The notes beneath the pieces are model-generated. The model had not been told where the DNA came from. It did not search any database and saw only the letters and a list, made by a program, of their open reading frames with translations. Of a stretch of 64,000 nucleotides of DNA, positions 1-64,000 are shown piece by piece (within the stretch, counting starts at the first letter, position 1; every line of letters starts with the position of its first letter). The position numbers were made by a program, and so were the translations under genes. Origin of the DNA: Beroe forskalii (Eukaryota; Ctenophora; Nuda; Beroida; Beroidae). The DNA lies in contig WFMF01000076.1 in NCBI GenBank assembly GCA_011033025.1, positions 532,770 through 596,769 of the forward strand, in the 5' to 3' direction.

Positions 1-1659
1 AAGAGTTGAGAAAAGGTAACCCGTAATCCAGTGTGCCGTTGTTGTGCCTCTATTTAACACAGACTTCCTGAATTCATGAAATAGAATTGACTCTACAGAT
101 CATGCTATTGTGCACATGTAATTACAGAAAGACAGAAGGAAGGTTCTCACTCATTCCCGCTGTGTAAGAGCGAGTTAGAATATGATACGTCCGGAAAATA
201 AGGGTCTCGTGATCACTTGGCCGGAGAAGGGACCGGAATCAACATAATATTGCATAACTATCGTTTGAACATTGTGTTTTGTCTTTCGAAATGGAAGCAC
301 AACTAAAAGAAAGAGATGGCGGCATAGGAGGAAAAGCATGGAGGCAGTGTATCCCTGTATCCAGGGGGCATGAGGTGACATGGTCCTTATAAACCTACTC
401 ATTGATCCAAGGCATTTCTAAGTCCAGCTTTAACCTAGCTTATAGGAATAAGATAATGCAGTTAGCAGGGTACATGCATTGAGAGAGAAGCGCACCTCTC
501 TCATCTGCTTAACAACGCGGCACCCCAGTCATTCGGCTTGAGGAGCTAATACAAGGCACCTAAACGCTAAACAGCAGTTACCAGAGGAGGTAACACACAA
601 CAAACTCCGCAGTATTTAAAGCAAAAGTATGAAAATTCTAAAATTATAATGAAACGAAATGTGGAGATAAAATTTTAGAAAAATAATAAAAGGTATTGTT
701 AGGTTGCTAGGCGGTATCGATGGAGGACTTGAGTCCCCTGCAGATCTGACCACCTGGTGTCGGATCCGATCAGATCCGTAGTGGACTCAAGTCTGCCTCT
801 GGTGGACTCAAGCCTGCCTCTGGTGGACTCAAGTCTACCTCTGGGGGGCTCAAGTCTGCCTTGGTGGACTCAAGTCTGCCTTTGGTGGACTCAAGTCTGC
901 CTCTGGTGGACTCAAGTCTGCCTCTGGTGGACTCAAGTCTGCCTCTGGTGGACTCAAGTCTGCCTCTGGTGGACTCAAGTCTGCCTCTGGTGGACTCAAG
1001 TCTACCTCTGGTGGACTCAAGTCTGCCTCTGGTGGACTCAAGTCTGCCTCCTATACTGCCTAACAATAACTTCTACAAAGTTTTTCATCCTTTAAGATAA
1101 GATGAAATGTGGAAGTTAACCGTTTGAACTCTGAAGCTTCCACTGAAACTGAAACTAGTGACTTCGTCAACAACTGTAAACTACTACTGCTAGATAGCTA
1201 TTCTTACGGACTTTTAACTGTATTGTGATGTTAATATTATAGTCATATTGTTTTGATGCCGGCTATTTCAGTTCGTGTGACTTCACAGTAATTCTACTGA
1301 CTTAACTACAACTAAAGAACTAATTTTACTGACTTCACTACAACATGACACTCCCTTCATCTTATGACGGGATGAATAATCCGGAAAGGAAGCTGTGAAT
1401 GAGTATTTCCACCCCTCTCCCAGTCTAAAAACCCTCCCCTTAACATTCTTACACCTGATAATACCCCTCTCTTAGTCTAACACTCTTCGCCCTCACACCT
1501 GAATGTAGGTAACACATAAATCTAACACCCCCTCTAAGTCTAACAACCCTCGTTCTAACACATGAATTAACACCTAAACCTAACATCTCTCTCAACAACC
1601 CTCGCTCTAAGTCTAACACCCTAACACCTAAATCTGACACCCATCTCTCCAGCACTCAG
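1..1659. other. Non-coding sequence with a minisatellite, probably a dynein intron
   Basis: No dynein exon or other credible coding segment was recognised before 1660. Apart from the 21-bp repeat at about 776-1050, bases 1440-1650 hold a degenerate 'ctaacaccy' pyrimidine-rich repeat leading into the first exon's acceptor (ctcag at 1655-1659). Confidence 0.5.
776..1050 (+). repeat. 21-bp minisatellite (about 13 units)
   Basis: Tandem units of TGGTGGACTCAAGTCTGCCT plus one base, with few substitutions. Because 21 is a multiple of three, all frames stay open in places and give repetitive peptides on both strands; these are not genes. Confidence 0.93.
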
Positions 1660-4600
1660 CAAGCTGCTGGCGGACATCACCGCCAAGTATTTCAAGGAGC
1701 TGAGCATGTACGAGCACGCCAAACCCTACTTCGTCACCTTCGATGAGTACCAAGACCTTTCCCGACAAGTACACCGACAAGGTTAGTACCAGAACAGAAA
1801 AACATCAATGAAAGCCATTTCAAGGAGATGAGCATCCCTTTGAAATAACGCCAAACCTTCCCTTTCACCTTCGATGAAAGACCTTTCCCGACAAAAACGT
1901 TGTTCAGGATAAGAAAAATTTTCCAACTGGTGGCGTTTCAAATGGAACACGTTATAGAAAGTATTATCAGAGTATTAGTTAGAGCTTTAGAGCGTGTTAA
2001 ACAAGTTTGACTGATAAGGAACAGCTGTTTGAAAAGCACTCTTCCAGAAACGCTGCTAGATGATTTTTTATAACACGTTATTGAATGCTGATGCAGAGTT
2101 TCTTATTCTATGAGCGTGTTAAACAAGTTTGACTGATAAGGAGATCTTAGGCCATTCCATAATCAGATGATTTTATAACATGTTAGATTGAATTGATATG
2201 ATGAGATCTTATTTCTACATTCCTCCATAATCAGACATTGGTATTTCTACAACCGCTATGATACTTTCTCATTATTTCACAGGTCTTATCGAGTGCTTTT
2301 TATGTTTAAGGGGGCCGGGGGGGGTCCGAGGTCGATTTTCGGTTTTTTGTGGTTTCTGATAGAGGAGAACGCCAATGGTAGGTTTTACCCCATGTAAAAA
2401 TATTGTTCCTAGCCGAAGTTATGAATTTTCAAATCGCGGGTTCGCCTTTAATTACAGTGTGCGCAAACTTACGAAGCGATTTGCCGAAAATCATCTTTAA
2501 ATCTATCTCCTCCAACAGTTTTTAGGAAAACCCTTGAAACGGCCAGATTGTTCTAGGGCATAAAACAAAACCTTTGATTGGTCAGATTTTTGATTTGTAA
2601 AAATATGAATTTTCAAAGTTGGCTCCTGTCCAAAAATGGTCAAAAAATGACGATTTTCAAATTTCAAAAGCCCATATTTTCACTTCTGAGGCCTAAATCA
2701 AAATCTGACCAATCAAAAGTTTTGTTTTATGCCCTAGAACATAACCGTTTCAAGGGTTTTCCTCAAAAACTGTAGAGGAGATAAATTTTAAAGATGATTT
2801 TTGTCAAAATCGCTAATGTGTTTACGAGGCACTGTAATTACAGGCGAACCCGCGATTTGAAAAATTCATGACTTCGGCTAGAATATTTTTACATGGGGTA
2901 AAACCTACTGGTAGCTGGCGTTCTCCCCTATAAGAAACAACAAAAAGCCCCCCCCTTAAGCTCATACTCATACTATGAAAGTATGAAACCAATGAAAGGC
3001 TGTCAAATATTGCAAATATCGAATATTGCTGAAAAGTGACTGATTTATTGAAATCTCCGAGCATTCGATGGCTATGTATACTTGTATACATCCTAGTTAA
3101 CCTAGATCTGTATCGGTAGTCATATGACAGATTATCGCTCACTACTAACTTACTAATATCAGACCCCCATATCTATCCCTAACGCTGTGAAATAAGACTC
3201 CTCAGGGGTGAGCGGCGCCAGTTCGTCGGGTCCTGTGGTGCAGGTGAAGCCGGTCTCCAACCTGGACGAGTTACGGAGTGTGATGGTGCGGTACTGCCAG
3301 CAAATGTCTGACGAGGCTCAGAAGCAGTTCAACTCCCTGCTGCTGAGCGACGTGACGCTGGAACACATCCTCAAGATCCACAGAGTCATCACCATGACAA
3401 GGTAATATGAACCGTTATTACTGGGGACAGAACTCATCCACACAAAGAGCTGATTAGCTGATAAGTGGTATCTTTCAATAGTGCCTATTCTGGTATAAAT
3501 AACCGTCAACATTAATTGTCTTGAAGATGTGCCTAAAGGACATTTGGCACATGGCACCGCATACTTTACCTACCTTCGCACTATCAGCTCTGTATTTCAG
3601 AGGTAACATGCTGTGCATTTCAGAGGTAACATGCTGTGCATAGGAGCACATGGCAACAACCTGGACCTGCTGGTTAACCTCGCTTCCTTCATAGCTGGGA
3701 TGGAGCTATTCACTGTGAAGAGCACCCGACCCCAGCACTTCTTCGAGCAGGCCAGGACTGCCTTCAGAGTGGCTGGCAGTGAGGGACGCCAGTGCGTGCT
3801 TCTCATCAACGTAAGCAGCTTCCTTCTTGAGCAATTTGCAGTCTCTGCTAATAACCCTTCCTCGAAGCCTTTTTCTCTATTTGCATAACAAAGCGATTGA
3901 TTGAGAAAAGAATAAAACTGTTGATGATATTCCTTCTTCCCAGAGTAACATTGCTCATGAGGAAGAGCTGATGGAGAAGCTGAACAGTGCGCTCATTGCA
4001 GGAGAGATACCCTTCCTCTTTACTAACGATGAGATGGAGGGACTACTTCAGAGCTTACAGGTATAGTCTTGTGTGAGCTACAGACAAACCCAACCCAGAC
4101 ATGAGTAGATATTACATAACCCACCCATACATAACCTCACCCAGACATAAGTTCATAACCCCACCCAGACACAACATTTCCTGACAAAGTCACAACCGAA
4201 CAAAACTATACCCAGACATATCCCCGCCAGACAAAACCCAGCCCGGACATTGCCTCCGTTTCTTAAGCCCCCTTCCCTTAATCCTCACTCCCCTCCCCTC
4301 ACTCCTCATCCCCTCACACCCCCTCTCTTCACTTGTACTCCCCCTCTCACTCCTCCCCTCACATTACGTCCACTCATATCTCCTCCCTTTACTGCCAACC
4401 GGCAACCCCCTCCCCTCAACCCTTCACTCCCATTCGCTTCATTCTGTCCCCTCACCCTCTTCCCTTACTCTCCATTATCTCACTCCCCCTGACTCTCCCT
4501 CCTCTCACACCTTCTTCTCACCCCCCTCCCCTCACTTCCCCTCTATTCACCGCCTCTCCTCACTCCCCAAACCCTCAGGTTGTGATGAGACGAGATGCCC

Positions 4601-6581
4601 CAGAGTTACTCTCCGATCCCATACAGTTCTTCTCCCTAAGAGTCAAGAGGAACCTGAGGATTGTGATTTGTATTGAGCCTGACTCTCCCTATCTCAATAC
4701 TACAAGCGCGTGAGTGCCACTGTGACCCATATGCCAAAATGCCAATCCCACTCCAAATCCACTATGATCCACTCGAAAGCCACTATTATCCACTCCCTCC
4801 CTTCCCTCAAAACTCAAAGCTACTGAAAGCACCAGAACTTCATACACTCTGAACTAAATACAGTTGACCTGTATCTCACCTTTATCTCTCCGTTATTTGC
4901 AATTCCTGAATTATTGAAGGCTTCCATTGGAAAAATGCCTCCATGTTCCTTGAAATCATCCTCCTTATCGAACCTTTTTAACCGGCCCCAATACCAAAAT
5001 TGCATCATTTTTGAGCAATTTTAACCAGCCCTTTCTACCAAAACGTTTTCAGCGGTCACCAGTATTATGATAAAAATTTGCAAATTTATTAAACGAGGTC
5101 GCAAAATTGCGGACTATTTGGGCTCTACCTATTCTTCCTGTGTTCTTTTTCACTTAATTAATAGATTTTCCTGATCAACGCTTCTACCAAGATTAATGGA
5201 AAACATCTAAAGCTTTTTAACCGATCCCCTCTGGACTTTTGGACCAAAATTGAAAAATATCATTTGATCCTTAAAGATTTGAAGGCCGGTTAATCAAGGG
5301 CCGGCATCTGAAGACGAAAACAAACTATCAAGTTATAAATAGGAACTGAGCGGGTACAAATCAAAGCTGGATCGTCTGGGGCTCCTAAATACTACGATTA
5401 CAATGCTAAGCTAATTATAGGAGACTCGTTAATTGGGCTATTATTTCCTCCATCACAAATGCATTTTATTGTTCTCATAATTACTTTCTCATAACCTTGG
5501 GATTATAACGTGAGATAATAACGCGATAATCCAGTTCATTATTCCCCCCTATGTTATGTACCTATATTGATTACTTATATAAGTATATGATAGTATGATG
5601 CAAGAATACAGAGTCATTAGAGCCCAAGTGTCAAGTGGTAACCAATCTTCAATCAGAACTTCAGATTCCAGGACTCAACTTTTCAAATCAACCAATGCAT
5701 AGATTCGTTTATTCTTAACAACCCCTAAATAACCCAAAAATCCCAAACAACTAGCCTCACAATTGACCAGCTTTTCTAACCTCTCTCAGGAAGTTCAAGG
5801 GTCTGTTGAGCCTGTGCCAAGTGTCTTGGATGATGGAATGGCCTAAACCTGCCCTCACCAGCACCTGCTCCTACTACATCTCCTCCAAGCAGATAACCAA
5901 CCTCGAACCTACTGAAACGTGAGTTCAAATATTCTGAAACCATACAATCTCACCTAATTTGCCATTGCCTAAGCTGGAACAAAAACACAACACTAAGCAC
6001 GCATCCAAAGAATCTTATGATAAATCTGCCAACAGTTCTAAGGAACTACTCAGGGAGAAAATTTCCTCTGTTTTGTACGAATCACGGTTTTTCGTTTGGT
6101 TTTGTGTTTGTTTGTTTGTTTGTGAGGTACTGCCGTGTGTCTCAACTCTCATGTTTTACTGACAGTTGCAATGTTTGCGTCATTCTGGATCCATGAGTAG
6201 TTCTCAAAGGTAAAGTTAGTAAATTCATGACATGTTTGGAGTTGCTTTCGCTTTTTACTTGATACACCCACTTCTTAATATTCTCCGTCCCTCTTACCTA
6301 TTCATCCCAGACCCCCTCCTCACCTTCCTGACCTCTCATCCCCACTCCACCCCCCCTCCTCACTCACCCTCCTCACCTACCATGACCTTTCATTCCCACC
6401 TATCTCACCTCTCGCTCTCCTCAGAGATCAGCTGGTACAAGTGATTGCAAACATACACACTCTGGTACAGTCCCACCTGGCTCCTCACCCGTGGGAGAGG
6501 ATATCAGGGGCACCGCAACACAAACAAAACACTCTCATAGAGTGCATCAAACTATCCAGAATACAGGACAACCCCGCTGAG
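1660..6581 (+). CDS. Dynein segment: AAA3-AAA4 linker and degenerate AAA4 (exons 1-7)
   Basis: Residues 1 to about 346 of the visible protein. Exon 1 (KLLADITAKYFKEL) matches the segment before AAA4. Exon 2 is the AAA4 lead-in, ending in the conserved helix before the P-loop. Exon 3 holds the P-loop position: RGNMLCIGAHGNNLDLLVNL stands where active dyneins have GVGGSGKQSL, so the Walker A lysine and Ser/Thr are gone. The Walker B position reads VLLINSN without the acidic residue. Exon 4 (LMEKLNSALIAGEIPFLF) matches the helix after Walker B, and exons 5-6 match the 'NLRIVICIEP' and 'SWMMEWPKPAL' signatures. The AAA4 fold is recognisable, but nucleotide binding there is unlikely. Confidence 0.88.
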
Positions 6582-9500
6582 GTAGGTTAAAATCACCATC
6601 TAACTCTCCAGGAATACATCGGCCGATATTCCGTGTGTTTTTCAACCTCTCAATAATCTCTCATGTACCCCTGAGGCCTGACAATCTGTCTTCAGAGCGT
6701 GTTGGTAGGACCCAAAGTGTATCAGCAGTTCCTGGACTACTTCATAGCGCTCTACAAGAGCAAGAGCAAGGCTGAAAACGACAAACTCTCCGTCCACAAG
6801 TGAGATATTCATATTGTCATGGGGTTGAGAATATTAGAATATTCGGGATTTCGATAGCATGATATCAATCATGGGTTTGGGAAAACTTCTTACATTCCAC
6901 GAATAGATTAAAATTCCACCTGCAAAACTTTCCGTCCACAATGAAGCGCTGACTACCATCAAAGCCATGGTCGACTCCTGCAAAAAGATGAACGAAGCTA
7001 TAGGGAGTGGGGAGCAAGTGCTAGCAGACACCCAGATAGAGGTAAGCTGCTTTGAACTTTTTCCAGAGGGAGTCATCCTTTTAAGGGAATCTTAGTTGTA
7101 CTAGAGGTTTGAGGTCATTGCATCAGTAAACACAATGTGACGTCATTAATACGACTCATTATGATCATGCTGCATAATATAATCTCATAATGAAGCAGTG
7201 GAAGGAGGAAATGGATTTTTTAGAGTTTCAATAAGGTAATGAAAATATTTGACATTAACAAGTTACCCCCACGTTGCAACTATCCGCTGATGACGTATTA
7301 TCAGCTGTAATCGGGTACTGACGTGACTTTGAGGATATTAGAAACATTCACAGCAAACTCTGGCTGGGTAGTTGCCAACCTGGTAGGCATCCCCTCGTGT
7401 TTTCACACATGTCAAACTAAATCCCCACCTTTCAGGTAGAGGAGCTGCTGAAGCAACTCACTAAGAAAAGTGCAGCACTGGAGAAAATAAGGGCTCAGCT
7501 GGGATGTGAGAGCAGCCTTCTCCCGAGTCTACAAGTCCTACAATCCCAACTGGTTTGTATTTAATCTCTTTATAATACAAGTCTTTCAACCACTGTCAAC
7601 CTCCTTCACAACCCTGTTCTCTCAAGACGACAACTCACATCCCCATTCTCTCAGGACGACCCCTCACCACATTGCACGGACGATAACGCAAACACCCCAT
7701 CATTTGCCTCTCAGGACGATCACGATGACATATACGAGTTCCTGGAGGACGACTACGACGCTAAGTTAACCAAGGAGGAGAGGAGGAGAAGGAGGAAGGA
7801 GAAGATCCTGGTGCAGTTCGAGGCGGCAAAGTCTGAGGAGGAGACTGTGGCTGGGGTCCTCAACAAGCACAGGACAAAGGTGGGCTGTGGGGGTTCAACT
7901 GATAGAATATTGGGGTTTAAAGGCAGAAGATGGGCTATGGTGGGGTTCAAATGTTACATTGGGGTTTATAGGCAGAATGTGGGCTATGGTGGGGTTAAAT
8001 GTTACTGATCCTGCTATTGTCATAGGTTGAATCTACTATGGATCTGCTAGATAAGAACTGTCTGGACAGCATCAGAGTGATGCCTTCCCCGCCCCTCATG
8101 GTGAACACTATCATGAATGTCTTCGTGAAGATGCTACAATCTGAGAAGAAGCTGCCGGATGACATTGCTGTTCCTTTGGTTGGTTTTTCAATCCTTTCCA
8201 ATACTCTCTGCGTCACAGTGTGAAAATTTAGAAACTTACCACTCGCTGTGTCACACCGCGACAATCTGCAGAGAAAGCTTAAAGAGTAATCTTAAAAGAG
8301 TAAAAGGGGCTACAAAATTTATTGTTCCTTGAAACGGCGCTCCTACGTTTATTAACAACACTCTACCCCTGAATCCCCTAGCAGCATCTCATAATTCCCC
8401 TAGCAGCATCTCATGTAATTATCCTAGCAGCGCCCTTCGGTTAAAGTCCCCCAGCCCCCAGCAGAAGAAGAAGCTGCCGCAGTGCACGTTGACTTGGCCA
8501 GGGAGGGGAGGAGGAAGACCAAACACCGCATAAAAGTGCCCCCGACCACTGCAAAACCTGCAGAGCAGGATAAGAAAGACAAGAAGGAAAGGGACCAGTG
8601 GCTCATTGTGCAGGTACTATTAATTGTATAGATCTTTTTTGAATTATTCACGATTCATCAATGCATAACCTATTTGATATCTATTTGAAAGTTTTCAATG
8701 AAGGTTTAGAATTACCTGGTAATTGTGAACTCAGGGAGCCCTGCAAGACGCTCAGGGAGTCAGGGACGGTATCAGCACCCTCTCCTGGGAGGAAGGCCTT
8801 CAGACCAAGACAGTGGAGACGGTGGAGAACCTACTCAAGAAAGCTACAGGTGAAACAGTAGCCTAGAAACATCTCCTCTAAATGCTCTCAATTAACCCTT
8901 GCTTTGCGATCCCATTGTATCCCTCAAATAACTATAATCAGTTAAAGATCAGCCTGTTTCCAGACGAGTTTGGTATTGAAGGTGAAACTGTTGTGGAAGA
9001 GCCGAAGGCGAGCATGGCAGCTCGCCGGCAGTCCATAGAGACGGGCCATGCCATGGTGGACAACAGTCTAGGTAGCAAGCCTGGCGGGCACCTTTCAGCA
9101 CAGTACAGCACCAAGAGTGTGTGAAGTCAATGTAGAGCATGTCTTGTGTTGTTTTAGCTTCTCCAAGAATTGCAGAAGTGAAAATCCAGTAGCTGTCAAA
9201 TGATCTCTGTTATTTGATCTAAGCTATTTGCTTTGTTCGGGAATCACCCGAACGTGAAATGTAACAAATCATATCATTAATTGATGTCTCGTGTTATCAG
9301 ATTTAAAAAAATTAATTGCCAAAGCTCCATTTGAAGGCGTGGAAGTGATGTGTCTGTGCTTGTGTAAAATCAGAGAATTATCATTTGGTTGATGGACATT
9401 ATCTCGTGGCTTGGCTATAAGTTTCTGATTTGATGTCTCTCTAATGAAGAAACCCTCATTAGTACAATCCTGGAGCCGCATGTGTGCCACCATGTGTCTC

Positions 9501-12500
9501 ACTTTGCTTTGTTGAGTCTAACACTTTCTCCCAGCTGACCGGAGCATTGGCAAGCTGGACGAGTCTGTGGTGTCCTACGCGTCTGAGAAAGTCGGGTTTA
9601 TCTACGCCTTCATGATATCGCTGCTCTCCTACCACCACGCTCACGGACTCCTACTCATTGCCAAGGAGCAGACAGAGAGTCTACAAACTCTCTTAGAGGT
9701 CAGTGTGTGGAATGTTAGGGCTTAGTGAGAGGTTTTTGAAAATGATGCACAAGGAAAAAAGGAAGAGAGTAGTGAGCAGGCTAATTATAAGATGACTTGA
9801 GATGTTGTCAGAACTTGACTGACTGGTTTTATCTCAGGAGATTGAGAAAGAAGAGCAGCTGGCTAGGGAGGCAGCAGAACAAGCTACGAAGGAAGATGGA
9901 CATTCTGAGGAGGCTGTAGCGAAACTGGAGGTAGCTATTTTATCAAATAAGCACACTCTCTGTCGCTTGTTCTAATATTCTTATCAGCAGACCTTCTCTG
10001 GACCTAGTACTTCCTCCTCACTTTGACACTCCCTTCATTTCAGGTTGAGATCAAGGAACTGCAAGTGAAGTACGAGCAGGCAGTGGTCAAGAAGCGTTCC
10101 CTACAAACAGACTGCCAGAACATCCGAGAGAAGCTGAAAGCGATGTCCTCCCTGACCTCTGTGCTGAAGAGTCAGAGGGAGGAGTGGAGCAAGGTGGTGG
10201 ACAACCACCACTCTCACCTGACGGTCATTGCCAACTGTATCCTGGCTGCGGCATTCCTCGCTTACTGCGGCTCTCTCATGGGTCAGTGGGCTATCGCTTA
10301 TCTTTACTAATGTCTCAAAACTGTGCTATCTCTTTTCTTACTACTTAACTAATGTCACTTAACCACTCTGTCCTTATCAGTTAGCAGAATCACTTAATTA
10401 ATCATGCTTAATCCGCAGGAGAAGGTCGTAAGGAGTTGTTTGACAACATCAAGGAAGTGTGCAAGGACATTGGAGCAGAAGGGCATCTACTGAACCAGGG
10501 TGAACTCGTTGACTTCATCATGGGAGACACCATCAGATACAACTGGACTGCTCAGCTGCTGCCACGAGAGGACCACTTCATGGAAAACACTATGCTTGCT
10601 ACCCACTCCTTCATACCCCAGTGAGTGGTGGATTTCATGGAACTAGTGTGTTTCAGCCACTTTCAAAAATAGCCTGAAATTTGAAAATCTTTAAGCAAAA
10701 AAACTATATGTTGCACTAATTTCAATTACTTGAGTAGGTTATCATTACTATTCCTAGGTGGTTGCTGATATTCGATAGCGAAGGACTTAGTGAGCATTGG
10801 CTGAGAAATCTTCATCCGGAAACTGAGCTGGTCACTGTGTCTTACTACCACTCTTCTCTCAAAACCATCCTCGAGTCTGCAATTACTGAAGGTAAGATTC
10901 TCCGCATATTGATAGCTTGTGTTTGATACCAAATACTTCAACCAGATGGTTGAATCTGACGTTGGTAATGCCAGATTTAACCGTCTGATTGGCTATCCTA
11001 CAGTGTACACAAAGTTGATCACGTGGGAGGCGGTGGATTGACCGAAAAATACGCTAATTTCGAATACGCAGACTTTAGTGTTACTCTTTGTCTACAGCCT
11101 CTATTATCGGTATGATCCTATCAAAAAAATTCAGTATCTGTATATATCCTCTAACCCCACTTGTAATGGGTATCAATGAATTACTATTCATAGGTAAGAT
11201 TCTGGTTGTGACAGAAGTGGATGATCAGTTGATGAACGAGGACACACGATTCAAAGACCTTATTAGCAAGAGCCCTGAATTCCTCACCAAATCAGACCCT
11301 GTTAAACTATTTGTAAGTAACCTTTGCACTTTTGGCTTATTTAGTACAAGCTGCAGTTTAAGTGCTTATAATCTTCGCTGTTTTGTTCTCTTATTTCATA
11401 TTTGCTTGCTGACCTACCGTCAGTCATCACTATGACCAGAATATCATGACATCATTTGGACCACCGTTGTCCTTTGAATTTACGTTGACACCACCCTGGT
11501 GTCACCCTCATGACATCTCTACACAGATCAGTGAGAAGGAGGTGGTGGGTTCCCCCAACTTCAAAGTGTACATCGTGTGCAACAAGAAGCCGACCAACCA
11601 CACGCTGGTTTCGAACACCCGGCTCCTCAACCTGACCCCCACCCTCGCTGGCTTCTCAGAGTTCTTCCTACAACACTTCCTGGCTATTGAGAAGAACCGC
11701 CTCCAGGAGGACCAGGTTCAAATAGCTTGACTTCTTTGCTTCTTTCGCTTCACTTTATCTTCACTTATTTGTGGGGTTGTTTTCAGCTCCACACGCTACG
11801 ATAGTACGATGAGTGGCGTTCACTGTCCATAGGCCTATGGAGAACCAATCCATCGTTTTTCATGGTTTTACATTTCGAGGATAATGAATGTAGTCCTCTG
11901 CTGATTATAAATCTACATAACCACCCCTTGCTCAGCGCAAGTTCGCACAAGAAGTAGCTGAGTACACTAGAGCGAGCAGCGAATCAGAGACTGAAATCCT
12001 GAAGTGTCTGGCGGATTGTCGGGACACGCTCCTCACAGACACCCACGCCATCAAGAAGCTCTACAACATGAAGAAGCTGCACACAGAGGCGCTGGAGAAC
12101 CTGGAGAACGCCCGCAGCTCCGAGAACAACGTGCTCAAGTCCCGCGAGGCGTACCGGCCGCTGGCCGTGCGGGCGGCGGTCATCTACCGCACCTCCATGC
12201 TGATGGCAAGAGTCAACCCGCTCTACCAGTGGTCCCTGCTCCAGTTCCTGCCCGTCTTCGAGTCGTCCGTCAAGCAGAGTGACAGGTGAGCCGGGTGGAG
12301 GAGTGACAGGTGGGTGGAGAGGGGTGTTTGATAAATTTTGAATATCTTGTAATCCTCCATAAATGGGTGTGTCAGCTGTCACGACAAACGAGTAGCAAAA
12401 TTAAATGACCACTCGTAACTCAGTTGCTTGTTATTAACGAAAGTACAGTAACTCTTCCAATAGAACGACCATCAACATTCTGTTGGATCAGCTGACCAGC

Positions 12501-15500
12501 ACGGCTTGCATCACTTACAACAAAGGCTTGTTCTCGCACGACAAGGGGATATTCGCTCTAGCTACACTTCTAGAAGTAAGAAATACTATCAATAAAATGA
12601 AGTGATTCTAATTTCAAATTTGATCACGTCATGGTTCATTAAAACAATAAACATTTATCGCAGTTATGTCTGACCAGATTATGTCTGATAAAGAGATGTT
12701 ATCTCCCCCTCCCTCTCAGATCGAGGACAGTGCAGGCAACGTGGGTCCTGGAGAAAGGGAGTTCCTGGTGGCTCCCATCTCTGAAACCACCGCCCGGGCC
12801 TTCCCCAAGTCAGTGGCTCCCCCTCCCTCAAAGCGCAAAGTCTTCGAGTGGATGACTGACGAACAGTGGCAGAACTTACAGGTAAGTGGTGGAGTGGATG
12901 ACTGACGAACTGCAGCAGAACTCACTGGTAAAGAGAAAAGTGGATAACTGACAAACAGCAGCAGAACTTACAGGTAAAGTGACGTCACATTGCGAAGGTG
13001 ACGTCACTATCAGAAGTGGGCGTGTCCCCGACTGCACTAGAAAGAGCAGAACGCATGCAATAGTGGAATAAGAGAGCACCCCTTTGTGGGTGGTGGCATG
13101 TCATTGGCTACACTCTCTGCAAAGTGGGACCGTGCCAGGTGGGGGCATGAAGCAGAAACTTGAGGAAAGCCACCAAATGTTAGAGGTGTTTAGGGGGGAA
13201 CAATACCGCGTAGTGAGGCTTCATGTCACATACACGGCATACCGGTATTATGCTATTATACAGGGCACACTCAGTACCAGTCAAAATGCTTCCACTAAGT
13301 GTTGCCACATTTGAAGCGTCACTATATGCTTCCCCCTTCCTCCTCCTCCTTTTCCTCCTCCTTTTTCTCCTCTTCCTTTTCCTCCTCCTCATCTTCCTCC
13401 CCAGGGGTACTGACGGCCAGCTCCACCAGATAAGCTTTTTCTGTCTATGTCTCTCTTTACAGTTTACTGCCATGCCTGTTGGTACTCAGCGCCATAAATA
13501 ACAAAAGTAGCACTTTCTGTGTCAAGAGATTGTTGTTGAGGTGCTATTCAGGTGCACCCTCACTCCTCCTTAATTCAGGTGCTGGCCCACCACTGCTCGT
13601 GGTTCACTGATGTGTTTGACCGGATGAATAAGGACAGTGCTGAGGTGAGGTGGAGACAGCTCAGTGAGACGGACAGCCCCGAGACTGCCCCTCTGCCTGA
13701 CGTGCTGGAACAAAGGTTAGTGGAACCCCCTTCTAACCCCTACCTCAGCCTACACAATATGATAACTTTTAAGTTTTGCGATATATTTGTCTTCCCAGAG
13801 TTGCTAAGCGTTCAGTTGATACTCTGGCAACCCCTCTCTATGATTCCTCGTGTTGCTAAGCGTTGAGGTGTTGCTATGGCTGCCTCTTTCAATATTCCCT
13901 GTGTTGCTATGGCAACCCCTTTCCACAATTCCTTGTGTTGCTATGGCAACTCCTTCCCATCATCCCATGTGTTGCTATGACCACCCCTTTCGACCATTCC
14001 CTTTGTTGCTATGGCAACCCCTATCCACCATTCCCTGTGTTGCTATGGCAGCCCCTTTCCTCCATTCCTTATGTTGCTATAACCCATCTCCCAGAGTGAC
14101 TAAGGTGCAGCACCTCATGGTGATAAGAGCCGTGCGACCCTCCCGATTCATCAGCTCAGCCCTCAAGTTAGCTGCTGATATTATCGGTAAGAAGGTGATA
14201 TCGGACATATCTCTGGACCTGGGCAACATCATCAAGACAGTCTCACCCCGGTCTCCTGTCCTCATGCTGTACAAGGAGGAACCTGAGAATGCCAGGTTCA
14301 TGATAGCAGACTTGGCTTTCAAGAGACAGGTATGTGGGGAAATTAAACATTATAACCGGATATATTTTAACTGAAACTATTGCGAATGAATTGATTCAGA
14401 TCACAACTTCCAAATGGCAAATACTGTAACCTCCTGCCCCTCTGTTACACTCTCTTCTTCAGCAAGAAGTGGTGAGCCTGTACGTTGGGAAATCAGGAGC
14501 AATAGAGTTGCGGCAGTGCCAACAAATAGTGGACAAGGCACTGCAGGCTGGACAGTGGGTGCACCTTCACGCAGTGCACAACTCACCAGACATCCTGCTC
14601 AACCTTCTAGTGACCATCAACGGAGCTAAGGTAGTACATCCTGCTCAACCTTCTAGTGACCATCAACGGAGCTAAGGTGCGCAATACTGGCTGAAATTTG
14701 CATCAATATTATTAGTATATAATCGTGATGACAATATAGCCCCACAAAACATTGAGTTTCATGTGCCCAATAATTAATAAACCTTTGGTGCAGGTACTGA
14801 ACAGTAATTTCCGTCTGTGGTTGAGCTGTGAGCCGGTGGACACCTTCCCCTCTGCCGTCCTGCAGTCCTGTCTGAAGATCTGCACGGACTCCCCCCGAGC
14901 CACGGACTCTCACCCGTCCTTCCTGAAGGACGGCATGATCCGCTCCCTGTCCTGGATAAACCCAGACATCCTGAGTGTCGGCTCCCGGGCTGACTGGATC
15001 CCCCTGCTCCACAACCTCTGTCTCATCTACAACCTCTTCCAACTCAGGGGAAAACTCGCTCCTAACGGCTGGAAGTACGCCTGGACTGCGTCTGAGCTCT
15101 GGGAGGTTTCTTACTTTGTTAGGGGGATAACAATTGCACTCAAATTTACATATTCTCCATATTCCTATGTATTCTTGTGGCATTTCATAATTACACGTAT
15201 AAAATTTCTGACGTCATATTTATTCGTTTTGTTTGCCCTCAAGTTAGCCAGGGACGCTATATCTAACGTCCCCATTTCAGAGTGTTCGGGCAGCAGTTCT
15301 GGAGTTCAATGACGACAAGGTGTCAGGGGTTGACAGCAGCTCCCCCGTCCCCAGCAACCCGGGACACCAGGGAGGCAAAGTGGTGTCCTGGACGGCGCTA
15401 CGATACACCCTCGGAGAGGTGTGTCTTTCTCTCATCTCACTTTGGGAGCCCTTGTACGGCTCAGGCTTCACGCATTATTCCACTGCTCCACTTGATCATT

Positions 15501-18500
15501 ATAAATTTTTATGATCGGCACTAAAGTGCGTAAATGGTTAAAAATGTACTACTTAAACATGTTGAGTAGGTGCATAATAGGTGAGTTAAGTAGGTACATA
15601 ATAGTTTTTCATTCGCTGGTGACATTTGAAGTCGGTATACACGCGATACCTCATATGTCACATGACTTCTTTGTTCCTTCACAAAACCTTCCAGGTAATC
15701 TACGGAGCGCAAGTAAACGACCCCCTCGACAAACAAGTCATCAATTCTATGCTGGACCACTTCATTACACCGGCTGCCTGCAAGAAGGACTACGAGATAC
15801 CCAAGACCAAGTCTTATCATTTAGTCTTGTCATTTTACAACATTTTGTCGATTTTACCACTGTACTAAAGTCTGTCGATGTTATCATTTTACATGAGTTA
15901 GTCGATGTAGGCCGATTTACAAGAGTAGGCCGGTGTTACCATTTACAAGAATTACTGAACAAGTCGATGTAACCATTTACCCCACCTCAGCCAAGTGGAA
16001 GCTCCCCTCCAGCTGCTTCCAACCAATGAGGAGCAACACCATCTCCATGATCATCTCCCAGATCGAGAACAACCCGCCTCCGGAGACCTATGAGGCGTGT
16101 CTCATGCACTCGGTCTCGGAGACGCAGCCCCAGGGAGACAGGAGCTTCTTCAGCCAGCTGGCACAGCTCTACGACATCGAGGCAAAGGAGCAGGAGCAAG
16201 TAGAAGTGGCTACTACTCCGGTTAGGAGTAGTGCTAACAGCGCTACTCTCAAGAGCAGGGACCGCTCCCCCCTCAGTCTCAAGACCGGCAAGGACGTGGA
16301 CCTCATTGAGACAGCTAATATTCTCCTGCAGAAACTACCCAAGGGTTGGCACAAGGTGAGGAGGGACTGGGGATCCCCTCTGTTTTCTTTTCTCTGCACA
16401 CCATGACTTCATGTCTCCTCTCTCTTCTTCTCCTCCCTCACTCCTCCCTCTCTCCTTCTCCTCCCTCACTATTCCTTTCTCTCAGGACTATGTAGTTGAG
16501 CGGCTGAAGAAGCTGGGAGGCTCCGTGGCCTTTGGCTACTTCATGAGCTGTGAGATGACGACCATGCAGAGTGTGCTGGATGAGATCAGAGCTAATCTCA
16601 CTGCGATCAAGTCAGCTGCAGAGCAACCCACCATCCACTCGCCCACAGTGATCTCAGTAGCCCACGACCTGCTGTACCAGAGAGTGCCCGCTCACTGGGT
16701 GGAGATGACTGGCTCCATCACGCCCCACCCCACCAACACCCTCACCTGGATAGGCGACATCGTGCAGCGCTGCAGCCACCTAGAGAGGGCGCTCCAGGGC
16801 AGGGAACGGGTCCCATGCCTCTGGATATCCGTGTTCTCAAACCCTGAGGGCTTGCTGGGGGCTGTCATGCACGAGGCGGTCCAGACGTTCGACGGACCCT
16901 CCACCAGCTTCGAGGAGTTCCACTTCACTACGGAAATAACCAACAGAGACAAAGACCATGTGAGTGGTCCAGCACCGTCAATTTGCCTATTTGATTTCTA
17001 GTGCTCTATAGTGTCTATGCTACTTACATGAAAAACGATGCTTCCCTTTGTGATCATGAAACCTTTAAAACTCTTCTTTCTTATCTCTTTCTCACCGTAG
17101 TGAAGAGTAGTGAAATCCCTTTCATTTCTAATCATTTCAGATTCAAATTCAGTTCCAACAATTCACCTCACACTCAGTAAGTAAAATCACTCATTGTGTC
17201 ATTGCTTAGCACAACCCATACTCTTAGTGCTCGGCAACTGTCCTGCACTCTCTTAAACTCCATAAGAACTCTCGGCGCTCTTGCTGGGAAGTGTTACTAG
17301 TTTGATTTCAACTCCATTGCCACAGGCAATCTTGAACATCCCAGTTCTACCCAAGTCCTCTCTCGAGCGACCCCCTCACTGTGGTCTTTATCACCTTCAC
17401 TTCTGCATGCTGTGCTTGAATACATTTTCCTTGAAACTGTGCTTGTTTTGTTTCGATTTTCATGGAATTTTGAAATAATGGTGGCTTCAAAATAATAATT
17501 TAGATTCTATTAATCTTTCTAATTTCTAAATATAATGCGTGATCAAACTGAAAGATCTTTCTGCGAATGATCTAACTGAAGGATCTCTCCGAGTGACCTC
17601 ACTTAATGAATAATAATCTCACATTAAAACACCCTCAGATCAGAGAATCGCCTAATGAAGGAATGTTTATCTACGGTATCTCTTTGTACGGTGCCAGCTG
17701 GGAACGGACTATCAATGAGATGCATAGAACTAAGACCTTTCTTACTTTCTTCTATTTAGCATACAGGTACGGTACGCCCCATCCTTACGACTTCCCAAAA
17801 GCACTCCCTTGCACCCCTCACCACTTCCCCTCCCCTCCCCTCACTCCCCACTGTACTCCCTCTCACCACTCCCCCTCACTACTCCCCCTCCCCTCCCTCA
17901 CCACACTCTCCCACACTCCCTCGCCACTCACCCTCCCACTCCCTCACTCACCTCTCCTCCTCACCGCTCACCCTCCCACTCCCTCACCCTTCCATCCCAC
18001 TCCCTCAAACCGCTCCTGTACACTCATCCTCACCACTCACCCTCCCCTTCAATCCCTCACCACTCCCACTCTACTCCTTTCCTCACCTCTCCTCATCACA
18101 TCTCCTCCTCACATCTCCTCCTCACCTCTCCTCTCCTCCTCACCACTCACCCTCCCTCGCCGCTCACCCTCCCACTCCCTCAACCTCCCACTGTCTCACC
18201 AATCACCCTTCCAGTCCCTCACCACTCACCCTCCACTTCTTCACCCCTCATCCCCTCAGATGCAAGATGTCGCCCCGAAGAGTAAGTTCACCCAGCTGCC
18301 AGTGGTCCATGTGACAGCAGCTTTCAACACCACAGACAGGACCCACTGTCTCTACCAGTGTCCGGTGTATTGTACGCGCTCCATGGACGACAAGCCTCTC
18401 TTCAGCCTGGGTGGGTGACGGGCAATCACTTTATTGAAGATTTCCAGCTTCCTAATTTTAGCCATACATATTCTCTCATTCAACTTTTCTCTGAAATTTA

Positions 18501-18600
18501 TATCAAGTCTCAATCCAACTCCTTCTTTTCAGATATATTCAATGAGAATGTCCACAACTCGAAATGGGCGCTGCGTGGGCTATGTGCGTGTCTCAGATAA
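1660..18600 (+). CDS. Divergent dynein heavy chain (DNHD1-like), 3' half of gene, 37 exons
   Basis: C-terminal ~2032 residues of a dynein heavy chain motor; the 5' part lies upstream of the window. Exons: 1660-1781, 3206-3401, 3624-3810, 3944-4060, 4579-4709, 5790-5918, 6425-6581, 6696-6799, 6942-7041, 7436-7552, 7715-7879, 8026-8178, 8455-8613, 8735-8849, 8964-9071, 9535-9698, 9838-9930, 10044-10281, 10419-10620, 10758-10891, 11194-11312, 11527-11715, 11936-12285, 12464-12575, 12720-12881, 13579-13715, 14095-14329, 14463-14630, 14794-15105, 15281-15418, 15695-15810, 15995-16355, 16486-16959, 17141-17176, 17639-17719, 18260-18410, 18533-18600. All join in one frame to a TAA stop. Seen in order: AAA4, stalk with coiled coils, AAA5, AAA6 and the C-terminal dynein domain. 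Degenerate nucleotide-binding motifs suggest DNHD1 rather than an active axonemal DNAH; that naming is inference. The dynein assignment is firm. Three junctions are not GT-AG (see findings). Confidence 0.9.
1812..1896 (+). repeat. Degenerate copy of dynein exon 1 inside the following intron
   Basis: Bases 1816-1896 repeat 1697-1770 in order with small indels (shared blocks include TTTCAAGGAG, TGAGCAT, ACGCCAAACC, ACCTTCGATGA and GACCTTTCCCGACAA). The copy no longer has an open frame matching the exon, so it looks like a decayed tandem duplication. Confidence 0.8.
2306..2959. mobile_element. Foldback MITE bounded by TTAA
   Basis: Two inverted arms of about 250-300 bp face each other around a short centre. 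The left arm (from TTAAGGGGG at 2306) and right arm (ending CCCCCTTAA at 2959) share long inverse-complementary blocks, for example GGTTTTACCCCATGTAAAAA against its complement near 2890-2909, and the 'aaatcgcgggttcgcc' block. TTAA at both ends fits a piggyBac-type target duplication; that family link is inference. It sits in dynein intron 1 and has no coding capacity. Confidence 0.82.
4085..4578 (+). repeat. Long C/T-rich tract before the dynein exon 5 acceptor
   Basis: After a degenerate 'acccagacata' repeat (4085-4240), about 330 bp of 'ccctcactcc'-type sequence runs up to the acceptor accctcag at 4571-4578. It looks like an amplified polypyrimidine tract. Confidence 0.7.
4710..5789. other. 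Dynein intron 5 with dispersed 'ccggttaa' repeat
   Basis: No coding signal. Bases about 4960-5310 contain several copies of 'ttaaccggccc' or its complement in AT-rich sequence. A similar stretch in the opposite orientation lies at about 20930-21320, including the shared string around 'gcaattt...ctcaaaaatgat', so this is a dispersed element. Confidence 0.6.
6230..6424 (+). repeat. C/T-rich tract before dynein exon 7
   Basis: Repeated 'ccctcctcactcacc'-like pyrimidine sequence ending in the acceptor ctctcctcag (6415-6424), similar in style to the tract before exon 5. Confidence 0.65.
6696..10281 (+). CDS. Dynein segment: stalk coiled coils and microtubule-binding tip (exons 8-18)
   Basis: Visible residues about 347-852. 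Exons 8-11 form the rising coiled coil (CC1), including a basic run KEERRRRRKEK. Exon 12 carries the conserved motif before the stalk tip (LDSIRVMPSPPLMVNTIMNV). Exons 13-17 replace the usual compact tip with a longer, lysine- and glutamate-rich segment (KPAEQDKKDKKERDQWLIVQ and onward) plus an unusual hydrophobic stretch, IYAFMISLLSYHHAHGLLLI, in exon 16. Exon 18 is the returning coil (CC2) ending in the standard ANCILAAAFLAYCG entry to AAA5. Whether this tip binds microtubules cannot be told; the expansion is typical of divergent rather than canonical dyneins. Confidence 0.82.
7880..8025 (+). repeat. Tandem repeat containing the dynein exon 11 donor
   Basis: The donor region GTGGGCTGTGGGGGTTCAA after exon 11 recurs as ATGGGCTATGGTGGGGTTCA and GTGGGCTATGGTGGGGTTAA within the 146-bp intron, with 'attggggttta(t/a)aggcag' between. 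Confidence 0.75.
10419..11715 (+). CDS. Dynein segment: AAA5 (exons 19-22)
   Basis: Exon 19 (RKELFDNIKEVCKDIGAEG; NWTAQLLPREDHFMENTMLA) and exon 20 (QWLLIFDSEGLSEHWLRN) align with the standard AAA5 block, where dyneins read 'NW...GLP.D....N......RWPLMIDP...A..WI'. Exon 21 continues the domain and exon 22 (NFKVYIVCNKKPTNHTL) is the strand-rich end of AAA5. All internal phases agree. The 5' splice site of exon 20 and the start of exon 21 share the decamer GTAAGATTCT. Confidence 0.88.
11936..18600 (+). CDS. Dynein segment: AAA5-AAA6 linker, AAA6 and C-terminal domain (exons 23-37)
   Basis: Exon 23 (AYRPLAVRAAVIYRTSMLMA) is the highly conserved linker helix. Exon 27 begins AAA6 (LMVIRAVRPSRFISSALKLA). 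Exon 28 has the QEVVSLYVGKSGAIE strand in place of the usual 'SLGQGQGP'. Exon 29 (FRLWLSCEPVDTFPSAVLQ) is a strong family signature. Exons 32-37 form the C-terminal domain, including GMFIYGISLYGASWER and CLYQCPVYCTRSMDDKPLF, ending WALRGLCACLR before TAA. Exon 34 is a 36-bp microexon; including it keeps the frame and the usual spacing. The exon 31/32 and 35/36 junctions need non-canonical splice dinucleotides. Confidence 0.87.
12848..12990 (+). repeat. Three copies of dynein exon 25 end with its donor
   Basis: The last ~34 bases of exon 25 (GAGTGGATGACTGACGAACA... to CAG|GTAAGT at 12882) are followed by two further copies, ending ACTG|GTAAAG near 12928 and ACAG|GTAAAG near 12973. Only the first keeps the protein family spacing; the others are potential decoy donors. 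Confidence 0.85.
13790..14092 (+). repeat. 'gttgctatggcaacccc' minisatellite in dynein intron 26
   Basis: About six to seven imperfect units of 40-46 bp with the core GTTGCTATGGCAACCCCTTT and variable pyrimidine-rich spacers. It begins next to a decoy acceptor-like string (cttcccagagttgctaagcg) that resembles the true acceptor and exon start (ctcccagagtgactaagg) at 14088-14105. Confidence 0.8.
14591..14678 (+). repeat. 46-bp tandem duplication of dynein exon 28 end and donor
   Basis: Bases 14591-14632 (CATCCTGCTCAACCTTCTAG ... GCTAAGGT) recur exactly at 14637-14678. The duplicate gives a second donor 46 nt downstream; using it would shift the frame, so the upstream donor at 14631 is the productive one. 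Confidence 0.92.
17780..18259 (+). repeat. C/T-rich repeat tract before dynein exon 36
   Basis: About 480 bp of 'ccctcaccactcaccctccc'-like sequence ending in the acceptor tcccctcag (18251-18259). It encodes low-complexity Pro/Ser/Leu reading frames that are not genes. Confidence 0.75.
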
Positions 18601-19399
18601 GTTACATTCCTGTGGGCTGCGTCTCATCAAGCCTCGTTTGTCTGACGAACTGTCTCACTGCCAATGCTTTGTAGTTGTACTTTCTCAAAGCCAGAGACAA
18701 TAGGCATTGGGCAAAGGAAAAGGTATGAAGTGTCTCACTCTGTATCGCATTTAGATTATATGACTTTGATTCATCAACACAATTCATTATTTTGTGAATA
18801 AGAGTGGATTATTTAAAAGATCTGATTTATACATAATATGTAAAAGTTTATTTCGTATAGTACTGTACAAAACAATTTGTAAAAGAACTTTGTAATTTTT
18901 CAAAATTAACATTATCATTATGATAACTACGAATTTTATTGATTGGTTGCTAACTTTAAAAGAAAGAAAGAAGGTTCTTGGATGGGTTGAGGAACGAAAA
19001 ACGAGTTAATGGTCTTCTATTCATACTTTCATATGAACTCATGTATCGCTTCACAGAATTTAAAATATGAAATCAATTATTCCAAAGGAATTGTCAGTAA
19101 AAATGGTCATTGCTAAGATGCAAATCAATGTTAATAAGTTGACAAAGAGCTGCACTTTTGACTCATTATGCTGATGCAGTTTCTTTTGTGCCTTAAACCC
19201 AGGATTTGTGTCGCAGTGAATCGGGAATAATTGCAGCCAGGCTCAATCCCACGTTTTGTTTGTGATTGCTGCAATAGATATTCAGCTCCACTTTTTATGC
19301 CTTTCAAAGAGTAGATATATTGATTGAAGGTCTCATGGATGGTCAGCAGTCTACTTTTGTGATCATTGGTGTTCGATTGGGCGATTGACTGTTTCTAGC
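18601..19399. other. Spacer between dynein and glypican genes
   Basis: Contains the dynein 3' UTR region and the promoter and 5' UTR region of the glypican gene. AT-rich; no coding segment or repeat stands out. Confidence 0.5.
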
Positions 19400-20767
19400 A
19401 TGAACTTTATCCTAATCTTGTGCTGCCTCCTCTGTGCAGTCCAGTCAGCTGAACCCTCCCAGAAGTGTGCTAAGACTCACCGTACCTATCCTGGTGACGG
19501 GGCGGTCAACCCTCGGCCCTCGGCCCCCAAAGTAAAGTCGGTGGTGGCGAACCCAAACTGTGACATGCTGGCCCTCTCCTGCTGCAACAGGGTCACCGAG
19601 TTTCTCATGATGGAGCGAGCTAAGTCCGACTTCAAGCCACTCCTCCTCGCCCACGTCACCCAAATACTGGAGAAAGTCAACGAGTTGGTCAGCAGCTTCT
19701 CTCATCTCCATCCTATGATTGATCATAACTTCCATGAATCTGAAATTGACCCGCGAAGTAAGATGTTTCCTAATCAGTCGATACCTAGATTGATTGTCTC
19801 TCAATTCATCAAAGATTCCTGTGAGTTTGAGAGGAGCACAGCATTGGGTCTTGTTGAGGAGTCCCTCCACCCGCTAGTTCCAAGTCTCATCAAGAAGCTG
19901 CACCCCCTGTACTCTGCGCTGGCCGGGGTTCAGACTGCGCTCCAGACAGTCGTCTCGCAGCCACTCTCCGAGGCGTGCATCAAGGCGGTCATGCGCAACG
20001 GGCTCTTCACTGGCACCACCTTCGACAAGGTGATGTGCCAGGTGTGCCACAAAAACACTGCACATCTCCTTCCCTGCAAGAATACCTGCATCAACGTAGC
20101 CAGGGACTGTCTGGGACCCTTCCACAGCATTGGTTCCTACTTAAATGAGGTGGTTGCTGTCTTCTCTGAAAACAAAGGACTTGTTAAAAAGAAATTGCTG
20201 CAGGGCGACGATATTCTTGAGAAAATGGAGAAAGGAATCTGGCAATCATTCGAGGGAAATGTAACATTCAAGGAAACTTGCTGGAAAGGACGAGGGGACG
20301 CATCGCTCTGGAAAGACTCTGCGCCTCTGCTGGATGGTGTGCTCCCAAGTCTTACCAATGTCCTGGAGGATAGTGCTGATTACGCTTGCACTGCGGCAGT
20401 AAAGAACAAAGACTGCTGGACGTCTAACGGTTTTGTGAGGGAGGATGATAGCGATGTTTTGCCGCTTGGCGAGGTATTATCAGCAAATAAAACTAAAAGT
20501 GATGGTGTCCTGAAAGCAGAAACTCTGCTCCGTGAAACTCTGCTCCGAGTCTTCTGGAACGCAACGGAACCCCCTACTCAGGATGAAATGACAGTTGAGA
20601 ATTTTAAGACTGACAGCAGTGACTTGTCTATAGAGGCATTGGTTGCGAATAACGACACTTCTCAAGCAGGGAATGGAGATGAAAAGCCTTGCTCCTCTCA
20701 AGGGGTCTTTCAGGGCTATTCTTTCTTGGTGTGCGCCTTGGTTTCTTCAGCATTTGCACTGACCTGA
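19400..20767 (+). CDS. Glypican-like GPI-anchored proteoglycan core protein, intronless
   Basis: 455 residues from the ATG at 19400, chosen because it starts directly at a signal peptide (MNFILILCCLLCAVQSA). The pattern fits the glypican family: a CC pair near residue 58, a long helical N-lobe, then LSEACIKAVM, CQVCHKNTAHLLPCKNTC and CINVARDCLG, matching the glypican 'ECSRAVM ... YCAHCLG ... PC.DYC.NVLKGCLA' block. A late CTAAVKNKDCW matches 'CW.G'. The C-terminus (SFLVCALVSSAFALT) is a hydrophobic tail fitting a GPI signal. Glypicans are heparan-sulphate co-receptors for Wnt, Hh and BMP ligands. No Ser-Gly cluster for glycosaminoglycan attachment is visible in the C-terminal third. A single exon is unusual and could mean an ancient retrocopy. 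Upstream dynein is on the same strand. Confidence 0.8.
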   Translation: MNFILILCCLLCAVQSAEPSQKCAKTHRTYPGDGAVNPRPSAPKVKSVVANPNCDMLALSCCNRVTEFLMMERAKSDFKPLLLAHVTQILEKVNELVSSFSHLHPMIDHNFHESEIDPRSKMFPNQSIPRLIVSQFIKDSCEFERSTALGLVEESLHPLVPSLIKKLHPLYSALAGVQTALQTVVSQPLSEACIKAVMRNGLFTGTTFDKVMCQVCHKNTAHLLPCKNTCINVARDCLGPFHSIGSYLNEVVAVFSENKGLVKKKLLQGDDILEKMEKGIWQSFEGNVTFKETCWKGRGDASLWKDSAPLLDGVLPSLTNVLEDSADYACTAAVKNKDCWTSNGFVREDDSDVLPLGEVLSANKTKSDGVLKAETLLRETLLRVFWNATEPPTQDEMTVENFKTDSSDLSIEALVANNDTSQAGNGDEKPCSSQGVFQGYSFLVCALVSSAFALT

Positions 20768-21889
20768 GCACTGACACGAGTATTGTTCCGAATGTAATAT
20801 CAATAACGAATAGCAATATGAATGAATACCAACAATTACATTGAGTATGGCTAAAAAACTCATGATTGTCTTGCATACCTTATTGGCCCCTTAAGAGCTT
20901 AAGGACAAAAACAACTTTGAAATTTTTGTCCAAAAGGGCCGGTTAAAAAAAAGGCTGGTTAAAGTGGGGCCTATTAGATGAAAGTTCAGTTGATTAAGTC
21001 AAGTTGATTTAGATCAGAAGAAACTTTTATTACTTGGCTCATGAACAGTTAAATTCATTTGATCGACATTATATAACACAGATAATATCAATAACCTCAA
21101 TCATGATATTAGACCAAGATATGGGTTTTTGATGCAATTTACTTAGTATGAGTTCGTTTTCGTGGCTACTTTTGATCAAAAATTTCTTAGTTTGACAACC
21201 GCTTGAAAAAAATTTCCAACTCCAAGGGGCCGGTTAAAATGGTTCAAAAATGATTTGATTTTTTTCCATAGTGCATAGGGCCGGTTAAAATAATTACAAA
21301 GGCCGGTTAAATAAAGGCCAATAAGATATACTGTCCACTGTGTTCGAAGAATAAAAGTAAAAACTAAAACTCTTCTATTTGATATTCTGATACATGCATT
21401 AAAACTGCACGGCTGTCCAGAACTACGACTTCCCTGTATTAGTGTACTTGTAGGAGTGTTTGATCAAGGCTTTTCAAACACTAGAAATTCTTTAGATTAT
21501 AATGTTTACTGGAGCTAAAACTACTGTTCACTGCAATAAAAACCTCGGCCTCGGTTTTTAATGCGATATTACACACTCGTGCATGATAATAATATCACGG
21601 TTTGCACTTTTGACTCATTACTTAACCCTTCAAATTCAATAACAGTATTACTTTATCCCTATGCCTAACATTCACCATAACTCTAACTAAAAATGATTTA
21701 CGGAAAGGGCTATCCATAAATTACGTTCGTCGTTGGGTGGAATAGGGCATTGGGGGCGGGTGTTCAAATTTGTATTTGTAGCAAGTTCGTAGGATGTTAT
21801 ACTTATTGTCTGACGTCGTCAGACCCATTATTTCAAGGGGGATCAGGCAACGCCTGACAAGGATGTTACTGTGTACAGCATAGATCAGA
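20768..21889. other. Downstream of glypican: 3' region and dispersed repeats
   Basis: Possible polyadenylation signal AATAAA at 21350-21355. Bases about 20930-21320 carry several 'gggccggttaaa' copies of the dispersed repeat also seen (inverted) at about 4960-5310. At 21704-21726 'agggctatccataaattacgt' looks like one end of a MITE family whose termini resemble those of the element at 62362-62854. Confidence 0.5.
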
Positions 21890-22014
21890 CCGGTATTACA
21901 GTTTCGCCCAAATTTCCGAGTGACTCGACTGCACTTAATCATACTATGACTATGAGTGAAGTGCAGTCGAGTCACACCGAAATTTGGGCGAAAGTGTCAT
22001 ACCGGGTAGCAGTA
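21890..22014. repeat. Near-perfect inverted repeat (hairpin of about 60-bp arms)
   Basis: Left arm includes TTTCGCCCAAATTT and GTGACTCGACTGCACT; the right arm carries their complements (AGTGCAGTCGAGTCAC, AAATTTGGGCGAAA), extending to CGGTAT/ATACCG at the ends. It fits a small MITE abutting the minisatellite. Confidence 0.88.
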
Positions 22015-22019
22015 GCACA

Positions 22020-23400
22020 TATCACCAATGGCACCACTGGATTTGGCACCAATGGAGATCTATTGGCACCCCTGGTGATGGCTGAAAAGACACCAATGGT
22101 GATCGCCATTGGTGCCAATGGTACCATTAAGAAGCGATACTAAAGTCGACATCGTCATTAGAATTAGACTAAGAGGGGAGTGGTACCAATGGTGCCATTG
22201 GCACCAATGGTGCCATTCAAATAGCGACAAGGGTGCCATTGGCACCAGTGGAACATTTGGTCCCATTGGTTTTACTTCTATCGCTATCATTGGCACCATT
22301 GCCCCACTGGCACCATTAAAATGGTGCCATTGGTGCCATTGGCAACAATTTTGCCATCGGCGACAATTTTGCCATTGGCGACAAGTGACAATGTTGCCAT
22401 TGGCAACAATGTTGCCATCGGCGACAATTTTGCCATTGGCAACAATGTTGCCATCGGCGACAATTTTGCCATTGGCACCAATGTTGCCATCGGCGACAAT
22501 TTTGCCATTGGCGACAATTTTGCCATTGGCAACAATGTTGCCATCGGCGACAATTTTGCCATTGGCGACAATGTTGCCATCGGCGACAATTTTGCCATTG
22601 GCGACAAATGACAATGTTGCCATTGGCGACAATGTTGCCATAGGCGACAATATTGGCCCCTGCGCGCGCCCCATATTTGAAAAAAATATGGGGCAGGCAA
22701 CGTCTGGCAAGCCATTGGCGACAATGTTGTCATTGGCGACAATGTTGCCATTGGTGACAATGTTGCCATTGGCGACAATTTTGCCATTGGCCACAATGTT
22801 GCCATTGGTGACAATGTTGCCATTGGTGACAATGTTGCCATTGGCGACAATGTTGCCATTGGCGACAATGTTGCCATTGGCCACAATGTTGCCATTGGCC
22901 ACAATGTTGCCATTGGCGACAATGTTGCCATTGGCGACAATGTTGCCATTGGCGACAATGTTGCCATTGGCGACAATGTTGCCATTGGCGACAATGTTGC
23001 CATTGGCGACAATGTTGCCATTGGCGACAATGTTGCCATTGGCGACAATGTTGCCATTGGCGACAATGTTGCCATTGGCGACAATGTTGCCATTGGCGAC
23101 AATGTTGCCATTGGCGACAATGTTGCCATTGGCGACAATGTTGCCATTGGCGACAATGTTGCCATTGGCGACAATGTTGCCATTGGCGACAATGTTGCCA
23201 TTGACGACAATGTTGCCATTGACGACAATGGTGCCATTGGCACCTATGATACCAATGGCGCCATTTAAAATTGAATGATGCCAATGCACAATGTTGCCAA
23301 TGCACAATGTTGCCAATGCCATTGTGTGCCAGTGGCATTAATGGAATATTTCGGGCCATTTAAATGGTACCATAGGTGCCAATAGCACCATTGTTACCAT
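22020..23400 (+). repeat. 18-bp minisatellite (ATTGGCGACAATGTTGCC)
   Basis: Degenerate units at the edges and near-perfect 18-bp units at 22690-23250. Being a multiple of three, the array leaves long open frames on both strands (for example repeated NGNIVA), which are not genes. A short palindrome (CCCCATATTT...AAATATGGGG, 22669-22692) interrupts it. Degenerate relatives occur at about 59060-59300 and 63860-63950. Confidence 0.95.
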
Positions 23401-23447
23401 CGGGCCATATCGGCGCCAATGGCACTATCGCATTTGTAATGTCATTG

Positions 23448-23647
23448 TTGTCGTACGATGTATAGGTGTGCGTACGCGCGCCGGCGCAACGCAGACAGGG
23501 ATATACGTGTTTAGCAATGTATGACCCGCTGACGCCACTACGCCAGCGCGCGGCGCTGATTCTCGAGAGGGTCTGTCAACGTCAGACAACCCTTGCCTAA
23601 CTCGTATATCCCTGTTTGCGTTGCGCGGGTCATTCATCGTACGACAA
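23448..23647. mobile_element. 200-bp MITE with TIRs TTGTCGTACGATG
   Basis: TTGTCGTACGATG at 23448-23460 is the exact inverse complement of 23635-23647. Inner arms also pair (CGCAACGCAGACAGGGATATACG against CGTATATCCCTGTTTGCGTTGCG). GC-rich, CpG-rich, no coding capacity. Confidence 0.85.
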
Positions 23648-24119
23648 GGTGCAAGGGATAAATGAGACGAAAAATAGGGTTCAAAATCGTAAGATGTTAC
23701 CCTACCCTCGCGCGCGCGCGGCGCAACGTTCCACATTTGGACGTCACTTTGCGCCAAGTCAAAAGAAAGGGACGAACATTGCAATTGCCCGAATGCCCGT
23801 CGAGGTTCAAAAGTGAATTTGAACAGAGCAGAGATAAATCGAAAATTTGAGACAAAATTGGCAAAGACGAAGATTCAAATAATTGTGTTTTAAGGTAGGT
23901 GGCCCCAACTTCGATGTAATTGCCATGTAAAATTTCAAGTATTTTTTTTCAAATAAAAAATAATTGAAGTGGCAATTTAGTATATGAAATTTTTAAAAAA
24001 CACACAAAAAAACAAGGCAGTTTCAATGCAATTGCAACAACTGCTGCAATCTTAGCACTTAGCATGTTACTTTATGTTTGTTTTCAAGCAAAATTCATTT
24101 GAATGATAAAACTTGGATC
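23648..24119. other. Spacer, nothing recognised
   Basis: Begins with CpG-rich sequence (cgcgcgcgcggcgcaacg at about 23709) and passes into AT-rich sequence. No gene or repeat is supported. Confidence 0.4.
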
Positions 24120-27100
24120 AATTTAAAAATACCTGATTATTGGAGTAAAGACAAAGACCTAAGAGCATGTTTCAGATTCATTCAGGCAGGTGGTCACTGC
24201 ACTTGACGGTGCTATACCCTGGTACCAGGGGGTGACTGCTGGGGGCCTACCTCGTGAGGGGGCTCGTAATTTAAACACCCCGAAAGCTGAGGTAGGTATT
24301 GGACTGAAGATGCCTGCACACCACTCATCTTGGTGTGACTCATTAAGATCCTACTGCTCTCCACATTGCATTACCTAAAGGAATCATGTTGGTGTTCAAG
24401 TACGGAGTTGGAGAAAGTCTTGCAGATTGATGTCTTGAAGAAAGATTTCTTTTTAATTCAAATATGTTTTAACCCTGATTCTCAGGAGAAGCATCTCTCA
24501 AGATGAAGTATTGGATCAGGATGCATGCCACTCGCATTAATTTCATTAATGTGCAACGTAAAGGACACAAATGACCCGGATCCATCCACGGTCCTCTACT
24601 TCTCTTCACTTAGTGTGTTGCTTAATTTCTTGGTGCTTGGAGTAAAGACAAAGACCATAAGAGCAAGTTTCAGATTCATTCAGGCAGGTGGTCACTGCAC
24701 TTGACGGTGCTATACCCTGGTACCAGGGGGTGACTGCTGGGGGGCCTACCTCATAGGGGGCTCGCAATTTAAACACCCGAAAGCTGAGGTAGGTATTGGA
24801 CTGAAGATGCCTGCACCACTCATCTTGGTGTGACTCATTAAGATCCTACTGCTCTCCACATTGCATTACCTAAAGGAATCATGTTGGTGTTCAAGTACGG
24901 AGTTGGACAAAAGTCTTGCAGATTGATGTCTTGAAGAAAGATTTCTTTTTAATTCAAATATGTTCAACCCATCTCTCAAGATGGAGTATTGGATCAGGAT
25001 GCATGCCACTCGCATTAATTTCATTAATGTGCAACGTAAAAGGACACAAATGACCCGGATCCATCCGCCGGTCCTCTACTTCTCTTCACTTAGTGTGTTG
25101 CTTAATTTCTTGGTGCTTGGAGTAAAGACAAAGACCTAAGGGCATGTTTCAGATTCATTCAGGCAGGTGGTCACTGAACTTGACGGTGCTATACCCTGGT
25201 ACCAGGGGGTGACTGCTGGGGGGCCTACCTCGTAGGGGGCTCTCGCAATTTAAACACCCCGAAAGCTGAGGTAGGTATTGGACTGAAGATGCCTGCACAC
25301 CACTCATCTTGGTGTGACTCATTAAGATCCTACTGCTCTCCACATTGCATTACCTAAAGGAATCATGTTGGTGTTCAAGTATGGAGTTGGAGAAAAGTCT
25401 TGCAGATTGATGTCTTGAAGAAAGATTTCTTTTTAATTCAAATATGTTTTAACCCTGATTTTCAGGAGAAGCATCTCTCAAGATGAAGTATTGGATCAGG
25501 ATGCATGCCACTCGCATTAATTTCATTAATGTGCAACGTAAAAGGACACAAATGACCCGGATCCATCCGCCGGTCCTCTACTTCTCTTCACTTAGTGTGT
25601 TGCTTAATTTCTTGGTGCTTGGAGTAAAGACAAAGACCTAAGAGCAAGTTTCAGATTCATTCAGGCAGGTGGTCACTGCACTTGACGGTGCTATACCCTG
25701 GTACCAGGGGGTGACTGCTGGGGGGCCTACCTCGTAGGGGGCTCTCGCAATTTAAACACCCCGAAAGCTGAGGTAGGTATTGGACTGAAGATGCCTGCAC
25801 ACCACTCATCTTGGTGTGACTCATTAAGATCCTACTGCTCTCCACATTGCATTACCTAAAGGAATCATGTTGGTGTTCAAGTACCGAGTTGGAGAAAAGT
25901 CTTGCAGATTGATGTCTTGAAGAAAGATTTCTTTTTAATTCAAATATGTTTTAACCCTGATTTTCAGGAGAAGCATCTCTCAAGATGAAGTATTGGATCA
26001 GGATGCATGCCACTCGCATTAATTTCATTAATGTGCAATGTAAAGGACACAAATGACCCGGATCCATCCGCCGGTCCTCTACTTCTCTTCACTTAGTGTG
26101 TTGCTTAATTTCTTGGTGCTTGGGTAAAGACAAAGACCTAAGAGCAAGTTTCAGATTCATTCAGGCAGGTGGTCACTGCACTTGACGGTGCTATACCCTG
26201 GTACCAGGGGGTGACTGCTGGGGGCCTACCTCATAGGGGCTCTCGCAATTTAAACACCCGAAAGCTGAGGTAGGTATTGGACTGAAGATGCCTGCACACC
26301 ACTCATCTTGGTGTGACTCATTAAGATCCTACTGCTCTCCACATTGCATTACCTAAAGGAATCATGTTGGTGTTCAAGTACGGAGTTGGAGAAAAGTCTT
26401 GCAGATTGATGTCTTGAAGAAAGATTTCTTTTTAATTCAAATATGTTTTAACCCTGATTTTCAGGAGAAGCATCTCTCAAGATGAAGTATTGGATCAGGA
26501 TGCATGCCACTCGCATTAATTTCATTAATGTGCAGCGTAAAGGACACAAATGACCCGGATCCATCCGCCGGTCCTCTACTTCTCTTCACTTAGTGTGTTG
26601 CTTAATTTCTTGGTGCTTGGGTAAAGACAAAGACCTAAGAGCAAGTTTCAGATTCATTCAGGCAGGTGGTCACTGCACTTGACGGTGCTATACCCTGGTA
26701 CCAGGGGTGACTGCTGGGGGCCTACCTCATAAGGGGGGCTCTCGCAATTTAAACACCCCGAAAGCTGAGGTAGGTATTGGACTGAAGATGCCTGCACACC
26801 ACTCATCTTGGTGTGACTCATTAAGATCCTACTGCTCTCCACATTGCATTACCTAAAGGAATCATGTTGGTGTTCAAGTACGGAGTTGGAGAAAAGTCTT
26901 GCAGATTGATGTCTTGAAGAAAGATTTCTTTTTAATTCAAATATGTTTTAACCCTGATTTTCAGGAGAAGCATCTCTCAAGATGAAGTATTGGATCAGGA
27001 TGCATGCCACTCGCATTAATTTCATTAATGTGCAACGTAAAAGGACACAAATGACCCGGATCCATCCGCCGGTCCTCTACTTCTCTTCACTTAGTGTGTT

Positions 27101-27447
27101 GCTTAATTTCTTGGTGCTTGGAGTAAAGACAAAGACCTAAGAGCATGTTTCAGATTCATTCAGGCAGGTGGTCACTGCACTTGACGGTGCTATACCCTGG
27201 TACCAGGGGGTGACTGCTGGGGGGCCTACCTCGTAGGGGGCTCTCGCAATTTAAACACCCCGAAAGCTGAGGTAGGTATTGGACTGAAGATGCCTGCACA
27301 CTACTCATCTTGGTGTGACTCATTAAGATCCTACTGCTCTCCACATTGCATTACCTAAAGGAATCATGTTGGTGTTCAAGTACGGAGTTGGAGAAAAGTC
27401 TTGCAGATTGATGTCTTGAAGAAAGATTTCTTTTTAATTCAAATATG
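24120..27447 (+). repeat. Tandem satellite, ~500-bp unit, about 7 copies
   Basis: The string CAGGCAGGTGGTCACTGCAC (one copy has a single change) begins near 24183, 24681, 25160, 25662, 26162, 26659 and 27161, giving a period of 479-502 bp. Copies differ by scattered indels and substitutions. Each unit has a 14-bp palindrome CCCTGGTACCAGGG, an inverted pair CCTACCTC/GAGGTAGG about 50 bp apart, and a hairpin CACACC-ACTCATCTT-GGTGTG. The array ends abruptly at 27447. The recurrent 62-codon minus-strand frame in several copies is a by-product. Confidence 0.95.
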
Positions 27448-28489
27448 ATCTTATACCTTATATTTAATAAAACTGCTGTCTTTCATTGAAAGTAACAATT
27501 ATGATTCAAGCCAAATAACTACTCCACAATATCAACTGACAGTTTCGATTCATAACTTTAAGATTGACTTTATGAAAAGCTATGAATCATCTTCAGGATC
27601 TCCGAGGAGCAGCCTCAACACATCCTGAGACAATTAAAGTAAAGCTACTTATAGCGAAAATATATGATATCATTAAGATCTTATACCATTTTTTATCTGT
27701 CCCATTTGTCAAGCTATCCCAATTGTCCCAAAAGACAATCCCAAACTGGTGACCATGCTATGAGAGAATATTCTGCACATTATGACAGTATTATTTGCTT
27801 TAAGAACTGCACTTTTTTCCCTTACCAAGTGACTTTTTGTTTTACAAAAAGTTGTTGAGGATGGTTAGCAGAGATCATGGTTTGGAAAGTAAGAAATAGG
27901 ATGCATATATCAGGTAAAGGTTTGCAATAGAACTACTGTAAAGTGCATGGATTGCTTCTTCATAATATCAGTTGCAAAAATGACAGCCAATTTTGGTTAA
28001 ATTTTCTTCAGGTCATTTCAACTAACTGCTCCTTCATAATATTGCACTGAATAGGATGCAGTGGCATCCTATGGAAGGGGTTATTAGGCTCTGCAGCCGC
28101 CACACAGCCAGCATAGAGGATCTATTCTCTGGTAATCCTAACTTTGATTCTTGGAAAATTCCATCAAATCATTTCACAATAAGACTCATGGATCTGTCCA
28201 TCATCCATTCTGATTCATGTTTCTCATTCTCAATAATAATAATAATTGCAATTTAAGTACACCACTATTAAGAAAATCTTATACTCAGCAGTGTAAAACC
28301 TACAGAAACCAAATTTATTCTACTGAAAGATGTTCTTTACTAAAAAAGTGCATTCACCTGAAAGCTAGGTGTAATCCAGTAAACTTTAAAAAACTAAGCT
28401 TATCATAAAATAATACTTAAATTAGTGGACCATAAAACTTCATGGAATATTCAGTGAAGCACCAAAACATGTTTCAAAAATTCTGAGAG
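27448..28489. other. AT-rich spacer, no gene recognised
   Basis: Only short, unremarkable reading frames. Nothing matches a known family. Confidence 0.4.
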
Positions 28490-28983
28490 TCAATTTCTCA
28501 CTTTGTCAGTTTCACAGTTTCAGAAATGGTCAGATTGAAAAGGTACGTTTTCAAATGTTTTTTGAATGACTCTGTGCTTTCAGCTGAGGTGATGTGAGCA
28601 GGAAGGCTATTGATAATCTTGGGACCAATATATGAAAGGCTCCTTTGTCCATGTGAGGTGTTCATTGCTGGAGTCATTAATTTTGGTCTATAGCCTTGAT
28701 AAGAGTAACAAAACATGTCCTGGATATAAAGTGGAGCTTGGCCATTGAGTGCTTTGTAAGATAAGAGTGCTATTTTGAATACAATTCGTTTCTTTATCTG
28801 AAGCCAGTGAAGGTCATGAAGATCATCACCAACATGATCATACTTGTATTTCCCTGAAACGAGCTTAGCAGCAGAGTTCTGTATGACTTGTAGTTGATTC
28901 AGTTGTTTCTCTGCAATGCCATAGTATAACCCATTACAGTAGTCTAAACAAGAAATAACCATACTGTTTACGACTAACTTCAT
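28490..28983 (-). pseudogene. LINE reverse transcriptase C-terminal fragment (L2/CR1-like)
   Basis: A 161-residue open frame reads the end of a non-LTR retrotransposon reverse transcriptase: SCLDYCNGLYYGIAEKQLNQ, LQVIQNSAAKLVSGKYKYDH, LHWLQIKKRIVFKIALLSYK, then IGPKIINSLPAH and SFKKHLKTYLF. These match the thumb and C-terminal part of L2/CR1/jockey-type ORF2. The frame begins abruptly at 28983, where a 5' truncation is likely; no endonuclease or catalytic FADD block is present. It is probably a dead 5'-truncated insertion. Confidence 0.87.
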
Positions 28984-29595
28984 TTGATCACAAATTTCTT
29001 AGAATTCCCAATGTTAGCTCTATAAAAGTGCACATAAACAAAACTTTTTAAATATTTGACTGACAACAGCCATGGACAAAGGAAACTTCTTAAGTCATTC
29101 AGATACAACAACTCACAGATGTAACAACAAACAGAGGAATTGAAATCCCTGCCAGATGTTTCAGAATTTAAAGCTGTGCACATGCACAATGGGATTTTTG
29201 TTTCAAACTTTCCTGGAGAATAACATTTTGTGTGGCATTGACAGGTTCGAATCAGCCTCTCTTATAAATGGCTCAAGGCAGACAGCATTACTCTGGCCAA
29301 ATTGTTAGAAGTTGCAAATAAAATTAAGCAGCTTTCCATGAACTACTGAGCTATGAACCACACAGGGTCATAGTCATGTATGACAAACTGAATGTCTTCA
29401 TGATTCAGTTCTGTTATCTGCACTATGCTATCATTTACCATCTAGCTAGGGGGAGGGAAATTAAGCACCTGCATTCAGGAACAATAGGCAACAAGAAATG
29501 TACTGGCAGGCATAATATAATTCTTGTTGCTCATGCAAAATCTCATTTTAACATTCCCCAAAAACTATGAAGCTATAAACCCAATTATTTGAGGC
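28984..29595. other. Upstream region of the XK-related gene
   Basis: AT-rich sequence between the LINE remnant and the first XK-related exon. No coding segment recognised; presumably holds its promoter and 5' UTR. Confidence 0.4.
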
Positions 29596-32500
29596 ATGAA
29601 TGAAGAGAAAATCAATTCTAAGCAAAACAGATCTGTCATTGACAGCTCAGATTATGTCATATTTACTCTAAGTTCTGCACTTTATATCCTCAATGTCATT
29701 TCAAATTGTTATGTAAGGTATGTGAATATTACTTACCCAATAACATCAATGTTATGTTTGTTAATTGTATTGATTTGAATGATTTCAATAAATTAAATCT
29801 ATTTGCTGAATTATTCAATTTATCAATTTGATTGATTTGGTTAATTTAACAAGTAAGTTGAATGAAATTTCATTGACATTACAATATTTTCAGTTATTGT
29901 ATGTTCAGAGAAGGACAGACTCAGTGGTTTGCCACTTCTATATCCCTCCTTGTATTCTTCACCCTTTTTACCCAAGTATTTTCCCACATCTTCTTCACCT
30001 ACAATGACATAGCAGACAAAGCCTGCTCACCCTATTTACAGCATATTAATGCAAAATCAGGTTTGTTCTTCCAAGTAATGCACAATAAAAACTTTTGACA
30101 TTATGTCAATATGTCAAACCTGTATTCATTTTGCTATGAAAATTATTTCTTGAGTGGTCAGTGGTCACTAATACAAGCATCTTTTATTTTTGGTCAAACT
30201 GATAGTACAGGGCTTACCGACAACTGCGCACATAAGAATCTATTTCCCACGGTCTACCAGGGTGGCCTGTCAATGATTTGAGCTGATTGAGCACATCATA
30301 TGCTGAAAACGACAACTACATGCATTGCAGCTCAGCCAAGTCAGAATCTGAGCCAAACTAAAACAAACAACAAGAGTGTTTCAAGTGGAGATTGTGAGTG
30401 AACTTGAAGGGTCTCTTGGCGGTGTCCAAGAGTGCCCCACCATGTGCGCAGCCACAGTGCCCATGCAAATTGCAAGGTCATGATGGGTTCTTTGTCATGC
30501 GAGGTTGTGATGAGCTCATGCGAATTGTTAACTATTTCGAGCATTTATATCTTGGCCGTGCACAGCCCGATGGCACTAGAACTGGCTTTAAGTACAGCAT
30601 TGAGCACTGGAATCACTATGCAATGGTACTGATTGACCCTGCCTATCCTCGCACGAGCAACATGGTTGAAGGCTTTCATTTGGGCTTTAAGACTAAGGTT
30701 AACAGGCCTAAACCCACTGTTCAGGAATCTTATCTTTCAGAGCTGATCCCAGAGCAGATTCATTGAATGTGCACACTTGTTGTTTCAGATGCAGATGATT
30801 TACTGATTGGGCTACTCCCCAAATTTTCCCACACTACCCTGTCAGTTATTGAGCTCCTATGTGCACAGTTGTCCGGCAGCCAGTACAGAGTTTATCAAGC
30901 CAAGGTCAATGTATTCTGAACTGAATGAACTTGGTAGTACATAATGAGTTTCTCAGTTACGTAGAAGACTTTAGCATTATAATGATATTCCTACAGTCAA
31001 CGAAGAATGATATTCTCTGTTAACAAAACGATTAAGCATAGATGGAGGCATTTAAGGTTGTTTTCAACTGATTGCAATTTTTGTTCTATCTTTTAGGAAT
31101 TCTAATCATTTTACTGGTCCTTTCTTATTCTTGAATTACTTTAGTTACTTCAGTTTTGAGAGAATTGATTGATGATTTTTGATTGCTTTAATTCTACCCA
31201 TGAACACTTACCAACCACAATATTTAACTGATTAAAAAATTGAAAAGGCAGTTATCCATAACTCAATGATCTAGTATGCCTTGGTAACATTCCTAAGGAA
31301 TCTAATCAATTAGAATTGTGATTTAAGCATTTTTCATATGGAAGCAAACTGATTGTTATAAATCAATAAGGTATTCTGTACCAGTGAAAAATCCAATTGG
31401 CGCACTTCATCAACAGTGACAAACAATATTTAATTCATAATCTACTGTTTAAACTATGGGAATATGTAATAACAAGGTTATGGCAATATAGCAGTTATAA
31501 TCTGAACTCATTTGTCATGAATTGGCACTGTTTTCACTAAATAATCTGGAAAACCTGTCATGAATTGGCAACCTTCATCTGTCATGAATTGGCACCTAAA
31601 CAACGTCTCTCTTAACAGACCCTGAAGACACAACAGAGGGGATCGCCAGGAAGGAGTTCCTGGAAATCCACCACCAAGCCATGTGCCCCCATTCCTCAGT
31701 CCAGGACAGGCTCTGGACCCAGAAAAACTTGGTGGATCTAAAGAACACCAAAGCTAATGTTTGTGAGAGGATATGCTCACAGGTTTGATATGTTACTTAA
31801 ATTGGTGGATTTCCTTTTGATTTTTCTATCAAGATGATAGCTATATTTCAAATCGTATGACTCATGTTTCCATGGCAGCCACTTGATGATCCCGAGGTTT
31901 CCCCATGGTAACCCGGCTGTTTCCCAGGCAGTGAGTGTGGTGTTGCACTTGCTACACATCGGCCCAGTTATCAGATACATCTACCTGCTCCGGTTTAGAG
32001 CCTCGGAGCTCAAGGAGAAACAAGATGACGAAGAGCTGGAGGACAAGAAGATCAAGGTAATGCGAAGTGCGGTGTGATATTCACAATTAAGTCTTTAATT
32101 AAACCTTAAAATTAAGTCTTTAAATTAAACCTTTAAATTAAGCCAGCGTTAGGTTTGCCCCCTAAAGGCTGAAAAAATGTAATTTAATCTAATTTTTTGC
32201 CGATTGTTCCCAAATAAAGCAGAATACAGTTCACTTTTGCCAGTAGGTTTGCTTAAAACAGAATGACATCCAACTCTCCTCTACCATATCATACTAGAAA
32301 GATGGCGACAAGTTTATTAGATAGTTTATATCTAGATAGTCGATTATGAAACAGACACGTCTTTGAGTTCGAGTCTGTGAGTTGGATACAGTATGGATAA
32401 CCTTTTGAAATCGAGTATATCTTGAATAGTTCAACCACCTTGCAACAATAGTACGCTTGCAGCAGGTAGCGATGGGTAATTGCAATTACCGCTCATTAAG

Positions 32501-35500
32501 TGACCGGTTACTGAGTCATTAGTGTCTATAGCTACATATTCTAACAAAGTTACTCACTGCGCTTACTCCCTCTCTAAACATGAACATTGCTATTGTTGAG
32601 TCCATTAGTGTTAAGTGTATGCCCGTGAAGACCTACGTAGCTACATGGATAGAAACGGGAATTAAAGGAGCAAATCGGCTGATTAGTAAATGAAACTGTG
32701 ACTTAAGGATGACTGAAGCTCATAGCTCAGTTCAGGCAAACTCAACCGAGGAAATCTGCCAGGTTGTTCCAATGCTACAGATAAACGGAATCATGCACTA
32801 TTTATAATACGACTAGAACGGCATATAGTGCATACAGCTACCTACCTATACAATAAAATATATATACAGTACATTGGAACTTGGATATAGTAATAGGAAC
32901 ATGGCGTGCTCATATCCTCAAATCTTGGTTAATTACAGCTCAATAACCTGAATCCTGAAGTAGACATCGTAGGATGACGTCATTTTCTGTTATCATTTTC
33001 CGTAATTTATTTCTATTAACTTATTAATTCTGAATTTGAGGCACCACGGTCACCACATATCAAGCACACAACGATTTTAGTGTCTTTTTGATTGTGTACT
33101 CTACTTAGTTTGTACTTAAGGCTTGATAAAAGTTTTGGAATGCTTAAAGGTAAACACAGTGCATTGGAAATAAAATCATCTCCTTGCCCTTTCCTTTGAT
33201 GACGCTTCCTCTTTGAAAGTGATAGGATTGAGTGTTATTTTTCCCACGTCGGGTGATGACATGCTTACTAAGAATAGCTCACATCTTCAGAAAGTGTGAA
33301 ATTCCTGTGTATTCAAAACATTTCATCGAGCCTTCAGCTCGATTATTATCTATTTAACTACAGTGTCATTCAGGATGGGCATTGTATTGTAATTATCATA
33401 TTTACTATCATAAGCTAACTGGAAATTGGCCGGCTTGTTCACGTGATCTAAAGCTCTATGCTTCCCTTATTCTGATGCTCTAACACTCTAACAACTCGGT
33501 AAAGATGACACTGCGTGTTTTTAATTTTTGAAGGTCTTACTTTTATTGCAACAGCCGCATGGCCAACGGCAGGAATCGAAGGATTTAAGAACAACTGGGC
33601 AGCTCCTCCTGCACAGGCCACAGTTTGCTGTAGACGCGACTGAGAAAGCTGTGTGGTTGCCTAGGCTTCAAGCAAATCTTTAACCCTATGCATAGTGGGA
33701 ATAGCAATGAATAGAACCCGGGATCTTTCTACCACGAGCTACGGAGGTAGGACTTGATGCCAACTGACACCATCCGAGGATTTGGCATTTTTCAGTCAGG
33801 GCACCAGGAAAGTTCAAAGTTTTAGTGTATGCGTGGCTAGTATGAGAGGCCGATTAATAAATTTCCAAACAATGAAAACTTCTTGAACATCAAGATGTTC
33901 TAAATCAAACTAGATCAATAAGACCTGTTTTCACATTGAGAGTATTTGCATTGTGATCATTAACTAAGCTGAACTATGATGCTATTTACGTGAGTGTGTG
34001 CCTGATTTAAGATATTTCTCAGAGGACTGCGTTGATGATAGCATGATATTTAAAGTCTCCAATAGTGAGCACCGTGTGATTCCTGCTCCAGAATACCATG
34101 CACATTGTAATAATACATGTGACTCCGCCCAGCATGCTAGCATAATATGCTCTTACGGCATTAATAAGCATTAATACATACATACATATTACACACAAAC
34201 ATACATACAAACATACACACAAACACACATACATACATACATACATTCATACATACATACATACATACATACATACATACATACATACATACATACATAC
34301 ATACATACATACATACATACATACATACATACATACATACATACATACATACATACATACATGCATACATACATACATACATACATACATACAAGCATAC
34401 ATACATAAATACATACACACATACATACATACATACATACATACAAACATACATACATACATACATACATACATACATACATACATACATACATACATAC
34501 ATACATACATACATACATACATACATACATACATTCTTGCAAAACCTGCACGTTCACACCCTATTTCCTGTGCGCGTGACGGACGAAAAAAACATAAATC
34601 CAGGATTATATATAAGAATCCCAAAAATAGATACTTAATTTGTTACTTTCTGAAGCATTCTTTATGGTATAATAGTAGCAGTAGGGCACACACGCATTAA
34701 TATACTACAAGGCTCCCAGAGTACATTACATACGGTAATAATATGTAACATTATGAGAATCATTTACCAGGATTGGGTATGTGACCCACTCCTCTAGCAG
34801 CCGGCAATAACTTACTATCAATATTAGTTGCATGGGACCTGGTCTCAGGGGTTACATTCTTGAGTGGTTGAATTCCTGGACCGTGGCTTTGTCAGCAAGC
34901 CCTAGATGAGCGGGTGGGTTGCAGTCCTCATGCTGACAACAAGTACTGACACCGGATTATTTTTTCAATGTTCCTGAGTTCCATTTATCTTCAATTTTGG
35001 AAATATATTTCTAAACTCAAAATTAGGCTTAGGGAGAAAGTTTAAAACGTTAAAATGATACGATAAAGTTTAAAATCAGGAGCTTTCGAAATTCATGTGA
35101 TTATCGTCGTCAGTTGCTTTAATCTAGATATCTTTTTTTCACTTATTACTAGAATGATGCAACAAATCTTAAATTCTGGCGCAACACAGATCTTAAAATT
35201 ATCAAACAGAAAATTGTTCAAGTTTAACTGATTCTGTTCCTTATATATCTTGGCTGCACATAGTTTCACTGATTTCATGTCAATTTGCTGATGCAAACTC
35301 GGTCTCGGGGGCCGGGGCTCGGCATTGTAATGTATAAGGACACATGGACCATGTAGTATGGTATTGCTTGGTAGTAGGTCTCAAGGGCCATGTAGTATGG
35401 TATTGTAAAGTGAGGTACTAATGACAGAGTAATGACCCAGGCTCTAAGAAGAGGAATCAGCGTGTTATCACAATACCTGGATGAGTCATGAGTAGGTTGC

Positions 35501-38500
35501 GTGTAATATAGCCCTATGTAGTGGTATATAGTATGTCCACTGTCAGAGGAACATTAATTTGGTACCAGGATAGCTCAATGATCCAGTGGGATAATAACTT
35601 CCAAATAACCAGTAGCTGCCGCTGCACGCCACACAACTTATATTCTGCTTTCAACACGAACCAAAACACTCCGTAATTATCAGTTATTTTAATCTCCAAA
35701 GTCTGGTAAATCATGAGAATATGAGAATTCCATGCGTCCCGAGAATCAAGCTGATTTCCTGCACGAAATGTTAATTGAAAGTAGTTAGGTTGTGGGAAAT
35801 CTCCCAAAAACTTACTCTAAATCCAAAGTATGGTCCAGAATCATGCCATGCAGACTGTGACTGATGATTCCTGAAAATAGAAGCAGAGGAATGAGTATTT
35901 CCAAGCGAAATGACCATGAATTTCGGGGGAAATGGGCGGAGCCCCTAACAGACGTAGTTTTTGACCTGAAATCAAGAGTGACCAAGTAGTCGACCAATAT
36001 TTATTGTGGCAACTTTAACAATAACTTTTGATGAAATGCGTGTGAAAGCCGCGCGGTTTTTCGCGTATTCATTCATACTCCGAGATCTTAAGTCGGCACA
36101 ATAAATATTGGCCGGCTCCCAAAAACCTGCTCTCAGTCCAAAGTGTGGTCCAGATTGTACACCATGCAGAATGTGACTTATGTTTCCTACATACCAGTCT
36201 GAAAGTGTCCTGTTGTATGATTTGGTTATCCGGGTCAAGATGACGCAACATTAAATCGAAGGAGTTGGGAAATAGGAGCAAAAGATTTAGGATTTCAATC
36301 AAAATGACAATTAATTATATCACTTGAAATTCTCTAATATGTTTGAGAGATTAGTATTGATCTTAGCATTCCCCAGGAGATAGACCGGTACTTCTGCAAG
36401 CTCTGCTTGCTGGAAAGGGCTGCGGACTATTCCCTCAGAGACATCACTCTGCTCAGACTCTTCGAAGCGCTTGAGGCTGCTCCACAGGTTAGTGTTCTCA
36501 GTGAAATGGGAGGAAAAGTGAAACCTTTCAAGGGCCATTTAACTGGTTAAAAATATCAATGACCTGTACAAAGGACCTAATTAGATCAGTGGAAGGTGCG
36601 TGTGGGCTCGCTCTAATCACCTTTTGTATGGCCCTATCTCACGCTAAGAAGTTTTATGATGAGTTAATTCTTTAATGGATGGGGCTGTACTGACCCTCCC
36701 TCAGTCAATGAGTTAATGTCATTTAATCCTTTAATGATGATGCATAGTAATTCCTAGATGAGCCATTTCAATGAATGAATTCCATGTGCAATGTGCATAT
36801 TAGTACCAGTGAAACCAAGAGAAGTATCCGGGTTTGCATGGAAACTGGAGTCTTGAGTACTGGACTTAATAACTTTTTCAGATTAAAATCTGTTCAATGA
36901 ATTCTAGCATTTTTCTGCGCTGAACAATCCCCAGTTCCGACACTAACTCTAAAAAAATAATTTGTGTCAGAACTGGGGAGTTGCAACGCGCAGAAACATG
37001 CTAAGATTCATTGAACAGATTTTTATCTGATTTATATATCTGATTCATCACATTTTCATACCTCCCCAGGTGTTGCTGCAACTCTACCTAGTTTTCTACT
37101 CGCACGTGTTCGCGCCTCGACTGTTGGGTCCTGCAGTGCTCGGTACTGTCCAGCTCTCCTTCTGTCTGGCACTCAGTGTCAAATACCAACGCATGCCAAG
37201 GAGGGGCAATCAGACCGTGGGTGCAACCCTCATGGCTCATACCCCTGACAGAAGAGTGCAGCTATTTGTGAAGTTTTTTCTCTAATTTATTACTTGCCTC
37301 CTTAGTTAAGCCACTAGAATTTGTTTCAACCCGCTTAAGCTGGTATATTACGAGCTTTAGCGGGTTTTCACAGGCGTTTGTAGGTTTTCACGGGTGTGTG
37401 ATTGCGAGATTTTTTCCGACGTTACTCGAGGCTTTACCATGAGGTGCTTTCAGCCAGTACTCTGTCTACTATCTCATGTCTATACCACAAAGTACTGTCT
37501 GTGTCTGTATGTTCCAAACTCTAGTTCTCCTTGCAGGAGATCGCGTTCAGCTTCACTGTGGCCATGCTCAAGAGCTTCACCTTCGTCAATGTGGGAGTGG
37601 GCCGATCTCGGAACAGGGTGGTCCTCTACCACGTTATTCTCAACGTGGAAAACGTTGTCATAGCAACCGTCTGGTACTACAAGAGGTTGTGTACTTAGCA
37701 ACTTATTATAGCAATATAGCAACCTTCTGGTAGCCTTGCTTGCTACTAAGATCTTGACTGAAAGCATCTTTATTAAGTTTAACTGTTACCACTCACAATT
37801 TGCTGGAAACTTGTTTTTATTTCTCAGATTTTTCATCAAAAATTCGAAGCAGGTTCTCTAAATTTGTTTTATACGATATTGTTTGTTTAATACGTGTACT
37901 AAGTAGTGTAATCAGGTAAGTCTAAGTAGGTGATTTTGTCAAAAAAAGCATAAACCCCCCATTTCCCAGGGTTTTGGCCCCTCAGGTGTATTGGGTTTTG
38001 GGAATTAATTTTGGGCAAATTTAACCCTCACGTTTCATATTTACGGCATACACGCCCCGGTGATGGTTTTGAGACGGAAACCCCCGGGTTTCGATAAAGC
38101 CCAATTACACGCACAATATATTTATAATGAGGGATATGTATGTATGTAAAAGATGTTCAAAGCTTTTTTGGGCAAAAACCGGGCGAAAAGAACGGAAAAA
38201 ATTTTCGAAATGTTCCAAATTTTCCCCAGATTTATCCGAGAAACGTTGAGCGCGGGGGTTTTTACATTTTCGGATAAAAATCCGGTTTGCTTGGCGATTT
38301 TCGATAGAGGGTGATATTTATTCGAAAAATTAAAAATCGGCCGAAAACATTTTAATTTTGAAGGGGGTTATGACATTGAAATTTGGGGTCGTTGCCAGAT
38401 AGTATAGTGGGTGGTCCCTTATAATAACAAATTTTCAGTTGATGACCTCCCTGAGGAAAAAGGGGGAAAATTTTAAGACAGTAAATTTAAAACGAGGAAA

Positions 38501-41500
38501 AGGGGGTTGATTTTGGGGCAAAAAAGCCCTTTCCCGAAATTTGTTTTTGCCAATTTTATTGATTGAACCAGAGAACCCCGGCCCACCGATCCTTTTTCCC
38601 CCCATAAAAGGGTGATTTTTCCCGAAAAATTTTTCCCCAAATTTCAAAAAATGTAACAAAAAAAAGCCAACTAATTTTAAAGGCCCCCCCTATCAAAAAA
38701 TCAAATTGTTTCTGCTTATTCTAAATTTTTAGTATTTGCTTTAAATTAGGGAAATTTGAATTAAAATATAAAAAAAGATGAGGGGTCAATTATTTTAAAC
38801 GGGAATTGGTACCTTATGGGTTTAAAGAATCGGGGGCCCTTAATCATCATTAACCCGTGGGGATTAGGGTGCAAAAAACAGTTTGGGGCCAAAAAGTTGA
38901 ATATTTGATTTATTTTTTTGGCTTCCCGGGTTTTAAAAATACTCCTGTTTTCATGATAACAAAAAAGTTTTTGCCGGGGGATGGCCCCCGGCCAAAGCCC
39001 GGGACCCAAAGAATTAAAGCGCTTTGAACCAAGAACCAAATATATCCCGGGTGATACAATTTTTAGGATTTTTCCCTGCCCGTTTTTTTTTCAAATTTTT
39101 TTGCAAAGCGATTTTTTTTACAGAGTTCGACCAGGGTTGGGTGAATTTTTACGCATTAATTTTTGGGAGTAATTTGCCCCTTTATGGAAAAAAACCTCAG
39201 GGTTTGGGGAATATCACGGGGCCCTTATAACAAAGCGGGCCCTTTTTCGGGAAAAATTTTGTCCACGATAAGATACCATATAATATGTCCGAGATTTTTA
39301 AATTTGGGTTTGACATTGAGATTTTGTCCCATAACGAAGGGAATTTTACCCGGGGAAACCTGGGCCTTTTAGGGGGAAAAACGATATCCAAAAATTTTCC
39401 CCTTTTTTAGGGGCCGTGGGGGTTGTCCAGCATTTCCTTTTAAAATTTATTAAGGGATTTAAAACCTATTCATTTCCAAAGCAAAATGATTAAGTTTTTT
39501 AGGGAAAATTATAATAAAACTTTTCATCCAAAAAACCACTACCTATGAATATTTTGCAGACTGAGCTGAAAGGGGAAAACAAAGTTATCCCCCCAATTTT
39601 CAATTTTAAGAGTGTGTGTAATAAGTTTTTTAATTTTTGCCAAAAAACATTTTATTTCAACCCTTTTCCTCTCCGAGTAACGCGACAGGGAACACGTAAG
39701 AAAAACCGCGCATTTTCCCCTCCGTCCGAGAAAGTCCCGGGGGGTCCGGGGTTTTTTGCCGAGAAAAGGGGGAACATTGCCGTAATACAGATTAAGTCCT
39801 TTTTGATAATTTAATTGCTTATTTAAAATTTTTGTTTCTTGGGACTAAAGAGCGTGAGTGAGGTGGAATACGGTCTGATTGTGGTGGCCAAAACTGGGAA
39901 AACCCTTTTTTGGGGTCCTTTTCAAAAATTCACTATATTTGCCACCCCTCCAAACTACAACACGCCGACCGGTACTTTTACTTCCCCCTATTACACCGGG
40001 TGTGGGAAAAGTCGTCCTCCCCTTTAAATTTTAAATTTAATTTTTTATTAACGAATTTAGGGTGTTCCGGTGCCCGTTGCCCCTTTTTAGGGGTTTTCTT
40101 TTGCTCAGTTGCTCCTTTAAAAAAATCCGGGTTTAAAATTTTTCCCAATTTAGTGATTGAATTCTAAATTAATAAGTTGAACATTAGTGCACTTAAAAGA
40201 TTTTTTGTCCAGTTTTTTCTTTTAAGCAACCCCTGAAAATTCCCTTAGGCTGATTTTTTTTTCCATCATGAGGCCCCCTTTTAAAATTGTTTCAAAACTT
40301 TAAAAAAGTAAGGGAATTTAAAGTCAGTTGCTACCCCATTTTAAAGAGAGAGGGGCCAACGAGGGGCCAAAAAGATGTTTCCCCCCAAAAACTTAGGGTT
40401 AAAAACTTATTTTTTCCGGGAATTTTAGGTTTAAACCAAAATTTAATAAAATTTTAAAAATTGTTTCAATATTTTTTTTTAAAATTTGGGGGTAAGGATA
40501 AAAACCCGAGGGGGTGTCAGAATTATTCCCAAAGGTTCCCGGTTGGGGTTTTTGTCTGTGGACCTTTTGTAAAAGTTTAAAAGTTTTTTTAAAAGTTTTG
40601 TGTAAAGGAAAGGGGTTTGTAAATTATGCCCCATGAATTTGTTGTCTTCTAAAAATAAACACACTAAATTTCCCCTAGCACCCCCCTTTTTTCCTTTTAA
40701 CCAACTTTTTTTCAAATTTCACGCAGCTTTTACGTCCCCCCTTTTCATTTAAAAAACTTTTGATCTATTTGTAAATATTTGATTGTTGGGTTTGCGGGGG
40801 GTATATGATATTTCCCCCAATTTATGTTTATATGGCAAAAAATCGGCCCCTTGAAAACCCCCGGGGGTCAAAAAAAGCCAGCATTTGGGTCATGTTTCGG
40901 TTTTATACACACCGGGGGGGGGCATGTCGAGGGCACTGAAATATTCAAATAATAGCCACCAGGGGGGGACCTTTATGTATTTGTGCCGGTGAGTTGATGA
41001 CGTCAATACCCCGATACCCGCCGTTTTGCGTTCATTAGGGCACCCTCTTCGGTCATACCCTTCCCGGGAACCAGGCGACCGAACCCCCTGAATATTTAAA
41101 TTTCAGCGCAAAATTTGCCCGGGTTTAAAACTGATTTTCAAAGGAAAACCCAGAAGTCTATAAAACGTTCCAAACCGACGTGAACCAGCCCGGGGGAAAT
41201 TTACGGGGTCTATCCTGGGTTTCCCTGATTTTTAGGGCCCGAGGGGGGAAACGATCGGGGAAACGGTTCCCTCCGCCGCGATTACCTTCGATAATGAACT
41301 CGGCGGTATTTGCTTTAAATCTGGTCACCACTTCGACATCTAACCGCTTATCAAGGGGAAATCATTTGCATTTCTTGTCACACACTAGCGCAGTCTTTCG
41401 ACCAGTTTAAACTTTAAACGGCAAAACAACAAATTGACATCAGTGTGAGTTATAGCTGACACCAATGTGAGTTATAATTGACACCAGTGTCAAGTGTGAG

Positions 41501-42216
41501 GTACGTATCATTATGTTTATAATTGACACCAGTGACCAGTGTGAGGTATAGTTGACACCAGTGTGAGGTATTGTTGACACCAGTGCGAGATATAGTTGAC
41601 ACCAGTGTCAAGTGTGAGGTACGTATCATTATGTTTATAATTGACACCAGTGACCAGTGTGAGGTATTGTTGACACCAGTGCGAGATATAGTTGACACCA
41701 GTGTCAAGTGTGAGGTACGTATCATTATGTTTATAATTGACACCAGTGACCAGTGTGAGGTATTGTTGACACCAGTGCGAGATATAGTTGACACCAGTGT
41801 CAAGTGTGAGGTACGTATCATTATGTTTATAATTGACACCAGTGACCAGTGTGAGTTATAGTTGACACCAGTGTGAGGTATTGTTGAAACAAGTTTGTGA
41901 TATTTGAATATGATTTACCTGTGTTGTAAGGTAAGATTACTGTTTCAGGGTGCGTAACGGCAAGGAGGTTAGTGTGATGTATAAGAACAAAGGACGGCCT
42001 GCCGTCGGTAATTTCATCAACCAGAAAGATAACACTCGGCTCCTTCCTCATGAGGACACCGCTGACGTCATCCATTTCCCTTCCACTAACGCCACCTCGG
42101 GGTGAGTAAAACCATGCGTTACTTTGTGTAACCATGTGTTACTTTGATCTAGGACCTTCTCGTATTCGGTCTCATTGGATTCCTTCAGGGCACAGTTCTG
42201 CAGACGTGGTGCTTAG
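29596..42216 (+). CDS. XK-related protein (scramblase family), 9 exons
   Basis: Proposed exons: 29596-29717, 29894-30060, 31619-31782, 31928-32056, 36377-36487, 37070-37216, 37537-37685, 41949-42101, 42189-42216 (about 389 residues, frame kept throughout). Family matches: TM1 (TLSSALYILNVISNCYV) running into YCMFREGQTQWFATSISLLV, like XKR 'YYxRxHYWWFGLTLFF'; AVSVVLHLLHIGPVIRYIYL, like 'LIHILQLGQIWRYF'; DITLLRLFEALEAAPQVLLQ, like the XKR signature 'DVSMLxLLETFLESAPQLVLQ'; and FVNVGVGRSRNRVVLYHVIL, like 'WFNVKEGRTRCRLFIYYF'. XKR proteins scramble plasma-membrane phospholipids. Two gaps: about 60 residues (two TM segments) expected between exons 6 and 7, and the last TM segments expected between exons 7 and 8, where the sequence looks poor. 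The first seven exons are firm; the last two are tentative. Confidence 0.8.
30398..30766 (+). pseudogene. MULE-like transposase remnant
   Basis: The frame near 30600-30766 reads DPAYPRTSNMVEGFHLGFKT followed by KVNRPKPTVQE. This matches the 'LPRTNNxVEGWHxxFxxxVxxxHPxxxxF' segment typical of MULE-type transposases and derived proteins. The rest of the transposase is missing, and a stop follows the PEQIH tail. It lies in intron 2 of the XK-related gene on the same strand. Confidence 0.72.
31495..31600 (+). repeat. Three copies of 'tgtcatgaattggca' before an XK-related exon
   Basis: The 15-mer starts near 31514, 31557 and 31581 with variable spacers, just upstream of the acceptor cttaacag at 31611-31618. 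Confidence 0.75.
32057..36376. other. XK-related intron 4 (4.3 kb)
   Basis: Non-coding. It contains the (CATA)n block at 34160-34533 and a direct duplication of ~75 bp (about 35800-35875 and 36115-36190; shared CCAAAGT(A/G)TGGTCCAGA and CCATGCAGA). No exon was recognised. Confidence 0.55.
34160..34533 (+). repeat. (CATA)n microsatellite
   Basis: About 370 bp of almost uninterrupted CATACATA with rare substitutions. The complementary strand gives meaningless Met-Tyr-Val-Cys open frames. Confidence 0.98.
36878..37033. repeat. Inverted repeat of ~65-bp arms (MITE-like)
   Basis: TCTGTTCAATGAATTCTAGC on the left is matched by the complement of GCTAAGATTCATTGAACAGA on the right. The CTGCGC and CCCCAGTTC blocks also pair. 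It lies in XK-related intron 5 just before the exon 6 acceptor. Confidence 0.85.
37900..41130. other. Stretch with signs of poor consensus quality
   Basis: The sequence changes texture: runs such as ttttt, gggg, cccc and aaaa become very dense, codon-like structure disappears, and normal-looking sequence resumes at about 41130. This fits an unpolished long-read or gap-filled segment rather than biology. Expected XK-related transmembrane exons may be hidden here; 39850-39900 (SEVEYGLIVVAKTG) is one possible coding trace, unconfirmed. Confidence 0.6.
41450..41890 (+). repeat. Higher-order minisatellite, ~96-bp unit
   Basis: Built of 'ttgacaccagtg' sub-units. The string GTCAAGTGTGAGGTACGTAT recurs near 41488, 41608, 41704 and 41800. 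It ends about 60 bp before the exon at 41949. Confidence 0.92.
41949..42216 (+). CDS. Tentative C-terminal exons of the XK-related gene
   Basis: Exon 41949-42101 (acceptor tgtttcag, donor GTGAGT) encodes a hydrophilic tail beginning RNGKEVSVMYKNKGRPAV and containing LLPHEDTADVIHF. Exon 42189-42216 closes with AQFCRRGA and a TAG stop. The phase agrees with the end of the last firm XK-related exon (37685). Assignment rests on phase and position only, and the intervening 4.3 kb is unreliable, so this could be a separate gene. Confidence 0.45.
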
Positions 42217-42698
42217 GAGCTTTTCAGCTGTTTCCTGGGACATCAAACTTTATCAGGTCAAAAAATAGGACATGAAATATATTTCATTGTCAATCAACAT
42301 ATATGATCGAGAATAAAACAGGCTGAAAAATAAAGATAGCTGGTCAGGGCAGTGCAAATTTATATTTTCAGTGATTTTAAACAGATCAACAGGCTTTCCC
42401 ATCAAGACAAGCCAAGAAGCCCAGCCCCTTCTATAAGTTTTGAAATATAACAAGTAAGACTAATATTTATTTTTGACTATTAAATTAATAGTGTACTTTG
42501 TAAAATACCTGGAAGCACGTCACCCAATCAGCCCCATTGAAATCTGCTACTTTGACAGTTAACATGAGTCTGTATTTGAAGTTAGGATAGAGTTTATCGC
42601 ACTTCTCATCTCTGTATTCGTGGGGACTCCATCAGTACCTGGAGAAAAGAACTTAAATCGGAGGGATTCTTTCAAGTAGAATTGACCTGGACGAATTT

Positions 42699-45600
42699 GG
42701 GGGGATTGTGGCCCAAAAACCAAAAAACCAAAAAAAGGCCCAAGATCCCAAATTTGGGGGTAGGGCTTGTTTTTGGTTTTTCAGGTTTGGTTTTGGTTTT
42801 TGGGTTGGATTTTTGAACTTTTGGACATTTCACACCAATGTGTTATTTGTGTTATTTACATATTCTTATTGATACTCAATGGTTTTCAATAATTACAGAT
42901 GGCTTAAATCACTATTTTAAGGACTTTATTAGCATTTGAGAAGCATTTTAAGAGCCCTCAGTGCTTTTTTGATAATGTACAACGGAAAATCATGAGATAG
43001 CACGGGACCTTGGTCCAAAAGTGATTAGAGAGGAACAGCAAGTCCGATCAAAAGGTGTCGAATCAGGCCATACTGGTCTAAACAAAAGCGCTCTGGCCAC
43101 TCATTACCACGTAGGGGTCATTCAAGACCGAGGGTCCTTCAAAAGGTTGGTTCACCAGGGCCGGATGACAAAGACAAGGATTCACCAAGTGTTACATCGC
43201 ATCTCAGGGCGAGGGGGTAAGGCTTCATGAGGAGTTCAGACTAGTGTCACCAGAGGGCCAGAGAAGTGTTGCAGGGGAGTCAGCTGGGAGTCACAAAGGG
43301 GCAAGAAAGGACCAACAAGGCACCAGGTGAAGGTTGCCAGATGAAGGTCGGCCAGTTGAGAGCAATTTAGCATTCTTGCTTAAATTATGATTGACAAAGG
43401 TTAGCCACAATGATCACCAGAAGAACAGTTTGTAGGCACTTAGTCACCAAGCAATGATAAAGGCTTCATCAGTCAGCAAGGCTTGTTTATTGATGCTCAG
43501 CATATCTTTCACGAGCTGTCAAAAAGTCATCTGTGTGGCAAAGGGAACAGGCAAATTGCCACCAGCTTCTTGCGAGTCGACTTGTTGATGAAACGTGTCC
43601 TACTGTCCTGTGAAGTCATAATTGAGCAATTAACACTGGGAGAAGTGAGTCTGAAAAGGATGCCGCCAAGGGTCTAGTCAGCCTCTGGTTCATTTAAGAG
43701 GGTATCCGGCCAGAATATCACGTCAGAATCACCAGTGGGCTACTTGATCAGCTAAGAGTCAGCAGTGGGTCATACCAGAAGTACCAGCTGGGTCATAAGG
43801 TAGGATCAGGGAGACGCTGAAGTTATAGGTCAGGTAGGAACCGGATACGCCAGTAGGACAAGAAGGATAGCAGTCACCAGTAGGTACGGTAGGGTCAGAA
43901 GATGCCATTAGGTCAGGTAGGATCACGATGCTCAGGTAGGATCAGGAGACGCCAGCTGTAGGTCAGGTAGGATCATGAGACGCCAGTCATAGGTCAGGTA
44001 GGATCAGGAGACGCTGATAGGTAAGGAGTAAGGTGGGATCAGGAGATGCCAGTAAGTCAGGTAGAAGTAGGAGGCTCAGGTAGGATCAGGAGACGCCAGT
44101 CTCCAATGGGTCAGATAGGATCAGTCCAGATGCCAGTAGGTCAGGTAGGATCAGGAGACATGATAGGTCAGGAAGGATCAGAAGACGCCAGGTCTGGTAG
44201 GATCAGGAGACATCAGTGCACAGTAAGTCAGGTAGGATCAGGAGACACGAGCTATAGGTCAGGTAGGATCAGGAGACGCCAGTCTCAATGGGTCAGATAG
44301 GATCCCAGTCCAGATGCCAGTAGGTCAGGTAGGATCAGGAGACACCAATGGTCAGGTAGGATCAGAAGACGCCAGTAGGTCTGGTAGGATCAGGAGACAT
44401 CAGTGCACAGTAAGTCAGGTAGGATCAAAGGAGACGCCAGTCTCCAATGGAATCGAATAGGATCAGTCCAGATGCCAGTAGGTCAGGTAGGATCAGGAGA
44501 CACCAGTAGGTCAGGTAGGATCAGAAGACGCCAGGTCTGGTAGGATCAGGAGACATCAGTGCACAGTAAGTCGGGTAGGATCAGAAGACACGAGCTATAG
44601 GTCAGGTAGGATCAGGAGACGCCAGTTATAGGTCAGGTAGGAACTGAAGACATGATAGATCAAGTAGGATAGACCACCAGTAGGTACTAGGTAAGGTAGG
44701 GTCAGAAGATGCCATTAGGTCAGGTAGGATCACGATGCTCAGGTAGGATCAGGAGACGCCAGATGTAGGTCAGGTAGGAACTGGAGACGCCAGTAGGTAA
44801 GGTAGGATGAGGACATGCCAATAGGTAAGGTAGTATACTAGTATCAGGAGATGCCAGTACGTCAGGCTGGATCAGGAGACACCAGTAGGTCAAGTAGGAT
44901 CAGTCCAGAATATGCCAGTTAGTCAGGTAGGATCAGGAGATACCAGTAGGTCAGGTAGGATCAGGAGAAGCTAGTAGGTCAGGTAGGATCAGAAGACGTT
45001 ACTAGGTCAGGTAGGATCAAGAGACGCCAATGGCTAAAGTTATATCTATTTATTTTTAATTTAAGTTTTACTAGTGGACCAGGCAAGTTGTACCAGCTGG
45101 GTCACAGGTAAGTGTCTGCTGTCACCTATGGTCAGGCAATGGTCGAAAGTATTAAAGTAGGTCAGGTAAGATTCGCAAGTAGGTCAGAGAAGATTAGTCA
45201 GTAGGTCAGATAAGAAGCGTCACTAGGCCAGGTAAGAGTCGCCAGTAGGCCACATAAGGTTCCTTATTAGGTCAGCTAAGGTTGTCAGTAGGCCAGATGA
45301 GAGACGCTAGTAGGTCAAGTAGGAGGCGCCAGGAGATCAGGTAATGGGGAGTCACCAGTCATTGAGGAATTCAGGCAAAAGGCCTAACTTGGTCACAATT
45401 TGGTCATGCAAGAATCGCCATCTGGAACGGGTAAAGGTCACCAAAAAGCCAATAGGTCAGGCAAAAGTCATAATTTAGTCAGGCTAGAGAGAAAGAGGCC
45501 CTAGTTGGTCAGGTCAGAGTCGACAGTGAATTAGGCAAGAGTTGCAAAGCTGGAAAGCACTCAGCGTGTCAGCCAGGAGTCACAGCCGCTCAGGTTTGAG

Positions 45601-46005
45601 GTCCCATTGGATCAGGTCATTGTCACCAGTGAGTTAGGCAAAAGTTACAAGCTGGGTCTGGCATGGGTCACCAGTCACTGAGGCAAGAGTCACCAGTAAG
45701 TCAGCAAGAGACACCAGTTAGTCAGGCAATATTGTGCATTTTACTGTTAGGTGATACCTAAGCCCTTCAAGCTCTGAAAATGTGAAAATAGCCGTTTCTA
45801 TTCACCAAATAAACTTTAAAAGCCACTGACTGTGAAAATTATGTTCAAAAACAACAGATTTTTATGTCAAAATTCATTGGAAAAGCCCCAGAAATGACCA
45901 AATGTAACCCAAAAAAACCTAAAAAATAAAAAAACCAAAAAAAAACCTAGCCCAAGAATCGAAAAATAGGGTAGGGCTTGGTTTTTTTTGGGCTACAATC
46001 CCCCC
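42699..46005. mobile_element. 3.3-kb element with inverted ends, no coding capacity
   Basis: The left end GGGGGGATTGTGGCCCAAAA (42699) and right end TTTTGGGCTACAATCCCCCC (ending 46005) are inverse complements with one mismatch, and A/T-rich 'ccaaaaaacc'/'ggttttt' blocks follow inward on both sides. The interior holds the variable minisatellite at about 43700-45750. No transposase was seen; it is likely non-autonomous. No target-site duplication is evident. Confidence 0.68.
43690..45760 (+). repeat. Variable minisatellite 'gtcaggtaggatcaggagac'
   Basis: Dozens of units of roughly 25-35 bp around the core GGTCAGGTAGGATCAGGAGA and 'cgccagtag', more degenerate toward both ends. There is a higher-order duplication of several units (for example around 44100-44320 and 44330-44560). 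Confidence 0.92.
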
Positions 46006-46860
46006 AGAGTGTACTGGTGTCAGCACAACTGAGGAGTGCACTGGTCTCAGCACAGCTGAAGAGTGTACTGGTGTCAGCACAACTTAAGAGTGTACTGATG
46101 TCAGTAAAACTAAAGAGTGTACTGGTGTCAGCACAACTGAAGAGTGTACTGGTGTCATTAAAACTAAAGAGCGTACTGGTGTCAGTACAACTGAGGAGTG
46201 CACTGGTGTCAGCACAACTGATGAGTGTACTGGTGTCAGCAAAACTGAAGAGTGTACTGGTGTCATTAAAACTAAAGAGCGTACTGGTGTCAGTACAACT
46301 GAAGAGTGTACTGGTGTCAGCACAACTGAAGAGTGTAGTGGTGTCAGCACAACTGAAGAGTGCACTGGTGTCAGCACAACTGAAGAGTGCACTGGTGTAA
46401 GCACAACTGAAGAGTGTACTGGTGTCAGCACAACTGAAGAGTGTACTGGTGTCAGCACAACTGACGGTAGTACTGGTGTCAGCACAACTAAAGAGTGTAC
46501 TGGTGTCAGCACAACTGAAGAGTGGACTGGTGTCAGCAAAACTGAAGAGCGTACTGGTGTCAGCACAACTGACGAGTGTACTGGTGTCAGCACAGCTGAA
46601 GAGTGTACTGGTGTCAGCACAGCTGACGAGTGTACTGGTGTCAGCACAACTGAAGAGTGTACTGGTGTCAGCACAACTGAAGAGTGTACTGGTGTCAGCA
46701 AAACTGAAGAGTGTACTGGTGTCAGCACAACTGAAGAGCGTACTGGTGTCAGCACAACTGACGAGTGTACTGGTGTCAGCACAGCTGAAGAGTGTACTGG
46801 TCTCTACACAGCTGAATAGTGTACTGGTGTAAGCACAACTGAAGAGTGCACTGGTGTCAG
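46003..46860 (+). repeat. 27-bp minisatellite (about 31 units)
   Basis: Unit GTGTCAGCACAACTGAAGAG plus TGTACTG, repeated with few changes. 27 is a multiple of three, hence long open frames on both strands with repeated VLVSAQLKS or VVLTPVHSS that are not genes. It starts directly at the right end of the 3.3-kb element. Confidence 0.96.
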
Positions 46861-48011
46861 CTAGGGCTGGGAACTACACTAGGATTTTTTACTTCACCTT
46901 ACACATTATTTAATTATGCTGCAGTTGTATAATTCACTGAAACCATTGACTCTACATTCAACAAGTTCACTAGGTGGAACAGATTACGCAACTATATTAG
47001 TAAACAATCTTTAATTAAGTGATTAGCAATCAATATAACATTAATTACATGCATCCGAACTGTCTCCCCTAGCTTTTGCAATTTTGGAAGACCCCTCAAG
47101 AAAATTCCTGCTTTCCCTGGTGGGCCTTGGCCCCATAAATATTTTCTCCAAAACAATAGAATCAAAGGCAAAATAAGTTCGGTAGGGCGAGAATTGCTGT
47201 AATATAGAAATAATCGGCCTTGTGCTTTGCAGTTATGAGACTCGGCACGAATTCGCAATTTTGAAAATTCTTACGTACTTTCATCTGAGCGAAATTTGTT
47301 TTGGAGCCCTAAAAATATGTTCCTACTCGCAACATACCAACATTATTATGCCAACATGAATTCATTTTATAGAAAACCAATCTCCTGGAATAGAAACAAA
47401 TAAAGAACGGTTGCAATTTGCGAATGCGACTGTAAATTTCATCTAGATTTTAGCACAATTTCCTGTTTCCCGATTCTTGATGTAAAACAACTTACTAACT
47501 TAAGCCTGAATCTAATTAATAACTTAATAACTCTAACCCAAATTTTGCCATTTTCTACCATCCTGCAAAAAAATCGCGGGATTTCAGCCTAATGAAATAA
47601 TATAATAAGATGACAATCAGCATTTAATTAGTCAGAAAGTTATTTGATCTAATCCTTCGCAAAATACGATGGTTTCTTGGTTACTCTCTAACCTCGACGA
47701 GGCAGTAGCAACTCAGAACTGACGCCCAACTAATAACTTAATAACAGATGGTGAAAGTTTTGAAATCTCAACGCATTCTCTAGGTATAATTCTGAAGCTT
47801 CGACTCACAGTCGACACAGTCGCCATATTCCGAACTAGTACTGGAATCACAATCCCGACAATCTATAATAGTATAATACCGTTAAATTCGCATTTCAAAC
47901 TAGTTAAGTGGCAGTCTTTTTCATTTCTTCACTCTTCCATATCGATCTTCATTTTGAACCACTTTTCATCGCATGCCCTGGCTCACGTTGTGTGAGGGCA
48001 GGTGGACTGTG
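46861..48011. other. Region downstream (3') of WDR31
   Basis: AT-rich sequence with no gene or repeat recognised; presumably includes the WDR31 3' UTR. Confidence 0.4.
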
Positions 48012-48965
48012 CTAGAAGCAGACCACCTCCGAGAGCGTGGTGTTGTCAGACAGGGACAGCAACACACAGCCGTTGTTGGTGCTGCACATCACGGACTTGT
48101 CCTGACACACGAAGTCAGTGATCGCCCCCATGCCAGGTAGCCGCTTCTCCAGAACACACTCCCTCCTGGCTACATCCCACAACTTGACCATGCTGTCCTT
48201 GGAGCCCGACACTACCACCTGCGGGGAGGAAGGCAGGAACTTGACGCAGTTGACGCCCTGCTCGTGTCCCCTCAACTCACACACCAACTCCCTCCCACCT
48301 CTCAGGTCCCAGATGCTGACCTCGCACCCCGACCCACTGAAGCCATTGCTACCTGTCACCACTGTGTTGCCGGTAGAGTCTATGTCGCAGCAAGTCTGAA
48401 TGTAGTGCTTGGTGGGGTAGGTGTGGGTCAGTTGGAGTGTCCTGGAGTCCCACACCCGGACCCGCTTGTCTTCACTCGTCTGGATTAGGAGGTTGCCGTG
48501 CAGAGACAGGCCCGTCACCAGGTTCCTGCTCTCCGAGACTGAACACACCTCCGCCACCTTCTCCACGTCCCACATCTTGATGGAGTTGTCACGGGACCCG
48601 GAGAGCAGAGTGGCGCCGTCCCCGGACACCACCACCGCCGTCACTACCAAGGAGTGGCCGGTGTAGAGCTGCGAGGCGGTGTCCCGCCACACCCGGACAT
48701 TGGTGTCCCGGCACCCGGACACCACGCCCTCGGGAGGCAGGGCAGCAAGGGCGGTCACTGGCTTCCCCTCGTGTCGCAGGTACAGGCTCACTTTGCCCGT
48801 CGTGTAGTTGAAGTGGGTGGCGTTGCCGTCCGCGCCCCCCGTGATGACGGTGTGCTTGGCGGGCGAGGCGGCGAGGCAGTTGACACCGCCCTGGTGTACT
48901 CTGCTGTAACGGTGCACCCGCTCCTCCCTCAGTCGCGGGGACTCGTGGCTGCTCTTAGACCCCAT
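48012..48965 (-). CDS. WDR31: WD repeat protein 31 (WDR31), intronless
   Basis: 317 residues, a single WD40 propeller. Strong family stretches: LLSGSRDNSIKMWDVEKV, LIQTSEDKRVRVWDSRTLQL, HTYPTKHYIQTCCDIDSTGN, VTGSNGFSGSGCEVSIWDLR and VVVSGSKDSMVKLWDV. They match WDR31 'QTSEDKTLRLWDSR', 'KQHIQTYCEVS' and 'SNGFGGEGCEATLWDLR' in order. WDR31 is a ciliary protein that works with ELMOD proteins to regulate BBSome/IFT traffic. I chose the second in-frame ATG (complement of 48963-48965) because it gives MGSKSS, a likely N-myristoylation start like human WDR31 MGK. An upstream in-frame ATG at 48984-48986 lies inside the minisatellite unit and would add MKLLRRC. A single exon and a high GC content stand out from its surroundings. 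Confidence 0.9.
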   Translation of the reverse strand: MGSKSSHESPRLREERVHRYSRVHQGGVNCLAASPAKHTVITGGADGNATHFNYTTGKVSLYLRHEGKPVTALAALPPEGVVSGCRDTNVRVWRDTASQLYTGHSLVVTAVVVSGDGATLLSGSRDNSIKMWDVEKVAEVCSVSESRNLVTGLSLHGNLLIQTSEDKRVRVWDSRTLQLTHTYPTKHYIQTCCDIDSTGNTVVTGSNGFSGSGCEVSIWDLRGGRELVCELRGHEQGVNCVKFLPSSPQVVVSGSKDSMVKLWDVARRECVLEKRLPGMGAITDFVCQDKSVMCSTNNGCVLLSLSDNTTLSEVVCF

Positions 48966-48972
48966 ACACCGC

Positions 48973-50790
48973 CGCAGCAACTTCATGACATGGCCTAGGG
49001 GTGAGCAGGGGTTAGACGCAGCAACTTCATGACATGGCCTAGGGGTAAGCAGGGGTTAGACAAAGTCACAAAGCAACTTCATGACATGGCCTAGGAGGAG
49101 CAGGGTTAAACGCAGCAACTTCATGACATGGCCTAGGGGGTAGCAGGGGTTAGACGCAGCGACTTCATGACATGGCCTAGGGGAGAGCAGGGGTTAGACG
49201 CAGCAACTTCATGACATGAACTAGGGGCGAGCAGGGGTTAGACGCAGCAACTTCATGACATGGCCTAGGGGAGAGCAGGGGTTAGACGCAGCAACTTCAT
49301 GACATGGCCTAGGGGGTAGCAGGGGTTAGACGCAGCGACTTCATGACATGGCCTAGGGGCGAGCAGGGGTTAGACGCAGCAACTTCATGACATGGCCTAG
49401 GGGGAGCAGGGGTTAGACGCAGCAACTTCATGACATGGCCTAGGGGGGAGAAGGGGTTAGACGCAGCAACTTCATGACATGGCCTAGGGGAGAGAAGGGG
49501 TTAGACGCAGCAACTTCATGACATGGCCTAGGGACGAGCAGGGGTTAGACGCAGCAACTTCATGACATGGCCTAGGGACGAGCAGGGGTTAGACAAAGCA
49601 ACTTCATGACATGGCCTAGGGGGGAGCAGGGGTTAGACGCAGCAACTTCATGACATGGCCTAGGGGAGAGCAGGGGTTAGACGCAGCAACTTCATGACAT
49701 GGCCTAGGGGCGAGCAGGGGTTAAACGCAGCAACTTCATGACATGGTATAGGGGGGAGCAGGGGTTAGACGCAGCAACTTCATGACATGGCCTAGGGGCG
49801 AGCAGGGGTTAAACGCAGCAACTTCATGACATGGTATAGGGGGGAGCAGGGGTTAGACGCAGCAACTTCATGACATGGCCTAGGGGCGAGCAGGGGTAAG
49901 ACGCGGCAACTTCATGACATGGCCTAGGGGGGAGCATGGGTTAGACGCAGCAACTTCATGACATGGTCTAGGGGGTGAGCAGGGTTAGACGCAGCAACTT
50001 CATGACATGGAATAGGGTGTAACAGGGGTTAGACGCAGCAACTTCATGACATGGCCTAGGGGAGAGCAGGGGTTAGACGCAGCAACTTCATGACATGGTC
50101 TAGGGGGAGCAGGGGTTAGACGTAGCAACTTCATGACATGACCTAGGGGTGAGCAGGGGTTAGACACAGCAACTTCATGACATGGCCTAGGGACGAGCAG
50201 GGGTTAGACGCAGCAACTTCATGACATGGCCTAGGGACGAGCAGGGGTTAGACAAAGCAACTTCATGACATGGCCTAGGGGGGAGCAGGGGTTAGACGCA
50301 GCAACTTCATGACATGGCCTAGGGAGAGCAGGGGTTAGACGCAGCAACTTCATGACATGGCCTAGGGGCGAGCAGGGGTTAAACGCAGCAACTTCATGAC
50401 ATGGTATAGGGGGGAGCAGGGGTTAGACGCAGCAACTTCATGACATGGCCTAGGCCCTAGGGGCGAGCAGGGGTTAAACGCAGCAACTTCATGACATGGT
50501 ATAGGGGGGAGCAGGGGTTAGACGCAGCAACTTCATGACATGGCCTAGGGGCGAGCAGGGGTAAGACGCGGCAACTTCATGACATGGCCTAGGGGGGAGC
50601 AGGGGTTAGACGCAGCAACTTCATGACATGGTCTAGGGGGTGAGCAGGGTTAGACGCAGCAACTTCATGACATGGAATAGGGTGTAACAGGGGTTAGACG
50701 CAGCAACTTCATGACATGGCCTAGGGACAAGCAGGGGGTTAGACGCAGCAACTTCATAACATGGTCTGGGGCGAGCAGGGGTTAGACGTA
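48973..50790 (+). repeat. 44-bp minisatellite, array 1 (about 41 units), containing the WDR31 upstream ATG
   Basis: Unit: GCAACTTCATGACATGGCCT, then AGGGG(C/T/A)GAGCAGGGGTTAGACGCA. The first unit overlaps the 5' end of WDR31: on the minus strand each unit contains ATGAAGTTGCTGCG, identical to the upstream WDR31 ATG and its next codons. Internal higher-order duplication is visible (for example 49530-49990 and 50170-50680). Confidence 0.95.
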
Positions 50791-52090
50791 GCAATCAGTT
50801 ACCGCAGACTGTTTAATACAGCAGGTCAGACAAATTAATTCACTTGACAAGGATATCATTATAGAACTAATACTGTGTCTGGCTAGGGGATGCTAATGTC
50901 AGCATTTAGCAATTACATAAACTCAAAACTGCAGTAGCAATTATTTATTAAATCTTTAGAGCAATCAGAGGTATAATATCATCTCATATTCTCATTTCAA
51001 AGCAGCTATATGAACTTATGAAGGCATCCCTAGCACACTGTTTTAGAGGAACTTACTACATAATTCAAAATAATGCATTGATTGTAAATTATTGACATAT
51101 TATCATCAAAACAAAATAATGACCTTATTTAGAAATTAGCGACTTCATTGCTAATTCTCTAATTAAAGTTTTGAAAGATACCACAAGCAGGAAAGCGAGG
51201 AAAACTATGAAACCAGATATTTAATTTTTAAATTTCTTTAAACAATATTCAATTTCAAATGTTTCAATTGCTAATATCATTCCGGTTTCTGGCACTAACA
51301 AAGTAACAACCTAGTATGCTACGCACTGTAATATTACGCACCGAGTGCAATAGCCAAAGTCTGCAGTTTAAATCGAAAGGTTTGAACTTTTAACGAGTTG
51401 TGCACCTGAATTTTGAATCAGCCTTATTACTTCATTAGGCGTTGAAAAGAGAGATATTTCAAGCACATGGAAATTTCCGAGATTATAATCTGAATGTATA
51501 ACTGGCACTGCCGCGCGTGATTAATAGTTGTGCACTGTTCCAAACAATATAGCAAAATCTCAGGCTCTCCTTTCAAGTCATTGTTAGATTATTGTGAACA
51601 GCTCAACGATGCTTAAGGGGCCTTAACAAAGAAACAAGGGAAAAAGGTGCAAAATATAGAATAGTGCATCCTAACATGCTAATTGATTTTGTTCTTTTTC
51701 TTCAAGTGCAGTTAACTGAGCCCAACAGCCCTCACAAACTTTAAATACCCATTGACCTTTAAGTAGGTATCCGTTATATAAGAAGTGCCATGGCTTCTGT
51801 CTGGGTTATACGTCCTCCTTGAGAGTTTAGCCCCGAAAGTTCATAAAACAACACTCAATCAGATCGGTGCCGAAATAAACCATACTTCACAACAATACGA
51901 TCAAATAACTCAAAGAAACAGGCACATTTGATTTTCATGGCCAATAATCAGGCACTTGAACATTCTACCATTACAATCAACAATGACAAAGGTGTCTTGA
52001 AGGGGTTCTCCGGTAGGAAATCTACTTTTTACAAAATCTAAATTATCATGGTGTTTCATACATCACCTCCACGAGAAATGATTATAAGGT
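50790..52090. repeat. 1.3-kb duplicated segment, copy 1
   Basis: Begins 'caatcagttaccgcagactg' at about 50792 and matches 54018-55318 nearly base for base, with about 2% differences and a few short indels. No coding content was recognised. Similarity stops at 'cgagaaatgattataa' (52072-52087). Confidence 0.9.
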
Positions 52091-52800
52091 TGCTTAATTT
52101 TTTGGTTGGTTTTTCCCTTTTTAAATAAATTTTAAAAAACCGTTTTCGAAAACTTTCCCCTTAATATATAAGCCAGGGGCTAAAATTTTTAAACAAATTT
52201 CACCAATTTTCCCACCTTTTTCCCCCACCCCAATAGTACAATAAGCTGTTTCACCTGTAATATAACACTGCGCGACAACGTGTTGGTGGAGTGACGTCAT
52301 CGCTAAATTTTTAAACCGCAATAACTCGCGAAATAATAAAGATATAGAGGGATGAAGATTTCAACATTTTATTACATGTAAGGTGAGATATGATAAAATC
52401 ATAATGATTTCAATTTCATATAAAGTCAATTCTATACCAGAGAACCCCTTTAAATCTCCTCACCTTGATTTCCCTCACCCCATCTCCCTTCTACCCATCA
52501 CACCATCCTTCCCCTCAGCCTACTTCCCTTGCCCCCACTTGCCCTTCCCTCACCTTATGATCACGTCCCCTCACGTCCCTTTGTATTCCCCCACCTTTTA
52601 ATGCATTTTACAGCTAAATTGATCCACGTTGTTATTAGAACACATAAGTCGTGAATAAATATGATTTTTTAATCAAACTTTTATTCAAGATTTCAGCGCT
52701 GCACGCACGCTGTGCGTGCGTGCATCTTGACTTGAAAATCCCCTCGGTTTTGTCAAATTTGCCCCTCGGTAGCTACGCTACTCCTGCTACCCACTTTTGG
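52088..52800. other. Unique spacer between the two duplicated blocks
   Basis: The first ~240 bp have the same dense homopolymer texture as 37.9-41.1 kb. The rest includes a C/T-rich stretch (52450-52600) and a CpG-rich palindromic string (gcacgcacgctgtgcgtgcgtgc, near 52700). No gene seen. Confidence 0.45.
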
Positions 52801-52804
52801 AAGG

Positions 52805-54017
52805 TAAGCTAGGGGTCAGCAGGGGTTAAACGCAGCAACTTCATTACATGGCCTAGGGGCGAGCAGGGGTTAGACGTAGCAACTTCATGACATGGCCTAG
52901 GGGGGAGCAGGGGTTAGTCGCAGCAACTTCATGACATGGCCTAGGGGGGAGCAGGGGTTAGACGCAGCAACTTCATGACATGGCCTAGGGGGAGCAGGGG
53001 TTAGAAAAGCAACTTCATGACACAGGGGTTAGACGGCAACTTCATGACATGGCCTAGGGGAGAGCAGGGGTTAGACGTAGCAACTTCATGACATGGCCTA
53101 GGGGTGAGCAGAGGTTAGACGCAGCAACTTCATGACATGGCCTAGGTGTGAGCAGGGGTTAGACGCAGCAACTTCATGACATGGCCTAGGGGGGAGCAGG
53201 GGTTAGACGCAGCAACTTCATGACATGGACTAGGGAGGGGCAGGGGTTAGACGCAGCAACTTCATGACATGGCCTAGGTGTGAGCAGGGGTTAGACGCAG
53301 CAACTTCATGACATGACCTAGGGGAGAGCAGGGGTTAGACGCAGCAACTTTATGACATTGACTAGGGGGGAGCAGGGGTTAGACGCAGCAACTTCATGAC
53401 ATGGCCTAGGGGAGAGCAGGGGTTAGACGCAGCAACTTCATGACATGGCCTAGGGGGGAGCAGGGGTTAGAAAAAGCAACTTCATGACATGGCCTAGGGG
53501 AGAGCAGGGGTTAGACGCAGCAACTTCATGACATGGCCTAGGGGAGAGCAGGGGTTAGACGTAGCAACTTCATGACATGGCCTAGGGGTGAGCAGAGGTT
53601 AGACGCAGCAACTTCATGACATGGCCTAGGTGTGAGCAGGGGTTAGACGCAGCAACTTCATGACATGGCCTAGGGGACTAGGGGCGGGCAGGGGTTAACG
53701 CAGCAACTTCATGACATGGCCTAGGGGGTGAGCAGGGTTAGACGCAGCAACTTCATGACATGGCCTAGGGGAGAGCAGGGGTTAGACGGCTTAACTTCAT
53801 GACATGGCCTAGGGGGAGAGCAGGGGTTAGACGCAGCAACTTCATGACATGGCCTAGGGGAGCAGGGTTAGACGCCGCAACTTCATGACATGGAATAGGG
53901 TAACAGGGGTTAGACGCAGCAACTTCATGACATGGCCACAGCAAGGGAGCATGGTCAGGGGTTAGACGCAGCAACTTCATGACATGGCCTAGGGGCGAGC
54001 AGGGGTTAGACGTAGCA
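52805..54017 (+). repeat. 44-bp minisatellite, array 2 (about 27 units)
   Basis: Same unit as array 1, with more variants and truncated units (for example 53008-53040 and 53930-53960). Followed by copy 2 of the 1.3-kb segment in the same order as array 1 and copy 1. Confidence 0.95.
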
Positions 54018-55318
54018 ATCAGTTACCGCAGACTGTTTAATACGGCAGGTCAGACAAATTAATTCACTTGACAAGGATATCATTATAGATCTAATAGTGT
54101 GTCTGGCTAGGGGATGCTAATGTCAGCGTTTAGCAATTACATAAACTCAAAACTGCAGTAGCAATTCTTTATTAAATCTTTAGAGCAATCAGAGGTATAA
54201 TATCATCTCATATTCTCATTTCAAAGCAGCTATATGAACTTTAAAGGCATCCCTAGCACACTGTTTTAGAGGAACTTACTACATAATTCAAAATAATGCA
54301 TTGATTGTAAATTATTGACATATTATCATCAAAACAAAATAATGACCTTATTTAGAAATTAGCGACTTAGTTCATTGCTAATTCTCTAATTAAAGTTTTG
54401 AAAGATACCACAAGCAGGAAAGCGAGGAAAACTATAAAACCAGATATTTAATTTTTAACTTTCTTTAAACAATATTCAATTTCAAATGTTTCAATTGCTA
54501 ATATCATTCCGGTTTCTGGCGCTAACAAAGTAACAACCTAGTATGCTACGCACTGTAATATTACGCACCGAGGGCAATAGCCAAAGTCTGCAGTTTAAAT
54601 CGAAAGGTTTGAACTTTTTACGAGTTATCTAACTGAATTTTGAATCAGCCTTATTACTTTATTAGGCGTTGAAAAGAGAGATATTTCTATATTTCAAGCA
54701 CATGGAAATTTCCGAGACTATAATCTGAATATATAACTGGCACTGCCGCGCGTGATTAATAGTTGTGCAAGTTGTTCCAAACAATATAGCAAAATCTCAT
54801 GCTCTCCTTCAAAGTCATTGTTAGATTATTGTGAACAGCTCGACGATGCTTAAGGGGCCTTAACAAGGGAAAAAGGTGCAAAATATAGAATAGTGCATCC
54901 TAACATGCTAATTGATTTTGTTCGTTTTCTTCAAGTGCAGTTAACTGAGCCCAACAGCCCTCACAAACTTTAAATACCCATTGACCTTTAAGTAGGTATC
55001 CGTTATATAAGAAGTGCCATGGCTTCTGTCTGGGTTATACGTACTCCTTGAGAGTTTAGCCCCAAAAGTTCATAAAACAACACTCAATCAGATCGGTGCC
55101 GAAATAAACCATACTTTACAATAATATGATCAAATAACTCAAAAGAAACAGGCACATTTGATTTTCATGGCCAATAATCAGGCACTTGAACATTCTACCA
55201 TTACAATCAACAATGACAAAGGAGTCTTGAAGGGGTTCTCCGGTAGGAAATCTACTTTTTACAAAATCTAAATTATCATGGTGTTTCATACATCACCTCC
55301 ACGAGAAATGATTATAAA
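54018..55318. repeat. 1.3-kb duplicated segment, copy 2
   Basis: Near-identical to 50792-52087. Together with the arrays it forms a direct duplication of about 2.5-3 kb. Confidence 0.9.
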
Positions 55319-55622
55319 AGCGTGGCAGTCTGGAGCTTACTGCTAGAGTGACGCCTAACATCATCAAAGATATAGGTGCAATATCTCGTAATGGGAGGCA
55401 CCTATAGAGGCATTTCAATCTCACCCTGGTTGTTTTCAAGTAAATTTGATCATGAAAATAGTACATTTTCTGGCGCAGAGAACCCCTTTAAAGAACACAG
55501 AACACAAAGCAAAACACTGGTTAATGTCTGCAGTCGGTGGCTGCTGTGGAAAAGACTGCTATGGAGGGGTCTAGAGCGATTTGTCCAGCAAATAAACAGG
55601 TATATGTTTGGGCGTCGTCATT
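55319..55622. other. Region 3' of ARL3
   Basis: Presumably the ARL3 3' UTR region (minus strand); no other coding signal supported. Confidence 0.4.
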
Positions 55623-58600
55623 TTACTTCTTCTTAGAGGCTGGCTCCAAAGTAGAATATATCCACTCCATCCCTTCCTGAAGGAAGAATGATTTAAACAT
55701 ACAAGTTAACAATTATTAATGATGCAAATAAATGGAACAATCATTGATAAATGGTATACGTAAGTGAATAAATTAAGAAATTAGTGATGTATCAATGCAA
55801 GAGGGGCTCTTGCAGCTCACTTTATCCCCTCCAAAGTGATGGCAGAGCACGCCTGTATCTGCCATGTCCTGTCCCTTATCTGTGAAGATAGCTGCAAGTC
55901 GATAGCAATCTGAAACAAAGTGACTGAGTGATGTGAAGATAGCTGCAGTTCAATAGGAATCTGAAACAAAGTGACTGAGTGATGTGAAGATAGCTGCAAG
56001 TCAAGAGCAATCTGAAACAAAGTGACTGAGTAATGTGAAGATAGCTGCAAGTCGATAGCAATCTGAAACAAAGTGACTGAGTAATGTGAAGATAGCTGCA
56101 AGTCGATAGCAATCTGAAACAAAGTGAATGAGTGATGTGAAGATAGCTGCAAATCAACAGCAATCTGAAACAAAGTCACTCGGGTTATCAAAACATTAAA
56201 TGATATCAATTCGGCGGGCAGCACTTCATTTAACTCTCATTTTCATGAGTCTATGGCCGCCCAAGATTTAAATCTATCATACAAATTACAAACAATTTCT
56301 AGTTTTCAATTGCCCTTTGCCGCAGGCGCGAAAGGAAACGCAATGAAATGTTGAAATCGGGTCAAGTCATGACATTGCAGTTAAACACTGTAGGTTGTTC
56401 AGACACGGACGGAGCTAACGCAAGGGAATTCACCACCCTGGAATTAGCTCTGGTACAGAGAGAACTACTTATGTCAGCTCTCCGAGCTTTAAAGAGCGGC
56501 GGGGTGCGTTTAATTTGACACAGTAGATTCAGGAGTTAGTCGGGCAGGTGACAGCTATGAAGTGCTGGAAGGGTCAATGCGTCAGCTCACGACGCATCGT
56601 CTGGGGGAGTAACCCTCACTAGTACAGGGGCGGTAATCCCCTCAATTTCCTTCACGAATTTAGGGTTATGTGAAATTTCAGAAGGAGTCGTTTAACAGTA
56701 TATGGACTAGCCTGTGGTAAATTTACCCGCACGCAACTCAATATTGCCATATATGGTCAAATGTTTTATACATAGACTTTGTCCTCCAAGAATCAGCTGA
56801 GTTTTATCTTTTTGAAGCAATTTGATCAACTCATCTTGATGTTGCACATCTGGTATGTATACGTTATGTATTCACCTATGAATTACGCCACACACTATCA
56901 AGTTATCAAAGCAGGAGTTCACGGTACAGGCACCTCATCAAAGCCAAAACCTGCGCATGTTCTTAGCCTACAGCCTACCTCGATAGATCGTGCACTAGTG
57001 CCAAAGGAGGCTTCACGGACTTGCGGCATACTTAATCAGATAGGGAACATGGAAGCTAAGCTCGTCCGGAAGAAGTCTTCAAAGCCGTCACAATGGAGGC
57101 TAAGTTGCTAAGTTGTCCTCTCTGAATCTGACAGGGGAAACCTTTCGCCTGAGGTCGACTAACACCCAACCAGACGCAAGGCTTTGACATCTCGGCACGG
57201 GGTATATGGAACACCATGAAGACCTTCTTCGATGTCCGGGTGTTTCATGACGGGAATGTCTCCAACAGTGCCCTATTGACACGGTGCTCCACAAGCACGA
57301 GCAAGAGAAGAAGAGGGTTATAATAACAGGGTCATCCCGGTCAAGATAGCCACCTTTACACCACTCGTGTTCTCAGCAATTGGAGCTATGGGAAGGAAAC
57401 CACCACACCCTTGGCCTTACTTCCCCTCGCCTAACGAGTAACGATCACTTCCCCTCATTAAGTCACAAACCTATTATAGTATTATCACCATGCAGCATAC
57501 ATATTAGATCACCTTAGCAACGCATCTTTCATATCAAAATGCATCAGTTGTTGTTTGTAGTTACTTATGATGTGAATGAATATGATTTTGAAAAATTTGA
57601 GAATAAAATTTGTGTACAAGATTTCGGCGCACCACACGCTGCCTGAAGTTGCATAATTGAAGATTATGGGTACTCACCTGAGCAGGTTTGGCAGACTTGA
57701 AGAGGTCCTGCTTGTTGGCGTATATCAGAAGGGGCACCTTGTTCAGCTTCTCCTCCTCCAGCAGCTCCAAGAGCTCTTCCCCTGTCTCATCAAAGCGCCT
57801 CTTGTCAGCGCTATCTATCACATATATCTGGAAATAGAGAAATTCAGTCTCCAATATCCCAATTATCCCAAATACTCAAAAGATTCCCAAATTTTGTGAT
57901 TTCTTCTTCTGTCTGTCATTTGTGTCATAGCAACACAATGCATAAATTGGGGGAAATGCGCATGTGACAATGGATGATATGTAGTTGTGCGACGCACATG
58001 CACAGACCTGTAAATGTGTTACTGTGTTTCGTAATACGTAATGAATTTTGTTAACAAAGCTTGTAAATTTTCTGTTTCAATAAAATACATGATTCATTGG
58101 AAAAATGGAAAATTTTGAAATCATAAACGTATCAGGTATCATAGGTTAAGACTATTTTTGAATAACACTTTATTCTTATGATCACACAAGTCCGCCTTGC
58201 AAAGTTCCAAATTTGTACCTTCTTCAGCTCACTGCACAGCCTAAATGATCAAAGCGTTGAGAATACAATACATTCAAAGTGTACTGTACAGTAGTGCCCC
58301 CAATCCGTGGGGTTGGGGGCACTACTGGTGCTTTCGTAAGCCCCGTCACCTATATATCTATCTATCTATAGTACAATGTTCATGTAACCAACCATGAATA
58401 ATATCCAATGAAGTTCTTATCAACACATCAGTATTCTCGAAATAGTTTTTCCAGTAAGGTCGTATCTTCTTCTGGCCACCAATATCCCACACGTTTAACT
58501 TCAGCCCACTGGAATTCACTGACTTGATGTTGAAACCCTGCAGAGAAGTTTCATAGTGCTAGTTGTTGTCATGATTCTCAATCAATGGAAAAATTTCCTT

Positions 58601-59035
58601 ATCATAAATTAGGGCTCCCAAGCTCAGTCATTTCTGAATTGAGTTGATGACTGTGAGCAGGTCTATAAGACAATATCAAATCCATTATCTCATCTTTTTT
58701 ATGTGTTAACCCATATGTGTGCAGACCGCACGATTGAAAAAGGGCTCAATAGAGATGCGCAAAAATTGTGTGCTTTTGACGGATTTTGTATAGAAAGTTG
58801 AAGTGCGGACAGGAAATCTGCGCGTCTTTATCGAGGCCTCTGTTAATTGAGCGGTCTGCACACATATGCGTAAGTCTCAGTACAGTGTTACCTGAGTGGG
58901 CATGATGTGAGTCACGTCCTCATTGGCAAGTGCTTTGAGGATGGTGGTTTTGCCAGCATTATCCAAACCTAGGAGTAGAATCCTAACTTCCCTCTCTGTT
59001 TCACGTTGGAATTTCCTCAGCAGTGACAATAGACC
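55623..59035 (-). CDS. ARL3: ARL3 small GTPase, at least five coding exons
   Basis: Exons in transcript order: 59035-58892, 58537-58421, 57827-57678, 55909-55821, 55676-55623. They give [20 protein letters not shown], then [15 protein letters not shown] (P-loop GLDNAGKT), [31 protein letters not shown] (switch II DIGGQ), [29 protein letters not shown] (NKQD), [29 protein letters not shown] (SA motif) and a KKK tail before TAA. This is ARL3 along its whole length. ARL3-GTP releases lipidated cargo from UNC119 and PDE6D inside cilia. The initiator is uncertain: the first clear exon begins at Gly2, and a possible 5' exon lies at 59528-59499. Two junctions are not GT-AG (58420/57828 and 55820/55677). 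Confidence 0.92.
55888..56180 (-). repeat. Tandem copies of the ARL3 exon acceptor and exon start (about 5-6)
   Basis: On the minus strand the true sequence TTTGTTTCAG|ATTGCTATCG with the following exon bases (to TATCTTCACA) is preceded by about five further copies, each ending 'tcactcagtcac'. The unit is about 59 bp (56-61). Every copy has a usable-looking CAG acceptor followed by the coding start; only the copy next to 55909 continues into the exon. Confidence 0.9.
56327..56518 (+). CDS. Possible terminal exon or fragment, unknown
   Basis: Open frame of 63 codons after an acceptor-like gccgcag: begins [20 protein letters not shown] and ends [16 protein letters not shown] then TGA. Codon use looks more coding than its surroundings, but I do not recognise a family and there is no upstream exon to join. 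It lies in ARL3 intron 4 on the opposite strand. Confidence 0.2.
   Translation, partial: RERKRNEMLKSGQVMTLQLNTVGCSDTDGANAREFTTLELALVQRELLMSALRALKSGGVRLI
57135..57440 (+). pseudogene. Degraded retroelement reverse-transcriptase-linked C-terminal fragment
   Basis: Frame-shifted pieces read [24 protein letters not shown]-like and [17 protein letters not shown]. These match the 'FFDVRVF.P.A ... YxxHExEKxRxY ... FTPLVFSxxGGMG' tail found in retroelement polyproteins of many invertebrates. Several frameshifts and stops make it a dead copy. It lies in ARL3 intron 3 on the opposite strand. Confidence 0.65.
58289..58327. repeat. Short near-perfect hairpin
   Basis: CAGTAGTGCCCCCAATCC and GGGTTGGGGGCACTACTG pair with one mismatch around a three-base loop. 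It lies in ARL3 intron 2. The tiny loop argues against a microRNA precursor. Confidence 0.8.
58712..58868. mobile_element. 157-bp MITE with 18-bp perfect TIRs
   Basis: CATATGTGTGCAGACCGC (58712-58729) is exactly inverse-complementary to 58851-58868. No coding capacity. Inserted in an ARL3 intron. Confidence 0.88.
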
Positions 59036-59498
59036 CTGAATTGTTGTAATGCAATAATCGTGATGCAGTGGTGATTAATTGTCGACCATCTATTCATCAC
59101 CACAGTAACTAGTATGAATAGATTGTCGACAGTCATATCATTATCAACTGTTGACAATGAATTATTGCTGATAATGGATCCATTTCACAATGCTTGAAAA
59201 TAAATTTATTTTTGACAATGGATCCATTGATGGTGATACAATTGCCCATTGCAGAATGTAAGTGGCGCCATTGCCACAATTTAATTGTCAACAATGACCA
59301 TCAATGGATTGCCTTTGCACATTAATTGCACTTTTTGCCTTGATTTCTGGGGCATTATATTTTCCTCTTCAATGTGTTTTTATCAATGAGCACAGATAAT
59401 AATGTGGGAGCAAATTTCTCCCACATGATCTGGCAAATCCCAGTGCATGCATTCCTGCCAATTAAAAGAACACATTGAAGATCATTTAAGATGCATAC

Positions 59499-59528
59499 CA
59501 CTTTCAGTTTCATAAACATGAACCTCAT
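59499..59528 (-). CDS. Possible first coding exon of ARL3
   Basis: Reads MRFMFMKLKV then GTATGC, phase 0, in frame with the ARL3 exon that starts at Gly2. ARL3 normally starts MGLLS, so this would add a short basic extension. An undetected exon ending in ATG at the splice site is an equal alternative. Confidence 0.3.
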
Positions 59529-60195
59529 TTTTTGCGACCTTCACAGGATAATTTGGAAAGTTCTGACATCCAACACAGAAAACAAAAGGCCCAGGAATAC
59601 AGAACAAATGGGGTCGGCCTGAGCATTGGTCCCTGTCTACTCTCCAAGTTTGCAGTTCTATGATATAGGTAAGTACCTATGTTTATTGTTATATACACGG
59701 AGTCTCTGGGGTTGAGCCAGCAGGAGTTTGCCTCTGGGGACCGGTGATGAAGCCACAGCACTGGTGTTGTGACTAGAAACCGGTGACCACAGAAGAAGAA
59801 GCCACTACACCGGACTGAAAAACTGGACCAACTTGTGCAATTTGATAAAGGAGCACTGAACAGGTGCTTGTTGCATATGACGAATTTCCCGCAAAATGCT
59901 ATGGGTTTCTCCCTTATTATCATGTGATTTCTAGCATAAAACGATGTTTAACTCCGACTAAGCCGGTCGTGACTCCATTTCATAACACCAGAATGGAGGT
60001 AAGCCCGGGACCACATAGTTAGAACTACACTATTGAAGAAGACTGCCTATCACCCGAAGTCTCTTTGAGTTCCAACACTAGTTAAAGACTCTCTTCTGGA
60101 TGGCATGGTGGCTCAACTCAAGGGTAGTGTGCCTGTTTTATCAGTTATGGTAAATTTAACAGATTTAACAGTACTGATAAAGGTAATTAAAACTA
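59529..60195. other. Spacer upstream of ARL3
   Basis: Likely includes the ARL3 promoter and 5' UTR. No conserved coding frame was recognised. Confidence 0.4.
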
Positions 60196-61399
60196 ATAGA
60201 TGATAGGTTGATACTAAAAGGTGGAACCACCCGAAACCACCCAACCCACCCGAAACCACCCCCGAAACCACCCAACATAACTCCGAAACCACCCGAAACC
60301 ACCCGAAACCACCTGAAACCACGAAACCATCCGAAACCACGAAACCGCAACCACCCGAAGAGCCACCCAACCCACCCAACCCAGCCAACGGTGGGTTGGG
60401 TGGTTTGCGGTTTCGGGTTTCGTGGTTGGTTCGATTCACTCACATTTAAGTTAAATTTTGGGTCGTTTCGGGCTGGTTTCAGGCTGAACTTCGTGCTGGT
60501 TTCGGGATGGTTTCGAAATTTTAGCATAAATTGGGGAACTTAAAACACCGAAACCACGAAACCACCCAAAACCACCCAAAACCACCCGAAACCACCAAAA
60601 CCACCCAAAATTCATATTTTGGGTTGGTTCGATAGGTTGGTCGTTCGAGGTAGTTACAAACAAAGGTAAAATTTTGGCTCGTTTCAAAATTTTTTGCATA
60701 AATTGGGGAATTCTAACCACCAAAATGACCCAAAACGACCCAACCCATCTGAAACTATCCAAAATCCATATTCTGGGTGGGTTCGGGTGGTTTTAGGTAG
60801 TTCAAAATTAAAGTAAAATTTTGGTTCGTTTGCGCTAGTTTCGAAATTTTTGCGTAAATTAGGGTATTCAAACCACCTGAAACCAGGCGATTCCACACAA
60901 AATATGAATTATGCACTTTGTGCTGTTTCGTATGGTTTCGAAACAGCCCCGAAACAACCAAAACAACCCACAACAATCCGAAACCACCCAAACGATGAAT
61001 TTTGGGTTATGGTGGACTGACGGTTTCTAAACTGGCAATTGTGATCATATCAATCATTCTCCTCCGATATGTACATTTTGATACTCTGTCGATTTTACGT
61101 TAACTTAGTGTGTAGGTACCATTACTCCAATCTCCATTATATGATGTATAGCTCTGTTACCAAATAAAATGAGGAAATTTGGTAACTTTCCGAAATTTAA
61201 TGATCACATGCAATGATGAATCATGAACTGATCATGTGCCACGTGCAATGTGCATGGATTACTTTACGAGCACAATTGCATGGAAGTAGTGGCATAAAGC
61301 TCTGCAAATTCTCAAATATTACGTAGTCATAGACCAGAGATTGTGAGACATCTGAAATCCGAAATTTATATCAACGGCCGTGCTGAAATTCAGCTTGCT

Positions 61400-61740
61400 G
61401 TACTGTTCGGTTGCTATGGAAACTCGTGTGCTTGCAATGAAAGCCATGGCAATCTGAAAATCTCAGAATTCAGCGTTGACTTGTTATGATCACTGAAAAT
61501 TTTCACAGAATCGAAATATCTATCCTGTATGATGGGTAATCAAAACATAAAATGTGGTCTTGATCTAAATGTCAGAAACGTTAAAATCTTCAATTTTAGG
61601 TCGGTTGCTATGGGAACTCGTGTGGTTGCTAGGGACGTCCCAGCAACCTGAAAATCTCAGAATCTGCCATTCTTTGGTTATATTGAAAGAAACTTTTTAC
61701 AGAATCGAAATATCTTATGTATTTTTCGAATGATCAAAAA
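61400..61740 (+). repeat. Direct duplication, two copies of ~140-bp
   Basis: About 61408-61550 and 61608-61735 share TCGGTTGCTATGG(A/G)AACTCGTG, CTGAAAATCTCAGAATYYRCC-type blocks and ACAGAATCGAAATATCT. Confidence 0.75.
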
Positions 61741-62361
61741 AATAAAGGGGTCAAGACTTTTGGCGCACTCTGTACATTTACAAATACAAAGAAAGAAAGA
61801 ACCCGGGCAATATCAAATACGTATGAATACTGAATGCGCACATCGCCATTTTGTGACCATTCTATTCGTAGGCAAAAAGGGCGCTTGCCTTGGGCATGCC
61901 CAAAAATGTTATACAAATTCGGATCATTTGTTGAAAATTACGTTTGAGAGTGTTTGGTTTCGTATTGTCATCGTGTTCATTCTAAACTTTCATTATTATT
62001 ACATGTTCAATTTTCTTATACTTCTATTAATTATGTTTCTTTTTCTGCCCTGATTATACAGAAACCATTCCGTGGTCACACATTTGAGTAAACTTTTGGA
62101 TTCTAGCTCTGAAACCATCTAACCCACCCGAAACCACTGGATTAACGGAGTCCACCCATTCTTGACAACCCATCCGATAGTCTAAAGATAGCTATCATGA
62201 ACTACATTCATATTTATTGCGTACCATCTCGCCTCTTTTTAAATTTGCTCTCCGAAACTTCTCTTTTGCCCTGTTTATGGCCCAATTTGCCATCCTTTTT
62301 CAGGCCTCAAGATATATACCTATCAAAAACGACCAGTTGGGCTCCCTCGTGAAAATAATCT

Positions 62362-62854
62362 TAGGGAGCTGTCACATATTACGTCATCACATACGGGGGG
62401 AGGGGGTTTTCAAATGCTTACAGGTAGGGGCAGGGGAGGGAGGGGGTTTGGGGTTTGTTGACGTCAGCAAAAATTTTAAATTTTTGAAATCCTTAGGGTA
62501 GTAGGGTACGATTTCCAAAGTTTTTCGGAGTACCTATTTCATTTCTGCAATATGACTATATTTCCAACTAACTGGACACGTGATTAAATGAGGTTCGTTT
62601 ATAGCAATAAGAAGCAAATTTTGCTTGTTTTAAACGAATTTAACAATATGAATCACACCACACATTTAAGACTGATATTTCATGTCTGTTGTTTCGATTC
62701 GAAATATCCAAAATTTGTTTTGAAAAGGAGGGGTTTTGGCCACAGCTGACGTAAGCATGGGGAGGGGTCAGCCAATGATGACATATGCTTTGACAGACGG
62801 AGGGGAGGGGTTAAAAATGGGGGAAAAAGGGTGACGTAATGTGGCGGCTCCTTA
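62362..62854. mobile_element. ~490-bp MITE with 24-bp imperfect TIRs
   Basis: TAGGGAGCTGTCACATATTA (from 62362) then CGTCA pairs with the complement of TGACGTAATGTGGCGGCTCC then TTA (ending 62854). The interior is G-rich (ggggagggg runs) with no coding capacity. The terminal motif resembles the one at 21704-21726. Confidence 0.75.
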
Positions 62855-63727
62855 TCTAAGCTAAGTATCAACCACTATCTTGAAGTCCAAAAATTTCCCT
62901 CGCTCCAACCGGATTTCAGGGGTCATGCAGCTACCCCTGATCCGAAACCATCCAACCCAACCCAACCCACCCGAAACCACCCAACCCACCCAAAACCACC
63001 ACCTGACACGCCCAAACATGTCTTCAGAGCGGTTTCGGATAGCTTCAAGTGGGTTGGGTGGTTTCGGGTGGTTTCGGGTGGGTTGGATGGTTTCGGGTTC
63101 AGGTGGGTCGGATGGGTTGGGTGGTTTCGGATTCAGGTGGGTTGGGTGTTTTCGGGTCAGTTGGGTGGTTTCGGGTGGGTTGGGTGGGTTGGGTGGTTTC
63201 GGTGGGTTGGGTGGTTTCGGTGGATTGGGTGGTTTCGGGTGAGTTGGGTGGTTTCGGCAGATTGGGTGGTTTTGGGTGGGTTGGGTGGTTTCGGTGGTTG
63301 GGTGGTTTCGGTAGATTGGGTGGTTTCGGGTGGGTTGGGTGGTTTCGGGTGGGTTGGGTGGTTTCGGTAGATTGGGTGGTTTCAGGTGGTTTCGGGTGGT
63401 TTCGGGTCGTTCCACCTTTTAGAAAAATTGTGGCTCGTTTCGGGCTGGGTTCGGGCTGGGTTCGGGCTGGGTTCGGGCTGGGTTCGTATTTTTCACAAAA
63501 TATTTTAGTAAAAACAATGTTTTTGGGTGGTTTCGGGTGGGTTGGCTGGTTTCGGGTGGGTTGGCTGGTTTCGGGTGGGTTGGGTGGTTTCGCCTGGTTT
63601 CAGGTGGTTTCGGGTGGTTTCGGGTGGTTTCGGAGCTTTATTGGGTGGTTTCGGGGGTGGTTTCGGGTGGGTTGGGTGGATTCGGGTGGTTTCGGGTGGT
63701 TCCACCTTTTAGTATCAACGATAGATG

Positions 63728-64000
63728 ATAGTGGCACATCAACTTGATTAATTGCACAGTTGTGACACCAAAACAATATAGTAATATGCACAAATTATCT
63801 CCTATTTTCCACACTATGTCCATTATCTACCAATCCCTGTAAAACAAAAATGCAATCAGAGTCCACAGAGGGGTAAATTGTCATTGTTGCCACTGTCAAT
63901 AATGACCATTTTTCAATTTTCAATGACCCTGATAACAATATTTCAGCTTTTTAGTCTAGAATTTAAGCAACTTACCATACTTTGGCCCTTTCTATACCCC
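63728..64000. other. End of window, no gene recognised
   Basis: AT-rich. Bases 63875-63935 contain degenerate 'caatgaccatt/attgtcattg' strings reminiscent of the minisatellite at 22-23 kb. Confidence 0.35.

Follow-up and report, generated by a model that had tools for sequence, protein, structure and literature searches.

An AT-AG intron in ARL3 of Beroe forskalii and candidate introns that depart from the GT-AG rule in other conserved genes

The ARL3 locus and other features of the window

The window, i.e., the whole 64,000-nt stretch of Beroe forskalii DNA that was analysed and to which the positions below refer, carries an ARL3 gene on its minus strand. Spliced alignment to human ARL3 gave five coding exons, which are complete from Gly2 to the stop codon; the exon with the initiator methionine belongs upstream of 59035, and spliced alignment within the window found no location for it. 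The first located coding exon begins at Gly2 (58892..59035), and the exon GFNIKS..NTDVL (58421..58537) terminates in GATGTGTTG. Between this exon and the following one (57678..57827) lies an intron of 593 nt with the ends AT-AG (57828..58420, minus strand; ATAAGAAC...TTTCCAG), the junctions of which were placed with the guidance of the protein. The two remaining exons occupy 55821..55909 and, including the stop codon, 55623..55677, and the last intron, which separates them (55678..55820), is read as GT-CA or TG-AG. One-base frameshifts occur elsewhere in the assembly, in CCT1 (L035) and in one U2AF1 copy (L051), so single-base anomalies such as the GT-CA intron of ARL3, which is off by one base, may be assembly errors. 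The acceptor and the start of the exon IAIDLQLSS are present in about six tandem copies (TTTGTTTCAGATTGCT..) at 55900-56180 of the minus strand, and the last copy joins the exon.

Around the AT-AG intron, the minus strand reads GATGTGTTG ending at 58421, ATAAGAACTT from 58420, TTCTCTATTTCCAG to 57828, and ATATATGTG from 57827. With slashes at the junctions, the intron and its flanks are GATGTGTTG/ATAAGAACTTC...CTGAATTTCTCTATTTCCAG/ATATATGTG, or in short form TTG/ATAAGAAC...TTTCCAG/ATATATG. The original prediction had placed an AT-AG intron at exactly this conserved junction, and the sequence agrees with it: the joined protein aligns gaplessly with human ARL3 across the junction, and ARL3 chains in the PDB match the three joined exons that span it (E about 2e-61). 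A G precedes both junctions and ATA follows both, so the cut can slide one base to the left and three to the right, and the intron can also be read as GA-CA, TA-GA, AA-AT, or AG-TA; GT-AG is found at none of the five positions. A re-splicing scan that paired AG acceptors with in-frame donors of the kinds GT, GC, AT, and GA was also carried out. No canonical GT-AG pair that spares every residue was found in the slide or among the nearest 40 of the 259 pairs; the nearest in-frame GT-AG solution uses the GT at 58426 and costs a conserved Val-Leu, and a forced canonical alignment picks the same one.

At the 5′ end of the intron GT is absent and AT stands in its place. The 5′ splice site (58415..58420, minus strand) is ATAAGA, i.e., the GTAAGA donor with A at +1 that had been predicted, and its first three bases are those with which the next exon starts (ATA). 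Positions +2 to +6 (TAAGA) are complementary to U1, and the TAAG at +2 to +5 has a chance of 1/256 per position. When the donor was scored without its first two bases, it fell in the middle of the range, with 37 of 69 GT-AG donors scoring lower. The 3′ splice site (57828..57842, minus strand; TTTCTCTATTTCCAG) has a pyrimidine tract followed by CAG. Within the intron, at 58289-58327, there is an 18-nt hairpin that is 94% perfect (AGTAGTGCCCCCAA..) and resembles a small palindromic element. The 216-Mb assembly contains one ARL3 locus, the next-best match being 59% identical, and a second allele for comparison is therefore absent.

The original prediction also counted two unrelated genes in the window with A at +1. 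The other gene meant is probably an axonemal dynein heavy chain gene on the plus strand, in which a candidate AT-AG intron flanked by the repeat AGATGCA lies at 17720..18259. The claim stands for ARL3; the dynein intron can be read as AT-AG, but its region is poorly conserved. A candidate CC-AG intron with the repeat CCAAG was found in the same dynein gene (15801..15990, plus strand), and the frame that it joins is open (DYEIPKWKLPSS). Local homology is weak at both, and we keep the two dynein introns as candidates because the dyneins in the PDB align loosely. A long tandem repeat is also present in the window at 22060-23337; it reads as repeated NGNIVA or, in a different frame, as repeated LATMLP.

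A mitochondrial contig of 13,339 nt (C1134), with 17% GC over its first 10 kb, was read with code 4; it has in-frame TGA and encodes very Phe-rich proteins, including COX1. ATA and AGR occur on it at sites that we take to be conserved Ile and Arg, and this codon usage argues against the usual bilaterian mitochondrial codes. In the tunicate mitochondrial code, AGR is not read as Arg, whereas here it seems to be Arg. The mitochondrial features are, we presume, reminiscent of ctenophores.

Survey of introns in conserved genes

The survey sample consisted of 27 fetched loci and ARL3, with one copy per gene region, from the CCT, MCM, U2AF1, and small-GTPase genes. The genes aligned were CCT1, 2, 3, 6, 7, and 8; MCM3-6; four U2AF1 genes; ARF and SAR; and Ras/Rab. 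We used a splice-aware aligner, tried on ARL3, that allowed any donor and acceptor and penalised non-GT and non-AG ends; the human reference proteins, like the weights for donors and acceptors, were entered by hand. A junction passed the filter when it had at least three identities in eight, free of gaps, on each side. The final count omitted second copies (L033, L040, L043, L069, L079, and L009) and weak or intronless loci (L006-L008, L046, L053-L067, L070-L073, L076, and L077), L046 being dropped for a weak reference. The aligner read 106 introns, of which 79 passed the filter and 27 failed (23 GT-AG and one each of GC-AG, GA-AG, TC-AG, and GT-GA). Three unusual readings were left uncounted at the local-identity filter: a GA-AG intron at MCM4-221 (repeat 0+6), an apparent GT-GA intron in RAB6A, and an apparent AT-AG intron in RAN (L076).

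Among the 79 passing introns, the junctions of which are inferred from protein conservation, 69 were GT-AG and 10 were of other kinds. Four of these were AT-AG (CCT3, CCT6, CCT8, and ARL3), and the others were single cases: GA-AG (CCT6), CT-AG (CCT3), AG-AG (RAB11A), GT-TG (CCT8), GT-AA (SAR1), and GT-CA (the last intron of ARL3). ARL3 was excluded from the rate because it had been chosen for its oddity. In the remaining sample, 8 of the 76 introns as called by the aligner from protein conservation were not GT-AG (Wilson interval 5-19%), and 6 of the 76 had a non-GT 5′ end (4-16%), which was AT, GA, CT, or AG. The survey of donor dinucleotides that had been proposed as a check thus gave ARL3 company within this sample of conserved genes, and the counts suggest that about one intron in ten in the genome breaks the GT-AG rule. 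No canonical pair was available within the slide of any of the 10 non-GT-AG introns. All seven of the elements with a non-GT 5′ end terminate in AG, which mostly follows a pyrimidine-rich stretch. The introns of the U2AF1 genes were GT-AG in 16 of 16 cases, one frameshift artefact having been left out. A search of the genome with a clathrin segment returned no match, an oddity that we ascribe to the first look of the search and not to the genome.

These counts bear on the view, put forward with the original prediction, that the lineage tolerates AT-AG introns with U2-type donor sites. AT-AG was indeed the commonest kind of non-GT-AG intron (4 of 10), but the tolerance appears to be wider than A at +1. 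A U2-type donor context likewise describes ARL3, but four of the seven non-GT donors lie in poor contexts, with only 2, 3, 3, and 6 of the 69 GT-AG donors scoring lower; two of the four are the AT-AG donors CCT6-192 (3 of 69) and CCT3-36 (6 of 69).

Canonical models of the same genes came at a price. GT-AG or GC-AG ends were forced on ARL3, CCT3, CCT6, and CCT8: in ARL3, CCT6, and CCT8 this removed one to three residues or the C-terminus of the protein, and at the first odd intron of CCT3 it cost one residue. For the CT-AG intron of CCT3, a model with two introns around a 7-nt microexon is an alternative that adds two residues, and the GT-TG intron of CCT8 can be read as GT-AG with the loss of one residue. 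Five of the seven non-GT donors (in ARL3, CCT3, CCT8, and twice in CCT6) have an in-frame GT or GC 3-9 nt upstream of them, and its use would drop one to three conserved residues.

Contig C558 carries two copies of CCT3 (L033 and L041) that run in opposite directions. The copies differ at 30 of 1602 nt; all 30 differences are silent and none is coding, so both copies look like working genes. Intron lengths differ up to 2.4-fold between them, and the AT-AG and CT-AG introns lie at identical places in both, with their repeats kept. Such a pattern would not be expected from random sequence error or from a broken allele. Opposite-direction pairs on one contig were seen for CCT3, for MCM6, and for an ARF relative (C580, C44); these may be two haplotypes that the assembler has linked, or true inverted duplications. 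The two SAR1 copies (L009 and L010) have the GT-AA intron in common, and L009 has a second donor without the GT that L010 keeps.

Direct repeats at the junctions and components of the spliceosome

With the junctions read as above, the feature common to the non-GT donors, missed in the earlier note, is a direct repeat of the start of the downstream exon. At all seven of these donors, the start of the intron repeats the first 3-16 bases of the next exon, the right-hand arms being 6, 6, 10, 16, 3, 7, and 3 nt long; a right arm of 3 nt or more was found in 12 of the 69 GT-AG introns. When both arms are counted, the repeats at the six donors other than ARL3 are 7-18 nt long, and that of ARL3 is 1+3 nt (G and ATA). 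Repeats of at least 8 nt spanning the junction occurred in 7 of the 79 introns; in a control in which donors were re-paired with other acceptors (5000 trials), the mean was 0.45 and the maximum was 4. The clearest repeats are those of CCT3 and RAB11A; the repeat in CCT3 is TAG/CTTGGGGACTAAATTC...CAG/CTTGGGGACTAAATTC, and that in RAB11A is CCTTTTCAG/AGAAGAA...CCTTTTCAG/AGAAGAA. Two GT-AG introns of CCT7 also have repeats, one of 13+2 (TCAAGATGCTGAG/GTAAGT...TCAAGATGCTGAG/GTCG) and one of 1+10 (G/GTATCAAGAA...G/GTATCAAGAA).

In SAR1, the 10-nt end of the exon is repeated at the end of the intron in L009 (CTTCATGCAA/GTAAGG...CTTCATGCAA/CC, 10+0), and in L010, the copy that was counted, the left repeat is down to 3. 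SAR1 may be a mirror case in which the 3′ end is free, and the left arms at the three counted non-AG 3′ ends are 4, 3, and 1, so this mirror rule is weak. When the GT-AG introns were taken as a group (52 introns) and compared position by position, junction repeats were not clearly in excess. A common sequence family was sought among 61 introns and no cross-matches were found, and the terminal inverted repeats of the introns were at background; with neither a family nor inverted repeats, nothing points positively to a mobile element. In ARL3, an origin by insertion would be weakly marked, by the three bases in common. Since the repeat is just 3 nt long, decay of a GTAAGA donor by a simple G-to-A change at +1 is a possible alternative history for this intron.

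An altered U1 or U6 snRNA, for which a check had been proposed, was considered as the cause of the odd introns, and the copies found did not bear this out. The 5′ end of U1 is ATACTTACCTG in 8 of 10 matches (best 41 of 3781 candidates scored), and the ACAGAGA region of U6 is normal in 6 of 8 matches (best 47 of 17908 candidates scored). On these 10 U1 and 8 U6 matches, which have no change that would explain the introns, we rejected this cause. The U1-like sequences L012 and L020 have the 5′ end ATACTAACCTG instead; this variant would pair with GTTAG donors, which make up 8 of 72 GT donors, a correlation only. U11 is present at at least one locus (72.8 bits). The copy numbers of U1, U6, and U11 are lower bounds, because only the best candidates were scored. 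Four U2AF1 paralogs were found (L049-L052), with 61-83% mutual identity over about 186 residues, the closest to the human protein being L050 (71%). Among 13 matches to U2AF2 there is one strong locus, and the others are 25-36% identical.

Interpretation and comparison with known systems

We consider it fairly probable that the unusual elements are U2-type introns with relaxed ends, which were partly born with target-site duplications. With the same confidence, we take the ARL3 element to be a true nuclear intron that is cut exactly at AT...AG and that belongs to a population in which about one intron in ten is not GT-AG. The odd introns would be removed by the major spliceosome, which would tolerate 5′ ends other than GT and sometimes 3′ ends other than AG, for the most part at introns with a pyrimidine-rich 3′ splice site. 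Recognition would come largely from the 3′ side, through the pyrimidine tract, the AG, and the enlarged U2AF1 family, which may take part in recognising the odd introns (compare Fritillaria, below). What U1 pairing remains would help, and this pairing is good in ARL3 and RAB11A and poor in CCT3 and CCT6. Many of the odd introns may have arisen by an insertion that duplicated a few bases of the target exon. As the target is duplicated at insertion, one splice site would be whatever the target supplied: where the start of the intron equals the start of the exon, the 5′ dinucleotide would be free, and where the end of the intron equals the end of the exon, the 3′ dinucleotide may be free. The sequence itself shows the junctions, the conserved frames, the repeats, the U2AF1 paralogs, and normal U1 and U6 cores in most of the copies found; from these features we infer the splicing at these positions, the spliceosome as its agent, the origin by insertion, and any role of U2AF1. 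A bolder form of this idea, which we hold only tentatively and as rather doubtful, is that the spliceosome of this lineage accepts any dinucleotide that a target duplication leaves at one end of an intron; introns could then be inserted anywhere in coding sequence without AG/GT, ARL3 would be one case, and the four U2AF1 paralogs would let the 3′ side alone define the intron.

A plain point mutation, in which the +1 G of a U2-type GTAAGA donor became A with no insertion involved, is the alternative that we take most seriously, and we regard it as quite possible although not probable. The A would be tolerated because positions +2 to +6 pair well with U1. The fit of TAAGA to the donor consensus, with its mid-range score, and the shortness of the 1+3-nt repeat favour such a history for ARL3, and there is a human parallel in ACTR10, an intron described as AT-AG in some primates and GT in other mammals, and as derived from GT in primates, in the part of the source available (PMC4176328). 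However, the AT-AG donors CCT6-192 and CCT3-36 lie in the poor contexts given above, which argues that the AT-AG class as a whole does not consist of decayed GT donors. It is unlikely, in our view, that the A at 58420 reflects an error of the consensus or the broken allele of a heterozygous animal of which the normal alleles have GT. The one-base frameshifts in CCT1 and in one U2AF1 copy do reveal errors or decay, and the assembly has just one copy of ARL3; but the errors observed are frameshifts, from which a G-to-A substitution differs in kind, and further donors without GT were read in several independent conserved genes, CCT3 having them in both of its copies.

Three further accounts concern how the intron is removed. 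Excision of a transposon from RNA or from somatic DNA, with rejoining at direct repeats, would suit the several elements that are flanked by direct repeats of up to 18 nt. Nevertheless, the AG at the end of all seven non-GT elements, in most of them after a pyrimidine-rich stretch, and terminal inverted repeats no higher than background make such a non-spliceosomal route improbable. Still less probable is A-to-I editing that would convert AT-AG to GT-AG in the RNA, as documented for three human AT-AG introns in the portion of PMC4176328 available. The region folds better than its shuffles (z -2.5, with 1 of 100 shuffles as good), but the fold and a scan for inverted repeats gave no strong duplex partner for 58420. 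An A that directly follows a G, as the one at 58420 does, is in a poor context for ADAR; moreover, editing would leave the GA and CT donors unexplained. U12-type introns have the 5′ site RTATCCTT and, close to the 3′ end, a branch site like TTCCTTRAC. That ARL3 has such a minor-spliceosome intron with AT-AG ends would accord with the presence of U11 RNA and with the AT at the start of the intron, but its 5′ site is ATAAGAAC and not ATATCCTT, no branch site like TTCCTTAAC was seen near its end (by eye: GACTGAATTTCTCTATTTCCAG), and a pyrimidine tract precedes the acceptor. According to the accessible text of PMC3584512, AT-AG ends are disfavoured among U12 introns. We rejected the U12-type identity on the motifs and consider it very unlikely.

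If U2-type introns with relaxed ends are the correct reading, a genome that has U11 and normal copies of U1 and U6, and still about one non-canonical intron in ten, would offer a natural experiment on the limits of spliceosomal relaxation. To our knowledge, nearly all animal genomes follow GT-AG. The repeats at the intron ends, if they are what they seem, would be direct marks of the birth of new introns, a long-open question. Conserved genes in such species would be lost or damaged in annotation, because standard predictors force GT-AG. Among the literature matches listed, with most of the subscription literature outside their scope, there was no report of non-canonical introns in the ctenophore lineage.

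The closest comparisons come from other animals and from protists, each taken from the text available for the source cited. In the larvacean Fritillaria borealis, fewer than 10% of introns are GT-AG, U2AF2 is duplicated, and U12 is lost; extra U2AF copies accompany the non-canonical introns there and bind unusual 3′ ends (PMC13326754, as far as its text was available). The present genome resembles it in having many non-GT-AG introns in an animal with conserved U1 and U6 cores and extra U2AF1 genes, here four paralogs. It differs in that about 90% of the sampled introns are GT-AG, one strong U2AF2 locus was found, and U11 is present. Most of the odd introns here are odd at the 5′ end, which leaves the U2AF parallel suggestive. 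Oikopleura dioica and Eurytemora affinis are likewise animals with about 10% of minor non-canonical sites, whereas their introns are described in the available part of PMC7072748 as GA-AG in a conserved AG/GA..A context; here AT-AG leads, and the donors are alike only in that each resembles its own downstream exon. Human AT-AG introns (ACTR10, and the edited introns of C14orf37, NUP210, and CRYZL1) have the same terminal dinucleotides, but those described in the accessible text of PMC4176328 are few and some are edited, whereas the present ones recur in conserved genes and their junctions appear to be constitutive.

Introners offer a likeness in mechanism: according to what could be consulted of PMC9860276, the insert contributes one of their splice sites and the duplicated target the other, whichever way round they lie. 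They form sequence families, however, whereas the 61 introns compared here contained none; the repeats here also reach 18 nt, and a co-opted site can have a dinucleotide other than GT or AG. The nonconventional introns of euglenids have ends that pair (PMC11170887, available in part). In the dinoflagellate Amoebophrya, the splice dinucleotides are diverse and a subset of introns has direct repeats, as in the present sample. That subset also has inverted repeats of 8-20 nt, in contrast to the introns studied here, which have none above background, and in the text available of PMC7789003 more than 60% of the introns are non-canonical and U1 is given as not found, whereas U1 is present here. Set beside these systems, the present case looks like a mild form of the state of Fritillaria or Amoebophrya, and it differs from each of them in its dinucleotides, in the proportion of non-canonical introns, in its U12 status, or in the absence of inverted repeats.
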